Below, in pieces: positions 1-38,781 of a stretch of 38,781 nucleotides of DNA. The position numbers and the translations under genes were made by a program. The notes under the pieces were generated by a model, which ran no database searches, was not told where the DNA came from, and saw nothing but the letters and a program-made list of their open reading frames with translations. The stretch's first letter is position 1; the number at the start of each line of letters is the position of its first letter. This stretch comes from Candidatus Afararchaeum irisae (GTDB lineage: Archaea > Halobacteriota > Halobacteria > Halobacteriales > Afararchaeaceae), in contig JAXIOF010000049.1 in assembly GCA_034190545.1 (NCBI GenBank), positions 1 through 38,781 of the forward strand, in the 5' to 3' direction.

Positions 1-43
1 GAAAATCTCCGATTTTCGTGATGACGAGAGACTACGTCTCTCG
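1..43. repeat. Two triloop hairpins at the window edge
   Basis: Two short palindromes lie side by side: GAAAATC-TCC-GATTTTC at 1-17 (it may extend beyond the window) and CGAGAGAC-TAC-GTCTCTCG at 25-43. Both have three-base loops closed by a C-G pair, as in the larger arrays of this window. The second supplies the last codons and stop of the adjacent tnpB remnant. The first is the reverse complement of the core of a hairpin at 33867-33885. Confidence 0.75.
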
Positions 44-1240
44 AACCACCAAACAGCCGTTACTCCTATCCTGTGACGGACTCAGAGTTACCGTCGCTCG
101 CATATTCTCCGCCGCGTTCAGGTCGCTGTTGGCGACCAAATCACACTCTGAACACACATACAACCCGCGCTCAACACGGTTAGAATCTGCTTCTGTGCCA
201 CACTCACAACATGTTTTCGAGGTTTTTAATTCGCCTTCGAGAACGCGCTCTACACTGATGCCGCGTTCTTCAGCTTTGTATTCAATGTGGCTCAACAGCG
301 TTTCAAACGCCCAATCGTGTAGCCGCTTGTTTCCGTGACGACCCCAATCAGAGGCATCACGAATCTTCTTTGGATGGCCCACGGCTATCGTTCCGACATT
401 GCGGGCGGCACATTGCTCGACAATATCTTTCGACAGTGCGTGCAAGAAGTGGTCTTGCCGCCGGGACTTCTTCTGCCGAAGTCGTTGTGCCTCGTTGCTC
501 GGGCCGTCCTCACCTGCTGTCTCGTATTCTTCGTGACGGAAGTAATGAGCATCCTCTTTCAGAGCGTTGCCTGGATACAGCAGTGTCTCGTCACCAACAG
601 AGACAGCCGCCGTGTTACAGATACCAAGGTCAATACCAGCCGTTTTCTCGCCGGGACGCTCAGGCGTCTGAACCTGCATCTCACAGACGAAATGCAGTTC
701 CCACTGGTCGCCAGTCCAGACTGCTCGAACAGTTTGGACGGATTCAACATCAGCGAGCGTTTGGTCGTCTGCTTGAATCGTATACTCACAGAGAATGTAG
801 TCTGCGGCATACCGAGACTCTTTCATGTTCGTTCCTTTTGAGAGACGTACACGGTTGTACTCGGTATCCAGTTTGAAGCCCTGATTTTTCCACGTCACAG
901 TTGAGCGCGGGTGTTCGTCGCCATGTTTACGATACCCGGGCGAGTTCGCGTCAGGGTCGTCTTTCTCGTACTACGAGACGAACGCTTCACCGAGTTCTTG
1001 GAGAACTCGCTGACTAGACTGCGAGTGTAAGTCTTCATAGCGGTCGTGGTTTTTGAGGTACGAAGAGAGTTCGTCACCGTCTGGTATATGATTAATAGCA
1101 TCCCACACACGCGAAATCGTCCATCGCCCGATGTTCCAGAGTTTGCTGGCGGCGAAGCCATGCGAATCGAGGTCGTCAGAGACTTGCGAGTGATTAGTAA
1201 CACTCGCTTTCAGTGTCCGAGTGACGACTTGATTCGACAC
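32..1240 (-). pseudogene. TnpB RNA-guided nuclease, interrupted by one amber codon (copy 1)
   Basis: Reading from 1240, the frame runs 89 residues to a TAG at 971-973 and then continues in the same frame to 32, giving about 402 codons. At the TAG the related intact protein (37454-38710) has Trp in QSWFNKDD, so TGG to TAG is a sufficient single change. Downstream the RuvC-I GIDLGICN, CxxC zinc-finger pairs and RuvC-III NSDLNAAEN motifs are intact. The canonical RuvC-II Glu position reads AVGHPK. The C-terminus stops at CLVVRET, where relatives continue for about 25 more residues; the last codons come from a hairpin. This makes it a recently inactivated tnpB. A start at 896 could in theory express a truncated C-terminal protein. 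Confidence 0.85.
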
Positions 1241-1457
1241 ACGTAAGCAGAGTAGTTTAAATTACATAAACGTTCGGGCTGCATGTTCGCGTGGAATATC
1301 CACCCGTAGCTATGAGTATTGTTTGACACCGAGTTGTCGGATTCATCCCCGCGCTAAAGCGCGAGGCTTTCTCCTTGTATTTCCGTAAGTACTGTCGGAG
1401 GATAAGAGAATGTATGTCTGCGCCGACTCCGAGTTGGCTTCGAGTTAGGAAGGTGGA
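1241..1457. other. Left-end region of IS copy 1, then short spacer to leuS
   Basis: The segment from 1241 to about 1374 is the left end of the decayed tnpB element. It contains GGATATTCCAC (minus strand), also seen as GGATATTCAAC before the two related tnpB genes. The remainder, 1375-1457, is the spacer after the leuS stop. I see no gene in it. Confidence 0.5.
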
Positions 1458-4151
1458 TTACTCTATCTCTATAGCGGGCTTTCCGGGACGCGCCTTGTCC
1501 GCCCTCTCGGAGTCCGACTCGTCGGCGTTCTGAATCCGGATCTCGGCGTCGAACTCCTTCACGAAGAGCCATTTAGCGCGTTCGAGAGCCTCGGCTTCCC
1601 TCTCGGGCGGAAGCTCGTCCTCGAGCTTCATCTGGTTCTTCTGGAGGTACTGACCGTAGCTCGCGGCGGCGTCACCGTGTCGCCTTATCTCGTCCTCCGA
1701 CATGATACTACCTATGACATCGGCGTCGGAGTCGAGGTCGAGCGCGATCTGTAGGGCGTCGTACTTCCAGCCGGGCGCAGTGATTATACGTATCTCTTCG
1801 GGGTCTTCTATCCCCGCGACATCGCTTATCTCACGTACGTCCTCGCGTGTGTTCTCTATCAGCCTCTCTTCGAGGGCGTAGTCGTCGGGTACCTCCGCAG
1901 AGGGCCAGTCCGCCTCGGCGACGAGACCCTCTCCTCCGAGTTCGTCCCACATCTCCTCTGAGACATGGGGTGTTATCGGCGCGAGTACCTTGACAGAGGT
2001 TTCGAGACCCCTTCTGAATACCTCGGGGTCGGGCTCTCCGTTCCTGTACTCGGAGTACTGTTCGAGGAGTGAGACGAGGTTCTTTATGTCTCTGACAGCG
2101 TGGTTGAACTCGAAGTTCTCGTACTCGTCGCTCGCCGTCTCTACCGTCGCGTCTGTCTCAGATTCGACGTACTCCTCTGCGGCTCCGTCACGAGTTTGGG
2201 CGTCGTCTTCGTCCTCGGCGTAGTCGGTGAAGTTCGAGACGAGTGTGTGGAGACGTTCTATGAAGGCGTAGTTCGACTTGACTCCCTTCTCAGTCCAGTC
2301 GAAGTCCTTCTCGGGGAGTGCGGCACCCATAGTGAAGAGACGCGCGGTGTCGGCACCGTAGTCGTCGACTATCCTCTGTGGCGAGACGACGTTGCCCTTG
2401 CTCTTCGACATCTTCTCCCCCTCTAAGAGAACCATTCCCTGTGTCACGAGGTTTTCGAAGGGCTCCTTGACGTCGACGAGGTCGATGTCGTGGAGGACGT
2501 GTGTGAAGAAACGTGAGTAGAGGAGATGCATCACTGCGTGCTCTATGCCGCCGACGTACTGGTCTACGGGCATCCAGTCGTTCGCGGTTCCGACGTCGAA
2601 GGGGGCGTCGTCGTAGTCGGGAGAGGTGTAACGCAGGAAGTACCACGACGAGTCGACGAATGTATCCATCGTGTCGGTCTCACGTCTCGCCTCGCCGCCA
2701 CATTCAGGACACTCGGTCTCGACGAAGCCGTCGACCTCCTCTAAGGGGTTGCCCGTTGACTGGACGAACTCGGGGAGTTCGACCGGAAGCTCTTCGTCGG
2801 GGAAGAGAACCTCTCCGCAGTCTTCACAGTGGACGACGGGGATCGGTGTTCCCCAGTACCTCTGTCTCGATATGAGCCAGTCACGTAGTCTGTACTCTGT
2901 GTCTTCCTCCGCGGCGTCGAGATCCTCGGCTATCGCCTTACGCGCCTCCTCGCTTTCCACTCCGTTGTACTCTCCCGAGTTGACGAGGACGCCGTCTTCG
3001 GTGAACGCCTCGTCTTCAGCGTCGACGTCACCGTCCTCGGGCTCGACGACCTGTCTTATCTCTATATTGTACTTCTCGGCGAACTCGTGGTCCCTCTCGT
3101 CGTGTGCGGGGACAGCCATGATAGCTCCCGTGCCGAACTCCATCATGACGAAGTCGGCGACGTATACGGGTATCTCGTCGCCCGTCGCCGGGTTTACGGC
3201 GTACTCTCCGGTAAAGACGCCGTTCTTCTCGGCGTCGGGTCCGACTTCCCTGTCCTCGTCGACCGAGTCTATGAAGTCGGCGACCTCGTCGTTTCCGTCG
3301 GCGATCTCCTCGGCGACGGGATGTTCGGGAGCAAGTGCCATGTAGGTCGCTCCATGGATAGTGTCGAGACGTGTCGTGAAGACCTCGACGTCACCGTAGT
3401 CTCCGACCTCGAAGTCGACCCTCGCGCCCTCCTGTTTTCCTATCCAGTTCCTCTGCATCTCTGTGACACTGTCGGGCCAGCCGTCAAGCTCTTCGAGGTA
3501 CTCTAGGAGCTCATCGGCGTACTCCGTGATCTCGAAGTACCACTGGTCGAGCATCCTAGTCTCGACGGGGGTCTCACATCTCCAGCATCTGTCGTCCTCG
3601 ACCTGTTCGTTCGCGAGTACTGTCTCACACGAAGGACACCAGTTGACCTCGCCCTCCTTGTTCTCGACGAGACCCTCGTTGTAGAACCGTTTGAAGAGCC
3701 ACTGGTTCCAACGGAAGTAGTCGGGGTCGGACGTCTTTATCTCACGGCTCCAGTCGTAGCCGAACCCCATAGCCTCCATCTGGTCGTGCATCGAGTCGAT
3801 ACAGTCGATAGTCCAGTCCCTCGGGTTGGTGTCACGTTCTAAGGCGGCGTTCTCGGCGGGTAGTCCGAACGAGTCCCATCCCATCGGATGTAGGACTTCG
3901 TGCCCTTTCATCCTCCTGTACCGCGCGTAGGCGTCGGTTATCGAGTAGTTGCGGACGTGTCCCATGTGGAGCTTTCCCGAGGGATAGGGAAACATACCGA
4001 GGACGTAGTACTTGTCGTCGCCCTCGTCGTCCGCCTCGAATACGCCTTCTTCCTCCCATCTCTCCTGCCACTTCTCCTCTACTGCGTCGTGGTCGTACGT
4101 AGAGTCGTCTTCTTCGGTATCAGTCTCTGTGTCTATATCTGTCAAGGACAT
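1458..4151 (-). CDS. leuS: Leucyl-tRNA synthetase (bacterial-type LeuRS)
   Basis: This class Ia aminoacyl-tRNA synthetase charges tRNA-Leu with leucine in the cytoplasm. It has 897 residues. The HIGH motif is HMGH at residues 62-65 within FPYPSGKLHMGH, followed by HPMGWDSFGLPAEN. The CP1 editing domain shows TTRLDT and GTGAIMAVPAHDERD. The KMSKS loop is EKMSKSKGN near residue 580. Paired CxxC motifs (CPSC/CWRC and CEDC/CPEC) indicate bound zinc. The motif wording is that of bacterial LeuRS, which haloarchaea are known to carry with an archaeal-style tRNA-binding end. The first 20 residues are Asp/Thr-rich. The gene is monocistronic, the start is the first ATG, and I see no clear TATA box at the usual distance. 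Confidence 0.97.
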   Translation of the reverse strand: MSLTDIDTETDTEEDDSTYDHDAVEEKWQERWEEEGVFEADDEGDDKYYVLGMFPYPSGKLHMGHVRNYSITDAYARYRRMKGHEVLHPMGWDSFGLPAENAALERDTNPRDWTIDCIDSMHDQMEAMGFGYDWSREIKTSDPDYFRWNQWLFKRFYNEGLVENKEGEVNWCPSCETVLANEQVEDDRCWRCETPVETRMLDQWYFEITEYADELLEYLEELDGWPDSVTEMQRNWIGKQEGARVDFEVGDYGDVEVFTTRLDTIHGATYMALAPEHPVAEEIADGNDEVADFIDSVDEDREVGPDAEKNGVFTGEYAVNPATGDEIPVYVADFVMMEFGTGAIMAVPAHDERDHEFAEKYNIEIRQVVEPEDGDVDAEDEAFTEDGVLVNSGEYNGVESEEARKAIAEDLDAAEEDTEYRLRDWLISRQRYWGTPIPVVHCEDCGEVLFPDEELPVELPEFVQSTGNPLEEVDGFVETECPECGGEARRETDTMDTFVDSSWYFLRYTSPDYDDAPFDVGTANDWMPVDQYVGGIEHAVMHLLYSRFFTHVLHDIDLVDVKEPFENLVTQGMVLLEGEKMSKSKGNVVSPQRIVDDYGADTARLFTMGAALPEKDFDWTEKGVKSNYAFIERLHTLVSNFTDYAEDEDDAQTRDGAAEEYVESETDATVETASDEYENFEFNHAVRDIKNLVSLLEQYSEYRNGEPDPEVFRRGLETSVKVLAPITPHVSEEMWDELGGEGLVAEADWPSAEVPDDYALEERLIENTREDVREISDVAGIEDPEEIRIITAPGWKYDALQIALDLDSDADVIGSIMSEDEIRRHGDAAASYGQYLQKNQMKLEDELPPEREAEALERAKWLFVKEFDAEIRIQNADESDSERADKARPGKPAIEIE

Positions 4152-4493
4152 AAAGTATCAATCCTCCGTCGAGTAGTCGTGTCTCTCTGCGTCTGCGGCT
4201 GCGGCTGTGTCTCTGTATCCGCGTCTGTGTCTATGTTGAAACTGTCTCTACCTCTACCTCTAATCAGACGTCGAAGCGGCGTCGTACGGCGACACCTATC
4301 AGAGTCGGTATACGTGTCGGTCTCCTTCCCCGACTTCGTGACTTCCGAGTCCCAAAAAACGATCCCTCCAGGTACCGGGCATTATGGTAATGGGTAGGAC
4401 GTTGTCTCAAGATAAATCTTCGCAAATACTGGTGAGCTTATTACGCTCGTCGAAAGCGAAATCTTCTTTGAGTCTCCGTTCCCTTGAAATCGT
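4152..4493. other. Divergent intergenic region between leuS and ppa
   Basis: These 342 bases hold no convincing gene. On the plus strand the leuS-proximal part is a degenerate CTG/TCT-rich run (about 4180-4250). The rest must contain the promoters of the two divergent housekeeping genes. The A/T-rich stretches near 4360 and 4410-4445 are the best TATA candidates, but none sits at the leaderless distance from ppa. I see no tRNA or strong hairpin. Confidence 0.4.
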
Positions 4494-5024
4494 ATGGTAG
4501 ATCTCTGGAGAGACGTCGACACAGGACACAACCCGCCCGAACAGATACACGTCGTCGTTGAGTGTCTCAAGGGTGAGAGGAACAAGTACGAGTACCACAA
4601 GGAAGTCGAGGACTGTGTCCTCGACCGTGTGCTCCACTCGAACGTCCATTATCCGAGTGACTACGGATTCCTCCCCCAGTCGTTCTACGACGACGGAGAC
4701 CCACTCGACGCTCTCGTCCTCTTAGAGGACAGCACATTCCCCGGCTGTGTCGTCGAGGCACGTCCGATAGGCATGCTCAAGATGCTCGACGACGGCGAGA
4801 AGGACGACAAGATAATAGCAGTCCCCGAGGAAGACCCGCGTTACGACCACGTCGACGATATCTCCGACATCCCAGGACACAGGAGAGAGGAGATCGCCCA
4901 TTTCTTCGAGACCTACAAGGCTCTCGAAGAGGGCAAGGAGACTGAGACTCTCGGATACGAGGGCAGGGAAGAGGCAATGGAAGCCATAGAGCACTCGATG
5001 GATCTCTACGACGAAGAGTGCTGA
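4494..5024 (+). CDS. ppa: Inorganic pyrophosphatase, family I
   Basis: This enzyme hydrolyses pyrophosphate to two phosphates and so drives synthetases, including the neighbouring LeuRS. It is a 176-residue cytoplasmic protein of normal family length. ECLKGERNKYEY gives the Lys/Glu/Arg substrate-binding residues, HYPSDYGFLPQS is conserved, and DGDPLD (about residues 67-72) is the family metal-binding signature, with further metal ligands in the DDKI region. It is strongly acidic, as expected for a halophile. The start at MVDLWRDV fits archaeal homologues. It is divergent from leuS and no Shine-Dalgarno sequence is visible. Confidence 0.97.
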   Translation: MVDLWRDVDTGHNPPEQIHVVVECLKGERNKYEYHKEVEDCVLDRVLHSNVHYPSDYGFLPQSFYDDGDPLDALVLLEDSTFPGCVVEARPIGMLKMLDDGEKDDKIIAVPEEDPRYDHVDDISDIPGHRREEIAHFFETYKALEEGKETETLGYEGREEAMEAIEHSMDLYDEEC

Positions 5025-5131
5025 TATAGAAAACCGACTACTTACTTACTTTCCTCGCTCTGTTCTTAGGCTCTGGTTCGCGTGTGACTGTCGGAAGCTA
5101 CTTGACCAGCCTCTACGTATGTAGTACCAAT

Positions 5132-6106
5132 ATGTCTGTACGTAGCCTAGTAACTAAATACAGGTCGTTGTCGTGGTTCGATGCCGTATTCTACTCGGGA
5201 TTCGTCGTCTACGCCGCGTTCGTAGTCTCCGAGGCTCTCTCGCCCTCGGTAGTCCTCACCTTCTCCAGCACCGAGTACGCCGCCGAGGTTCCCGCCGCAG
5301 TAGGGAGCGCGATAGGATTCGGCGCGGGGTTCGCGGGGGGTGTCTTCGGCGCGTTCATAGGAGTCCTGACGGTGACCTTCCTGACCCTCTTCGGAGGTCT
5401 CCCGCTCACTCTCGCTAAGGGGACGAGCGTCTTCCAAGCCGCCTTCACGTCCTTCTTCGCTGTCTCGAACCATTACAGGAGCGGAACCGCCGATATCAGA
5501 GCCGGAGCCGTGGTGGGTGTCGGAGGAATCGTAGGTGCGGCTTTAGGAGCGGCGTGGTCAGCGGGTCTCGACGAAGCAAGTATGAGAGGCGTCTTCTCCG
5601 CAGTCCTCGTCGGCGGTGCTGTCTACATGGCGAGGGAGTCGGTAAAGTCAGGAAGAGGAAAGATAGAGTCCACCGACAGGTCACTCGGTTTCGTACCCGA
5701 CCTACTCAAGCTCAGCGGCTCGTACAAGGGCGTCTCGTACAGGATCGACCTCCTGACCTCAGTACTACTCGGACTCGGCGTCGGGTTCGTCGCAGGACTC
5801 TTAGGCGTAGGCGGTGGCTTCCTACTCACACCCTCGATAAACGTGATACTCGGGCTTCCGATACACGTCGCAGTAGGAACTTCATCTTCTGTCGTGATGG
5901 CGAATAGCGTCTCGGCGACGACTGAGTACGTGAGCCAAGGCGCAGTCTTCTTCAAACTCAGTATCGCGGTTCTCGTCGGTGGCTTCTTCGGCGTGAGGCT
6001 CGGTCAGAAGGTCAACCACCGTCTACCCGACAGGGCTCTCAAGGCGGCTTTCTCAGTTCTTCTGGTGTGGTCGGCGTGGAGAATGATGCCCCAGATACAG
6101 ATGTGA
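5132..6106 (+). CDS. TauE/SafE-family membrane permease
   Basis: This is a probable sulfite/sulfoacetate or other small organic anion exporter of the plasma membrane (TSUP family, DUF81). It has 324 residues in two homologous halves of about four helices each. Both halves carry the glycine-rich signature: GFGAGFAGGVFGAFIG near the N-terminus and GVGFVAGLLGVGGGFLLTP in the second half, followed by the conserved GTSSSVV. The ATG at 5132 is preferred to an upstream GTG at 5084, which would add 16 non-hydrophobic residues. The stop codon lies inside the right end of IS copy 2, so the last residues may have been altered by that insertion. The substrate cannot be inferred from context. Confidence 0.88.
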   Translation: MSVRSLVTKYRSLSWFDAVFYSGFVVYAAFVVSEALSPSVVLTFSSTEYAAEVPAAVGSAIGFGAGFAGGVFGAFIGVLTVTFLTLFGGLPLTLAKGTSVFQAAFTSFFAVSNHYRSGTADIRAGAVVGVGGIVGAALGAAWSAGLDEASMRGVFSAVLVGGAVYMARESVKSGRGKIESTDRSLGFVPDLLKLSGSYKGVSYRIDLLTSVLLGLGVGFVAGLLGVGGGFLLTPSINVILGLPIHVAVGTSSSVVMANSVSATTEYVSQGAVFFKLSIAVLVGGFFGVRLGQKVNHRLPDRALKAAFSVLLVWSAWRMMPQIQM

Positions 6107-6278
6107 CATCCTCCCCGCCGTAAACGGCGAGACTTCCCGTCCCGCAGTTGGGATATTTGCCGGTCTACGATACGACCTGTTCTCTCGTGCGAAACGTCCC
6201 GCTCTCGCGGTCGAACAGGTGTACCGATGGCTGTGCCACGCAGCCGTTACTCCTATCCTCACCATGAGGACTCGGAGT
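6103..6278 (-). ncRNA. Candidate omega (reRNA) guide RNA of TnpB copy 2
   Basis: In characterised IS200/IS605 systems the guide RNA is processed from the tnpB 3' end plus the element right end, with the guide in the adjacent host DNA. Here the tnpB tail, a conserved GGATATTTGCCGG-type stretch and the terminal hairpin are arranged in that way and shared with copy 3. The guide would then be read from the 3' end of the TauE gene. Expression and exact ends are inferred. Confidence 0.4.
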
Positions 6279-7460
6279 TATCTCTGAACTTCGTTCAGAG
6301 GTTAACGAAGCTTTGCTTCGTGATATCTTCTGCCGCATATTCTCCGCCCCATTACAATCCGCGTTGGCTACCAATTCACACGACGAGCAGACGTACAGTC
6401 CCCGTTCGACACGGTTCGACTTCGTGTCGTCACCACATCGTGAACACGTTTTCGAGGTGTCCCACTCGTTCTCCTTCAGCACCTCGACACCGCGAATCTC
6501 GCCTTTGTATTCGAGGTACTGGTAGATGCGGTCGAACGCCCACGAGTGCAGCTTCTTGTTGCCAGTCTTACCCCAGTCAGATTCTCGCACGTCTTCGGGC
6601 CAACTCACTGCGAGCGTGCCGACACCGCGTTCGACACACTCTGTGATGATGGTGTCTGTCAGCGTGTGGTAGAAGTGTGTCTCGCGCTCTGTGAGTTTTC
6701 GACGTGCCCACATCGACTTTTCGGACGGCCCGTTCTCACCCTCAGTGTCGTACTCCGCTCGAGTGAAGTAGTGCTTGTCTTCTTTGAGTGAGTTGCCGGG
6801 GTAGAGAACGTATTCGTCGGGGAAGGCGACCGTGGCGATGTTCTTGATTCCGAGATCGATGCCTGCCACTCCGTTGCCAGCAGAGTCGTTGGTTTCGAGG
6901 CTGACTTTGCAGACGAAGTGCAGTTCCCACTCCTCACCATTCCAGACTGCGCGAACGCTCTGCACCTTGGTTACTTCTGAGAGGTCAACGTCAGGGCGTG
7001 TCTGGTACTCACAGAGGAGGAAGTCCGAGCGGTGGTCTTTCAGGTTCGAGCCTTTCGAGAGGCGGACTTGCTGGTGTTTCGTGTCAAGTTTGAATCCGTC
7101 TTCTTTGAAGGTGACTGTACTTCGTGGTCGGGTGTCGCCGTGTTTGCGGTAGCCGGGCGGGTTCGCCTTGTCGTCCTTGTGTCGCAAGTCGAACCATGAC
7201 TGGAAAGCGTCGGAAAGTTCTTCGATGACTTTCTGACTGGATTGTGCGTTCAAATCTTTCCAGCACTCTCGGTTCTTCATGTACGCTTTGAGCGTTCCTT
7301 CGTCTGGGATTTCGCCTGTTTCGCCCCAGATGCGGTCGGCTGTCCAGCGTGCGACGTTCCAGATTTTTGAGGCGGAGTCTCCGAGCGAATCGAGGCCGTC
7401 GCAGACTTGTCGCTGGTTCTGGATGAAACCAACGTAGGTGCGCGTGACCTCAATCGCCAT
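6165..7460 (-). CDS. tnpB: TnpB RNA-guided nuclease (IS1341-type), copy 2
   Basis: This transposon-encoded nuclease would use an RNA from the element right end to cut DNA and so favour retention of the element. It has 431 residues. The N-terminal wedge/helical part contains KIWNVARW and the RRPRST-like region. RuvC-I is GIDLGIKN, two CxxC pairs (CSRC, CSSC) form the zinc finger, and RuvC-III is ANADCNGAEN. The canonical RuvC-II Glu is not visible (AVSWPEDVRE), but YKGE lies about 45 residues on. Between RuvC-III and the tail there are about 15 residues (SRSKASLTSERSS region) that relatives lack, encoded by a 45-nt double hairpin. The frame is open throughout. Start ATG at 7460. Confidence 0.92.
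   Translation of the reverse strand: MAIEVTRTYVGFIQNQRQVCDGLDSLGDSASKIWNVARWTADRIWGETGEIPDEGTLKAYMKNRECWKDLNAQSSQKVIEELSDAFQSWFDLRHKDDKANPPGYRKHGDTRPRSTVTFKEDGFKLDTKHQQVRLSKGSNLKDHRSDFLLCEYQTRPDVDLSEVTKVQSVRAVWNGEEWELHFVCKVSLETNDSAGNGVAGIDLGIKNIATVAFPDEYVLYPGNSLKEDKHYFTRAEYDTEGENGPSEKSMWARRKLTERETHFYHTLTDTIITECVERGVGTLAVSWPEDVRESDWGKTGNKKLHSWAFDRIYQYLEYKGEIRGVEVLKENEWDTSKTCSRCGDDTKSNRVERGLYVCSSCELVANADCNGAENMRQKISRSKASLTSERSSEITPSPHGEDRSNGCVAQPSVHLFDRESGTFRTREQVVS
6279..6328. repeat. 45-nt double-hairpin insertion inside tnpB copy 2
   Basis: Two triloop palindromes, CTCTGAAC-TTC-GTTCAGAG (6282-6300) and ACGAAGC-TTT-GCTTCGT (6305-6321), are joined by GTTA. Compared with tnpB copy 3 this is an extra 45 nt (15 codons) that keeps the frame. 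TATCT occurs at 6279-6283 and again at 6324-6328, exactly 45 nt apart, like a five-base target duplication. The insertion sits in the variable linker after RuvC-III. Confidence 0.75.
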
Positions 7461-7565
7461 ATATAGCCCATGTAGTCAAACCGACTTAATAGTGTGGAGT
7501 GGTGTTGAATATCCGGCCTGCCATCGACAGTGGTTAGCGTCTGCGTTGTCGGATTCACTCCCGTT
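7461..7565. other. tnpB copy 2 upstream region
   Basis: This stretch separates the tnpB start from the hairpin array. On the minus strand it contains GGCCGGATATTCAAC, shared with the corresponding region of copy 3, and an AT-rich TATTAAG-like sequence about 25-30 nt before the ATG that could be the tnpB promoter. It has no ORF. Confidence 0.45.
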
Positions 7566-7852
7566 CGCCAGACTGCGTCTGGCGGGCAACCAGAATCCTG
7601 TGGATTCTGGGTGACGTCCCCAGAACGCGAAGCGTTCTGGTGTGCCGAACGAGACGCTTCGCGTCTCGTCAACGTCCCCAGAAATCTTCGATTTCTGGTA
7701 TGCGAACAAATCGCGCAGCGATTTGTCAACGTCCCCAGAACCCGAAGCGTTCTGATATGCGGACGAGAGCTTCGCTCTCGTCAACGTTCGAAAGACGCTT
7801 CGCGTATTTCGAGCCCACAAGACCGAAGGTCTTGTGAACGCCCTGAAGGGCG
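7566..7852. repeat. Array A: eleven tandem triloop hairpins in the left end of IS copy 2
   Basis: Hairpins start at 7566, 7590, 7620, 7649, 7678, 7706, 7736, 7762, 7789, 7816 and 7839. Most have a 9-bp stem and a three-base loop, mainly TTC or GAA, closed by C-G. Spacers of 6-9 nt alternate between a CAACGTCC type and a TATGCGA type, giving a unit of about 57 nt that contains two different hairpins. Two members carry single stem mismatches (7736-7754 and 7789-7811). The array splits the CCCGCCCT/AGGGCGGG left-end hairpin of the transposon. There is no coding potential. Confidence 0.9.
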
Positions 7853-7888
7853 GGATTCTCTCCTCGCAGAAAGATAGACTCTCGCCCC

Positions 7889-7899
7889 TAGATATATCT
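7889..7899 (+). promoter_or_regulatory. TATA-like box upstream of the dehydrogenase gene
   Basis: AGATATATCT ends about 30 nt before the ATG at 7929, just outside the left end of IS copy 2. It fits an archaeal TATA box giving a very short leader. Confidence 0.5.
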
Positions 7900-7928
7900 A
7901 CCTCGGCTGAGATAACCCGACCCATACA

Positions 7929-8657
7929 ATGTTAGAAGACACTGTTTCTATAGTCACGGGTGGTTCGAGCGGCATCGGCAGGTCTATAGCCGAGAGGTAC
8001 ACAGACGAGGGAGCCGAAGTCGTTATAGCCAGCAGATCCCGGGACGAGTGCCGAGAAGCAGCAGACGAGATAGGCTGTGATTACACGACGTGTGACGTCT
8101 CGGTATACAGTCAAGTCGAAGACGCCGTCGAGTACACAGTCGAGAGACACGGTCGTCTCGACGTAGTCGTCAACAACGCGGGCATCTACCAAGCCGGAAC
8201 TGTTGAGGAGACCGATATAGACGACTGGAGACGTATCATGGAGGTAAACCTCGACGGTGTAATGCACGGGTCGAAGGCGTCAGTACCCTATCTCAGACAG
8301 ACCGAGGGCTGTATAATCAACATCGCCTCGGTCTACGGAGTTGTAGGCGGAGCCGAGTCGGCTGCGTACTGTGCCTCGAAAGGCGGTGTGGTCAACCTCA
8401 CTAGGGAGATGGCAGTCGACTACGCCCCCGAAAACGTGAGGGTCAACAGCATATCCCCCGGTGCTGTCGAGACTCCAATGACAGAGGACAAGCTAGAGGA
8501 CGAGGAGTTCTACAACCAGATAACGAGGGAGACACCCCTGGGTAGGATAGCACAGCCCGAGGAAATCGCAGGAGCGGCTGCTTTTCTGGCTTCCGAAGAC
8601 GCCTCGTATGTAACGGGTGCTAATATTCCTGTCGACGGCGGATGGACTTCACACTGA
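7929..8657 (+). CDS. Short-chain dehydrogenase/reductase (FabG-like SDR)
   Basis: This is an NAD(P)-dependent oxidoreductase with a Rossmann fold, probably cytoplasmic. It has 242 residues, typical for a classical SDR. The TGGSSGIG cofactor-binding motif lies at about residues 10-17, NNAG near residue 85, the catalytic Ser in INIASVYG, and the YCASK catalytic pair near residue 150. The C-terminus contains the usual ASYVTGANIPVDGGW ending. The sequence resembles FabG and glucose dehydrogenases, and the substrate cannot be deduced. No co-oriented neighbour is close enough to suggest an operon. Confidence 0.93.
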   Translation: MLEDTVSIVTGGSSGIGRSIAERYTDEGAEVVIASRSRDECREAADEIGCDYTTCDVSVYSQVEDAVEYTVERHGRLDVVVNNAGIYQAGTVEETDIDDWRRIMEVNLDGVMHGSKASVPYLRQTEGCIINIASVYGVVGGAESAAYCASKGGVVNLTREMAVDYAPENVRVNSISPGAVETPMTEDKLEDEEFYNQITRETPLGRIAQPEEIAGAAAFLASEDASYVTGANIPVDGGWTSH

Positions 8658-8987
8658 CTCAGAGGAAAAGTAGGAAGGGCATGTCAGGTGAACGGTGCCT
8701 GAGGGTGCTCAGGAGGTGGATCGTCCCCTTCCCAAGGACTGGAGCCTCATCGGCTCCATTTCGTACAACGAAGTTGGGGAGTATAGTTATTAGGTGGTTA
8801 AGGCGTCTCCGCCTCGAACCCCTAAGCTTCAGTAGGAAACCCGACGATGGCACCGTTATAATACCGGATTAACGTCTGACGTGTGTTTCGTAAGGAGGGA
8901 TTTTGAGTTATCTCAGCATCTCTCCCCAGCCTAAGACGAGGTTCATGTCGTTACATATGCCGTGGCGGACTATACGGTTGAGAACTG
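8658..8987. ncRNA. Structured intergenic region, candidate non-coding RNA or degraded element end
   Basis: These 330 bases lack a credible ORF but contain several short stems in a row: CCTGAG-GGTG-CTCAGG (8698-8713), GGAGCC-TCATC-GGCTCC (8741-8757), and a larger stem GAAG..GGGG/CCCC..CTTC (8770-8779 with 8819-8830) enclosing AGGCG-TCT-CCGCCT. The loops are four to seven bases, unlike the triloop family. It could be a small RNA, the leftover right end of another transposon, or a long 3' untranslated region. The transcript and strand are not established. Confidence 0.3.
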
Positions 8988-9425
8988 TTACTTGTTCTTC
9001 TTTCTGAGTTCCTTCCTCTTTTCGCGTAGGCTCTGGATACGTGCCGCCTCTCTCTGGTGGTACCATCCTACTAGAAACCCCGCGAGGGCTCCCATGCTTA
9101 CGTGGCTGAGGTAGTTGAAGTACGAGTCAGGGATTCTGCCTCCTTTGATTATCTGATAAGTCATATGGAACAGAACAGTAAGAACCAGAACTACCACTCC
9201 CAGAGCCGAGGACAGAGCCACCTTCGTGGATCTGTCACCGTCAAGACCGCTGGTGTAGAGGTAATACGACGCTACGAGTAACGAAACCGAGAAGACTGTG
9301 GGTGTCACCAAGGCTAAGACAGAGATCCACTCCCAGCTTTTTGAGACTAGGAGAGCTGCCTCCGAGACCAAGACTGACGCACCGATGACCCCGAGGACTA
9401 TAGATGAAATCAGCTTCTTGACCAT
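8988..9425 (-). CDS. Small four-helix membrane protein, putative sensory module
   Basis: I do not recognise a named family. The 145-residue protein has about four hydrophobic helices (roughly residues 4-27, 35-58, 68-92 and 108-124). It ends in a basic amphipathic tail, REAARIQSLREKRKELRKK, likely cytoplasmic and coiled-coil-like. GALAGFLVGWY followed by such a helix resembles the junction between the membrane sensor domain and the signalling helix of haloarchaeal histidine kinases. It is transcribed divergently from a histidine kinase that lacks membrane segments. It may be a detached sensor partner, but that is inference from architecture and position. Confidence 0.65.
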   Translation of the reverse strand: MVKKLISSIVLGVIGASVLVSEAALLVSKSWEWISVLALVTPTVFSVSLLVASYYLYTSGLDGDRSTKVALSSALGVVVLVLTVLFHMTYQIIKGGRIPDSYFNYLSHVSMGALAGFLVGWYHQREAARIQSLREKRKELRKKNK

Positions 9426-9530
9426 TCTGTCTCTGTCTGGTTTAGACCCCCCTCGGCTTTAGTATATACTCATCTCCGAGCGGGTATTTGGTTTGTGTTC
9501 TCGGGGTAGCACATACCCAAGATCCCCCAA

Positions 9531-9538
9531 TATTAATA
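9531..9538 (+). promoter_or_regulatory. TATA box of the histidine kinase gene
   Basis: TATTAATA lies 24-31 nt before the ATG at 9562, the distance expected for a leaderless archaeal transcript. It supports that start over the second Met at codon 3. Confidence 0.6.
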
Positions 9539-9561
9539 CCTGAGCCAGTCCTTTATCTGGT

Positions 9562-11058
9562 ATGGCTATGGTCTCGGAGGTTCTTATTCTTTCCAAAAAT
9601 AAAGCGAACTTACGTCTTCTGGAGAACGAAATCCAACAGAAACACGACATAGACCTAATCGAGTACAGAGACGGTGACGACGTCAGACTTACCCAACTCG
9701 ACTTCGACCTATGTGTCCTCGACAGAGAGACGCTGAGACAGAGAGAGTCTGAGCTCAGACGTAAGAAGGAGTCCGAGAGTCCCACTTTCCTGCCTTATCT
9801 TCTCCTTCTGGGTCGTGACTCCGGGATCAGTGCGGCTACTCAGGCTGTCTCCGACCCTTTCCACGACTCCGATCCCGACACCGACACAGACTCCGAGTCG
9901 ACGGAGACGGGGACGGGAACGGGAATGGATCTCATCGACGACGTAGTCTCTATGCCTGTGGACAAGATAGAGCTCAACTACAGAGTCGAGAACCTACTCA
10001 GAAACAGGGAGCTCTCAGTCGAACTCAGGCACAGAAAGGAGATGAGCGACAGACGGTTCAAGTCACTCTTCGAGAACGCCCCCGATCCCGTAGCAGTCGT
10101 CTCTCAGGACGGTGAGATAATCGACACTAACGAGGCATTCTGCGATGCTTTCGGAATAGACGACGCCGTCGGTAGTAAAGTGACCGAACTCAGCTTCGAG
10201 CCCGAGGAGGAAGTTGACAGGGTTTTTCTCGACGTCGAGGAAGACTCCACGAGAAGCACGACTGTCGAGTACACGTCACCCAAGGAACGTCTCATATCCG
10301 AGCTCAACACGAGTGTGATATCCGACTTAGCCGAGCCCGTCGAGAGGATAGGTATATTCAGGGACATAACCGCCCAGAAGAAGTACGAGAAGGAGCTTCA
10401 GAGAAAAAACACCGAGCTTGAGCTTCTCAACCGTATAGTCCGTCACGACATACGTAACGACATGACCGTCGCACTCGGATGGCTGTCGGGACTCGAAGAC
10501 AGGGTTGACGATCCCGACGCAAGGAAGTACGTCGAAAAAGCCGAGTCAGCGTGTGAGAACGTCGTTGACCTTACCGAGGTCGCACGTGACTTCGTCAGAT
10601 CGATAGCGTCGGATGAGGAGATGAAGGTCGAACCAGTCGACATATCCGATGTTCTGAGAGAGGAGTACGAGACGAAGCTTTCCCAGACAGACGCCGAGAT
10701 CAAGATGGGGGATATACCCAGTGTCGAGGTCAGGGCAAATGACCTGATAGACTCAGTCTTCAGAAACATACTCAACAACTCGATCGAGCACAACGACTCC
10801 GAGGAGCCGAGGATAGAGATCACTGCCGAGGAAGACAACGGCTCTGTCATAATAAGGATAGCCGACAACGGTCCGGGTGTCCCTGACGAGACGAAAGACG
10901 AGATATTCGGGAGGGGAGAAAAGGGACTCGAAAGCGAGGGAACAGGCGTCGGACTCTACCTCGTCGATACAGTCGTCGAGAACTACGGCGGCGAGGTCTG
11001 GGTCGACGACTCCGATATGGGTGGTGCGGTCTTCAACGTGAAGCTTCCCGTATGCTGA
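9562..11058 (+). CDS. Soluble PAS histidine kinase with N-terminal pseudo-receiver
   Basis: This is a cytoplasmic signal-transducing histidine kinase of 498 residues. Residues 1-150 form a receiver-like domain: Asp54 in FDLCVLDRE sits at the phosphoacceptor position, but the N-terminal acidic pair is replaced by SKN, so it is probably degenerate. A 20-residue Asp/Thr/Gly-rich insert follows near residue 110. A PAS domain spans about 165-280, ending FRDITAQKK. HisKA carries the phosphoacceptor His295 in RIVRHDIRND. HATPase_c shows the N-box NNSIEHN, G1 DNGPGVP and G2 GTGVGLYLVD. There are no membrane helices. No response regulator is adjacent. It is divergent from a small membrane protein that may act as its sensor. 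Confidence 0.92.
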   Translation: MAMVSEVLILSKNKANLRLLENEIQQKHDIDLIEYRDGDDVRLTQLDFDLCVLDRETLRQRESELRRKKESESPTFLPYLLLLGRDSGISAATQAVSDPFHDSDPDTDTDSESTETGTGTGMDLIDDVVSMPVDKIELNYRVENLLRNRELSVELRHRKEMSDRRFKSLFENAPDPVAVVSQDGEIIDTNEAFCDAFGIDDAVGSKVTELSFEPEEEVDRVFLDVEEDSTRSTTVEYTSPKERLISELNTSVISDLAEPVERIGIFRDITAQKKYEKELQRKNTELELLNRIVRHDIRNDMTVALGWLSGLEDRVDDPDARKYVEKAESACENVVDLTEVARDFVRSIASDEEMKVEPVDISDVLREEYETKLSQTDAEIKMGDIPSVEVRANDLIDSVFRNILNNSIEHNDSEEPRIEITAEEDNGSVIIRIADNGPGVPDETKDEIFGRGEKGLESEGTGVGLYLVDTVVENYGGEVWVDDSDMGGAVFNVKLPVC

Positions 11059-11079
11059 CACTCAGACAGCTTAGTCTCG

Positions 11080-12237
11080 TCAGACCTGTGGCATACTCTG
11101 TGTTCTGAGACTCCCGCCCTGTAGAACCTCAAGCGCGGTCACGAGGTCGGTTCTCGAAAGTATTCCGACGACCTCTCCGTCTGCCTCGACTAAGACACGT
11201 CCTATGTCGTTCTGTCCGAGCGTCCTGAGAACCTCAAAGGCGTCGTCGCCGGGATCTACGGAGATGACGTCGTGTGTCATTATGTCGCCCGCCGTATAGG
11301 CGTCCCTCTCGACTTCATCTACTTCCTTTATGTCGGTGAGAGTCACAATACCCACGACCGATCCCGTACCGTCGACGACGGGGTATCCGGTGTGTCTCTC
11401 GGTGAGCATCCTGTTGGCAAGGTCGTTTACGCTTATGTCACGCGGTACCGTCTTGACCTCGGTCGTCATCAGATCCGACACCTTTACGTCCTGTAGGAGG
11501 TCGCTGACAACAGCCATCCTCGACTCCGAGGTCGCCGCGACGTATACGAAGAGGGCTATCAGGACGAGTAGAGGGTTGAAGCTCAGAACGCCGAGTATGC
11601 CCATGCCGACTGCGAAGAACTTTCCGACGCTTGCGGCAATCTGTGTCGCCTCAACGTAGGGACGTGACCTCGCGAGTAGAGCCCGGAAGACACGTCCACC
11701 GTCCATCGGGAACGCCGGGAGCATGTTGAAGACAGCGAGTGCGAGGTTCATCATAGCGAGCCATCCGACTACGAAGACCGCGACGGGAGGTGTACTCGCG
11801 GGGAGTAGCTGGAGTATCCCCATGAAGATACCGCTTATGAGGACACTCGTAACGGGACCTGCGAGTGCCATCCAGAACTCTACGTTCCACTCGTCCGGAT
11901 TCTCGTCCATGTTCGCCATCCCTCCGAATATCCAGAGTGTGATCGACGAGATCGTGAGACCGTACTGGCGCGCGACCCACGAGTGTCCGAGTTCGTGGAC
12001 AGTCACACCAGCGAAGAGCCCCACGGCGGCGACCCCTCCGATTATTAAGGGTGCGTTGCCCGAGAGGAGAGGCTCAGTCGTGAGTGTGTGGGGGTAGAAT
12101 CCCGAGATTATGTCGGTCCAGATAGTGATCTGCTGTTCCCTGCTTATGAGCCACGCAAGCAGTGGAAGTAGAACGAGGAGCGACAGATGTATTTTTATGT
12201 CAATTCCCATTATACGTCCGACTTTGTAGCTCCTCAT
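11080..12237 (-). CDS. Site-2 protease-like M50 metalloprotease with two CBS domains
   Basis: This polytopic membrane zinc protease would cleave substrates within the membrane. It has 385 residues. The zinc motif HELGH lies at residues 81-85 in a hydrophobic segment, and the third ligand is in NMLPAFPMDGGR near residue 178. There are about five to six helices in residues 15-245. Two CBS domains follow at about 250-305 and 315-372, each containing GIVTLTD or GILSRTD, which bind adenosyl ligands in this family and may gate proteolysis. This M50B architecture is common in haloarchaea. The start ATG is supported by a TATA box 26-32 nt upstream. No obvious substrate such as an anti-sigma-like factor is adjacent. 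Confidence 0.93.
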   Translation of the reverse strand: MRSYKVGRIMGIDIKIHLSLLVLLPLLAWLISREQQITIWTDIISGFYPHTLTTEPLLSGNAPLIIGGVAAVGLFAGVTVHELGHSWVARQYGLTISSITLWIFGGMANMDENPDEWNVEFWMALAGPVTSVLISGIFMGILQLLPASTPPVAVFVVGWLAMMNLALAVFNMLPAFPMDGGRVFRALLARSRPYVEATQIAASVGKFFAVGMGILGVLSFNPLLVLIALFVYVAATSESRMAVVSDLLQDVKVSDLMTTEVKTVPRDISVNDLANRMLTERHTGYPVVDGTGSVVGIVTLTDIKEVDEVERDAYTAGDIMTHDVISVDPGDDAFEVLRTLGQNDIGRVLVEADGEVVGILSRTDLVTALEVLQGGSLRTQSMPQV

Positions 12238-12262
12238 CGTAGGACGTGTACGTGCTTTCGTC

Positions 12263-12269
12263 TTATAAA
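12263..12269 (-). promoter_or_regulatory. TATA box of the S2P-CBS gene
   Basis: TTTATAA on the minus strand lies 26-32 nt before the ATG at 12237, within the 44-nt gap after the methyltransferase stop. The protease is therefore likely to have its own leaderless promoter rather than depend on read-through. Confidence 0.55.
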
Positions 12270-12281
12270 CCTAAGCCGTGA

Positions 12282-12962
12282 CTACGGCGCGACCCCGACC
12301 GTCAGAAGAGTACCGAGCTCCCTGTACCTCTCAACCATCTCGTCGCGCGTCTCCCAGTCCTGTGTCGGGAACTCCGACTTGTCGGGTATATCGATGTCTG
12401 TGTCTGGTATGTTGTCCTGTTCGGCGACGTAGAGACCCGCCTCACGGAAAGCTTTCGTGTAGTCGTCACGGCTCCAGAGGCTCATCTCGACGGAGATCAT
12501 CTCCTGCCAGCCGTGGGAGTAGACGTTCTCGTCGTAGTAGTTGACGGCACAGTAGAAAGTACCGCCTGACCGAAGTACGCGTCTCACCTCTTCGAGTGTC
12601 TCGCGCGGGTCGTCGGCGTAGTAGAAAGCCTCCATAGACCAGACGTGGTCGAGCGACGAGTCGGCGAAAGGGAGTTCGGAGAAGTCGCCGACTACGTATC
12701 CTATGTCGGAGTCGTCGGTGTACCCCCTCGCGTTACGTGCCATCTCGGGCGATCCGTCGAGTCCGTAGACCCTTCCGGCGTCGTAGTTGTCACGGAGTGC
12801 GCGTCCGGCGTAGCCACTCCCACAGCCGAGGTCGAGGACGTAGTCGCCCTCCTCAACGGGCATCCTCGCGAGAGCCTTCTTCGCGGTGCTCCAGTGTCTC
12901 TCCTCCATACCCTTGTCTCGTCCCGTCTCTGCCCACGAGTCGAACTCGTCACGTACTGTCAT
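12282..12962 (-). CDS. Class I SAM-dependent methyltransferase
   Basis: This is a cytoplasmic methyltransferase of 226 residues. Motif I VLDLGCGSGYAGRAL near residue 43 binds S-adenosylmethionine. VYGLDGS supplies the acidic residue of motif II, VVGDFSELPF is motif III, and LDHVWSMEAFYY follows as post-motif. The layout is that of Methyltransf_11/UbiE-like enzymes acting on small molecules, but the substrate is unknown. It lies upstream of the S2P gene on the same strand with a 44-nt gap. The start is the first ATG of the frame. Confidence 0.88.
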   Translation of the reverse strand: MTVRDEFDSWAETGRDKGMEERHWSTAKKALARMPVEEGDYVLDLGCGSGYAGRALRDNYDAGRVYGLDGSPEMARNARGYTDDSDIGYVVGDFSELPFADSSLDHVWSMEAFYYADDPRETLEEVRRVLRSGGTFYCAVNYYDENVYSHGWQEMISVEMSLWSRDDYTKAFREAGLYVAEQDNIPDTDIDIPDKSEFPTQDWETRDEMVERYRELGTLLTVGVAP

Positions 12963-13052
12963 ACTTAGTTAGATCTGTACGTGGCTCCTCAAACGTCTGA
13001 CGACACCAGTATTGGGGAAAAAGTTAAGAACCGCTAATACGACCTCCGAGTT

Positions 13053-13445
13053 ATGAAGATACTCGTCCCAGTAGACGACTCCGACTGTAGCTTCCGCGCG
13101 CTCGGATTCGCTTGTGACCTCGCGAGACGTTTCGAGTCGACCCTCCATGTCATACATATAACCGACAAGAAAACCGACGCGACGCGTGACACCGTAGAGA
13201 GAGCCGAAGAGGTACTCGAAGACGAAGGCATCGACGATGAGCCCGAGGTCAGAACCGACATACGTCTCGACATACGTCCCTCGAACCAGATAGGAGACGA
13301 CATAGTCCGTATAGCCAAGAATGAGGGCTACGATCACATCGTGATGGGACACCACGGCACCGGAAGAATGGGACGCGCCGTACTCGGAAGTGCTGCCGAA
13401 AGGGTCATCGAGTCGAACGAGTTCGCGGTGACTGTGGTTCCGTGA
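13053..13445 (+). CDS. Universal stress protein, UspA family
   Basis: This is a small nucleotide-binding stress protein, normally a cytoplasmic dimer. It has 130 residues and forms a single Usp domain. It begins MKILVPVDDSDCS and has the ATP-binding signature GHHGTGRMGRAVLGS (G-x2-G-x9-G-S) near residues 104-118, ending in the family-typical FAVTVVP. It is therefore likely of the ATP-binding type. GTTAAG lies 25-30 nt before the ATG and supports a leaderless start. It is followed 48 nt later by the UPF0182 gene on the same strand; no functional link is known to me. Confidence 0.95.
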   Translation: MKILVPVDDSDCSFRALGFACDLARRFESTLHVIHITDKKTDATRDTVERAEEVLEDEGIDDEPEVRTDIRLDIRPSNQIGDDIVRIAKNEGYDHIVMGHHGTGRMGRAVLGSAAERVIESNEFAVTVVP

Positions 13446-13493
13446 ATACAGAGCATAGGTTAATGTTCCTGGAGGACGTCTAATTTAACTCAT

Positions 13494-16262
13494 ATGTCCT
13501 CTAATCTTAGGAGACTCGTCGTTGCCGCCTTGGTTCTCGTGGTGGCTTACGTAGCCTTTTCAGTCCCGTCGCTCTACGGCGAGTACCTCTGGTTCGTCTC
13601 ACTCGGTTACGAGTCGGTCTTCACGCGTGTCATAGCCTACAAGATAGGACTCTTCGGGGTCGCGTCGATCGTGACCTTCGTCTCCGTCTACACGGGATAC
13701 AGGATCGGTGTAGGTAACATACGTGACGCGAAGGAAGGCTATGACCCGTCTGTGGTACCCGTCGCGGGTGCATTGGCTGTCTCTGTCTTCGTCGGACTCA
13801 TCTACTCGGGGTCGTGGGAGACCGTTCTGAGGTTCCTCAACTCGACCGAGTTCGGCGTCTCAGACCCACTCTACTCAAAAGACGTCTCTTTCTACGTCTT
13901 CGACCTGCCTTTCTACGGCTTAGTCGTCGGCTATCTCGTCTTCGTCTCAGTCGTCTCACTCGGGTTCTCTCTCGTCCATTACGCCTTCCACTTCGGCTTC
14001 GAGGAAGGCGAGACAGTCAGAGTACAGACACAGGACGTAGGTGCTGAGTTCGACGTCAACGAGTACACTAAGGCTCTCAAGAAGAACACCGCCGGGCATA
14101 TCTCTGTCTACGTCGGCTTAATACTCGTAGCACTCGGTCTCAGCTTCTACTTAGACCGTTTCGAACTCGTCTTCTCGACACGGGGTGTGGTCTTCGGAGC
14201 GGGTGCGACTGACATCGCCGTCTTCAAGCCCCTACTCTTAGGACTCGCGGGATTCTCGGTTCTCGGAGGTGTGGCGTCGATTCTCAGTCCCTACGTTGGC
14301 TCCGACTCGAAGGCTGTCTACGTCGCAGTCGGAGTCGTCCTTCTCACAGCAGTCAGTGGAAACATAGTCGGCTCGATCCACCAGTCGTACGTCGTAGAGC
14401 CCGACGAGTTCAACAAACAGAACGAGTACATACAGAACGAGATAGAGTTCACGAGACAGGGCTTCGCTCTCGACCGTGTCAAGGAGTCACAGCTCAATCT
14501 CTCGAACCAACTCACGCGTGACGACATAGAGAACAACCCCGGGACAGTGGACAATATACGTCTCTGGGACTACCGTCCGTTACTCACGACCTACAACGAG
14601 ATACAGGTCTTCAGGTCTTACTACGGCTTCAACGACGTCGACATAGACCGTTACGACGTAAACGGCAGCCAGAAACAGGTCATGGTCTCTGCACGTGAGA
14701 TACAGACCGAATCACTCTCCGAGGGGTCGGGGTCGTGGGTCAACCGACATATGGTCTACACACACGGCTATGGCGTCGCTATGAGTCCCGTAAGCAAGGT
14801 GTCGTCGGAGGGTCTCCCCGAGTTCTACGTCAAGGACATACCTCCCCAATCGTCTGTCGGAATAGATGTCGAACAGCCACGTATCTACTACGGTGAGAGT
14901 ACTGACAACTACGCCCTCGTCAACTCAGGGACTGAAGAGTTCGACTATCCGAGCGGTGACGAGAATGTCTACACGTCGTACTCGGGAAGCGGCGGAGTCG
15001 AGCTTTCGTCGTCTCTAAGAAAGCTGATCTACTCAGCGAAGTTCGGAACTCCGAAGATATTCGTCTCCGACTCGGTCAACGACGATACACGTATACAGTT
15101 CAGCCGTGACATACAGAGTCGCGTGAGAAAGCCCGCACCCTTCTTAGAGTACGACTCCGACCCGTACGTTGTTGTGGCTGACGGCAAGCTCTACTGGGTC
15201 TACGACGCTTACACGACGACCGAGAACTACCCGTACTCGAAACGTCTCGACTTCAAGGGCGACGAGGAGAACTACGTCAGGAACTCGGTCAAGGTCGTCG
15301 TCGACGCCTACTCGGGTGAGACGAACTACTATGTCTCCGACGAGGATGATCCGATAATACAGACATACGAGAAGGTCTTCCCGTCTCTCTTCAAGGAGAT
15401 GGATCAGATGCCAAAGTCGATAAGCGACAATGTACGTTATCCCACCGACGCATTCGACGTCCAGTCGAGAGCATACCTCGACTACCATATGCAGAATCCG
15501 CGCGTCTTCTACAACAAGGAGGACTCATGGAGGATACCCAACGAGGTCTCGCGCGGCGACAGACAGCCTATGGAGCCGTACTACGTCATGATGAAGCTTC
15601 CGGGGGAAGAAGAGCCCGAGTTCATGCAGATTCTCCCGTTCGTCCCGCGCGGAAAGGAGAACATGATAGGCTGGCTGAGCGCGAGATCCGACCAGCCCAA
15701 CTACGGCGACCTCAGAGCCATACAGTTCTCGAAACAGAACCTCACCTACGGACCGATGCAGATAGAGTCGAGGATCGACCAGAACACCGAGATATCACAG
15801 AGGATAACCCTGTGGTCACAGGCGGGATCGTCGGTCATAAGGGGAAACCTCCTCGCGATACCGATAGATGACAGCATGATCTACGTCGAGCCGTTATACC
15901 TAGAGTCGAGCCAGGACGGAGCCCTTCCCGAGCTCAAGAGAGTGATCGTCGCACACGAGGATCGTCTCACGATGCAGCCCACTCTCAACGCCTCGCTTGA
16001 CACAGTCTTCGGGACACGACGCGCTGATGGAGTGGTACGTGCTCCCGCGACTGACGGTCTCCCACCCGAGGAGATACAGCGTCTGAGACAGATCTACGAC
16101 GAGGCACAGACTGCACTCAGGGACGGCGACTTCTCGACCTACGCTGAGAGAATAGAGGAGCTTGGAAGACGTCTCGATGAGGCTGAGGCTCGGGCGGAAA
16201 CTGATCCAAACACGACCGTCTCACCGAGTCTCAACTCAACCGTGACCGAACCGGGTAGCTAA
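13494..16262 (+). CDS. UPF0182 family large membrane protein
   Basis: This is an integral membrane protein of unknown function, 922 residues, the usual length of the UPF0182/COG1615 family. About seven transmembrane helices occupy residues 8-295: near 8-28, 45-68, 88-107, 138-162, 195-220, 240-262 and 270-292. A large region of about 600 residues that is probably extracellular follows, with family-typical stretches such as NIRLWDYRPLL, YTHGYG, RAYLDYHMQNPRVFYNKED, and near the end SSQDGALPELKRVIVAH. The last 90 residues hold an amphipathic helix and a Ser/Thr-rich tail. The family is found in actinobacteria, cyanobacteria and some archaea. The sequence gives no catalytic motif. Confidence 0.92.
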   Translation: MSSNLRRLVVAALVLVVAYVAFSVPSLYGEYLWFVSLGYESVFTRVIAYKIGLFGVASIVTFVSVYTGYRIGVGNIRDAKEGYDPSVVPVAGALAVSVFVGLIYSGSWETVLRFLNSTEFGVSDPLYSKDVSFYVFDLPFYGLVVGYLVFVSVVSLGFSLVHYAFHFGFEEGETVRVQTQDVGAEFDVNEYTKALKKNTAGHISVYVGLILVALGLSFYLDRFELVFSTRGVVFGAGATDIAVFKPLLLGLAGFSVLGGVASILSPYVGSDSKAVYVAVGVVLLTAVSGNIVGSIHQSYVVEPDEFNKQNEYIQNEIEFTRQGFALDRVKESQLNLSNQLTRDDIENNPGTVDNIRLWDYRPLLTTYNEIQVFRSYYGFNDVDIDRYDVNGSQKQVMVSAREIQTESLSEGSGSWVNRHMVYTHGYGVAMSPVSKVSSEGLPEFYVKDIPPQSSVGIDVEQPRIYYGESTDNYALVNSGTEEFDYPSGDENVYTSYSGSGGVELSSSLRKLIYSAKFGTPKIFVSDSVNDDTRIQFSRDIQSRVRKPAPFLEYDSDPYVVVADGKLYWVYDAYTTTENYPYSKRLDFKGDEENYVRNSVKVVVDAYSGETNYYVSDEDDPIIQTYEKVFPSLFKEMDQMPKSISDNVRYPTDAFDVQSRAYLDYHMQNPRVFYNKEDSWRIPNEVSRGDRQPMEPYYVMMKLPGEEEPEFMQILPFVPRGKENMIGWLSARSDQPNYGDLRAIQFSKQNLTYGPMQIESRIDQNTEISQRITLWSQAGSSVIRGNLLAIPIDDSMIYVEPLYLESSQDGALPELKRVIVAHEDRLTMQPTLNASLDTVFGTRRADGVVRAPATDGLPPEEIQRLRQIYDEAQTALRDGDFSTYAERIEELGRRLDEAEARAETDPNTTVSPSLNSTVTEPGS

Positions 16263-16272
16263 TACTAACTTT

Positions 16273-16470
16273 CTACGCCATCCTGACGTTTACTGCCCTC
16301 GGACCCTCGTCACCCTCCTCTAACTCGAACTCTAGCTCCATGTCCTCCTCCGGAGTCACCGAGTCGTCTACGTCGGTTATGTGGAAGAAGACGTCGTCGT
16401 CCTCTGCTTCTGTCTCTATGAATCCGTAGCCCTTCTCGTTGTGGTAGAACTTGACCGTGCCAGTTGTCAT
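16273..16470 (-). CDS. cspA: Cold-shock-domain protein (CspA type)
   Basis: This is a single-stranded nucleic-acid-binding protein of 65 residues, one OB fold. RNP1 is KGYGFIE at about residues 13-19 and RNP2 is DVFFHI at about 26-31. It starts MTTGTVKFYH, as haloarchaeal CspA proteins do. It is very acidic. Cold-shock proteins act as RNA chaperones. The gene is convergent with the UPF0182 gene, leaving only about 10 nt between the stops. Confidence 0.96.
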   Translation of the reverse strand: MTTGTVKFYHNEKGYGFIETEAEDDDVFFHITDVDDSVTPEEDMELEFELEEGDEGPRAVNVRMA

Positions 16471-16530
16471 CTTATCGCTCGTAGTTGGGATTTAATCCAC
16501 TATGTTAAAAAGCTTCTGTCTGTCTCACTG

Positions 16531-17346
16531 TCACTGGTACATGGGAGACTGTGGCTGAGCCTCTGTCTCCGTCTCGCCGCCGTAGGCTTGTCTGAGCTGT
16601 TTAGCTATCTGTTCCATCTGACGTCTTATCTCGTCAGCCTGTTTCTCAAGCTCCGTCGTGTCTACGTCGAACTCGACTAGGGGTTCGAGAGCGTTCTCTA
16701 TCACCGACTGTGCCGCGGTGGGGTCGGGGAGGTAGGGATGTGAACGGACTATCAGAACAGCGGCTGGGATGTCGGCGTGGTAACACTCGTTGGCGAGCGC
16801 GCCCGTGATCCCTCCGACTACACCCGGCTCGTCACCGAGGGGTATTCCGGCTGTCTTGAGGTCGTCACGCGTCTCTTCGTGTGTCGCTACACCCATGACG
16901 TCGCCTATCTCATTCTCGTTCTCTGCGGGAGCCCCCGCGAGGAAGACCGCACGTTCGAACTCGTCGGCGAGTTGGTTTATCACGAAACGGCTCAGTGACT
17001 TGTAGTTCGACGGCGGGAGTGTTATGTCGCTCCTCAGTGTCATCACGTCGGGGTCGGCTCCCGAGTAGACGCGGACGGTGTCCTGTACCAAGCCGTCCTC
17101 GAAAGACGCCACGGGTGGGAAGCCCTCGGAGACGACGTTTCCGTGGTGTGAGAGATCTAACTGCTGGTTTATCTGGTTGACAGCGATAGAAGCTACGAGA
17201 CCGTGTCCCGGAAAGCCTTCTATGAGGGTCGGCGACTCCGACTCTATCTCGGTGAGTCTCTCAAACCTGACCTCGGCGTCAGTATGTGTCTGTGTCTGTG
17301 TCGGCGTCTGTATCTGTTCGTCTGTCGGCGTGGGAGTGCCTGACAT
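16531..17346 (-). CDS. PAC2 family (proteasome assembly chaperone-like) protein
   Basis: This is a cytoplasmic protein of the PAC2 family, related to eukaryotic proteasome assembly chaperone 2. The archaeal role is unproven. It has 271 residues: an N-terminal Thr/Gln-rich tail of about 25 residues, then the PAC2 core with LIEGFPGHGLVASIAVNQ, VFLAGAPA and VGGITGALANEC. A C-terminal amphipathic helix (TTELEKQADEIRRQMEQIA) is followed by a Gln/Thr-rich tail. I chose the ATG at 17346 because a TTATAC box sits 25-31 nt upstream. The longer open frame would overlap mobA and has no homologous appearance. Confidence 0.9.
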   Translation of the reverse strand: MSGTPTPTDEQIQTPTQTQTHTDAEVRFERLTEIESESPTLIEGFPGHGLVASIAVNQINQQLDLSHHGNVVSEGFPPVASFEDGLVQDTVRVYSGADPDVMTLRSDITLPPSNYKSLSRFVINQLADEFERAVFLAGAPAENENEIGDVMGVATHEETRDDLKTAGIPLGDEPGVVGGITGALANECYHADIPAAVLIVRSHPYLPDPTAAQSVIENALEPLVEFDVDTTELEKQADEIRRQMEQIAKQLRQAYGGETETEAQPQSPMYQ

Positions 17347-17370
17347 ACCAAACCGATAGTAGGAAGACAA

Positions 17371-17377
17371 CTTATAC
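17371..17377 (-). promoter_or_regulatory. TATA box of the PAC2-family gene
   Basis: GTATAAG on the minus strand lies 25-31 nt before the ATG at 17346. It fixes the start well inside a longer open frame. Confidence 0.55.
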
Positions 17378-17437
17378 CTGACGCCGGTTCGAGCCCGAGC
17401 CACAAACTGTTTTGGGAACCAGCGTCTACTCGAACCG

Positions 17438-18073
17438 ATGGCTGACGCGGTAGTCCTCGCGGGCGGCTTCTCGACACGTTTCGGTGAGGACGACAAGGCT
17501 ACGGCGAAACTCGACGGTGATCCTCTCATAAGCCACGTCGTCGACTCAGTCTCTGACGTCGAGACGGTCGAGACCGTCATAATCAACACGAGACCCCGAC
17601 AGACCTCCGAGATCAGAAGCTGTCTGGGACTCGGCTCGAGGGACGGCTCCGTTGAGATCGAGTTCGCAGAGGACGACGAGCCGGGTCTCGGACCTGTCGG
17701 AGGCGTACTCACAGGTATGGAGAAAGCCGAGTCGGAGTACGCCGCTGTCGTGGCTTGTGACATGCCACTCCTCAGCCCTGACCTGTTCGAGTACCTCCTC
17801 GGAGAGTCTCGACGGCTCGAAGCCGACGCAGCGGTTCCACGTCTCGACGGCTGGCTCCAGACGACCCACGCAGTCTACCGGAGGTCGGCGACTCTCGAAG
17901 CGTGCGAGACGTCTCTGACCCAGAGTACGACCGACACGCAAACCAGCATGCGACGGACTCTCGAAGACCTCGACTACATCTCAGTAGACGAGGACGAGGT
18001 TCTCAAACACGCGTCTCAGGAGAGCTTCGTCAACGTCAACACGAGGAGCGACCTCGAACGTATTAGAGACTAG
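17438..18073 (+). CDS. mobA: MobA-like NTP transferase (molybdenum cofactor guanylyltransferase)
   Basis: This enzyme probably transfers GMP from GTP to molybdopterin to make the guanine dinucleotide form of the molybdenum cofactor. It has 211 residues, slightly over the usual length. The N-terminal nucleotide-binding signature is LAGGFSTRFGEDDKATAKL, with GPVGGVLTGM in the middle and the metal-binding Asp in ACDMPLL near residue 108. It ends FVNVNTRSDLERI, typical of MobA. Related MobA-like proteins can have other nucleotide-transfer roles, so the substrate is inferred. It is divergent from the PAC2 gene and convergent with the zinc-finger gene, overlapping it by 4 nt. Confidence 0.9.
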   Translation: MADAVVLAGGFSTRFGEDDKATAKLDGDPLISHVVDSVSDVETVETVIINTRPRQTSEIRSCLGLGSRDGSVEIEFAEDDEPGLGPVGGVLTGMEKAESEYAAVVACDMPLLSPDLFEYLLGESRRLEADAAVPRLDGWLQTTHAVYRRSATLEACETSLTQSTTDTQTSMRRTLEDLDYISVDEDEVLKHASQESFVNVNTRSDLERIRD

Positions 18074-18213
18074 TCCATCTGCATTCCCGAGAGGCACCTC
18101 ACACACAGACCCGTCTCTGTGTCGTAATGCTCGTCACAGACCGCACCGCCACATGCCCTGCACGTGGCTACCGCCTCGTCGCCGCAGATGTAACAGACAC
18201 CCGATACTGTCAT
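18070..18213 (-). CDS. Zinc-finger micro-protein with eight cysteine/histidine ligands
   Basis: A 47-residue protein whose ligands are arranged CxxC, CxxC, C-xx-H, CxxC (CYIC, CRAC, CDEH, CVRC). That is enough for two zinc ions in a B-box or cross-brace layout. Small proteins of this type are abundant in haloarchaea and several affect swarming or biofilm formation. No function can be assigned here. I chose the ATG at 18213 over an upstream TTG at 18264 because GATAAG sits 26-31 nt before it. It is divergent from the HTH regulator and shares its control region. Confidence 0.75.
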   Translation of the reverse strand: MTVSGVCYICGDEAVATCRACGGAVCDEHYDTETGLCVRCLSGMQMD

Positions 18214-18267
18214 CCACGGAGTTAACCACTCGTGAGACTTATCTTCTTCGGAGAACTGACACAAACT

Positions 18268-18283
18268 CTTTTAACGTTAAAAG
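18268..18283. promoter_or_regulatory. Perfect 16-bp palindrome, likely operator at the HTH gene promoter
   Basis: CTTTTAACGTTAAAAG is an uninterrupted inverted repeat 16-31 nt before the ATG at 18299. It contains the TATA-like TTTTAA at the leaderless distance, so a dimeric regulator bound here would block the pre-initiation complex. The adjacent HTH protein is the obvious candidate (autoregulation). Confidence 0.6.
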
Positions 18284-18298
18284 GTATACTGTCAAGTA

Positions 18299-18691
18299 AT
18301 GACGACGTCTTCGGTATCAGAGCTTTTACAGAAGGAGATGGAGTGTGAGGGACTCCTCGAATGTGTCCACGGGCTGAAAGACCTCGACAAGGACTGTTTC
18401 ATGTCACTTGTCGAGTCGGAAGATCCGCTCACGATAGACGAGATTGCAGACAGAATAGACAGGGAGAGGTCGACCGCCTACAGATCTGTCCAGAGACTAC
18501 TCCAGTCGGGCTTCGTACAGAAAGAACAGGTCAACTACGAACAAGGCGGATACTACCACGTCTACAAGCCGTCCGACCCCGACGCTATCGCCGACAAGAT
18601 GGAGTCGATGTTACAGGAGTGGCAGGATCAGATGGACGAGATGATACAGGAGTTCCGTGAGAAGTACGAGGCAACCGCCGAGTCTAGCTGA
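18299..18691 (+). CDS. Helix-turn-helix transcriptional regulator (TrmB-like winged helix)
   Basis: A DNA-binding regulator of 130 residues. A winged HTH occupies about residues 25-90, with recognition-helix region IADRIDRERSTAYRSVQRLL, followed by a wing containing GGYYHVYK. A C-terminal amphipathic helix of about 35 residues (SMLQEWQDQMDEMIQEF) probably forms a dimeric coiled coil. The N-terminal helix contains two Cys (ECEGLLEC) and a third lies at DKDCF, so metal or redox sensing is conceivable. The gene carries a 16-bp palindrome over its own promoter. It is convergent with the membrane protein gene, overlapping it by 8 nt. Confidence 0.85.
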   Translation: MTTSSVSELLQKEMECEGLLECVHGLKDLDKDCFMSLVESEDPLTIDEIADRIDRERSTAYRSVQRLLQSGFVQKEQVNYEQGGYYHVYKPSDPDAIADKMESMLQEWQDQMDEMIQEFREKYEATAESS

Positions 18692-20090
18692 AGTACGGCA
18701 TAGGAACCTCGGGTCTCGTAGTTATCCAGAGAAAGACGGAGGTCGAAAGTACCATAGCTCCGACGGCAGTAAGCCGTGACAGGGTCTGTTTCTCGTTGTC
18801 CAACTCCTCCGAAGAGATACACGTGAGAGAGGCTACAGCCACGGTATGTCCGAGTACTACTGTGGTGAGCCTGAAGACGCCGAACCAGGTCGGCAGGGGT
18901 GCCGTCTCAAGAAGCGGAGGATTGAACGGACGTAGAAAGACCTCCGTGACTGTCGGAAAGGACGTCACGAAGTAGCCGAGGTAATGTGAGAGATGGTATC
19001 CCGCGGCGAGCGGAATTAGGGAGACGACAGTCGTCTTTTCGACGTCTCCGAAGACGGAAGGTAGACGGAATAAGACGACGAAGACGGCGTAGCCGACGAG
19101 GAGGGCTGAGACGTAGACAGACACGGGAGACAGACCCGCGTCAACGGCTGACCTCGCTATTCGATCCCAGAAAGGTGTCCTCACAACCGCGTCGTAGGCT
19201 GTCGCCCAGACGGTAGCTACGACGAAGCCGAGACTTGGTTTCTTCTTCGTCTTCGAGAGTAGGTCAGAGCCGACGACCGAGGAGACTGGGTTGGTTACGA
19301 CGATACGTCTTCCCTCTCTCGATACTGGCGAGACTGTCCCGTAGTAAGACATGGCTAAAGACAGGGGATCTGCCCTCTCAAACCAGGCATCTCCGAAGAC
19401 CACAGCCCCGAGTAACGTGACTCCCGTGTAGACTCCTACTACGACACCGACTGCGTACGGAGTTCTCGACAGAGGGCTTACGGCTAAGAGCCAGACGAAA
19501 AGTAGGAATCCCCCGGTTGCCACGACCGAGCCCAGTCGCGGGTACTCGAACCCGACGGAGACCGAAGGCAGGTAATTAGCCAGGGTTCTCCAGGGACTCA
19601 CAGTCTCCCACGTGTTCGAGACGAGGTAGACTGTCGGAACGTACCCCGACCACCATACTGACCAGACGGTTATGAGTGCGAAAGACGCCGGAACCTGTTC
19701 GCCGAAGATAGCTGTGACTACGACGAGTAGAGCTGTCAGTACGCCTGCGAGACGTCCGATCACGAGAGCCGACTGTACCACGGCGCGGGGGACTGATACC
19801 GAGACCTTCTTGGGATACGTGACGAGTTTGAGCGGCTCTACGGGGACGAGGACTAAGGAGTACGAGACTACAGCCAGACCTAGACAGAGAACGAGTAACT
19901 CGGAGGTTTCGAGAGTGAGGCTGTAGACACGTGTTCCGAGACCCAGACCGTGTGCCGAGACGTCTCGCGGGACTGCTGAGAGGAATAGACCCGTGAGGCT
20001 CAGACTAAGTAGAAGACGTATATGTAGACGTCGGACTCGATCCCTGTAGTCAGAGTACGTGTTAGTATTAGTGTTAGTTCCCCCCCCCAT
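18684..20090 (-). CDS. Polytopic membrane protein, putative copper/respiration-associated
   Basis: A membrane protein of 468 residues with about 10-12 helices. After a Thr/Asn repeat (TNTNTNTY), helix 1 ends in VSAHGLGLGTR, a His motif just outside the membrane. Later features include VETVSPWRTL-like text (TWETVSPWRTLANY), FGDAWFERADPLS, and HLSHYLGYF near residue 340. The overall pattern resembles proteins annotated as fenitrothion hydrolase-like, a name that should not be taken as function. It lies 42 nt downstream of the halocyanin gene on the same strand, so the two probably form an operon. The ATG at 20090 is followed directly by a run of nine G. Confidence 0.7.
   Translation of the reverse strand: MGGGTNTNTNTYSDYRDRVRRLHIRLLLSLSLTGLFLSAVPRDVSAHGLGLGTRVYSLTLETSELLVLCLGLAVVSYSLVLVPVEPLKLVTYPKKVSVSVPRAVVQSALVIGRLAGVLTALLVVVTAIFGEQVPASFALITVWSVWWSGYVPTVYLVSNTWETVSPWRTLANYLPSVSVGFEYPRLGSVVATGGFLLFVWLLAVSPLSRTPYAVGVVVGVYTGVTLLGAVVFGDAWFERADPLSLAMSYYGTVSPVSREGRRIVVTNPVSSVVGSDLLSKTKKKPSLGFVVATVWATAYDAVVRTPFWDRIARSAVDAGLSPVSVYVSALLVGYAVFVVLFRLPSVFGDVEKTTVVSLIPLAAGYHLSHYLGYFVTSFPTVTEVFLRPFNPPLLETAPLPTWFGVFRLTTVVLGHTVAVASLTCISSEELDNEKQTLSRLTAVGAMVLSTSVFLWITTRPEVPMPYFS
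20080..20088 (-). repeat. Nine-guanine homopolymer at codons 2-4 of the membrane protein gene
   Basis: The coding strand reads ATG followed by nine G (GGG GGG GGA), then a repeated ACTAAC/ACTAAT motif. A loss or gain of one G would shift the frame at the very start. Confidence 0.85.
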
Positions 20091-20131
20091 CACGTATCCC
20101 GAAGAAAGAGACGACAGCCTGTCTATACTCT

Positions 20132-20836
20132 CTACTCGGCTGATTCCTCGGAGCCGTATCTCATCAGGAAGTAGAATCCTACGAGCGAGACGACTAGGAA
20201 GCTGATTACCCCGAGACCCATCTTCACCAGGTAGCCTATGGTTCCGGAGGGTGCTATAGCCGTCTCGTTTCCGCTTCCTCCGCCACCGTTGCCTCCGCCG
20301 CCACTTGAGTACCCCATGTTGGAGTTGCCCGAGAACGAGGCATACGAGACGGAGCCTTGGTCGACGATCGTCTGGCTCTCGGGGACATCGCCGTCGGGTG
20401 GCATGCTTCCCTCGGCGGGACCACCGGGCTCGCCGACGACTATCCTTCCGACCATACCTAGCGACTTGTGTGGTATGCAGAAGTAGTCGTAGGTTCCCGG
20501 CGTCTTGAATGTGTGTTTGAATGTCGATCCCTGTCCGCTAATAGTCCCTGAGTCCCATGCCTTAGCTCCCTCAGGTATCCTCGTCTCCTGCGCTCCGCCG
20601 TTGCCCTTCTTATAAGCCGTTGACGAGTGGGCACCGCTCTCTATGGCGAACGTGACCGTTGTCCCTTTCTCAACGTGAAGACCTATCGGATCGAAGAAGT
20701 AAGTGCTCCCGCTCGCGAACATACCCACGGTGTTCTCACCCGGACCCTCCTGTGCAGCCGCTTCACGTGACACTCCTGCTGTCGCTGCCGTCGTTGCCGC
20801 CGCCGTCGAAAGGAACTTCCGTCTGTCCATGTCCAT
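20132..20836 (-). CDS. Membrane-anchored halocyanin (type 1 blue copper protein) with Tat signal
   Basis: This is an electron carrier exposed on the outer face of the membrane. It has 234 residues from the ATG at 20836, which follows GGTGAG and places the Tat motif DRRKFL at residues 4-9 before an Ala-rich signal ending near AAAQ. The cupredoxin domain spans about residues 30-140. The copper ligands are His in SGAHSS and Cys, His and Met in DYFCIPHKSLGM. A Gly/Ser/Asn-rich linker follows, then one C-terminal helix (about 205-225) with a short RYGSEES tail. It may exchange electrons with a terminal oxidase or a denitrification enzyme. It heads the operon with the polytopic protein and is divergent from the DUF3054-DUF420 gene. 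Confidence 0.92.
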   Translation of the reverse strand: MDMDRRKFLSTAAATTAATAGVSREAAAQEGPGENTVGMFASGSTYFFDPIGLHVEKGTTVTFAIESGAHSSTAYKKGNGGAQETRIPEGAKAWDSGTISGQGSTFKHTFKTPGTYDYFCIPHKSLGMVGRIVVGEPGGPAEGSMPPDGDVPESQTIVDQGSVSYASFSGNSNMGYSSGGGGNGGGGSGNETAIAPSGTIGYLVKMGLGVISFLVVSLVGFYFLMRYGSEESAE

Positions 20837-20945
20837 CTGTCTCACCTTTAAAAAAGCGTAGTATTGTACCCTGTTAAAATTTCCCATATCTGTCTGAGAT
20901 TCCGTGCGATTTATGGTACTGAGAAGGGCACGTGAAAACAGTTAC

Positions 20946-21932
20946 ATGTCCTCATCTACGTCCGGTATTACGGGGAAAATAGACGTGTCGGCAGCGAGTC
21001 TCCCCGTGGTCTTGGGAGACTTAGCCTTCATATTTCTCTTCGTAGCTGTCGGAGAGCTAAGCCACGGTAACTGTAGTCCCTGCTATAACCCCAGGACTAT
21101 AGGAACATTTGTCCAGTTCGGACTGGGATGGCTCGTCGTTGGAACTTTAGTCGGCGGCTACAGGTCGGGAGTCGATGACTCGATCATGAAGACGGTGGGA
21201 TTTACTGCTGTCTCGTGGTTCTTCTCCGACATCGGCGCACAGGCTCTGCGTAACACAGCAGTCTTCCACGGTGGGGCGAGGCTGAGCTTCTTCGTCGTAT
21301 CTTTCATCGCGGGAACAGTCTTTCTTCTCACGTGGCGTCTAACGTGGTGGCATGGTGGCAGAGCCGTCGAGTCGTTTGGAGCCATCGCAAGACATAGACC
21401 CCGCGTTGCGACTGGGGCTCTCTCAGTCGCAGGCTACTTCGTAGTTCTCGGAACCTTCGCGGGTCTCTTCCCGTATCCTTCGGTGACCAAACAGACTGCG
21501 AACCTGATGTCTCACGCAATCGCGGTCATAAACACCTTCGCAGTCACCTCGCTGATACTCGGCGTCTACTGGGTCAAGAAGTCACGAATACAGAAACACA
21601 AGAAGGCTATGCTGACGGCGTTCAGTCTCATACTCATCTTCCTCGTCGTCTACCTCTTCAAGGTCGGAGGTGCGGGCGAGAAATACATACTCGTCGAGGG
21701 TGGTATCTACTACGCCTACCTCGTGATGCTCGCGGTACATCTCGTCCTCTCGGTAGTCGCAGTTCCCTTCGTGATACACGCAGTCGTCCTAGGCATCTCA
21801 TTCCCCGTCGAAGAGATACCCGACACCTCACATCCGCGCGTCGGGAAAATAGCCGCCGGCTCGTGGATACTCTCGCTTGTCCTCGGAATAATAACCTACC
21901 TGATGCTCCAGTACTACGGCTGGCACTGGTAG
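20946..21932 (+). CDS. DUF3054-DUF420 fusion membrane protein
   Basis: A polytopic membrane protein of 328 residues from the ATG at 20946; an in-frame ATG at 20913 would add 11 basic residues and cannot be excluded. The N-terminal half (about 15-130) matches DUF3054 with GDLAFIFLFVAVGELSHG and several helices. The C-terminal half (about 150-325) matches DUF420: SHAIAVINTFAV, then KKSRIQKHKKAML, EKYILVEGG, a helix with HLVLSVVAVPFVIHAV, and HPRVGKIAAGSW. DUF420 proteins are linked to haem-copper oxidase regions. The conserved His residues suggest a haem or copper role. The two domains are usually separate proteins in haloarchaea as far as I recall. Confidence 0.82.
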   Translation: MSSSTSGITGKIDVSAASLPVVLGDLAFIFLFVAVGELSHGNCSPCYNPRTIGTFVQFGLGWLVVGTLVGGYRSGVDDSIMKTVGFTAVSWFFSDIGAQALRNTAVFHGGARLSFFVVSFIAGTVFLLTWRLTWWHGGRAVESFGAIARHRPRVATGALSVAGYFVVLGTFAGLFPYPSVTKQTANLMSHAIAVINTFAVTSLILGVYWVKKSRIQKHKKAMLTAFSLILIFLVVYLFKVGGAGEKYILVEGGIYYAYLVMLAVHLVLSVVAVPFVIHAVVLGISFPVEEIPDTSHPRVGKIAAGSWILSLVLGIITYLMLQYYGWHW

Positions 21933-21937
21933 GACGG

Positions 21938-22741
21938 TCACTCGCCGCTTCCGCCTATGTTGGTGGCTTCATTAAGTGGGTGTTTGGCGTAGTCGACTAC
22001 CTCTATGTCGTCTATCGTCTCCAGACCCGAGTTCTCGGCAGTCTTCTCCATACCGAGCTCTACGTCGGCATCGACTACGACTACGTAGGCGTCCATCTCG
22101 TCTACCCCCGTTCGGTTAGCCGCGACGACACGGTGGTGTCCGTCGACGAGTAGGGTCTTACCGTCGGTCGTCTTCTCTATGACTATAAGAGGCTCGACCA
22201 AGTCCCTCTCAAGCTCGTAGGATCTCCCCTGTAACTCGTCGGCATAGACCCTGTCCTGTGTCGGAACTAGGTCTTCTATACCGACCTTACGTCTCTCCTC
22301 CCTCAGGTCGATGCCGTGTATCGACTCAAGCGTCTCCATCAGCTTCCAGACCTTCTGAGGCGTAACTCTCTCTATCTGAGACCGTATGACGTCGGAGTTC
22401 GAGATTATGCCGACGAGGTTGTCGGCGTCGTCGACGACGGGAAGCTTCTGTATTCCGCTTCTGAGTATGACCCTCGCCGCGTCGGTGACACTCATCTCGG
22501 GCTCCGCGACGAGTGGATCAGTCGACATCAGCCGGAAGACGGGCTCGTCGTCGTCACGTCCGAGCATGTCCTCAGCAGTGATGAAGCCCTTGACCTCTCT
22601 GGCTTCTGTGACAGGAAATCCGCTGTGCCCCTCGTTCTCGACGACCTTCTCTATCACGTCCTTAACTGTGTCGTCGGGAGAGACTGTGACGACGTCCTTT
22701 GTCATGTAGTCCTTGACGAGGGGCTTCGAAGAGACTGACAT
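21938..22741 (-). CDS. CBS-pair protein with C-terminal ParB-like domain
   Basis: A cytoplasmic protein of 267 residues. Two CBS domains occupy about residues 8-60 and 70-125 (YMTKDVVTVSPDDTVKDV; LMSTDPLVAEPEMSVTDA), each closing with GFITAEDM or GIISNSDV, and should bind an adenine nucleotide. A ParB/sulfiredoxin-like domain follows at about 165-235, with the signature LLVDGHHRVVAANRTG. The pairing suggests a nucleotide-gated hydrolase or DNA-binding activity, but none has been shown to my knowledge. I chose the ATG at 22741, since upstream codons in the longer frame are only the antisense of the RNase R gene. It is divergent from RNase R and convergent with the DUF420 gene. Confidence 0.88.
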   Translation of the reverse strand: MSVSSKPLVKDYMTKDVVTVSPDDTVKDVIEKVVENEGHSGFPVTEAREVKGFITAEDMLGRDDDEPVFRLMSTDPLVAEPEMSVTDAARVILRSGIQKLPVVDDADNLVGIISNSDVIRSQIERVTPQKVWKLMETLESIHGIDLREERRKVGIEDLVPTQDRVYADELQGRSYELERDLVEPLIVIEKTTDGKTLLVDGHHRVVAANRTGVDEMDAYVVVVDADVELGMEKTAENSGLETIDDIEVVDYAKHPLNEATNIGGSGE

Positions 22742-22837
22742 TTCTTGTCGGGTTATTCGTTGTGCCTCTCCATAACTCTTGGCTATGATATGATCCACAA
22801 GCAGTACTACTTTTATGTCGGGACGTCTACTCGGAGT

Positions 22838-24094
22838 ATGAGCGAAGTCAAGATAGACGAGGAGACGCAGGAGAAACTGGAGGAGAAGAGGGAGGAACTC
22901 TTCGAGGAGTACGAGATACACGAGGAGTTCCCCGACAGGGCTCTCGAAGAGGCGGACGAGATAACTACGGGGTTCCGTGACGACATACAGGACGAGGCGG
23001 AGAAGGAGTACAGAACCGACCTGAGGGGTCTCACGACCTTCACCGTCGACCCGAAGAGAGCACAGGACTTCGACGACGCCATCAGTATAGAAGACGAGGG
23101 CGACGGGGAGGGATACACGCTGTGGGTGCATATAGCCGACGTCACCCATTACGTCAAGCCCGGGACTGAGCTCTACGAGGAGGCGAAAAGACGTTCTACG
23201 ACTGTCTACCTCCCGGGACACACAGTACATATGCTCCCATCTTCGCTGTCGGAGACGGTCTGTTCGATAGTCGGAAACGAGGACAGGCTCGCCCACACCG
23301 TCAGGATGGAGATGGACGAGGATCTCTCGTTCGACAACATAGAGATATTCAAGTCGGTCGTGAGAAGCGACAGACGTCTCACCTACAGGCAGGCTGAGAG
23401 GATACTCGACGAGGGACACGAAGCAGTCGAAGGCGTGACTCAGGAGTTGGGCGAGAAGGTCGATATGGCGCACGATGTCGCCGACAGGCTCCACGAGTCG
23501 AGGAAGGAACAGGGATCGCTCGTCCTCAACCCCAAGAGAGACCGCGCACACACGATAGTCGAGGAGTGTATGCTCAAGGCGAACCGTGCGGTGACATACG
23601 AGCTTATGTGGGACAGGGGTGTCGAGGCTGTCTACCGTGTCCATCCCCAGCCGAGCGAGGACAAATGGGCTGAGGCGTTACAGGAGATACAGGATCTCGA
23701 CGGCGTCAGCATACCCGCGGAGCACTGGGACGAGCCACGTATCGCCGTCAACGCCGCGATAGAGGACGCCGACGAGGACGCACTCAGGAAGATTCAGAGA
23801 GCCGTCCTCAAGGTTATGCCCCGAGCGAAGTACATGAGCGACCCATTCGGAGGACATTACGCTCTCAACTTCGACATATACGGACATTTCACGTCTCCTA
23901 TACGCCGGATAGCCGACCTGATGAACCATCTCATAGTCCACGAGGGGGAGATACCCGAGGACGTCGCCCAGATGGCGGACAAGGCGAGTGAGAGACAGAG
24001 AATGGCAGAGGCGTGTGAGAGGGACTACAAGAAGTACCTCGAAGAGCTCGGGTACGATCCCCACGAGGTCGAGGAGTACAAGATGGAGGATTAA
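22838..24094 (+). CDS. rnr: RNase R-like 3'-5' exoribonuclease (RNB domain only)
   Basis: This is a 3'-to-5' exoribonuclease of the RNase II/R family. It has 418 residues, far shorter than bacterial RNase R because the cold-shock and S1 RNA-binding domains are absent, as known for haloarchaeal RNase R. The RNB core contains the metal site DPKRAQDFDDAIS near residues 75-87, HIADVTHYV, a conserved SLVLNPKRD-type stretch and FTSPIRRIADLMNH. It would degrade RNA in organisms that lack an exosome. I preferred the ATG at 22838 because TTTTAT lies 22-27 nt upstream. Glutaredoxin follows after 6 nt, so they are probably co-transcribed. Confidence 0.93.
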   Translation: MSEVKIDEETQEKLEEKREELFEEYEIHEEFPDRALEEADEITTGFRDDIQDEAEKEYRTDLRGLTTFTVDPKRAQDFDDAISIEDEGDGEGYTLWVHIADVTHYVKPGTELYEEAKRRSTTVYLPGHTVHMLPSSLSETVCSIVGNEDRLAHTVRMEMDEDLSFDNIEIFKSVVRSDRRLTYRQAERILDEGHEAVEGVTQELGEKVDMAHDVADRLHESRKEQGSLVLNPKRDRAHTIVEECMLKANRAVTYELMWDRGVEAVYRVHPQPSEDKWAEALQEIQDLDGVSIPAEHWDEPRIAVNAAIEDADEDALRKIQRAVLKVMPRAKYMSDPFGGHYALNFDIYGHFTSPIRRIADLMNHLIVHEGEIPEDVAQMADKASERQRMAEACERDYKKYLEELGYDPHEVEEYKMED

Positions 24095-24100
24095 GAACAG

Positions 24101-24340
24101 ATGATAAAGCTCTACCAGCTTGAGACGTGTCCGTTCTGTATCAAGGTACGTGAGAAGCTAGACGAACTCGGCTTGGAGTACGAGACAGTCGAAGTCTCGT
24201 GGAAGACCTCCGAACGCGACGAGGTCGAGGAGATATCGGGTCAGAGACAGGTTCCCGTGATAGTCGACGAAGAACACGGTGTCGACGGCATGAACGAGAG
24301 CTCGGATATAATCGAGTACCTCGAAGAGACTTACGGTTAG
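24101..24340 (+). CDS. Glutaredoxin-like thiol oxidoreductase
   Basis: A 79-residue thioredoxin-fold protein with the redox motif CPFC at residues 9-12, the cis-proline stretch QVPVIVD and a C-terminal ESSDIIEYLEE helix, as in glutaredoxin and GST N-terminal domains. Haloarchaea use gamma-glutamylcysteine in place of glutathione, so the reducing partner is probably that thiol or a thioredoxin reductase. It follows rnr by 6 nt in the same operon. Confidence 0.93.
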   Translation: MIKLYQLETCPFCIKVREKLDELGLEYETVEVSWKTSERDEVEEISGQRQVPVIVDEEHGVDGMNESSDIIEYLEETYG

Positions 24341-24345
24341 GTTAC

Positions 24346-24385
24346 GCGTGAGGTGATTACGGATCGGCTTCGCTTCAGCTCACGC
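24346..24385. terminator. Possible bidirectional hairpin between convergent genes
   Basis: GCGTGAG at 24346-24352 pairs with CTCACGC at 24379-24385 around a 26-nt loop, between the glutaredoxin stop and the stop of the convergent regulator gene. No T-run follows, so a termination role is only a guess from position. Confidence 0.25.
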
Positions 24386-25363
24386 CGTCTTTCTCTCGTA
24401 GACGTCCTCCAGGAGCTCGTCAGAACCTCTGATCTCCTCTAGCTCCTCGCGTTCGAGTACGGCGGTGTCGTCTATCGACTCACGTTCGGATGTCTCGACG
24501 ACGTAGAGACTCTCGGTAGACGACCCTGCGACGTCCGAGATGCTACTCATCAGCTTCGCGCGTTTGACCATCGTCTTCGAGTAACGGCTGATACCCGTGA
24601 GTATAGTCGTCCCGTCGTCGTCTCTCTCCCGGGTTCTCGAAACCGCCCTGAAGGGAGCCTTCGATGTCGGTAGGACACGGAAGCCCGCTGAGTCAAGCCT
24701 CTCGAAGACTACCCTTTCCTTCTCGCCGACCTCGTTTTGGTCTATGTCGGCGTCCTCGGCACCATCTGTCTCGTCTTCTCTCTCAGTCTCCTCTATCGAG
24801 AGTATGTCTATCGGAGATGTCAGCTCCTTGTCGAAGATCTCCTCTAGCTTGAGGGCTACGTCTACTGTAGCATCCATGCCGTCCTCGTACTTCGAGACCG
24901 ACCGACGTGATACTCCTATCTCCCTCGCGACCTGTCCGAGGCTCATCTCCTCCGACTTCCTCTCCTCCGAGAGAACATCTCCGTTGAGACTGACGTAGAG
25001 ACCCCCAGGTGCCATGTAGACGAGAGGCGGAAGGTCGTGGCGGAAGAAGTCATCCGCAGTCTTGAGGCTGACCGCGGGTATGCCGTGGCGCAGATAGACG
25101 ACGCTTTCCTCCATCTCGTCGTCACGTGTCCTCTCGCCGATTATGAGCGACGACGCGTCGAGATGGTCGGAGAGACGTTTCATCTCGTCCGCCGTGTGTG
25201 GGTCGAATCCGTCGATGTTCGAGAGAACCTTCACGAGTACGACTATCGAGGAACGGCGGGCGACGACGTCGAAGCTCTTAGGACGTATGTTACAAGTGTC
25301 GCTGACGTCGAACCCCGTCTGTCGAAGGAGCTTGACCGTTTCCTCGACAAGTCTGTCTCTCAT
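24380..25363 (-). CDS. Archaeal HTH transcriptional regulator, COG1395-like
   Basis: A predicted DNA-binding regulator of 327 residues conserved in archaea. The N-terminal part (1-115) resembles an endonuclease-fold domain, VARRSSIVVLVKVLSNIDGF. A Cro/XRE helix-turn-helix follows at about 140-165 with GQVAREIGVSRRSVSKYEDG. The C-terminal part (about 215-320) repeats a similar alpha/beta pattern after an acidic linker. Its targets are unknown. The ATG at 25363 has TTTATA about 29-34 nt upstream, in the 54-nt gap after the isocitrate lyase-family gene, suggesting its own promoter. Confidence 0.88.
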   Translation of the reverse strand: MRDRLVEETVKLLRQTGFDVSDTCNIRPKSFDVVARRSSIVVLVKVLSNIDGFDPHTADEMKRLSDHLDASSLIIGERTRDDEMEESVVYLRHGIPAVSLKTADDFFRHDLPPLVYMAPGGLYVSLNGDVLSEERKSEEMSLGQVAREIGVSRRSVSKYEDGMDATVDVALKLEEIFDKELTSPIDILSIEETEREDETDGAEDADIDQNEVGEKERVVFERLDSAGFRVLPTSKAPFRAVSRTRERDDDGTTILTGISRYSKTMVKRAKLMSSISDVAGSSTESLYVVETSERESIDDTAVLEREELEEIRGSDELLEDVYERKTA

Positions 25364-25417
25364 TACCAGTATAAGTTCGAGACTCGACGGATTTATACGT
25401 TGTCCTTAGCTTCGGGT

Positions 25418-26287
25418 TCACTCCCCGTACCGTCTGCGTGTCTCGTGGTACTCCTCAGTGCCTACGACGTCCTTGAACTCGTCGAAAGAGACGGTGTCAA
25501 CGTCGGAGGTCTCTCCGTCTTCCTTGAGTGTCTCTAATGCGTCTCCGACCGCACGTGTCATCGTGAAGAGAGCCGAGAGTGGGTAGACGACGGTCTCGAA
25601 GCCGATCTCCTCAAGTTCATCGTAGCTCAGGAAGGGCGTCTTGCCTCCTTCTATCATGTTTGCGAGTGTCGGCGCTTCGATCTCGGCTACGCGTTCGAGT
25701 TCGTACTCCGACTCGGGAGCCTCGACGAAGACGACATCCGCACCCGCCTCGTAGTACTCGTCTCCCCTCTGTATAGCCTCGTCGAGACCGTGTGTCTCCC
25801 TCGCGTCAGTACGTGCTATAATCACGATGTCCTCCCCCTTCTCGTCACGTATGTCCGCCGCCGCCTCTATCCTGCGGGCGTGTTCCGACCTCGGAACGAC
25901 CGACTTCTCCTCCATATGTCCACATCTCTTGGGCCACTCCTGATCCTCAAGTATGACTCCCGCGATCCCGGCGTCTATGCAGTCTCCGACTGTACGTCTT
26001 ACGTTGAGTACGTTACCGTATCCCGTGTCCATGTCAGCGACGAGTGGTAGGCTGACTGAGTCGTTTATGTGACGCGCTCTCTCGGTGTTCTCCGACGCCG
26101 TCATCAGACCGAGGTCAGGGAGTCCGAGTGCCGACGCCGAGATACCGAAACCGGTTGTGAAGACAGCCTCGAAGCCCGCTCTCTCTACGAGCTTAGCCGA
26201 AAGAGCGTCGAACGCCCCCGGCATCACGGTTATCTCGTCGGACTCTATGCTCTCACGCAGAACTTCGGCTTTCGAGCTGTTTCCCAT
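25418..26287 (-). CDS. Isocitrate lyase/PEP mutase superfamily enzyme (methylisocitrate lyase-like)
   Basis: A cytoplasmic TIM-barrel lyase of 289 residues. Motifs include MPGAFDALSAKL, TTGFGISASALGLPD, the metal-binding DMDTGYGN, and EDQEWPKRCGH with the catalytic Cys of (methyl)isocitrate lyases, then IARTDA. Methylisocitrate lyase (PrpB) is the best guess; oxaloacetate decarboxylase or carboxyphosphonoenolpyruvate mutase activity cannot be excluded. No methylcitrate synthase or dehydratase gene is in the window to support the pathway. The ATG at 26287 is preferred to a GTG at 26305 because an AT-rich TAATAT lies about 28-33 nt upstream. Confidence 0.88.
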   Translation of the reverse strand: MGNSSKAEVLRESIESDEITVMPGAFDALSAKLVERAGFEAVFTTGFGISASALGLPDLGLMTASENTERARHINDSVSLPLVADMDTGYGNVLNVRRTVGDCIDAGIAGVILEDQEWPKRCGHMEEKSVVPRSEHARRIEAAADIRDEKGEDIVIIARTDARETHGLDEAIQRGDEYYEAGADVVFVEAPESEYELERVAEIEAPTLANMIEGGKTPFLSYDELEEIGFETVVYPLSALFTMTRAVGDALETLKEDGETSDVDTVSFDEFKDVVGTEEYHETRRRYGE

Positions 26288-26317
26288 ACCTCCGTTTGGG
26301 GTCACAGTAGCATCATA

Positions 26318-27262
26318 TTAACGGAGATGTTCGCAGTCGCCCGCAGTAACGACTCTCTCGCCGTCGGACGTTTCTACGCGCAGAGCCCCTGTGTCGTCGA
26401 CACCGACTGCCTCACCCTCGATCGTCTCGGTTGGTGTCTCTACACGAACCTCTCTTCCGATACTGTCGGAGTACTCCTTCCACTCCTCGAATACTACCTT
26501 CCTGTCACCGTCGTCGGACGCGAGAGAGTAGAGGTCTTCAAGCTCTTCGAGAACAGACGCCGCGAGGTTCGCCCTGTTGACCTCGTGTCCGACCTCGTCC
26601 TTTACAGAGGTCGCGTTCCAGTCGTCGTCCTCTATCTCGACATTGGCGTTTATGCCTATCCCTACAACTGCGTGTTCGACCGACTCGGCGTCAGCCTGTA
26701 TCTCGACGAGTATGCCACAGATCTTCTTTCCGTCTACGAGAACGTCGTTGGGCCATTTTATACGCGGCTCAACCCCGGCTTCTTCGAGCCCACGCGCGAC
26801 AGCGACAGACGCCGCGACAGTTATAACAGACGCCGACCTCGGGGGTATCTCGGGACGCAGAACCCCACTCATCCAGACGCCGCCAGAGGGACTCGTCCAC
26901 TCACGACCGCGTCTTCCCTTGCCCTGTCTCTGTACGTCGGCGAGAACCACGGTACCCTCGGGAGCCCCATCACGTGCGAGTTGGGACGCGACGGAGTTCG
27001 TAGACGGAACCTCCTCACGGTACTCTATATCCTCCCAGATAGTACCGGGATCGAGGTAGTACGAGAGACCGAAGTCGCCGTACTCCGCCGGCGACGTCAG
27101 GACGTACCCCTTAGGATCGCTGTCTATCTCGAAGCCCGCGTCCCTGAGACGTTCTATGTGTTTCCAGACTGCGTTACGTGAGACCCCGAACTCCTCGGCA
27201 ATCTCCTTCCCCGAGACAGGCTCGTCCTCTGAGAGTAAGTCGAGTACCTGGGTTGTCTTCAT
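26318..27262 (-). CDS. birA: Biotin operon repressor/biotin-protein ligase
   Basis: This is a bifunctional BirA of 314 residues that attaches biotin to carboxylase carrier domains and can repress transcription. The N-terminal winged HTH (residues 1-60) contains GKEIAEEFGVSRNAVWKHI. The ligase domain has VPSTNSVA, the biotinyl-AMP loop GKGRRGREW, then GGVWMS and KWPNDVLVDGKKICGILVE, and a C-terminal SH3-like domain ends the protein. CATATATG 24-31 nt before the ATG indicates a leaderless transcript. It lies 30 nt upstream of the isocitrate lyase-family gene on the same strand. Confidence 0.96.
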   Translation of the reverse strand: MKTTQVLDLLSEDEPVSGKEIAEEFGVSRNAVWKHIERLRDAGFEIDSDPKGYVLTSPAEYGDFGLSYYLDPGTIWEDIEYREEVPSTNSVASQLARDGAPEGTVVLADVQRQGKGRRGREWTSPSGGVWMSGVLRPEIPPRSASVITVAASVAVARGLEEAGVEPRIKWPNDVLVDGKKICGILVEIQADAESVEHAVVGIGINANVEIEDDDWNATSVKDEVGHEVNRANLAASVLEELEDLYSLASDDGDRKVVFEEWKEYSDSIGREVRVETPTETIEGEAVGVDDTGALRVETSDGERVVTAGDCEHLR

Positions 27263-27284
27263 ACGTCGAGTTAGTTCGCCGCCG

Positions 27285-27292
27285 CATATATG
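27285..27292 (-). promoter_or_regulatory. TATA box of birA
   Basis: CATATATG lies 24-31 nt before the birA ATG at 27262, between birA and the nosY gene end. Confidence 0.55.
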
Positions 27293-27319
27293 TAAACCGG
27301 TGGTGGAGTCATGTCGGAG

Positions 27320-28153
27320 TCAACGGCTCTTGGGTGTACTCACGACTGCGATCCCGAGGCTGACTACGAGCCATGCGGCGAGACCCACGAGACTCGCAAC
27401 AGGTGACGCGGCTTTCCACGACTCCGCACCCATCGCCGCGCTCACGACTGTTTCGAGGACGAGTCCCCTGTAAGCACTGTTGGGACTCACAGCTAAGACC
27501 TGTGTGAGCGACTCGTCGGAGACGACTCCCTGACTCAGGAGACCGAGAACCCCGAGGTCGAGTCCGGCTACGAGAACGACTAAGAGTATAACGACTAGGA
27601 CGACAGCCCCACGTACTGTGTTAGCGACCGCCGAGACGGCTATCGCGGCTGAGAGGACGACGAGAGAGAAAGCCGTGGTTACCGCGACGAATCTGAGGTA
27701 GAGTACGACCGAGTCGGCTCCCGAGTGGGACGCGAATATCGCCGACTCTGGTGACGAGACGAGATAAGCGAGAGCCGCCGCGGGAAGCAGAGACAGAGCC
27801 GTTCCGACTGCGAGAACCACGCCTCTGCCTACGAAGACACCCACGATATACGGCAGTCGGTCGATGGGATAGGTCGACAGGAGATCGAGCTCTCCTCTGC
27901 GTCTGTCGCCTAGCACGGTTCTGTATCCGAATGCAAAGCCGAGGACAGGGACTATGACCTCGACCGGTGTGAGAAGGTCGACGACTGTTGGGACGAAACC
28001 GCTCTTCGCACCTCCTCCGACCCAGCTTATCGCCGTGACGACTCCCGCGAAGCCGAGTATCAGACCGAGGTAGACACGTGTCCTCGCGACAGTGTCTATC
28101 TCACGCTCGGCGACTGTACGTGTCCTTGAGACCGTCTCGGAGAGAGACATCAA
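27320..28153 (-). CDS. nosY: NosY-type ABC transporter permease
   Basis: The integral membrane subunit of the NosDFY ABC transporter, 277 residues with about six helices. After AEREIDTVARTRVY come a helix near 30-48, one at 70-90 with VLGFAFGYRTVLGDRRRGELDLL (a conserved cytoplasmic stretch of ABC-2 permeases), and further helices to residue 270. NosY works with NosF to energise copper delivery to nitrous oxide reductase. It overlaps nosF by 4 nt, so translation is probably coupled. No nosZ is present in the window. Confidence 0.88.
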   Translation of the reverse strand: MMSLSETVSRTRTVAEREIDTVARTRVYLGLILGFAGVVTAISWVGGGAKSGFVPTVVDLLTPVEVIVPVLGFAFGYRTVLGDRRRGELDLLSTYPIDRLPYIVGVFVGRGVVLAVGTALSLLPAAALAYLVSSPESAIFASHSGADSVVLYLRFVAVTTAFSLVVLSAAIAVSAVANTVRGAVVLVVILLVVLVAGLDLGVLGLLSQGVVSDESLTQVLAVSPNSAYRGLVLETVVSAAMGAESWKAASPVASLVGLAAWLVVSLGIAVVSTPKSR

Positions 28154-28959
28154 GCCTCACCCCCGTCTCCGTCTTCATCTTCGTTCCCGTGTCCGTGTCT
28201 CACGGTGGTTCCTTCCTTCTCCTCGACCATGTCGCCGAAGAGATCCGCGAGGCTACCGTAACCCTCGGTCTCGACGACTTCTTCGGGGGAGCCGTCTAAC
28301 TGTAGCCTACCCTCGTCGAGTAAGAGAAGCCTGTCGACGTTTGTCTCTATGAGAGTGAGGTCGTGGGAGGTGACGACGACCGTAGTCCCTCTGTCGGCGA
28401 GGTCACGCAGAACCTCGAATATACGGTATGACATCGTGGGATCGAGACCGCTCGTGGGCTCGTCGAGGAAGATCACAGACGGGTCGCCTATAGTCGACTG
28501 TGCGATTCCGAGTAGACGTAACATCCCACCAGAGAGACCGTCGACGTCCGTGTCGGCTGCGCCGCTCAGACCCACGAGTTCGAGTGCCTCCTCGGGCGAC
28601 TGAGACGAGTCTCTGACGAGTCGGGAGTAGAATTCGAGTGTCTCTTTCACGGTGAAAGCAGACCTGTACTCGGCTTTCTGTGGGAGATATCCGACCTGTC
28701 TGCCGTCGTCTCTTTCTCCGTGAACCGTCACTTCTCCGTCCGTGGCTTCAAGCAGACCCGTGAGTATACGTACGAGCGTCGACTTCCCGCTTCCGTTGGG
28801 TCCCACGATACCGTTGAGGCTTCCCTCCACGAGACTGAACGAGACTGAGTCGAGGACACGTGTGTCTCCGTAAGAGTGGCTGATGCCCTCAGCCTCTACG
28901 ACTACGTCTCCATCCACCCTCGCCGTCTTTGAGCTGTCTCTATCTAAGTTACCTGACAT
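28150..28959 (-). CDS. nosF: NosF-type ABC transporter ATP-binding protein
   Basis: A cytoplasmic ATPase subunit of 269 residues. Walker A is GPNGSGKST near residue 54, the Q-loop is GYLPQKAEYR, the signature is LSGGML, Walker B is VIFLDEPTSGLDP, and the switch His is in VVTSHD. The N-terminal 20 residues and the last 20 (Asp/Glu/Gly-rich) are extra to the core. It overlaps nosD by 11 nt and nosY by 4 nt, forming one operon. Confidence 0.92.
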   Translation of the reverse strand: MSGNLDRDSSKTARVDGDVVVEAEGISHSYGDTRVLDSVSFSLVEGSLNGIVGPNGSGKSTLVRILTGLLEATDGEVTVHGERDDGRQVGYLPQKAEYRSAFTVKETLEFYSRLVRDSSQSPEEALELVGLSGAADTDVDGLSGGMLRLLGIAQSTIGDPSVIFLDEPTSGLDPTMSYRIFEVLRDLADRGTTVVVTSHDLTLIETNVDRLLLLDEGRLQLDGSPEEVVETEGYGSLADLFGDMVEEKEGTTVRHGHGNEDEDGDGGEA

Positions 28960-30877
28960 GTTTTGTCTGATCGTTCTTGGCTTGTTGTACGAGACGTCTG
29001 TTTATACGGCTCTCCGACGGACTCTGGTCGATTATACCCTCTGACCTCATTCCGGGTACGGTTCCTTCGAGCGACCTAAGACCCTTGAGAGCCGGAGACT
29101 CAGACAGGGCTACGTATCCCGGCTTACGCAGATCGGACTCGACGACGCCCGTCGGACGGTAGCTTTCGGACTCCGACTCCGACCCCGACCCCGAGCCGAG
29201 GTCTACGTTCCGGCTCCAGTAGTTGCCGACACCGTCCGACGACCAGATTCTGAGGGAGCCATAGAGTGACGTAGCCGCCTTTTGGTTGTCTATGAAGTCG
29301 TTCGAGACGACGCGGTTGGAGGCTATTATCCCTGACGCCCTCGCTCCGACACCGTTCTCGACCATGACGTTTTTCTCGTAGACTGAGGTACGTGTGCCTA
29401 TCTTGAGACCGTACGAGTTGTTGACGAGGACGTTGCGCGCGACGTAGGTGTCGCCTCCCGCAGTCACGATACCGCTTCTCGACTCACGGACGTCGTTTCC
29501 GACTACGACGTTTCCGACGGGACGTGTCATTACGACTATCCCGGAGTAAGCGTCCCTTACGGTGTTGTTGGCTATGTAGGTGTCGGAGGTGAACATCAGA
29601 TGAACACCGAAACGTCCCGGGTCTATGAAGTTGTTCCGTATAGCGAGACCGTCGGAGCGGTGGGAGTAGACTGCGTCACGTCCGTCGAGGAGTGTCGAGT
29701 TCTGTATCAGGATAGGCGACCTCATCACCATCACGCCCATGAAGCCGTCGGAGGATCTCTCGGCACCTCTGATCCTCGAATCCGTGACCACGGAGTCGGG
29801 GGAGTCACGGACGAGGACTCCATTCGAAGGTGAAGTTATGTTGACGTCGTGGACGAGAGACGAGTTGGCTCTTATAACCGCGACTCCGGCGTCACCGCTT
29901 CCGTACGTCCTCTCTATCTCGGAGTCCCAGTTGTCTCCTTCGCCGACACCACCGTACTCGTCAGTCTGTCTCGTCGCGTTTCCGACGCCCGTGATCCTGA
30001 CCGACGACACGGCTGACTCAGGAGACGAGAGACGGACGACAGTTCCTTCGCCGTCTCCCCTGAGATGGGTCGAGTCTCCCTCTCCGACGAGGCTTACCGG
30101 CTTAGTGATGTTTAGAGTCTCGTTGATGGCGTAAGTACCCTCAGTAAGCCTTATAGACGTCCTCGGGGGCGCGCGTTCCACGGCTCTGCGTAACGCTTCC
30201 GAGGTGGCGTTCTCGACTGTCACCGACACCTCCCTGTCGAGGAGAGACAGAGCGCGTGTCTCAAGAGAGTCGGCTTCTTCCTCCATCGTCTCTTCCTTCT
30301 GCCTCATAGCCTCGGTGATAGAACTCTGTCCTTCGTGACCCCGGGCGTACATTCGCTCCGAGACAAGACCGTCCCAGTCGGTGACTTCGCCGCCGTACTC
30401 GTCGGCGTACGAACGTGCCGCCGACTTCGACGAGAACGGCACGACTGTCGTGGGCTGAGTCAGTACGAACCAAGCCTCGGACGCTCTGACCCAGTCGGTG
30501 TACGACGAACTGTCCTTTCTCACAAATCCCGACGTGTTCGAAGGCTCGACGTCGGTTCCGTCGAAGGCGGTGACGTAGACTGCGAGGGGCTTTCCGAAAC
30601 GCATCGTGTGCCCGTCGCTGTTGAGCGTCTCGACGAGCGACGAAAGACCTCTATACCCGACGACGTACTCGTACTGTGAGTAGAACACCTCTGCCTTGGG
30701 TGCCGTGAGACCCTGTGAGTTGGCTGAGATAGTCTGAGCGTGGCTGATGCCCGACTTGACAGTCTCCCCGAACCTAACAGGATCGGGACTACCACCCGAA
30801 CTGTCGACGGCAAAGACGCCGAGAGACAGGCTCAGGAGAAGTAGACTCAGAGTTATCCAGACCTTCGTCCTCGTCAT
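28949..30877 (-). CDS. nosD: NosD copper-processing beta-helix protein with N-terminal NosL-like domain
   Basis: An exported accessory protein for copper-site assembly of nitrous oxide reductase, 642 residues. A hydrophobic signal sequence covers residues 5-25. Residues 35-190 resemble NosL (SQYEYVVGY, AVYVTAFDGT, WVRASEAWFVLTQPTTVVPF, AARSYADEYGGEVTDWDGL). The Cys and Met copper ligands expected in NosL are not seen; the spot reads SGISHAQ. Residues 210-560 form the parallel beta-helix of NosD, with repeated short Asn-containing coils such as IRNNFI, IANNTV and ARNVLVNNS, and the conserved GNYWS near its end. The C-terminal tail is Ser/Glu-rich and shows no membrane anchor. It is first in the nosDFY operon. 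Confidence 0.88.
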   Translation of the reverse strand: MTRTKVWITLSLLLLSLSLGVFAVDSSGGSPDPVRFGETVKSGISHAQTISANSQGLTAPKAEVFYSQYEYVVGYRGLSSLVETLNSDGHTMRFGKPLAVYVTAFDGTDVEPSNTSGFVRKDSSSYTDWVRASEAWFVLTQPTTVVPFSSKSAARSYADEYGGEVTDWDGLVSERMYARGHEGQSSITEAMRQKEETMEEEADSLETRALSLLDREVSVTVENATSEALRRAVERAPPRTSIRLTEGTYAINETLNITKPVSLVGEGDSTHLRGDGEGTVVRLSSPESAVSSVRITGVGNATRQTDEYGGVGEGDNWDSEIERTYGSGDAGVAVIRANSSLVHDVNITSPSNGVLVRDSPDSVVTDSRIRGAERSSDGFMGVMVMRSPILIQNSTLLDGRDAVYSHRSDGLAIRNNFIDPGRFGVHLMFTSDTYIANNTVRDAYSGIVVMTRPVGNVVVGNDVRESRSGIVTAGGDTYVARNVLVNNSYGLKIGTRTSVYEKNVMVENGVGARASGIIASNRVVSNDFIDNQKAATSLYGSLRIWSSDGVGNYWSRNVDLGSGSGSESESESYRPTGVVESDLRKPGYVALSESPALKGLRSLEGTVPGMRSEGIIDQSPSESRINRRLVQQAKNDQTKHVR

Positions 30878-30940
30878 TTGGTTTAGTATTTATAGCAACA
30901 CAACAGCCTTGTACTCTCTGGTATGAGCCTCTAATCCCAG

Positions 30941-32161
30941 TCAGACGAGGTAAAAGAGTATGAGTAGTATACATGAGACGACGCCGCCGAGAGCCGTGAC
31001 TGACAGTCTTCCTATGTTAAGAGGCGCTCTGAAACCCCGATCGATGTCTGGACGTCTGTACCTCAGACTCAGGAGTGAGAGGTTGATGAGGGCGAATACG
31101 ATGAGGAGGAAGAAGTTGGCGAGACCTGCTACGACGCCTATGTCTCCCAAGACCGTGAAAGCGGCAGTCATAACACCGACAGACCAGACGGAGACATACG
31201 GTGTCCTCGTGTCTTCGTGTACCTTCGAGAAGACCTCGGGGAAAGAGTCGTACTCCTTCTTGGAGACCCCATAGAGGAGACGTGACGTCGATATCTGGAG
31301 TATCATGACGGTGTTCATAGTCGAGAAGAGGGCGATTCCTGAGATGACTGTGAAGGCAACGGGACCCCATCCCTGGTTTGCGACGACTGCTAATGGCGAG
31401 TCAGAGGCTCCGAGCACCTGTGAGTCGACGACTCCCACCGCCGACAAGCCTACGAGGACATAGAGAACTGTCGTGATACCTATAGAGGCGAGTATGGCTT
31501 TGGGTATCGTGTCGGTAGCGTCCTTCGACTCCTCCGAGATGCTAACTATCGAACCGAAGCCGATGTAAGCGAAGAATATCAGAAAAGCCGACTTGAGAAC
31601 ACCTACGCTCCCGTTGGTCATCTGTAGGGGATCGACGTCTCCCCACGTCGACCTACCTATCCAGACTACGAAGACGAGCCCTGCGACCTCGACTGAGGTG
31701 AAGATCAGGTTGAGCTTCGACGAAAGCTGTATACCTCGGTAGTTGACGTAAGCAGTCGCCGCGACGACCGAGACAGCCACCGGAATCTGAGGTATGTCGA
31801 CGAAAGACGAGAAGTAGCCCGCGAAGGCGAGTGCGACAGCAGCCGCGGATATGACACCCACGAGGAGACGCAGAACAGCCGTGGCTTCGGAGAGCTTCTT
31901 GCTTCCGAAAGCCTCCCGGACGTAGATGTAGTCTGCCTCCTCCTTGGGGTAAAGAGAGCAGAGTTCGGCGTAGCTGAGTCCGGTGAGTGAGGCTATAACG
32001 GCGGCGATCAAGAAAGACACGACGACCGACTCGCCCGTGACTCCCGTAGCCTCTCCGAGAACCGCGTATATACCCGCTCCGAGTATCAGACCCACTCCGT
32101 AGACTGTCGCCTCGAAGAGTCCTATCTCACGTCTGAGCCCAGGCTCGTCTTCGCTACCCAT
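30941..32161 (-). CDS. APC superfamily amino acid/cation symporter
   Basis: A plasma-membrane secondary transporter of 406 residues with about 12 helices. TM1 carries the unwound substrate-binding motif GVGLILGAGIYAVLGEATG, followed by GLSYAELCSLYPKEEADYIYV. A central YIGFGSIVSISEESKDATDTIP is diagnostic of the APC family. The substrate is probably an amino acid or amine. Unlike many haloarchaeal APC proteins it has no C-terminal Usp domain. The right end of the neighbouring TnpB element lies within about 30-60 nt of its start, and I see no TATA box at the normal distance, so its promoter may have been displaced. Confidence 0.9.
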   Translation of the reverse strand: MGSEDEPGLRREIGLFEATVYGVGLILGAGIYAVLGEATGVTGESVVVSFLIAAVIASLTGLSYAELCSLYPKEEADYIYVREAFGSKKLSEATAVLRLLVGVISAAAVALAFAGYFSSFVDIPQIPVAVSVVAATAYVNYRGIQLSSKLNLIFTSVEVAGLVFVVWIGRSTWGDVDPLQMTNGSVGVLKSAFLIFFAYIGFGSIVSISEESKDATDTIPKAILASIGITTVLYVLVGLSAVGVVDSQVLGASDSPLAVVANQGWGPVAFTVISGIALFSTMNTVMILQISTSRLLYGVSKKEYDSFPEVFSKVHEDTRTPYVSVWSVGVMTAAFTVLGDIGVVAGLANFFLLIVFALINLSLLSLRYRRPDIDRGFRAPLNIGRLSVTALGGVVSCILLILFYLV

Positions 32162-32232
32162 AGTGGATCAGATGTCCCGGTCTAACGACATCAACTACCC
32201 CACCCTACTTCGCTCACCCTGACGGGTTCGTC

Positions 32233-32383
32233 TCAAACTCTACGAGTTTGATGGCTCGTGAATCTAAGATTCACGAACGCTCGTTGAGGGTGTCGTCAGA
32301 AGCGGAGCTTCTGACTGCTCGCAAATCTACGATTTGCGATGTCTCTGAGGGAACCTCAGAGGCTCGTGAACTTTCGTTCACGA
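32233..32383. repeat. Array D: six triloop hairpins after tnpB copy 4
   Basis: Hairpins lie at 32233-32251, 32256-32276, 32296-32314, 32319-32339, 32343-32361 and 32364-32383, with stems of 8-9 bp. Loops are TAC, TAA, GGA, TAC, GAA and, in the last, TTTC. Spacers are short (2-4 nt) except 19 nt between the second and third. The last two hairpins form the 3' end of the tnpB reading frame: the stop codon at 32356-32358 lies in a stem. Confidence 0.88.
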
Positions 32384-33624
32384 TGGGGCTTGTCGGTGGA
32401 CTCCGCCTCTGACTCCATAACAGAGTACGAGACAAATCCTCGGTTCGGCTTCACAGTCCCCGACTTCAGGGCGAGTTGACTGTCGCCCGTCCGCCGTGAG
32501 TCATGTAGCCCACGACGGACAAACCGCCATCCCACGTTCTTCGCCGCGTTATAATCTGCATTCGCCGTCGCACCACACTTCTCACACTCGAAGAAATCGC
32601 GCTCCGTTCGGTTGCCATCGCTCGTATGACCGCACTCACAACACCGCTTCGACGTATTCTCAGGGTCAACGTACACGACTGTGATACCAAGTTCCTCAGC
32701 CTTGTACTCGACGTACTTGACGAGTTGGGCGTGCGCCCACTGGTGGAACTTACGCTTGCTCGGCATCGAGTCGCGGATGTGCGTCAAGTCCTCGAACGCG
32801 ATGTGCGTGCAGTCGTAGGCGACTGCCTCCGCGAGCAACCGATTCGACACCCTGTGCAGGTAGTCACGGTTGTACCGTTCTTCGCGGTTATCCCGCTGGA
32901 CGAGTGTGCGATGCGCGGACTCAGTGCCGGTTTCTTGGAGGCCGCCGCGAACGCGCTCGAACTCGCGGTGTTCGTGCAAGAGTTCTTGGCCTGACTCGAA
33001 GTGAGCGGTGCTGGTGACGGCGAGGTTTTCGATGCCGAGGTCAACCCCGAGAACTGTCCTGTCCTCGGCGGGTGACTCGTCGGCATCGGGCTTCGGCTTA
33101 CGGAAGCCGAGGTGCAGAAAGTAGTCACCATCACGCGCTGTCAGCGTCGATTCCGTCACTTCCCACTCGTCGCTGTCGAGGTACTGGTACTGGTAGCCGT
33201 CTTCGTCGTCGGGCAGTACCAATTCGCACCGCACTCGACTGTCGGTGGTGGCGAGGGAGACGGTGTTGTCATCGAACAGGGTCATCGTGTTGGCGTCGTA
33301 CTTCACCGTGGGAGCGGTGAACTCGGGTTTCGAGTAGTTACGACCCTGCTGTTTGCGTTCATCGACGCCTTTCAGGGCTTGTGCGGCTTGGAAGCACGCG
33401 AGGATGGCGTGTTGACTCCCGAGACGAGTTTGGTCACGAACATCGTCGTATGCGAGTGACTGGAGTTTCCGCTTACGGGTTTCGTAGTGTTCCCAGCCGA
33501 TGTCCGTGGCAATGTTCGCACCTGTGCGCCACTCGTCAATCGTGTCTTCGAGCAGGTCGGCCTGCTCAGGGGACACGGAGAGGCGCGTTATTGCGGTGCG
33601 TCTCAGGTAGTCGTCGTCCGACAC
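32356..33624 (-). CDS. tnpB: TnpB RNA-guided nuclease, second subtype (copy 4)
   Basis: An RNA-guided nuclease of 422 residues from an IS200/IS605-type element. RuvC-I is GVDLGIENLAV, RuvC-II is AFEDLTHIRD with the canonical Glu, the zinc finger is CCECG and CEKCG, and RuvC-III is NADYNAAKN, so all catalytic residues are present. The C-terminal GGLHDSRR-like region and SGTVKPN are typical of this haloarchaeal subtype. The last eight or so residues (RERKFTSL) are encoded by a triloop hairpin and are probably not original. Codons such as CGC and ATC are favoured, unlike the neighbouring chromosomal genes. Confidence 0.93.
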   Translation of the reverse strand: MSDDDYLRRTAITRLSVSPEQADLLEDTIDEWRTGANIATDIGWEHYETRKRKLQSLAYDDVRDQTRLGSQHAILACFQAAQALKGVDERKQQGRNYSKPEFTAPTVKYDANTMTLFDDNTVSLATTDSRVRCELVLPDDEDGYQYQYLDSDEWEVTESTLTARDGDYFLHLGFRKPKPDADESPAEDRTVLGVDLGIENLAVTSTAHFESGQELLHEHREFERVRGGLQETGTESAHRTLVQRDNREERYNRDYLHRVSNRLLAEAVAYDCTHIAFEDLTHIRDSMPSKRKFHQWAHAQLVKYVEYKAEELGITVVYVDPENTSKRCCECGHTSDGNRTERDFFECEKCGATANADYNAAKNVGWRFVRRGLHDSRRTGDSQLALKSGTVKPNRGFVSYSVMESEAESTDKPHRERKFTSL

Positions 33625-34009
33625 ACGTTCAAAGAATGCCTATGGTTACTTAATAGTTGGTGTCTGACTGATGTGTGGGTGACGCGCTCCTCCCCGCCCT
33701 ACTGCGTATGCGAATCTTCGATTCGCTTGTGCTGGAAAACTCTTAGAGTTTTCTGCATCACAGAAATTGAAGATTTCTGAACGTCCTCAGAACGCTTCGC
33801 GTTCTGATATGCGAACGAGAGCTTCGCTCTCGTTAACGCCACTCGCTTCGCTGCGTTGCGTTGTGTTGAAAATCGGAGATTTTCATACGTATGCGAATCT
33901 CTGATTCGCAACACTTCTTGAGGACGTCCCGAGATCTCCGATCTCGTGGGCTCAGAAATCTGAGATTTCTGAACGGGGACTCCGCGCTACCACACAGTTG
34001 AAGCTTCGT
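33625..34009. other. Upstream region of tnpB copy 4 (contains array B)
   Basis: This 385-base stretch between tnpB and npdG holds the probable tnpB promoter (ACTATTAAGTAACC on the minus strand, about 20-30 nt before the ATG), a GC-rich left-end sequence and array B. It has no gene. Confidence 0.6.
33710..33972. repeat. Array B: about ten triloop hairpins in the left end of IS copy 4
   Basis: Clear hairpins are at 33710-33726, 33735-33753, 33761-33779 (one G-T pair), 33787-33807, 33814-33834, 33867-33885, 33892-33910, 33930-33946 and 33952-33972. A weaker GC-rich imperfect one lies at about 33840-33865. Loops are three bases (TTC, TTA, GAA, TTC, TTC, GGA, TCT, TCC, TGA). The pair at 33782-33838, including its ACGTCC and ATATGCG spacers, is nearly the same as 7730-7786 in array A. 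Confidence 0.88.
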
Positions 34010-34651
34010 CTAAACGAACTTTATTCCGAGATCCTTGAGACCGTTCTTTATGCCTATGTTTATAAGAAGGGGTGTTACACTCTCTATCTGTGCGGCGTTT
34101 CCGAGGCTTCCGGCGTCGAGTGCGTTGACGCCTTCCACCGACTCGACGACCTCGACTGCGGTCTGTTTCGCGTCTGCCTCCCCGAAGACGGCTATGTCGA
34201 CTCCGAGTTCGGCGTCAGGGTCGGCGAGACGTCCCGCGGCTATGTTGTGGAAAGCCCCCGCGACGCCGAACGAGTCGGGGAGACCGTCACGTACGAGCTG
34301 TGCCGCACTTCCCTCGTCGGGCTGGTCGTACTTGAAGCCGTCGTCGTCACGTTTCATGCTCGTGACGGGTGATATGACTGTAGCGTCTCCGTCTGCGACC
34401 TCGGCGACCTGATCCACGACGTCTGGGAGGGAGCCGAAAGGAACCGCGAGGACGACGACCTCGGCTTTAGCTGCGTCGGCGTTCGATCCGCTCTCGACTT
34501 CGACGCCCGTCCTCTCGGAGTACTCGTCGGCAGCTTCAGATGCTCTGTCCTCGTCCCTGCTTCCGACTACGACTTCGTGCCCAGCCTGAGCGAGACGTAC
34601 CGAGAGACCGCCTCCGAAGTCACCCGTGCCTCCTATTATTCCTATTCTCAT
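34010..34651 (-). CDS. npdG: NADPH-dependent F420 reductase
   Basis: A cytoplasmic oxidoreductase of 213 residues that transfers hydride between NADPH and the deazaflavin coenzyme F420. The N-terminal Rossmann motif GIIGGTGDFGGGLSVRLA is followed by VVVGSRDEDRA, whose Ser-Arg favours NADP. VVLAVPFGSL, then SPVTSMKRDDDGF and GAFHNIAAGRL match family regions near the F420 site, and the C-terminus LLINIGIKNGLKDLGIKF is typical. I chose the ATG at 34651; the longer frame would need an upstream start in the tRNA promoter region and has no homologous look. It is divergent from tRNA-Glu. Confidence 0.93.
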   Translation of the reverse strand: MRIGIIGGTGDFGGGLSVRLAQAGHEVVVGSRDEDRASEAADEYSERTGVEVESGSNADAAKAEVVVLAVPFGSLPDVVDQVAEVADGDATVISPVTSMKRDDDGFKYDQPDEGSAAQLVRDGLPDSFGVAGAFHNIAAGRLADPDAELGVDIAVFGEADAKQTAVEVVESVEGVNALDAGSLGNAAQIESVTPLLINIGIKNGLKDLGIKFV

Positions 34652-34727
34652 ACTTACTTGGTATGACGCCGTGGGAGTCGTTATAGATTGCGTTATACAG
34701 ACGCAAGGCGGAGCCAAAGCACAATTC

Positions 34728-34734
34728 TTATACT
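34728..34734 (+). promoter_or_regulatory. TATA box of tRNA-Glu
   Basis: CTTATAC lies about 27-33 nt before the first base of the mature tRNA, the expected position for an archaeal tRNA promoter. Confidence 0.6.
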
Positions 34735-34760
34735 TGTACCGCGATACTGTTAGAATGCGC

Positions 34761-34826
<66 letters not shown>

Positions 34827-34835
<9 letters not shown>

Positions 34836-35011
34836 AATCTTTGATTTGCGAGCCAGCGAAATCTACGATTTCGCGACGGAGCAAATTTCTCTGAAATTTG
34901 CATGGAACAGAATCGTAGATTCTGTGACGGAGCAAAAATTTCTGGTTTTTGCTAACACGCGAGAACTCCGTTCTCGCGGGCTCAGAAATCTGAGATTTCT
35001 GAACGGGGACT
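34827..35011. repeat. Array C: tRNA-Glu 3'-end repeats with seven triloop hairpins
   Basis: GACGGAGCA, the last nine bases of tRNA-Glu, occurs at 34827-34835, 34875-34883 and 34926-34934 (periods of 48 and 51 nt). Between copies lie hairpins at 34833-34849, 34856-34874, 34881-34901, 34907-34925 and 34932-34952 (two G-T pairs), then 34958-34978 and 34982-35002. All have three-base loops. The final 34 nt (34978-35011) are identical to 33948-33981, the outer end of array B. No tnpB is adjacent, so this is a non-coding array abutting a tRNA. Confidence 0.88.
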
Positions 35012-35024
35012 TAGCCTGAAAAAG

Positions 35025-35381
35025 TTAAGAGACTTCCAGGTCGTAGTACAGAATATTTTCAGTGCTTTCATCGCTCTTTTTTATTCTTACCTCGTCAGGG
35101 GACACCCCATAGAACTCTGAGACGGTTTCCTTGATCTGTCTCATGATCTCACGTCTTTTGTCGTCAGGCAGAGCCTCACTCAACGGACTGGCTAGATAGC
35201 CTTCAGGCTCTATACGGATGTAGATATCCGACTCTCTGTCCTTTACCAGGGTAACCTCTATCGATTTCCCGTTTCTGTCGAAGCTCGCTATCTGTCTTTC
35301 GGTATGTTCGGGCTTCACCTCCTCCCTGTACCGTTCCCTCTCGTAGGCTTCTATTATATCTGATATTTTCTGTGTGTCCAT
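35025..35381 (-). CDS. Hypothetical protein, 118 residues
   Basis: I do not recognise this protein. It is soluble and charged, with an N-terminal helix (SDIIEAYERERYREEVK), a beta-rich middle (SIEVTLVKDRESDIYIRIEPEG), a helical stretch (DDKRREIMRQIKETVSEFYG) and a short C-terminal strand. There are no Cys, no membrane segment and no motif I can name. ACTTAAG lies about 22-28 nt before the ATG. Array C ends about 14 nt beyond its stop codon. Confidence 0.7.
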   Translation of the reverse strand: MDTQKISDIIEAYERERYREEVKPEHTERQIASFDRNGKSIEVTLVKDRESDIYIRIEPEGYLASPLSEALPDDKRREIMRQIKETVSEFYGVSPDEVRIKKSDESTENILYYDLEVS

Positions 35382-35528
35382 GGTATGTATGTTTGTCTGC
35401 CGAACTTAAGTCAACTGGCTATATACTTGAGACTCTGTTGCCGCTCTCCGTCAGAAGACGTAGTCCCTCAAGGATCTTGTTCGGGCGTATACGCCAGACG
35501 TATTAAACTCGGGGGCTAAGAACTACTA

Positions 35529-35867
35529 ATGACAGACTCCGACGAGGACTCAAAGAGGAAAGCCGATCTGAAAACCGAATCGGGCTCCGACCCTAACTCG
35601 GGAGCCGACCTCACCGAGAAGACAAACAGGTACAGACGTCTCCTGTCACGTGCTCTCGACTCGGTCGAGGTCGTAGAGGAGTCCGACGAAGCCGACGAGT
35701 TCCTGGAGATGGCGGAGTCGTACTACGACGACGGCGAACATTTCCTCGAAAACGACGACGAGGTCAACGCTCTCGCGGCGTTCTCGTACGGACACGCGTG
35801 GCTCGACGCGGGTATGAGGTCTGGGATCTTCGACGCAGACGACAACAGAGAGATTTTCACAGTATGA
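35529..35867 (+). CDS. DUF357 family protein
   Basis: A small archaeal protein of 112 residues. A charged, probably disordered N-terminus of about 30 residues precedes the DUF357 helical bundle, with EMAESYYDDGEHFLENDDEVNALAAF and SYGHAWLDAGMRSGIF matching the family. The function is unknown. It overlaps dph6 by 4 nt (ATGA), so the two are translationally coupled, a pairing that hints at a role linked to translation or diphthamide synthesis. ATTAAA lies about 22-27 nt before the ATG. Confidence 0.9.
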   Translation: MTDSDEDSKRKADLKTESGSDPNSGADLTEKTNRYRRLLSRALDSVEVVEESDEADEFLEMAESYYDDGEHFLENDDEVNALAAFSYGHAWLDAGMRSGIFDADDNREIFTV

Positions 35868-36532
35868 GTATGACGACTACGAAGACAGCAGTCAGCCTCT
35901 TCTCAGGAGGAAAGGACTCTACGTACGCCCTCTACAAGGCTCAGGAGGAGTACGACGTCGATACTCTCGTCACGGTACACGCAGAGGAGGCGTCGAAGAT
36001 GTACCACGTCCCTGCGATAGAACTCACGTCTCTTGCGGCTGACGCAATGAAGGTCGACAGGGATCTAGTGACTGTCGAGACGCGTGAAGACGAGATATCG
36101 CCGCTCAGAGAGACACTCGAAGACCTCTCGCCCGATGCGGTCGTCGTAGGCGCGGTTGAGAGTGAGTACCAGAGGTCGAGGATCGAAGGTATCTGTGACG
36201 AGATAGGAGCCGAACTCGTCGCCCCGCTCTGGCACTGTGACACCTCAGAGACTATGAGGCGGATAGTCGAGGAGTTCGAGGTCATGGTGATAGGAGTCGC
36301 CGCATACGGTCTCGACGAGTCATGGCTCGGACGCGTTCTCGACTCCGAAGACGTAGACGAGCTAGAGCGTCTCAACGACGAGTACGGCGTCCACATAATG
36401 GGAGAAGGCGGCGAGTTCGAGACTATGGTTCTCGGGGGTTCTCAGATGGAGTCCGAGATAGAGGTCGAGTACGAGAAGGACTGGGACGGAATGCGAGGCG
36501 AGCTACGTATCGAGGACGCGTGTCTCGTCTAG
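35864..36532 (+). CDS. dph6: Diphthine-ammonia ligase (ATP-dependent amidation of diphthine)
   Basis: Catalyses the last step of diphthamide synthesis on elongation factor 2, using ATP and ammonia. It has 222 residues. The PP-loop SGGKDS lies at residues 14-19 followed by YALYKAQEE, with EYQRSRIEGICDEIG and PLWHCD in the middle. The diagnostic HIMGEGGEFETMVL lies near residue 180. The ATG at 35864 overlaps the TGA of the DUF357 gene. The stop overlaps that of the convergent thioredoxin-like gene within the tetranucleotide CTAG. Confidence 0.94.
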   Translation: MSMTTTKTAVSLFSGGKDSTYALYKAQEEYDVDTLVTVHAEEASKMYHVPAIELTSLAADAMKVDRDLVTVETREDEISPLRETLEDLSPDAVVVGAVESEYQRSRIEGICDEIGAELVAPLWHCDTSETMRRIVEEFEVMVIGVAAYGLDESWLGRVLDSEDVDELERLNDEYGVHIMGEGGEFETMVLGGSQMESEIEVEYEKDWDGMRGELRIEDACLV

Positions 36533-37089
36533 TCCTTCCATTTAATAGAGCATCCACGTGACGGGATCTCCTCGACTTCGACCTCGTCGCCTCCGAGAAC
36601 CGAGTCTATCGCGTCGCGCATCTCGTGTTGTGTCGGCTCGTCGTCGGGGTTCTGGGCGTCGTCGATACGTCCGTGGTAGACGAGTCGGAACTCGCCGTTT
36701 TGGTTCTCGAATAGGAAGGGATCGGGGGTACAGACAGCACCGTACTCGTCGGCGACCTCCTGTGTCTCGTCCCTGAGGTAGGCGTCGTACCTCACCTCGC
36801 CGTCTTCGACTAACTCCTGCATTCTCTCGTAGGAGTCGTCAGGGTACTCGTCCGAGTCGTTGGGGTTTATACCTACGACTGCGACGTCTTCGTAGTCGTC
36901 GGCTATCGAGTTGAGGACGGGTATCTTCGCCTTCGCGTACGGACAGTGGTTACACGTGAATACGACGAGTAAGGCGTCGTACTCAGAGAAGTCTTCGACT
37001 GACTTCTCGTCGCCGTTGGTGTCTCTGAGACTGAAGTCGGGGGCTCTGTCTCCTCTTTCGAGGTCACTGTCTGACTCCTTGAGTACCAT
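36529..37089 (-). CDS. Thioredoxin-like/peroxiredoxin-family protein with CNHCPY motif
   Basis: A soluble thioredoxin-fold protein of 186 residues. After GDRAPDFSLRDTNG, typical of AhpC/TSA and ResA-like proteins, the redox site is FTCNHCPYAKAKIP near residue 46, then VGINPNDSDEYPDDS and TPDPFLFENQNGE with the cis-Pro. No signal peptide is seen, so it is probably cytoplasmic. A late CSIKW motif adds a further Cys. The ATG at 37089 is preferred to the GTG at 37113 because of AGATTA about 25-30 nt upstream. The substrate is unknown. Confidence 0.88.
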   Translation of the reverse strand: MVLKESDSDLERGDRAPDFSLRDTNGDEKSVEDFSEYDALLVVFTCNHCPYAKAKIPVLNSIADDYEDVAVVGINPNDSDEYPDDSYERMQELVEDGEVRYDAYLRDETQEVADEYGAVCTPDPFLFENQNGEFRLVYHGRIDDAQNPDDEPTQHEMRDAIDSVLGGDEVEVEEIPSRGCSIKWKD

Positions 37090-37180
37090 ATCTGAGGATG
37101 TCGGGGGAGACACTAATCTCTTTTCTTGCTCGACCCATCCGAAGTCTTTTGATCACACAAGACGACAAAGCCGTGAGACT

Positions 37181-37267
37181 ATGGAGAGCCATTCGAGCCC
37201 GAGTAGACGCAACGTTCTAATAGTCCTCGCGGGGCTGACGCTTCTGGGAGGCGTGGTTCTATCTTGA
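37181..37267 (+). CDS. Possible 28-residue membrane peptide
   Basis: A short open frame with ATG at 37181: a polar N-terminus containing SPSRRN and then one hydrophobic segment of about 17 residues (VLIVLAGLTLLGGVVLS). It could be a small membrane protein or a truncated export signal cut off by the insertion of IS copy 3, whose left end begins at about its stop codon. Length alone gives weak support. Confidence 0.3.
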   Translation: MESHSSPSRRNVLIVLAGLTLLGGVVLS

Positions 37268-37453
37268 TTCAGCGAGAGAATCCCGCCCTTTCCGTGAGGG
37301 ACGAGTGTTCCGACACTTGTTGTCGGAACCGAGGACCGAACAGGGCGGGAGTGAATCGCGTAAGCTCCGGTGAGGGGCCGTCACTGCTTCGCTCGGCTGG
37401 ATATTCAACGTCGACACGAAATCATTAAGTCATTGTACTGTCATAGTCTATGT

Positions 37454-38710
37454 ATGGTGAATCTGGTCACGACACGCACCATTACAGCGGCACTCACCAA
37501 CGACCGTGAGGGTGTCGTGCGTGACCTGGATTTACTCAGTCGTTCCGGCAGCAAAATCTGGAACGTTGCTCGGTGGATCGCTGGCCGCATCTGGGACCAC
37601 ACCGGAGAAATTCCGGATGAGGGACCGCTCAAGTCCTACATGACGAACCAACAGTGCTGGAAAGATTTGAACTCGCAGTCAAGTCAGGCAATCGTCGAAG
37701 AATTGGCTGGCGCTTTCCAGTCGTGGTTCAACAAAGACGACCCCGATGCCAACCCACCGGGCTACCGCAAAGACGGCGATGAACGACCACGTTCAACAAT
37801 CACGTTCAAAGAAGACGGCTTCAAACTCGACACGAACCACCAGCAAGTCCGCCTCTCCAAAGGCAAGAACCTGAAAGACGGGTGGAGCGACTTTGTTCTC
37901 TGCGAATATGACACCGGCTCGGACGTATCCCTCACCAATGTCGAAGACGTCCAACAGGTCCGCATCGTCTGGAACGGCGACCACTGGGAGCTTCACTTCG
38001 TCTGTAAGGTCGCCATCAACGCCGCCGACTCGTTTGGCGAGAAGACGGCTGGTGTTGACCTCGGTATCTGCAATACGGCAGCTGTCTCTGTCGGTGACGA
38101 AACCGTGTTGTATCCGGGCAACACGTTGAAAGAAGACGCACACTACTTCCGGCAGGAAGAGTACGACACGGAAGGTGAGAACGGCCCCAGCAACCATGCT
38201 GAATGGGCACGCCGCAAGAAATCCCGGCGGCAGACCCACTACCTGCACGCTCTCTCGAAAGACCTCGTGAACCAATGTGCAGATCGTGGTGTGGAGACGA
38301 TAGCAGTTGGCCATCCGAAAAACATCCGCGAGGATGAAGACTGGGGCAGGCACGGCAACAAGCGCCTCCATGACTGGGCGTTTGAAACTCTGCTCAGTCA
38401 CATCGAGTACAAGGCTGAAGAACGTGGTATTGAGGTTGAGCGGGTCGATGAGTACGAACTGGCTACGTCGATAACGTGCTGTGAGTGTGGCATGAAAGCG
38501 GATTCAAACCGTGTTGAGCGTGGCTTGTACGTGTGTGAGAACTGCGAGTTGGTCGCTAACAGCGACCTGAATGCGGCTGAGAATATGCGAGCGACGGTAA
38601 CTCCGAATCCAGAGATGGATAGGAGTAACGGCTGTCTGGCCCAGCCATCGGTCCGCCTGTTCGACAAATCAACGGGGAGAGTAGCCCCACAAGAACAGGT
38701 CTGCCCGTAG
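37454..38710 (+). CDS. tnpB: TnpB RNA-guided nuclease (IS1341-type), copy 3
   Basis: An RNA-guided nuclease of 418 residues and the best-preserved relative of copies 1 and 2. The helical N-terminus contains KIWNVARWIAGRIW, the RuvC-I motif is GVDLGICN, zinc-finger pairs are CCECG and CENC, and RuvC-III is NSDLNAAEN. The usual RuvC-II Glu position reads AVGHPKNIRE; a Glu in YKAEERG about 45 residues on could serve instead, as described for some TnpB/Fanzor proteins. The C-terminal tail DRSNGCLAQPSVRLFDKSTG is full length. The ATG at 37454 matches the start of copy 2; an upstream in-frame start at 37370 would run through the left end. Confidence 0.93.
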   Translation: MVNLVTTRTITAALTNDREGVVRDLDLLSRSGSKIWNVARWIAGRIWDHTGEIPDEGPLKSYMTNQQCWKDLNSQSSQAIVEELAGAFQSWFNKDDPDANPPGYRKDGDERPRSTITFKEDGFKLDTNHQQVRLSKGKNLKDGWSDFVLCEYDTGSDVSLTNVEDVQQVRIVWNGDHWELHFVCKVAINAADSFGEKTAGVDLGICNTAAVSVGDETVLYPGNTLKEDAHYFRQEEYDTEGENGPSNHAEWARRKKSRRQTHYLHALSKDLVNQCADRGVETIAVGHPKNIREDEDWGRHGNKRLHDWAFETLLSHIEYKAEERGIEVERVDEYELATSITCCECGMKADSNRVERGLYVCENCELVANSDLNAAENMRATVTPNPEMDRSNGCLAQPSVRLFDKSTGRVAPQEQVCP

Positions 38711-38781
38711 ACCAGCAAATATCCCAACGCTTGCGGTGCGGTTTCGGGAAGCCTCGCCGTTTACGGCGAGGAGGAGGTCAC
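38620..38781 (+). ncRNA. Candidate omega (reRNA) guide RNA of TnpB copy 3
   Basis: The tnpB 3' end and the following right end, including CAGCAAATATCCCAAC and the terminal hairpin, are conserved with copy 2, as expected of the guide-RNA scaffold in IS200/IS605 systems. The guide would lie just beyond the window end. Transcription is inferred. Confidence 0.4.

Follow-up and report, generated by a model that had tools for sequence, protein, structure and literature searches.

Why does one tnpB gene of Candidatus Afararchaeum irisae carry, near its 3' end, 45 extra nucleotides made of two small hairpins between short direct repeats? The gene lies in the window, that is, the whole 38,781-nt stretch of DNA that was analysed, where the features of interest are the following.

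6165..7460, minus strand: tnpB copy 2, carrier of the insertion (431 aa; OrfB_IS605 and Cas12f1-like TNB domains by Pfam)
6112..6283, minus strand: sot0042 omegaRNA overlapping the 3' end of tnpB copy 2 (RF02656, 95 bits, model positions 1-174; position 1 adjoins the insert)
6279..6283, plus strand: left TATCT direct repeat (reads AGATA on the coding strand; the omegaRNA model starts with these bases)
6284..6323, plus strand: unique insert of 40 nt, flanked by the TATCT repeats (total gain 45 nt)
6324..6328, plus strand: right TATCT direct repeat
6282..6300, plus strand: triloop hairpin 1, CTCTGAAC-TTC-GTTCAGAG (8-bp stem, TTC loop)
6305..6321, plus strand: triloop hairpin 2, ACGAAGC-TTT-GCTTCGT (7-bp stem, TTT loop)
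37370..38710, plus strand: tnpB copy 3, without the insert, with which copy 2 was compared

We propose, with a probability of about 85%, that the 45 nt are a tiny, non-coding mobile double-hairpin element (DHE) that was inserted in-frame into tnpB at AGATA, the 5' boundary of the guide RNA. The preliminary description of the locus had reported that copy 2 exceeds copy 3 by 45 nt, consisting of two triloop hairpins with GTTA as their linker and TATCT repeats on either side, and that 15 residues are gained without a change of frame. The coordinates confirm the former (the repeats are spaced exactly 45 nt, and both hairpins have perfect stems with the GTTA linker between them), and the latter holds as well, the 431-aa frame staying open. 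In the minus strand copy 2 reads ...GGCAGAAGATA-TCACGAAGCAAAGCTTCGTTAACCTCTGAACGAAGTTCAG-AGATAACTCC..., the homologous loci ...CAGAAGATAACTCC.... Compared with copies 1 and 3 of the window, neither of which has the 45 nt, these come after ENMR, and copy 2 has a further 3 extra nt downstream. Folded as DNA, 71 nt of the minus strand reach -12.7 kcal/mol (z = -3.74; 0 of 200 shuffles as stable), and the insert is the only site in the window for either hairpin sequence at up to 3 mismatches on both strands.

By its domains and its overlapping 3' RNA, the host gene product qualifies as an IS200/IS605 TnpB with an omegaRNA, predicted to perform RNA-guided cleavage. Its Pfam TNB domain ends at residue 374, ahead of the 15 added residues, and its matches to solved TnpB/Cas12f chains end at residues 361-383. 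The AlphaFold model (14 rows) is poor, with a mean pLDDT of 48.4 and all of residues 381-431 below 50, and therefore says nothing firm on the added residues. A phage origin of the region was rejected: the 3' region matches none of 50,697 phage records, and viral contigs yielded no relative of the protein.

Homologues without the 45 nt and with a single TATCT had been named as the check on an insertion, and such homologues are the rule. Among the best 80 of the 206 haloarchaeal homologous loci found (not independent, because several share one genome), the 45 nt are missing from all 80, and 79 contain AGATA (the complement of TATCT) once, while L118 reads AGATG. With 80 of 80 loci empty, the 45 nt of tnpB copy 2 are an insertion and no ancient part of the gene. 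A random junction would show a direct repeat of at least 5 nt with a chance of ~0.005, which makes the TATCT repeat suggestive, not proof, of a target duplication; a 5-bp duplication, as first suggested, is plausible.

The double-hairpin pattern matches three places in the genome, namely the window, C2:8521 and C36:53160. The copies at C2 and C36 sit in an unrelated 264-bp repeat with palindrome ends, which is 99.6% identical between the two places and ends in an IS605-like palindrome. Two base pairs of stem 1 are changed between the window and these copies, both of them compensated (CTCTGAAC -> CTCTAAGC), the counterpart of hairpin 1 being CTCTAAGC-AAA-GCTTAGAG; stem 2 is identical in all three, with a TCC loop at C2 and C36 versus TTT in the window. 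The linker is GCTA versus GTTA in the window, both loops differ, and GAT comes next in all three. Given these differences between the window copy and the others in stem 1, in the linker and in the two loops, an assembly artefact derived from the C2 and C36 copies is unlikely. The 80 empty loci and the presence of the two-hairpin unit inside another repeat of the same genome support the earlier proposal that the hairpins move as a unit. The target duplication fares less well, because at the edges of the C2 and C36 copies that correspond to the TATCT edges of the window no direct repeat is present. Their left context, TTGTCT, resembles the TTATCT of the window, and TATCT may accordingly reflect a choice of target or belong to the end of the element, instead of being a true duplication.

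With a relaxed pattern run over 293 genomes of the order, the family of the window DHE counts three copies, all in one genome, so its dispersal rests on that genome; the stem-2 pattern matches in 7 of the 293 genomes, the double unit in the source genome only. A search of the genome for a 264-bp repeat without a DHE gave the two filled copies and one 34-nt end match, and a search of plasmids gave a single 33-nt end match.

Other double hairpins occur in the same tnpB/omegaRNA region. Among the best 80 of the 206 loci, four (L068, L091, L113 and L115) have a double hairpin of 54-60 nt in the loop of the helix GGCTGTG/CACAGCC, as does tnpB copy 1 of the window, and nine (L047, L051, L053, L055, L068, L075, L083, L086 and L118) have another one in the loop of the right-end palindrome, of 47 nt each or 45 nt in L083. 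Over 1435 bp, L050 and L051 share 99.8% of their bases (3 differ), and a single, precise DHE of 47 nt, with a 4-nt direct repeat, sets them apart; this could be a gain, or a precise loss between short direct repeats of the kind described in haloarchaea in the accessible part of PMC3119063. Of the 9 right-end carriers 7, and of the 4 loop carriers 2, are closer to some non-carrier than to any other carrier. A tree of tnpB, made by a quick method from 79 rows (78 loci and copy 2) and with 31 of 76 inner branches weak, has 8 changes for the 9 right-end carriers and 3 changes for the 4 loop carriers. L052 and L119, in which the regex anchor is absent, were left out of the tree and of the insert survey, and a later reading showed none of the three inserts in them. 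The distribution of DHEs on the tree is patchy, which fits gain as well as loss.

Inserts within coding sequences are 45, 54 or 60 nt long, and those after the stop codon 47 nt (8 of 9) or 45 nt (one); inside genes the DHE inserts keep the frame. The direct repeats are of 5, 4 or 0 nt depending on the double-hairpin family, which points to no single chemistry of insertion. Yet another pair of hairpins (GGAAAATC/CAAAAAGC) occupies the loop within a palindrome (CCTCGGGG/CCCCGAGG) at L145:18465-18508 and L157:8041-8084 (reverse strand), with outer flanks that differ between the two places, and L181 has a member of the loop family, which we call DHE-B, inside a similar palindrome.

The representative of DHE-B in the window is cut by the end of the contig.

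1..48, minus strand: DHE-B type double hairpin in tnpB copy 1 (48 of 54 nt; the full 54 nt at C36:8-61)

C36 starts with this sequence and then resembles the 3' end of tnpB copy 1, so the window contig and C36 may join there. DHE-B was searched in 293 sampled genomes with the pattern TGGTTCGA-N8..30-TCGTCATCNCGAA-N7..30-TTCGAACGA, which gave 271 copies (a hand-transcribed count) in 109 genomes, the reversed control pattern giving 0 matches in the same 293. MITEs are defined by terminal inverted repeats that match a resident transposon and by a target duplication of its length. The ends of DHE-B, TGGTT and AACGA, are imperfectly inverted (TGGTTCGA/TCGAACGA), and the hairpins between them vary in sequence and length; both pair to a loop of at most 5 nt in 29 of the 37 parsed copies, 8 being imperfect. 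In 13 aligned copies of 60 nt, 97.2% of the cells are paired and 7 pairs are changed on both sides, which 0 of 500 shuffles reach; the arms of DHE-B are conserved in structure and not in sequence.

G precedes DHE-B in 36 of the 37 parsed copies and C follows it in 35. The empty site is found in 76 of the best 80 of 206 loci of the first tnpB family, and in all three aligned homologues of L183 (71-80% identical) in a second one. These flanks and empty sites mean that DHE-B inserts precisely between G and C, without target duplication. Perfect palindromes of at least 6 bp surround 16 of 36 copies versus 5.0% of 3667 control G|C sites. Six of these 16 copies are at one tnpB site and four in one DHE hairpin; collapsed by hand they come to about 7 of 27 target types, and an excess remains. 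DHE-B prefers G|C and palindromes, with 20 of the 36 copies lying outside palindromes and with no constant target oligonucleotide other than G|C in the 37 parsed copies. The flanks of the DHE-B copies in L182 (1669-1727, reverse-strand coordinates), L196, L206 and L211 place each of them inside a right-end family hairpin, which in L206 is a diverged one.

How would such elements move? We propose that DHEs are moved in trans, in the form of folded single strands, that their targets would be unpaired sites or loops, and that the inserts which survive would be those tolerated by the frame and fold of tnpB and its omegaRNA. The leading candidate for the mover is an HUH Y1 transposase (IS200/IS605 TnpA or RAYT-like) acting in trans, as has been proposed for REPINs, and we regard this part of the explanation as possible though doubtful. 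The genome has three Y1_Tnp matches (two without stops, one with a stop), DHEs are located in IS605 ends, and IS605 elements use a single-stranded DNA intermediate and have near-terminal palindromes according to the accessible text of PMC3119063. However, 33 of the 109 DHE-B genomes have no Y1_Tnp match, and the target of DHE-B shows no constancy beyond G|C. Y1_Tnp matches are present in 76 of the 109 carriers versus 110 of 184 non-carriers (Fisher p = 0.10; Spearman 0.115, p = 0.049), a weak co-occurrence that lends the candidate little support. One of the genomes without a Y1_Tnp match, G103, has 16 copies, the highest DHE-B count.

A search of open PubMed Central papers found no description of these double hairpins of haloarchaea. 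Work on Allomyces is said to have dealt with double-hairpin elements of fungal mitochondria. The double-hairpin elements of fungal and sponge mitochondria also consist of paired hairpins, look mobile and sometimes lie in genes, at positions that tolerate them and without a frameshift (PMC2800124, from the portion available); these are mitochondrial, and the likeness is one of shape, with no homology expected. SMR-A and SMR-B of Haloquadratum walsbyi (this and what follows on them from the accessible parts of PMC3119063) resemble DHEs in being haloarchaeal and, by their size, non-coding. SMR-A makes no target duplication, and its targets are palindromes near the ends of IS605-type elements and of PATEs; DHE-B agrees with this in part, having no target duplication and a share of its copies in palindromes, whereas the window DHE has a 5-nt repeat. 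SMR-A is ~110 bp long, bears prominent inverted repeats at its termini and is uniform in sequence within each type, and the SMR-B HqIRS41 has 80 bp; DHEs, with 40-66 nt, two triloop hairpins and variable arms, share neither this size nor this uniformity. They are set apart from SMR-A (HqIRS42/43/55) by description and not by sequence. The PATEs of the same paper, palindromic and haloarchaeal, recall the context at C2 and C36, where the repeat that holds the DHE copies is PATE-like; a PATE is similar to an IS605 end, while the DHE has been inserted into a repeat of that kind.

REPINs, the bacterial REP doublets, have two hairpin-forming halves, constant outer ends and compensatory changes, as do DHEs, with the compensatory changes of REPINs lying in the spacer hairpin (PMC3116915, consulted in part). 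They are built of two inverted REPs with conserved 16-mers and, in the main group, a GTAG tag (partial texts of PMC3116915 and PMC3733652). The DHEs have no such 16-mers or tag, DHE-B having its own constant ends, which the window DHE lacks. They also differ in their variable arms, in their archaeal host and in having no clear dependence on Y1, while REPINs are associated with RAYTs in the available part of PMC3116915; in our counts of Y1_Tnp, to which the source genome contributes, the RAYT subfamily is not distinguished from other matches. DHEs are a little-described group of tiny hairpin-pair elements, in which the arms differ among copies and the folded shape is constant. Tentatively, they could constitute a haloarchaeal class of minimal transposable elements of 40-66 nt, defined by shape (two triloop hairpins, with arms freely replaceable between constant short ends), which would move without a dedicated transposase and would prefer the loops of other hairpins, above all those of TnpB guide RNAs and transposon ends, nesting in each other. 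A widespread, dispersed family with variable arms and a kept fold makes the movement of REP-like palindromes testable in tractable haloarchaea.

The insert might instead be functional for tnpB copy 2, as a 5' hairpin tag that alters the processing of the omegaRNA or as a useful C-terminal stretch. The sot0042 model starts on the first base of the repeated AGATA, so the insert is directly upstream of the modelled RNA. Haloarchaeal sotRNAs, the setting of RF02656, are treated as omegaRNAs, and processing of their 5' end has been suggested, in the part of PMC12558985 that was accessible; these points and the kept reading frame are in favour of a function. Nevertheless, a function is unlikely, considering that the insert is present in a single copy among the loci examined and that the tests made here show no effect. 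The preliminary description had also considered that the insertion could alter the scaffold of the guide RNA, which is not borne out: the sot0042 model still matches over its full length (1-174), with 95 bits in copy 2 versus 91.4 bits in the insert-free L050. The scaffold looks intact, and the effect of the insert on the omegaRNA is likely limited to a 5' extension before processing. The Rfam gathering score of sot0042 is 88; among six loci scanned it is reached by L050 alone, a single insert-free control barely above the cut-off, and the five loci with DHEs inside the RNA fall below it, so that such DHEs may affect annotation. TnpB guide RNAs, relatives of the Cas12 RNAs, can gain hairpins in one step with the frame kept, which is a direct source of scaffold variation.

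The abundance of triloop hairpins in this genome also speaks for the mobile-element reading. In 385 kb there are 105 perfect triloop hairpins with a stem of at least 8 bp, versus 9-13 in five dinucleotide shuffles; 95 of them are closed by C:G, and there are 77 distinct left arms. Loops of 4-7 nt show no comparable excess in the same 385 kb, an apparent excess of 4-base loops being largely an artefact of masked letters (16 versus 9-12 in shuffles on recount). The window insert is two members of this triloop population. It could be imagined that the hairpins were formed in place, by template switching or hairpin-templated repair and without transposition of a unit, given that the stems are mostly perfect yet differ widely among copies, as if the arms had been copied from each other, and that the hairpins are often close together (66 of 138 neighbour gaps are of at most 10 nt for stems of at least 7 bp, the commonest gap being 6). 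We consider this quite improbable: the window, C2 and C36 copies have in common the linker GYTA, stem 2 and the GAT after it, and DHE-B has constant ends and a constant linker at unrelated sites, constant ends being something that formation in place would not yield. That the 45 nt are ancestral and were lost from the homologues by repeat-mediated deletion between the TATCT copies, as described for Haloquadratum, is highly improbable, since, even if haloarchaeal indel edges bear short direct repeats and 10 of 11 decidable cases are deletions (accessible part of PMC3119063), it would need a precise loss in 80 of 80 homologous loci of many genera, besides the absence from copies 1 and 3 of the window, and is disfavoured by parsimony.

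The genome also has arrays of up to ten hairpins, some of them beside tnpB genes. In the window, small-loop hairpins whose stems differ form arrays of 6-9 at 7566-7836, 32233-32383, 33710-33972 and 34833-35002, three of the four beside tnpB, and by eye their stems partly recur in a similar order in other arrays of the genome. At 32343-32383, two hairpins overlap the 3' end of a distant fourth tnpB (32356-33624, minus strand), so its C-terminus is read through part of the array.

Follow-up and report, generated by a model that had tools for sequence, protein, structure and literature searches.

The hairpin array upstream of a tnpB gene in the window (the whole 38,781-nt stretch of DNA that we analysed) is probably made of copies of a non-autonomous mobile DNA element, a unit of about 50-58 bp that grows head-to-tail at CG dinucleotides. 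Comparison between genomes is what points to this reading. It shows that the unit is a discrete entity, that its sites exist in empty and filled forms, and that one such site has been occupied in many lineages. The same comparisons show that arrays differ by whole units, that units have entered coding sequence in frame, that hairpin pairing is maintained under a rule for the hairpin tips, and that the unit has spread through the Halobacteriales.

The array consists of five two-hairpin units

The sequence-only reading described a 57-nt unit of two hairpins and two alternating spacers, repeated three times. Three direct copies of such a unit do lie between 7615 and 7784, with start-to-start spacings of 58 and 57 nt. 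The unit recurs, but at lengths of 55, 57 and 58 nt, of which 57 is the average. The array is also longer than first noted: it runs from 7562 to 7838 and holds five units, of which the three noted copies are the middle ones, while the outer two are two-hairpin units of other sequence (Table 1).

On the plus strand, the cited units read as a CAGAA-type hairpin, the internal spacer, an ACGA- or ACAA-type hairpin and the junction. Both alternating spacers are real. One is the unit-to-unit junction, which reads ..ACG^T.. in the direction of tnpB, on the minus strand (^ marks the boundary), and CAACGTCC on the plus strand; the other is the internal spacer, which on the plus strand appears as TGTGCCGA, TATGCGA or TATGCG. 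Every junction in the array is ACG^T, each unit starting with T and finishing with ACG. It is the two hairpins and two spacers together that recur as a unit, and other genomes contain precisely one such unit as a single copy.

The array is far beyond chance. The window contains 27 perfect hairpins (stem of at least 8, 3-nt loop), compared to 0-5 in 20 dinucleotide shuffles, and the fold of the array as single-stranded DNA has a z of -11.2. The window belongs to a 1.9-Mb haloarchaeal genome, G000, whose relatives point to the Halobacteriales. Across 31 arrays of this genome, which were sampled through search matches, junction and internal spacers alternate in 52 of 88 steps, compared to a mean of 39 in within-array shuffles (p = 0.0002). 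The number of units is 5, 5, 3 and 2 in four paralogous arrays of this genome, which have common end units and different middles; gain and loss of whole units would produce such a pattern. The end unit that we call unit 1 is also present in the paralogous arrays at C23:40056 and C31:32175. Some other hairpin clusters in G000, for example near tnpB 3' ends, fall outside the unit grammar.

Table 1. Features of the array, its insertion site and its surroundings, in window coordinates.
Feature	Position	Strand	Description
sot0042 (RF02656) RNA	6112-6283	-	overlaps tnpB 3' end; separate from the array
tnpB	6165-7460	-	OrfB_IS605 and Cas12f1-like TNB; 431 aa
Insertion in tnpB	6282-6326	-	45 nt, two hairpins, in frame; adds ISRSKASLTSERSSE (15 aa)
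Inner part of TnpB-element left end	7540-7561	-	GGAGTGAATCCGACAACGCAGA
Unit 5	7562-7614	-	53 nt; two hairpins, TCACCCAGAATCC..TTGCC..TCTGGCGAACG
Unit 4	7615-7672	-	type A, 58 nt; model R1 match, E 1.7e-21
Unit 3	7673-7729	-	type A, 57 nt; model R1 match, E 4.6e-19
Unit 2	7730-7784	-	type A, 55 nt; partial decay of second hairpin; among the three copies first noted
Unit 1	7785-7838	-	54 nt; two hairpins, TTCACAAGACC..ggc..TTTCGAACG
Outer part of split TnpB-element left-end palindrome	7839-7862	-	GAGAGAATCCCGCCCTTCAGGGCG; insertion after the last CG
Further type A unit	33782-33836	-	part of another array, which precedes the tnpB gene at 32356-33624 (minus strand)

Hairpin pairing is maintained and the tips follow a rule

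The earlier claim that the spacers are conserved while the hairpins vary holds in relation to the inner stems and loops, but it fails for the outer stems, which are the most conserved part of the unit and which the spacers do not exceed. In 36 distinct units, which were gathered by a model seeded on the window array so that conservation may be inflated everywhere, the mean entropy is lowest in the outer stems (0.05-0.10 bits), followed by the junction (0.20), the internal spacer (0.32), the inner stems (0.43-0.78) and the loops (1.4-1.7). Aligning these units and taking all stem columns together gives 0.25 bits for spacers versus 0.34 for stems, a difference that does not reach significance (p = 0.26).

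Within the same 36 units, 98.1% of base-pair cells are paired. Double changes are seen in 60 cells versus 17.1 +/- 3.1 in shuffles, a count that is inflated by kinship among the units, and the signal is gone when the partners are slid. Hairpin pairing is maintained, with the inner stems changing in a compensated manner.

The loops vary, but within a rule. A C-G pair closes a 3-nt loop in all 104 hairpins of the 52 oriented units that could be parsed, and C-G is also the closing pair in 84 of 90 distinct perfect hairpins from the sampled part of G000. GNA or TNC loops account for 68 of the 104, compared to 18% of background CNNNG, and the wider class of RNA or TNY loops (R, purine; Y, pyrimidine) accounts for 91, compared to 29%. 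The tip rule is a C-G pair that closes a GNA or related triloop, and it can be satisfied on either strand. GNA loops on G-C stems form extraordinarily stable DNA mini-hairpins, with a Tm of 78 C for GCGAAGC (PMC4686876), and the rule suggests that the hairpins act as single-stranded DNA. Pairs of reverse-complementary loops also occur at the same oriented hairpin (12 and 18, versus 3.5 and 2.1 expected; p <= 0.002). We considered this signal as proof that tips flip and rejected it, because a tip rule that applies to either strand explains it equally well.

Units occupy the left-end palindrome of TnpB elements

Next to the array lies the tnpB gene of an IS200/IS605-type element, and its product reaches 89-92% identity to TnpBs of other haloarchaea. 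Among roughly 70 homologous haloarchaeal TnpB elements, about 60 carry the pattern GAGAATCCCGCCGTTTACGGCGGGAGTGAATCC with its near-terminal palindrome, in a 25-27-nt block that contains no unit; the empty left end in these homologs reads GAGAATCCCGCCGTTTACGGCG^GGAGTGAAT. In the window the palindrome is broken after ..GGGCG and its two parts are split around five units, which identifies the array as an insertion into the left-end palindrome.

At least seven other elements have filled left ends, all after the same CG as in the window. Three of them, from three genomes (L118, L158 and L173), contain exactly one type A unit at the identical base pair (+57). The units in L127 (+52) and L137, again one each, resemble unit 5 of the window, and those in L146 (+55) and L162 are in the opposite orientation. 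The flanks of L075 and L081 are the same as those of filled TnpB left ends. This one site has thus received units of several sequence types, pointing either way.

In a tree of 72 TnpB proteins, the filled L158, L162 and L173 each have empty elements as sisters at starred support; the window element and L118 also group with empty sisters, at support slightly below that level. Repeated insertion is the simplest reading of these filled and empty left ends, and part of the pattern could instead come from repeated precise loss from an occupied ancestor. The empty sequence resumes on either flank of every unit, and a single CG is left over. This CG could come equally from duplication of 2 bp of the target or from an end of the element that matches the target.

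Units are also found within coding sequence

The window tnpB itself carries a two-hairpin insertion (Table 1), which is absent from the homologs aligned across that stretch and has a single-stranded DNA fold z of -5.6. This insertion ends where the sot0042 RNA begins and could affect that overlapping RNA. Comparable inserts occur in other genomes: the tnpB genes of L189 and L193 have an in-frame insert of 19 aa, L082 and L211 have another, and L146 and L168 have hairpin inserts of 18-20 aa. In L071, two hairpin pairs lie in frame near the start of an IS200-type tnpA, at VWC/CPK and PKS/YRH, and the same hairpins are present in L070.

The unit is widespread in Halobacteriales

A covariance model of the unit (R1) has matches in 178 of 195 genomes and 60 of 66 genera of the Halobacteriales, with per-genome unit counts that are lower bounds. 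Outside this order, 163 genomes of the phylum were sampled, and R1 gives weak matches in 6 of them. Such weak matches, in G219, G228, G235 and G325, number several per genome in one genus and are possible distant relatives of the unit. R1 matches 41 of 72,556 plasmid records, every one of them haloarchaeal among the matches listed, and no phage record searched gave a match. No Rfam family matches the array at the Rfam cut-offs.

We scanned the neighbourhoods of 57 sampled unit loci with six query proteins. At least 22 of these loci place the unit upstream of a tnpA or tnpB gene, no more than 400 nt away; at five others it is near a tnpB 3' end, and at some neither TnpB nor TnpA was detected nearby. 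When the flanks of single units are joined, 7 of 24 (29%) reach a stem score of at least 5, versus 14% of controls. The stronger statement that insertions are always within palindromes was rejected, as the enrichment among singletons is only modest and many of them lie outside any palindrome. One plasmid locus, at 2501-2559 of L216 (Halorientalis plasmid pHOS100), has a unit that overlaps the annotated start of orc1/cdc6, beside a tnpA-tnpB element, and the start codon given in the annotation may be part of the unit.

A proposed model for movement through single-stranded DNA

We propose a model in which the unit, with the layout CG^TT..[hairpin]..[hairpin]..GGA^CG, would present two single-stranded DNA hairpins with 3-nt tips, separated by a conserved internal spacer and bounded by short conserved ends. 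Its insertion sites would adjoin a CG dinucleotide, and it would favour the near-terminal palindromes of IS200/IS605-type elements, specifically their right arm. Each insertion would remake a hairpin and a CG at the far end, so that further units could be inserted head-to-tail and the array could grow. Transposition would proceed via single-stranded DNA and would be carried out in trans by a hairpin-recognising enzyme.

By analogy with IS200/IS605 elements and REPINs, a single-stranded DNA enzyme of the Y1/HUH type is the most natural suggestion, and we infer that the most likely enzyme is the Y1 (HUH) TnpA of an IS200/IS605 element, which need not stay in the genome. In 68 unit-bearing genomes, some with at least 20 unit matches, Y1 TnpA is not detectable, which argues that a resident TnpA is not needed for units to be present. 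Units and resident Y1 genes are weakly associated across genomes (odds ratio 3.9, p = 0.018), and we rejected this association as a means of naming the enzyme because it is too weak. Among the sequences searched, we found no transposase gene bounded by units that would serve as its ends. Between the hairpins and the unit ends are 2-5 nt, fewer than at the IS605-type left ends of this analysis.

A serious rival, although one that we consider improbable, dispenses with the transposase. Extruded hairpins would be nicked or would stall in replication, template-switch repair would copy in a double-hairpin unit, and tandem growth would be slippage. Mobile units of two hairpins occur in the mitochondria of fungi and other eukaryotes, and these double-hairpin elements are a possible parallel; no enzyme is known for them, and they have no known link to IS palindromes, whereas our unit, which shares their form, is tied to IS palindromes. 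Repair would fit the plentiful units in genomes such as G028 (at least 20 matches) and G033 (at least 16) that have no detectable TnpA. It would also fit the tips found in both orientations at one oriented hairpin, but that signal is equally expected from the either-strand tip rule. Repair is harder to reconcile with insertions that are precise to the base pair, comprise one whole unit and have constant ends beside CG in different genera.

Comparison to known mobile repeats

The mobile element that we propose may be filed as a variant of the short mobile palindromic repeats, with a way of working like that of REPINs or CGTC-REP dimers and targeting like that of SMR-A. The nearest described haloarchaeal relatives are the SMR-A elements of Haloquadratum walsbyi, which are also very short, lack a transposase gene and have as their insertion sites the palindromes close to the ends of IS605-type elements or PATEs, with no target duplication reported (PMC3119063). 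That paper was the only earlier report of such haloarchaeal arrays that we found, in a search that covered mostly open-access literature. Compared by description, SMR-A elements are longer (about 110 bp, versus 50-58 bp for our units) and have prominent terminal inverted repeats (PMC3119063), whereas the two ends of our unit have only CGT in common outside the hairpins. In addition, SMR-A was described from Haloquadratum, whereas our units make head-to-tail arrays and occur in most Halobacteriales sampled.

Head-to-head dimers of CGTC-REPs, which include RPE-4 and RPE-6 of Rickettsia and dRS3 of Neisseria, resemble the unit in having two hairpins with 8-9-bp stems, a conserved internal spacer, insertions in genes and no known dedicated transposase (PMC3733652). 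The tags agree in part: CGTC lies outside both palindromes of a CGTC-REP dimer, and most aligned units have CGTC at one outer end and CGTT at the other. Their loops are 4-5 nt long (PMC3733652) and their first two stem pairs are AT, whereas the unit has 3-nt loops and stems that begin C/T-C-A and A-C-G. CGTC-REPs have been described in five bacterial phyla only, and their clusters are rare (PMC3733652). REPINs are likewise non-autonomous replicative units of two palindromes with compensatory changes, thought to be moved by a Y1 enzyme (PMC3116915). Unlike REPINs, which are tagged and have a cognate RAYT (PMC3116915), the aligned units have no GTAG tag, and the 68 unit-bearing genomes noted above have no Y1 match of any kind. 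According to one survey, Y1 transposases in archaea belong to the IS200-type subclass only (PMC6006769).

A different origin, which we regard as unlikely, would make the units terminal-only remnants of IS200/IS605 elements (PATEs), with left and right ends fused by internal deletion. PATEs are frequent in Haloquadratum, have near-terminal palindromes, make no target duplication and occur in 52-bp terminal-only forms; like the unit, they are haloarchaeal, palindrome-bearing, transposase-free and tied to IS605-type elements (PMC3119063). However, terminal-only PATEs keep one palindromic repeat (PMC3119063), whereas the unit has two different palindromes, both close to its ends and with C[GNA]G tips. 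The ends of the host TnpB element have TTYA loops (CGCCGTTTACGGCG) instead of such tips, and about 20 nt of sequence outside the palindrome. The unit differs from this host element in tips and stems and shares no sequence with those of its ends that were compared. Among the IS families compared, which were some of those known, no complete element had ends like those of the unit.

It is very improbable that the array is simply an inherited part of the TnpB element, such as a regulatory leader or a part of the guide RNA, that is not mobile on its own. Two arrays in the window do lie directly 5' of a tnpB gene, but most homologous elements (about 60 of 70) have none, the filled ones are scattered on the TnpB tree, and the empty sites in close relatives count strongly against this reading. 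Units without a neighbouring TnpB or TnpA argue in the same direction, as does the known TnpB-linked RNA, sot0042, which is at the tnpB 3' end, while the array has no Rfam match. A CRISPR- or TIGR-like guide-RNA array is scarcely credible: two conserved short segments do alternate with variable stretches between them, but these stretches are palindromes (98.1% pairing) that belong to a limited common repertoire, and coding genes contain inserted single units.

Implications of a mobile double-hairpin unit

We favour the mobile-element reading, and it may extend further. It is conceivable, although short of probable, that the units represent an archaeal double-hairpin family that does not derive from known transposons, uses an ultra-stable triloop as its signal, and parasitises the end palindromes of IS200/IS605 elements as well as coding sequences with the help of some mobilising activity, perhaps disabling IS200/IS605 transposons in the process.

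If the unit is indeed mobile, most haloarchaeal genomes hold a miniature element whose unit, target and rule of growth are defined, and the movement of transposase-less palindromic repeats, including CGTC-REPs, SMRs and double-hairpin elements, becomes testable. The tip rule provides a concrete single-stranded DNA feature to look for in the responsible enzyme. TnpB nucleases are regarded as the relatives that gave rise to Cas12, and a unit that invades the ends and genes of TnpB transposons may control them.

Other hairpin clusters and tnpB genes

Further hairpins in the style of the unit are found elsewhere in the window. Six of them, at 34833-35002, start right at the 3' end of a tRNA-Glu gene (34761-34835). 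A conserved cluster of four hairpins, in unit-like style and without the unit grammar, lies at 32233-32383, at the 3' end of another tnpB lineage, and recurs in G000 at C18:4311-4399 and C38:2641-2729; it is perhaps part of the guide RNA of that lineage. The 38.8-kb window has four tnpB genes or fragments (32-898, 6165-7460, 32356-33624 and 37370-38710), and the 1.9-Mb G000 has 34 TNB-domain matches, a high density, with several contig ends in or near such genes.

What the first reader, a model, noticed from the sequence alone, without database searches (positions are those of the whole stretch)
34827..34934. The tRNA-Glu 3' end is repeated three times inside a hairpin array
GACGGAGCA, the end of the tRNA, recurs with periods of 48 and 51 nt, each copy followed by a hairpin that uses its final GCA in the stem and then a second hairpin. 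This looks like repeated insertion of a double-hairpin unit of about 50 nt at the tRNA end with duplication of the target. It is reminiscent of tRNA-targeting integration but at a very small scale. The hairpin abutting the mature 3' end could also affect tRNA 3' processing.
Basis: partly seen in the sequence, partly recalled or inferred. Interest (0 to 1): 0.8.

Follow-up and report, generated by a model that had tools for sequence, protein, structure and literature searches.

The report
tRNA tail copies in hairpin repeats
In salt-loving archaea many tRNA genes are followed by exact copies of their own last 21 letters, packed between hairpins in repeated units that come and go between species, and the window shows a small, rebuilt example behind a tRNA-Glu gene; how the copies arise and whether they do anything is not known.

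Summary
In detail: GACGGAGCA, the end of tRNA-Glu(TTC), occurs at 34827, 34875 and 34926, each copy running into a hairpin that uses its GCA and then a second hairpin. Two layers are mixed here. (1) Tail copies are a general haloarchaeal feature. In four genomes 12/36, 20/44, 21/36 and 19/35 tRNA genes carry one to six downstream copies of their own last 21 nt, most of them exact; upstream and outgroup controls give 0-1. Each copy is the 3' arm of a hairpin whose 5' arm is complementary to it. Unit number differs between congeneric species, including a clean 105-bp presence/absence at tRNA-Glu. The window's 9-nt tails are a reduced version; the second tRNA-Glu has the same modules in another order plus the full unit. 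(2) The three-base-loop hairpins belong to a genome-wide family that mostly flanks tnpB genes: IS605/PATE-like palindromes, not tRNA-specific. I found no description in open literature or Rfam.

The parts
34761..34835 (+). tRNA-Glu(TTC) gene; its last 9 nt (34827-34835) are the first tail
   Evidence: ARAGORN; Rfam
34875..34883 (+). second copy of the tail, GACGGAGCA
   Evidence: identical 53-nt module with this tail at the other tRNA-Glu
34926..34934 (+). third copy of the tail, GACGGAGCA
34833..34849 (+). hairpin 1, stem 7 with 3-nt loop, uses GCA of the tRNA end
34856..34874 (+). hairpin 2, stem 8 with 3-nt loop, abuts the second tail
34881..34901 (+). hairpin 3, stem 9 with 3-nt loop, uses GCA of the second tail
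34907..34925 (+). hairpin 4, stem 8 with 3-nt loop, abuts the third tail
34932..34952 (+). hairpin 5, imperfect (G-T pairs), uses GCA of the third tail
   Evidence: fold
34958..35012 (+). PATE-like double hairpin (34958-34978, 34982-35002) with the end sequence GAACGGGGACT
   Evidence: 34978-35011 identical to a stretch of the array at the 5' side of tnpB
33710..33972 (.). related hairpin array at the 5' side of the tnpB gene 32356-33624 (-), without tRNA tails
32233..32361 (.). related hairpin array at the 3' side of the same tnpB gene
7566..7836 (.). related hairpin array of 8 three-base-loop hairpins at the 5' side of another tnpB gene

Best explanation
The array is a reduced member of a haloarchaeal class of tRNA-tail repeat units. 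A full unit, counted from the tRNA end, is: hairpin X, then hairpin Y made of the complement of the tRNA's T-arm, an apical stem-loop, and a copy of the tRNA's own last 21 nt from T-loop G53 to the discriminator base. SHOWN: the copies are tRNA-specific and mostly exact; their 5' border is fixed at the T-loop; the two arms of Y pair; units occur in tandem and differ in number between congeners. INFERRED: new units arise by an insertion-like event at the 3' end of the tRNA (or of an earlier tail copy) that duplicates the tail, and recombination between tails then multiplies, deletes and reorders them. In this genome small PATE/IS605-like double hairpins have entered the tail repeats, so that only the last 9 nt of the tail remain between hairpins at 34833-35012. 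The hairpins probably act as folded single-stranded DNA in mobility. A role in the transcribed tRNA trailer is possible but unproven.
For: Exact 21-nt own-tail copies behind a third to a half of tRNA genes in four genomes, 0-1 genes in upstream controls and 0-1 of 31 tRNAs in each of two outgroup genomes. Fixed 5' border: identity 97-100% inside the first ten bases of the copy, 28% two bases upstream of it. 82 of 101 units have the T-arm complement at 8/9 or better, 0 of 101 in shuffled and upstream controls, with tRNA-specific outer arms (4.56 vs 3.74, sd 0.09). Apical stem covaries. Clean 105-bp presence/absence between congeners; unit numbers differ at most orthologous tRNAs. Same modules at both tRNA-Glu genes in different order, with the full unit at the second. 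Double hairpins directly at tRNA or tail ends in another family. tnpB-flanking arrays share the hairpin type and 34 identical bases.
Against: No inserting enzyme was identified. In congeners the tRNA-proximal unit is often the shared one, so ordered insertion next to the tRNA is not seen. The window itself has no T-arm complement and no 21-nt copy, so its descent from full units rests on the second tRNA-Glu and on relatives. Copy-number changes alone could come from recombination between tails.
Confidence: 0.5

Rival explanations
1. Functional trailer RNA. The X and Y hairpins with their tail copy are selected parts of the pre-tRNA transcript (3'-end processing, a tRNase Z decoy or substrate, or transcription termination); copy number varies by ordinary recombination between tails.
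For: Same orientation and position behind tRNA genes across the order; compensatory changes in the apical stem; in G003 several units are followed by T-runs; hairpins can terminate transcription in Haloferax (PMC7237163).
Against: Half or more of the tRNA genes have no unit, and orthologous tRNAs of congeners gain or lose them. Apex types and unit numbers change fast.
Confidence: 0.25
2. Ordinary integrase scars: tail copies are attR remnants of viruses, plasmids or islands that integrated into the tRNA genes and were later deleted.
For: Tyrosine recombinases of archaea use tRNA 3' ends and the T-loop region as attachment sites (PMC8371274); a 22-nt tRNA duplication marks a Haloquadratum prophage (PMC3119063).
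Against: Spacing is short, mostly 40-160 nt, with a conserved hairpin complementary to the tail at 82 of 101 units, tandem units of constant period, and a third to a half of the tRNA genes affected. Deletion scars would not look alike.
Confidence: 0.1
3. Pure PATE/IS605 hairpin array: double hairpins landed behind tRNA-Glu, and the 9-nt tail was copied along by slippage or tandem duplication, with no connection to the 21-nt tail units.
For: Hairpins are of the genome-wide tnpB-flanking type; the window has no T-arm complement and no 21-nt copy.
Against: The same 53-nt module interrupts a true 21-nt tail unit at the other tRNA-Glu, and relatives have hairpin plus full unit at tRNA-Glu.
Confidence: 0.12
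4. Assembly artefact of repeats in a metagenome-derived genome.
For: The second tRNA-Glu is split at a contig end (C13/C78), as repeats often cause.
Against: The same architecture is in single-contig and near-complete genomes of other families.
Confidence: 0.03

Closest known systems
PATEs and IS605-type termini of Haloquadratum (PMC3119063)
   Same: Gene-less elements with near-terminal palindromes, down to 52 bp, related to IS605-type termini; here the same sort of hairpins flank tnpB genes and occur alone.
   Different: PATEs are not described as targeting tRNA ends, do not duplicate a target, and carry no tRNA tail. The 21-nt tail units of other haloarchaea have different hairpins.
att duplications of tyrosine-recombinase elements at tRNA genes (PMC8371274)
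   Same: A copy of the tRNA 3' end, starting in the T-loop region, lies downstream of an intact tRNA.
   Different: No integrase or cargo between the copies, spacing mostly 40-160 nt, conserved self-complementary hairpin, tandem units, and many tRNA species per genome.
E. coli tyrT repeats (rtT; from memory, not tested)
   Same: As I recall, repeats downstream of a tRNA gene that each contain a copy of the tRNA's 3' end.
   Different: One locus in one group, as I recall; here many tRNAs across an order, with a tail-complementary hairpin.
CRISPR adaptation and casposon insertion (analogy, from general knowledge)
   Same: Works like it in one respect: unit inserted between duplicated target copies, proximal copies exact, distal copies decayed.
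   Different: No Cas1-like gene was linked, the interior is a hairpin unit rather than a spacer, and unit-level polarity was not found.

Membership tests
Haloarchaeal tRNA-tail repeat unit (class described here) | Downstream copy of the tRNA's own 3' end | tested here: met
   Window: 9-nt tail twice more. Class: 21-nt copies.
Haloarchaeal tRNA-tail repeat unit (class described here) | 21-nt tail starting at the T-loop and preceded by its complement | tested here: not met
   Absent behind tRNA-Glu(TTC) of the window; present behind the other tRNA-Glu. The window is therefore called a derivative, not a full member.
PATE / IS605-type terminus | Near-terminal palindromes shared with a tnpB-bearing element of the same genome | tested here: met
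   34 identical bases with the array beside tnpB; 11 of 19 arrays within 250 nt of tnpB. Met for 34958-35012; weaker for hairpins 1-5 (matches of 13 nt, and 80-81% over about 50 nt).
PATE / IS605-type terminus | No target duplication | tested here: inconclusive
   Tail copies flank the hairpins, but they may come from the tail units rather than from the hairpin insertion.
PATE / IS605-type terminus | Mobilised by a Y1 transposase (TnpA) | not testable with these tools
   Three Y1 genes are present in the genome; no link to the array can be shown by sequence alone.
Integrase att site duplication | Integrase-bearing or larger element between tRNA and tail copy | tested here: not met
   Intervals of about 40-350 nt hold hairpins, no room for a gene of that kind.
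Known Rfam families | Match of the units to a described RNA family | tested here: not met
   Only the tRNAs and an unrelated ribosomal leader matched in six loci with units; in the window only tRNA and two sot0042 elsewhere.
Integron attC / casposon | Dedicated integrase (IntI or Cas1 homologue) linked to the array | not tested
   Considered by analogy only.

The most novel reading that the evidence does not exclude
Haloarchaea host a class of gene-less mini-elements of about 100 nt that insert at the 3' ends of many different tRNA genes, duplicate a fixed 21-nt tail each time and form tandem arrays, using a folded single strand and an unidentified enzyme; the window array is such an array invaded by PATE hairpins.
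Probability: 0.35. Interest if true: 0.85.

Novelty: new variant of a known kind. Interest (0 to 1): 0.72.

Why it matters
tRNA 3' ends are the classic landing place of mobile DNA. A repeat class that copies the tail of many different tRNAs, keeps a folded hairpin under compensatory change and turns over between sister species would be either a new kind of minimal mobile element or a new kind of tRNA trailer. Both are directly testable in genetically tractable haloarchaea. It also warns that tail copies downstream of haloarchaeal tRNAs are not by themselves proof of an integrated virus or plasmid.

Tried and rejected
Literature searches for tail repeats, truncated tRNAs downstream of tRNA genes and rtT found no description; only open-access papers were searched. 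A box C/D or k-turn RNA was considered from the GGGA...GACC motif and dropped on reading the sequence: no 3-nt bulge and no box C. A loose search for the hairpin motif in the genome stretches gave many chance hits inside genes, so the stricter pattern with a T-arm tail was used; its reversed control gave 0 in all 293 genomes. Outside the order the pattern only hit what look like tRNA genes themselves. In one haloarchaeal genome (G097) tail counts were spoiled by a tRNA island and are not used as evidence. One of two viral-contig hits is a tRNA-Glu with a unit (L425), the other an unrelated chance match; no evidence that viruses carry the units as mobile parts.

Full report
1. What is there. 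The window lies in a haloarchaeal genome assembly (G000, 1.90 Mb, 117 contigs; the window is contig 49) whose family has no other member among the relatives drawn. tRNA-Glu(TTC) occupies 34761-34835. Its last nine bases GACGGAGCA recur at 34875 and 34926. Each copy runs into a hairpin that takes up its GCA (34833-34849, 34881-34901, 34932-34952). The first two of these are followed by a second hairpin (34856-34874, 34907-34925), and the third by two more (34958-34978, 34982-35002). The fold is 7 standard deviations better than shuffled sequence.

2. The hairpins by themselves are not special to tRNA ends. In 261 kb of this genome there are 151 perfect hairpins with a 3-nt loop (18 in block-shuffled sequence), 131 of them closed by C-G, and they cluster in 19 arrays. 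The loops come about equally in both orientations. Eleven of the 19 arrays lie within 250 nt of a tnpB gene, on its 5' or 3' side, although only 12% of the sampled bases lie that close. The distal end of the window array (34978-35011) is identical over 34 nt to a stretch of the array at the 5' side of the tnpB gene at 32356-33624. These are most simply termini of IS605-type elements and their gene-less derivatives, like the PATEs of Haloquadratum (PMC3119063).

3. The tail copies are special to tRNA ends. In the same genome 12 of 36 tRNA genes carry a near-perfect copy of their own 3' end 40-160 nt downstream; alignment scores are bimodal, 19.5-25 against 9 or less. The copy starts at the T-loop (GTTCRA) and ends at the discriminator base, 21 nt. 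It is preceded by the complement of the T-arm and an apical stem-loop, often CAGGGA-stem-YGACCG. In three other haloarchaeal genomes 20/44, 21/36 and 19/35 tRNA genes have such copies, up to six per gene and most of them exact; equal stretches upstream have copies at 0-1 gene per genome. Of 29 tRNA-Glu flanks from relatives, 15 have a downstream tail copy (score 16 or more). Two genomes of the same phylum outside the order gave one hit, apparently the end of a second tRNA, and none, among 31 tRNAs each. A strict pattern for one hairpin type occurs in 199 of 293 genomes of the order with no hit for the reversed pattern; a few of these hits are chance or lie inside tRNA genes. In named haloarchaea 73 of 76 such sites lie within 600 nt downstream of a tRNA gene and 56 carry its tail at 20/21 or better.

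4. Anatomy and constraint. Over copies from four genomes the identity to the tRNA is 97-100% in the first ten positions, falls to 88% at the last, and drops to 28% two bases upstream of the copy, so the 5' border is fixed. The arm in front pairs with the copy: 82 of 101 units match the T-arm complement at 8/9 or better, none of 101 shuffled or upstream stretches do. Its outer part follows the individual tRNA: score 4.56 against 3.74 (sd 0.09) with other tRNAs' tails. In 25 apical stems 96% of cells are paired with 26 double changes, a covariation score that none of 500 shuffles and no slid alignment reaches. Folding of a single strand, RNA or DNA, is therefore under constraint or is being copied.

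5. Turnover. Two congeners (G011, G038) differ in unit number at most orthologous tRNAs. At tRNA-Glu(TTC) one has a 105-bp unit, bordered by the tail on both sides, that the other lacks. Near-identical tandem copies exist: three of 108 nt in G214 and four starts 111 nt apart in G119. First tails are exact in 26 of 29 multi-unit loci, last ones in 14 of 29 (p = 0.0014). However, the tRNA-proximal unit is often the one shared between congeners, so a simple rule of insertion next to the tRNA is not supported.

6. How the window fits. The second tRNA-Glu of the genome, split between contigs 13 and 78, has the full unit: T-arm complement, apex, and the tail GTTCAAATCCCTGAC. That tail is interrupted by the same 53-nt module that starts at 34833 here, and continues with GACGGAGCA. 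Behind it come the same modules as in the window, in the order M1-M3-M2 instead of M1-M2-M3. In another family tRNA-Glu is followed by a hairpin that uses the same GCA, the linker GAGCA, and then the full tail unit. A PATE-like double hairpin sits directly at the end of a tRNA-Lys (L045), and one follows a tail copy of a tRNA-Ser but not the tRNA itself (L044). The window array is best read as tail repeats in which small double hairpins have replaced most of the usual unit, leaving the last nine bases of the tail, reshuffled by recombination.

7. Mechanism. Insertion with tail duplication followed by recombination between tails is my best guess (0.5). The enzyme is unknown. A selected trailer RNA with recombination-driven copy number is the main rival (0.25). 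Ordinary integrase scars do not explain the short spacing and conserved hairpins. Assembly error is unlikely because single-contig and near-complete genomes show the same architecture.

8. Novelty. Rfam has no family for the units. The open literature searched has none either, though subscription papers are missing from that library. The E. coli tyrT/rtT repeats, which I know only from memory, are the nearest described arrangement. I call it a new variant of a known kind, with a sizeable chance that it is a new kind of minimal element.

Noticed in passing
window 32356-33624 (-), 37370-38710 (+), zinc ribbons also at 101-307 and 6336-6536 (-): Four tnpB (IS1341-type) genes in one 38.8-kb window and 34 matches in the 1.9-Mb genome, against three Y1 transposase matches; two sot0042 RNA matches lie at tnpB 3' ends (6112-6283, 38595-38772).
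   Followed up: partly
window 7566-7836, 32233-32361, 33710-33972: Arrays of hairpins with exactly 3-nt loops closed by C-G on both sides of tnpB genes; stems differ in sequence but stay perfect. Many loops read GNA on one strand.
   Followed up: partly
L228 (G119 C1 2656400-2657800): Four pattern hits spaced exactly 111 nt apart, probably four near-identical tRNA-tail units in tandem.
   Followed up: no
L189 and L196 (G097 C1 around 2240700-2244700): Dense island of some thirty divergent tRNA genes in about 4 kb of a haloarchaeal chromosome, perhaps a provirus or plasmid island.
   Followed up: no
L002-L030 and L131-L150: The first hairpin after the tRNA in many haloarchaea has a recurring loop of the form GCGAACAA..CCGTGAGC with a variable stem; a second conserved hairpin type in the unit.
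   Followed up: no
window 34010-34717 (-): Reading frame whose product looks like an F420-dependent NADP reductase-type protein just upstream of the tRNA-Glu gene (read by eye, not searched).
   Followed up: no
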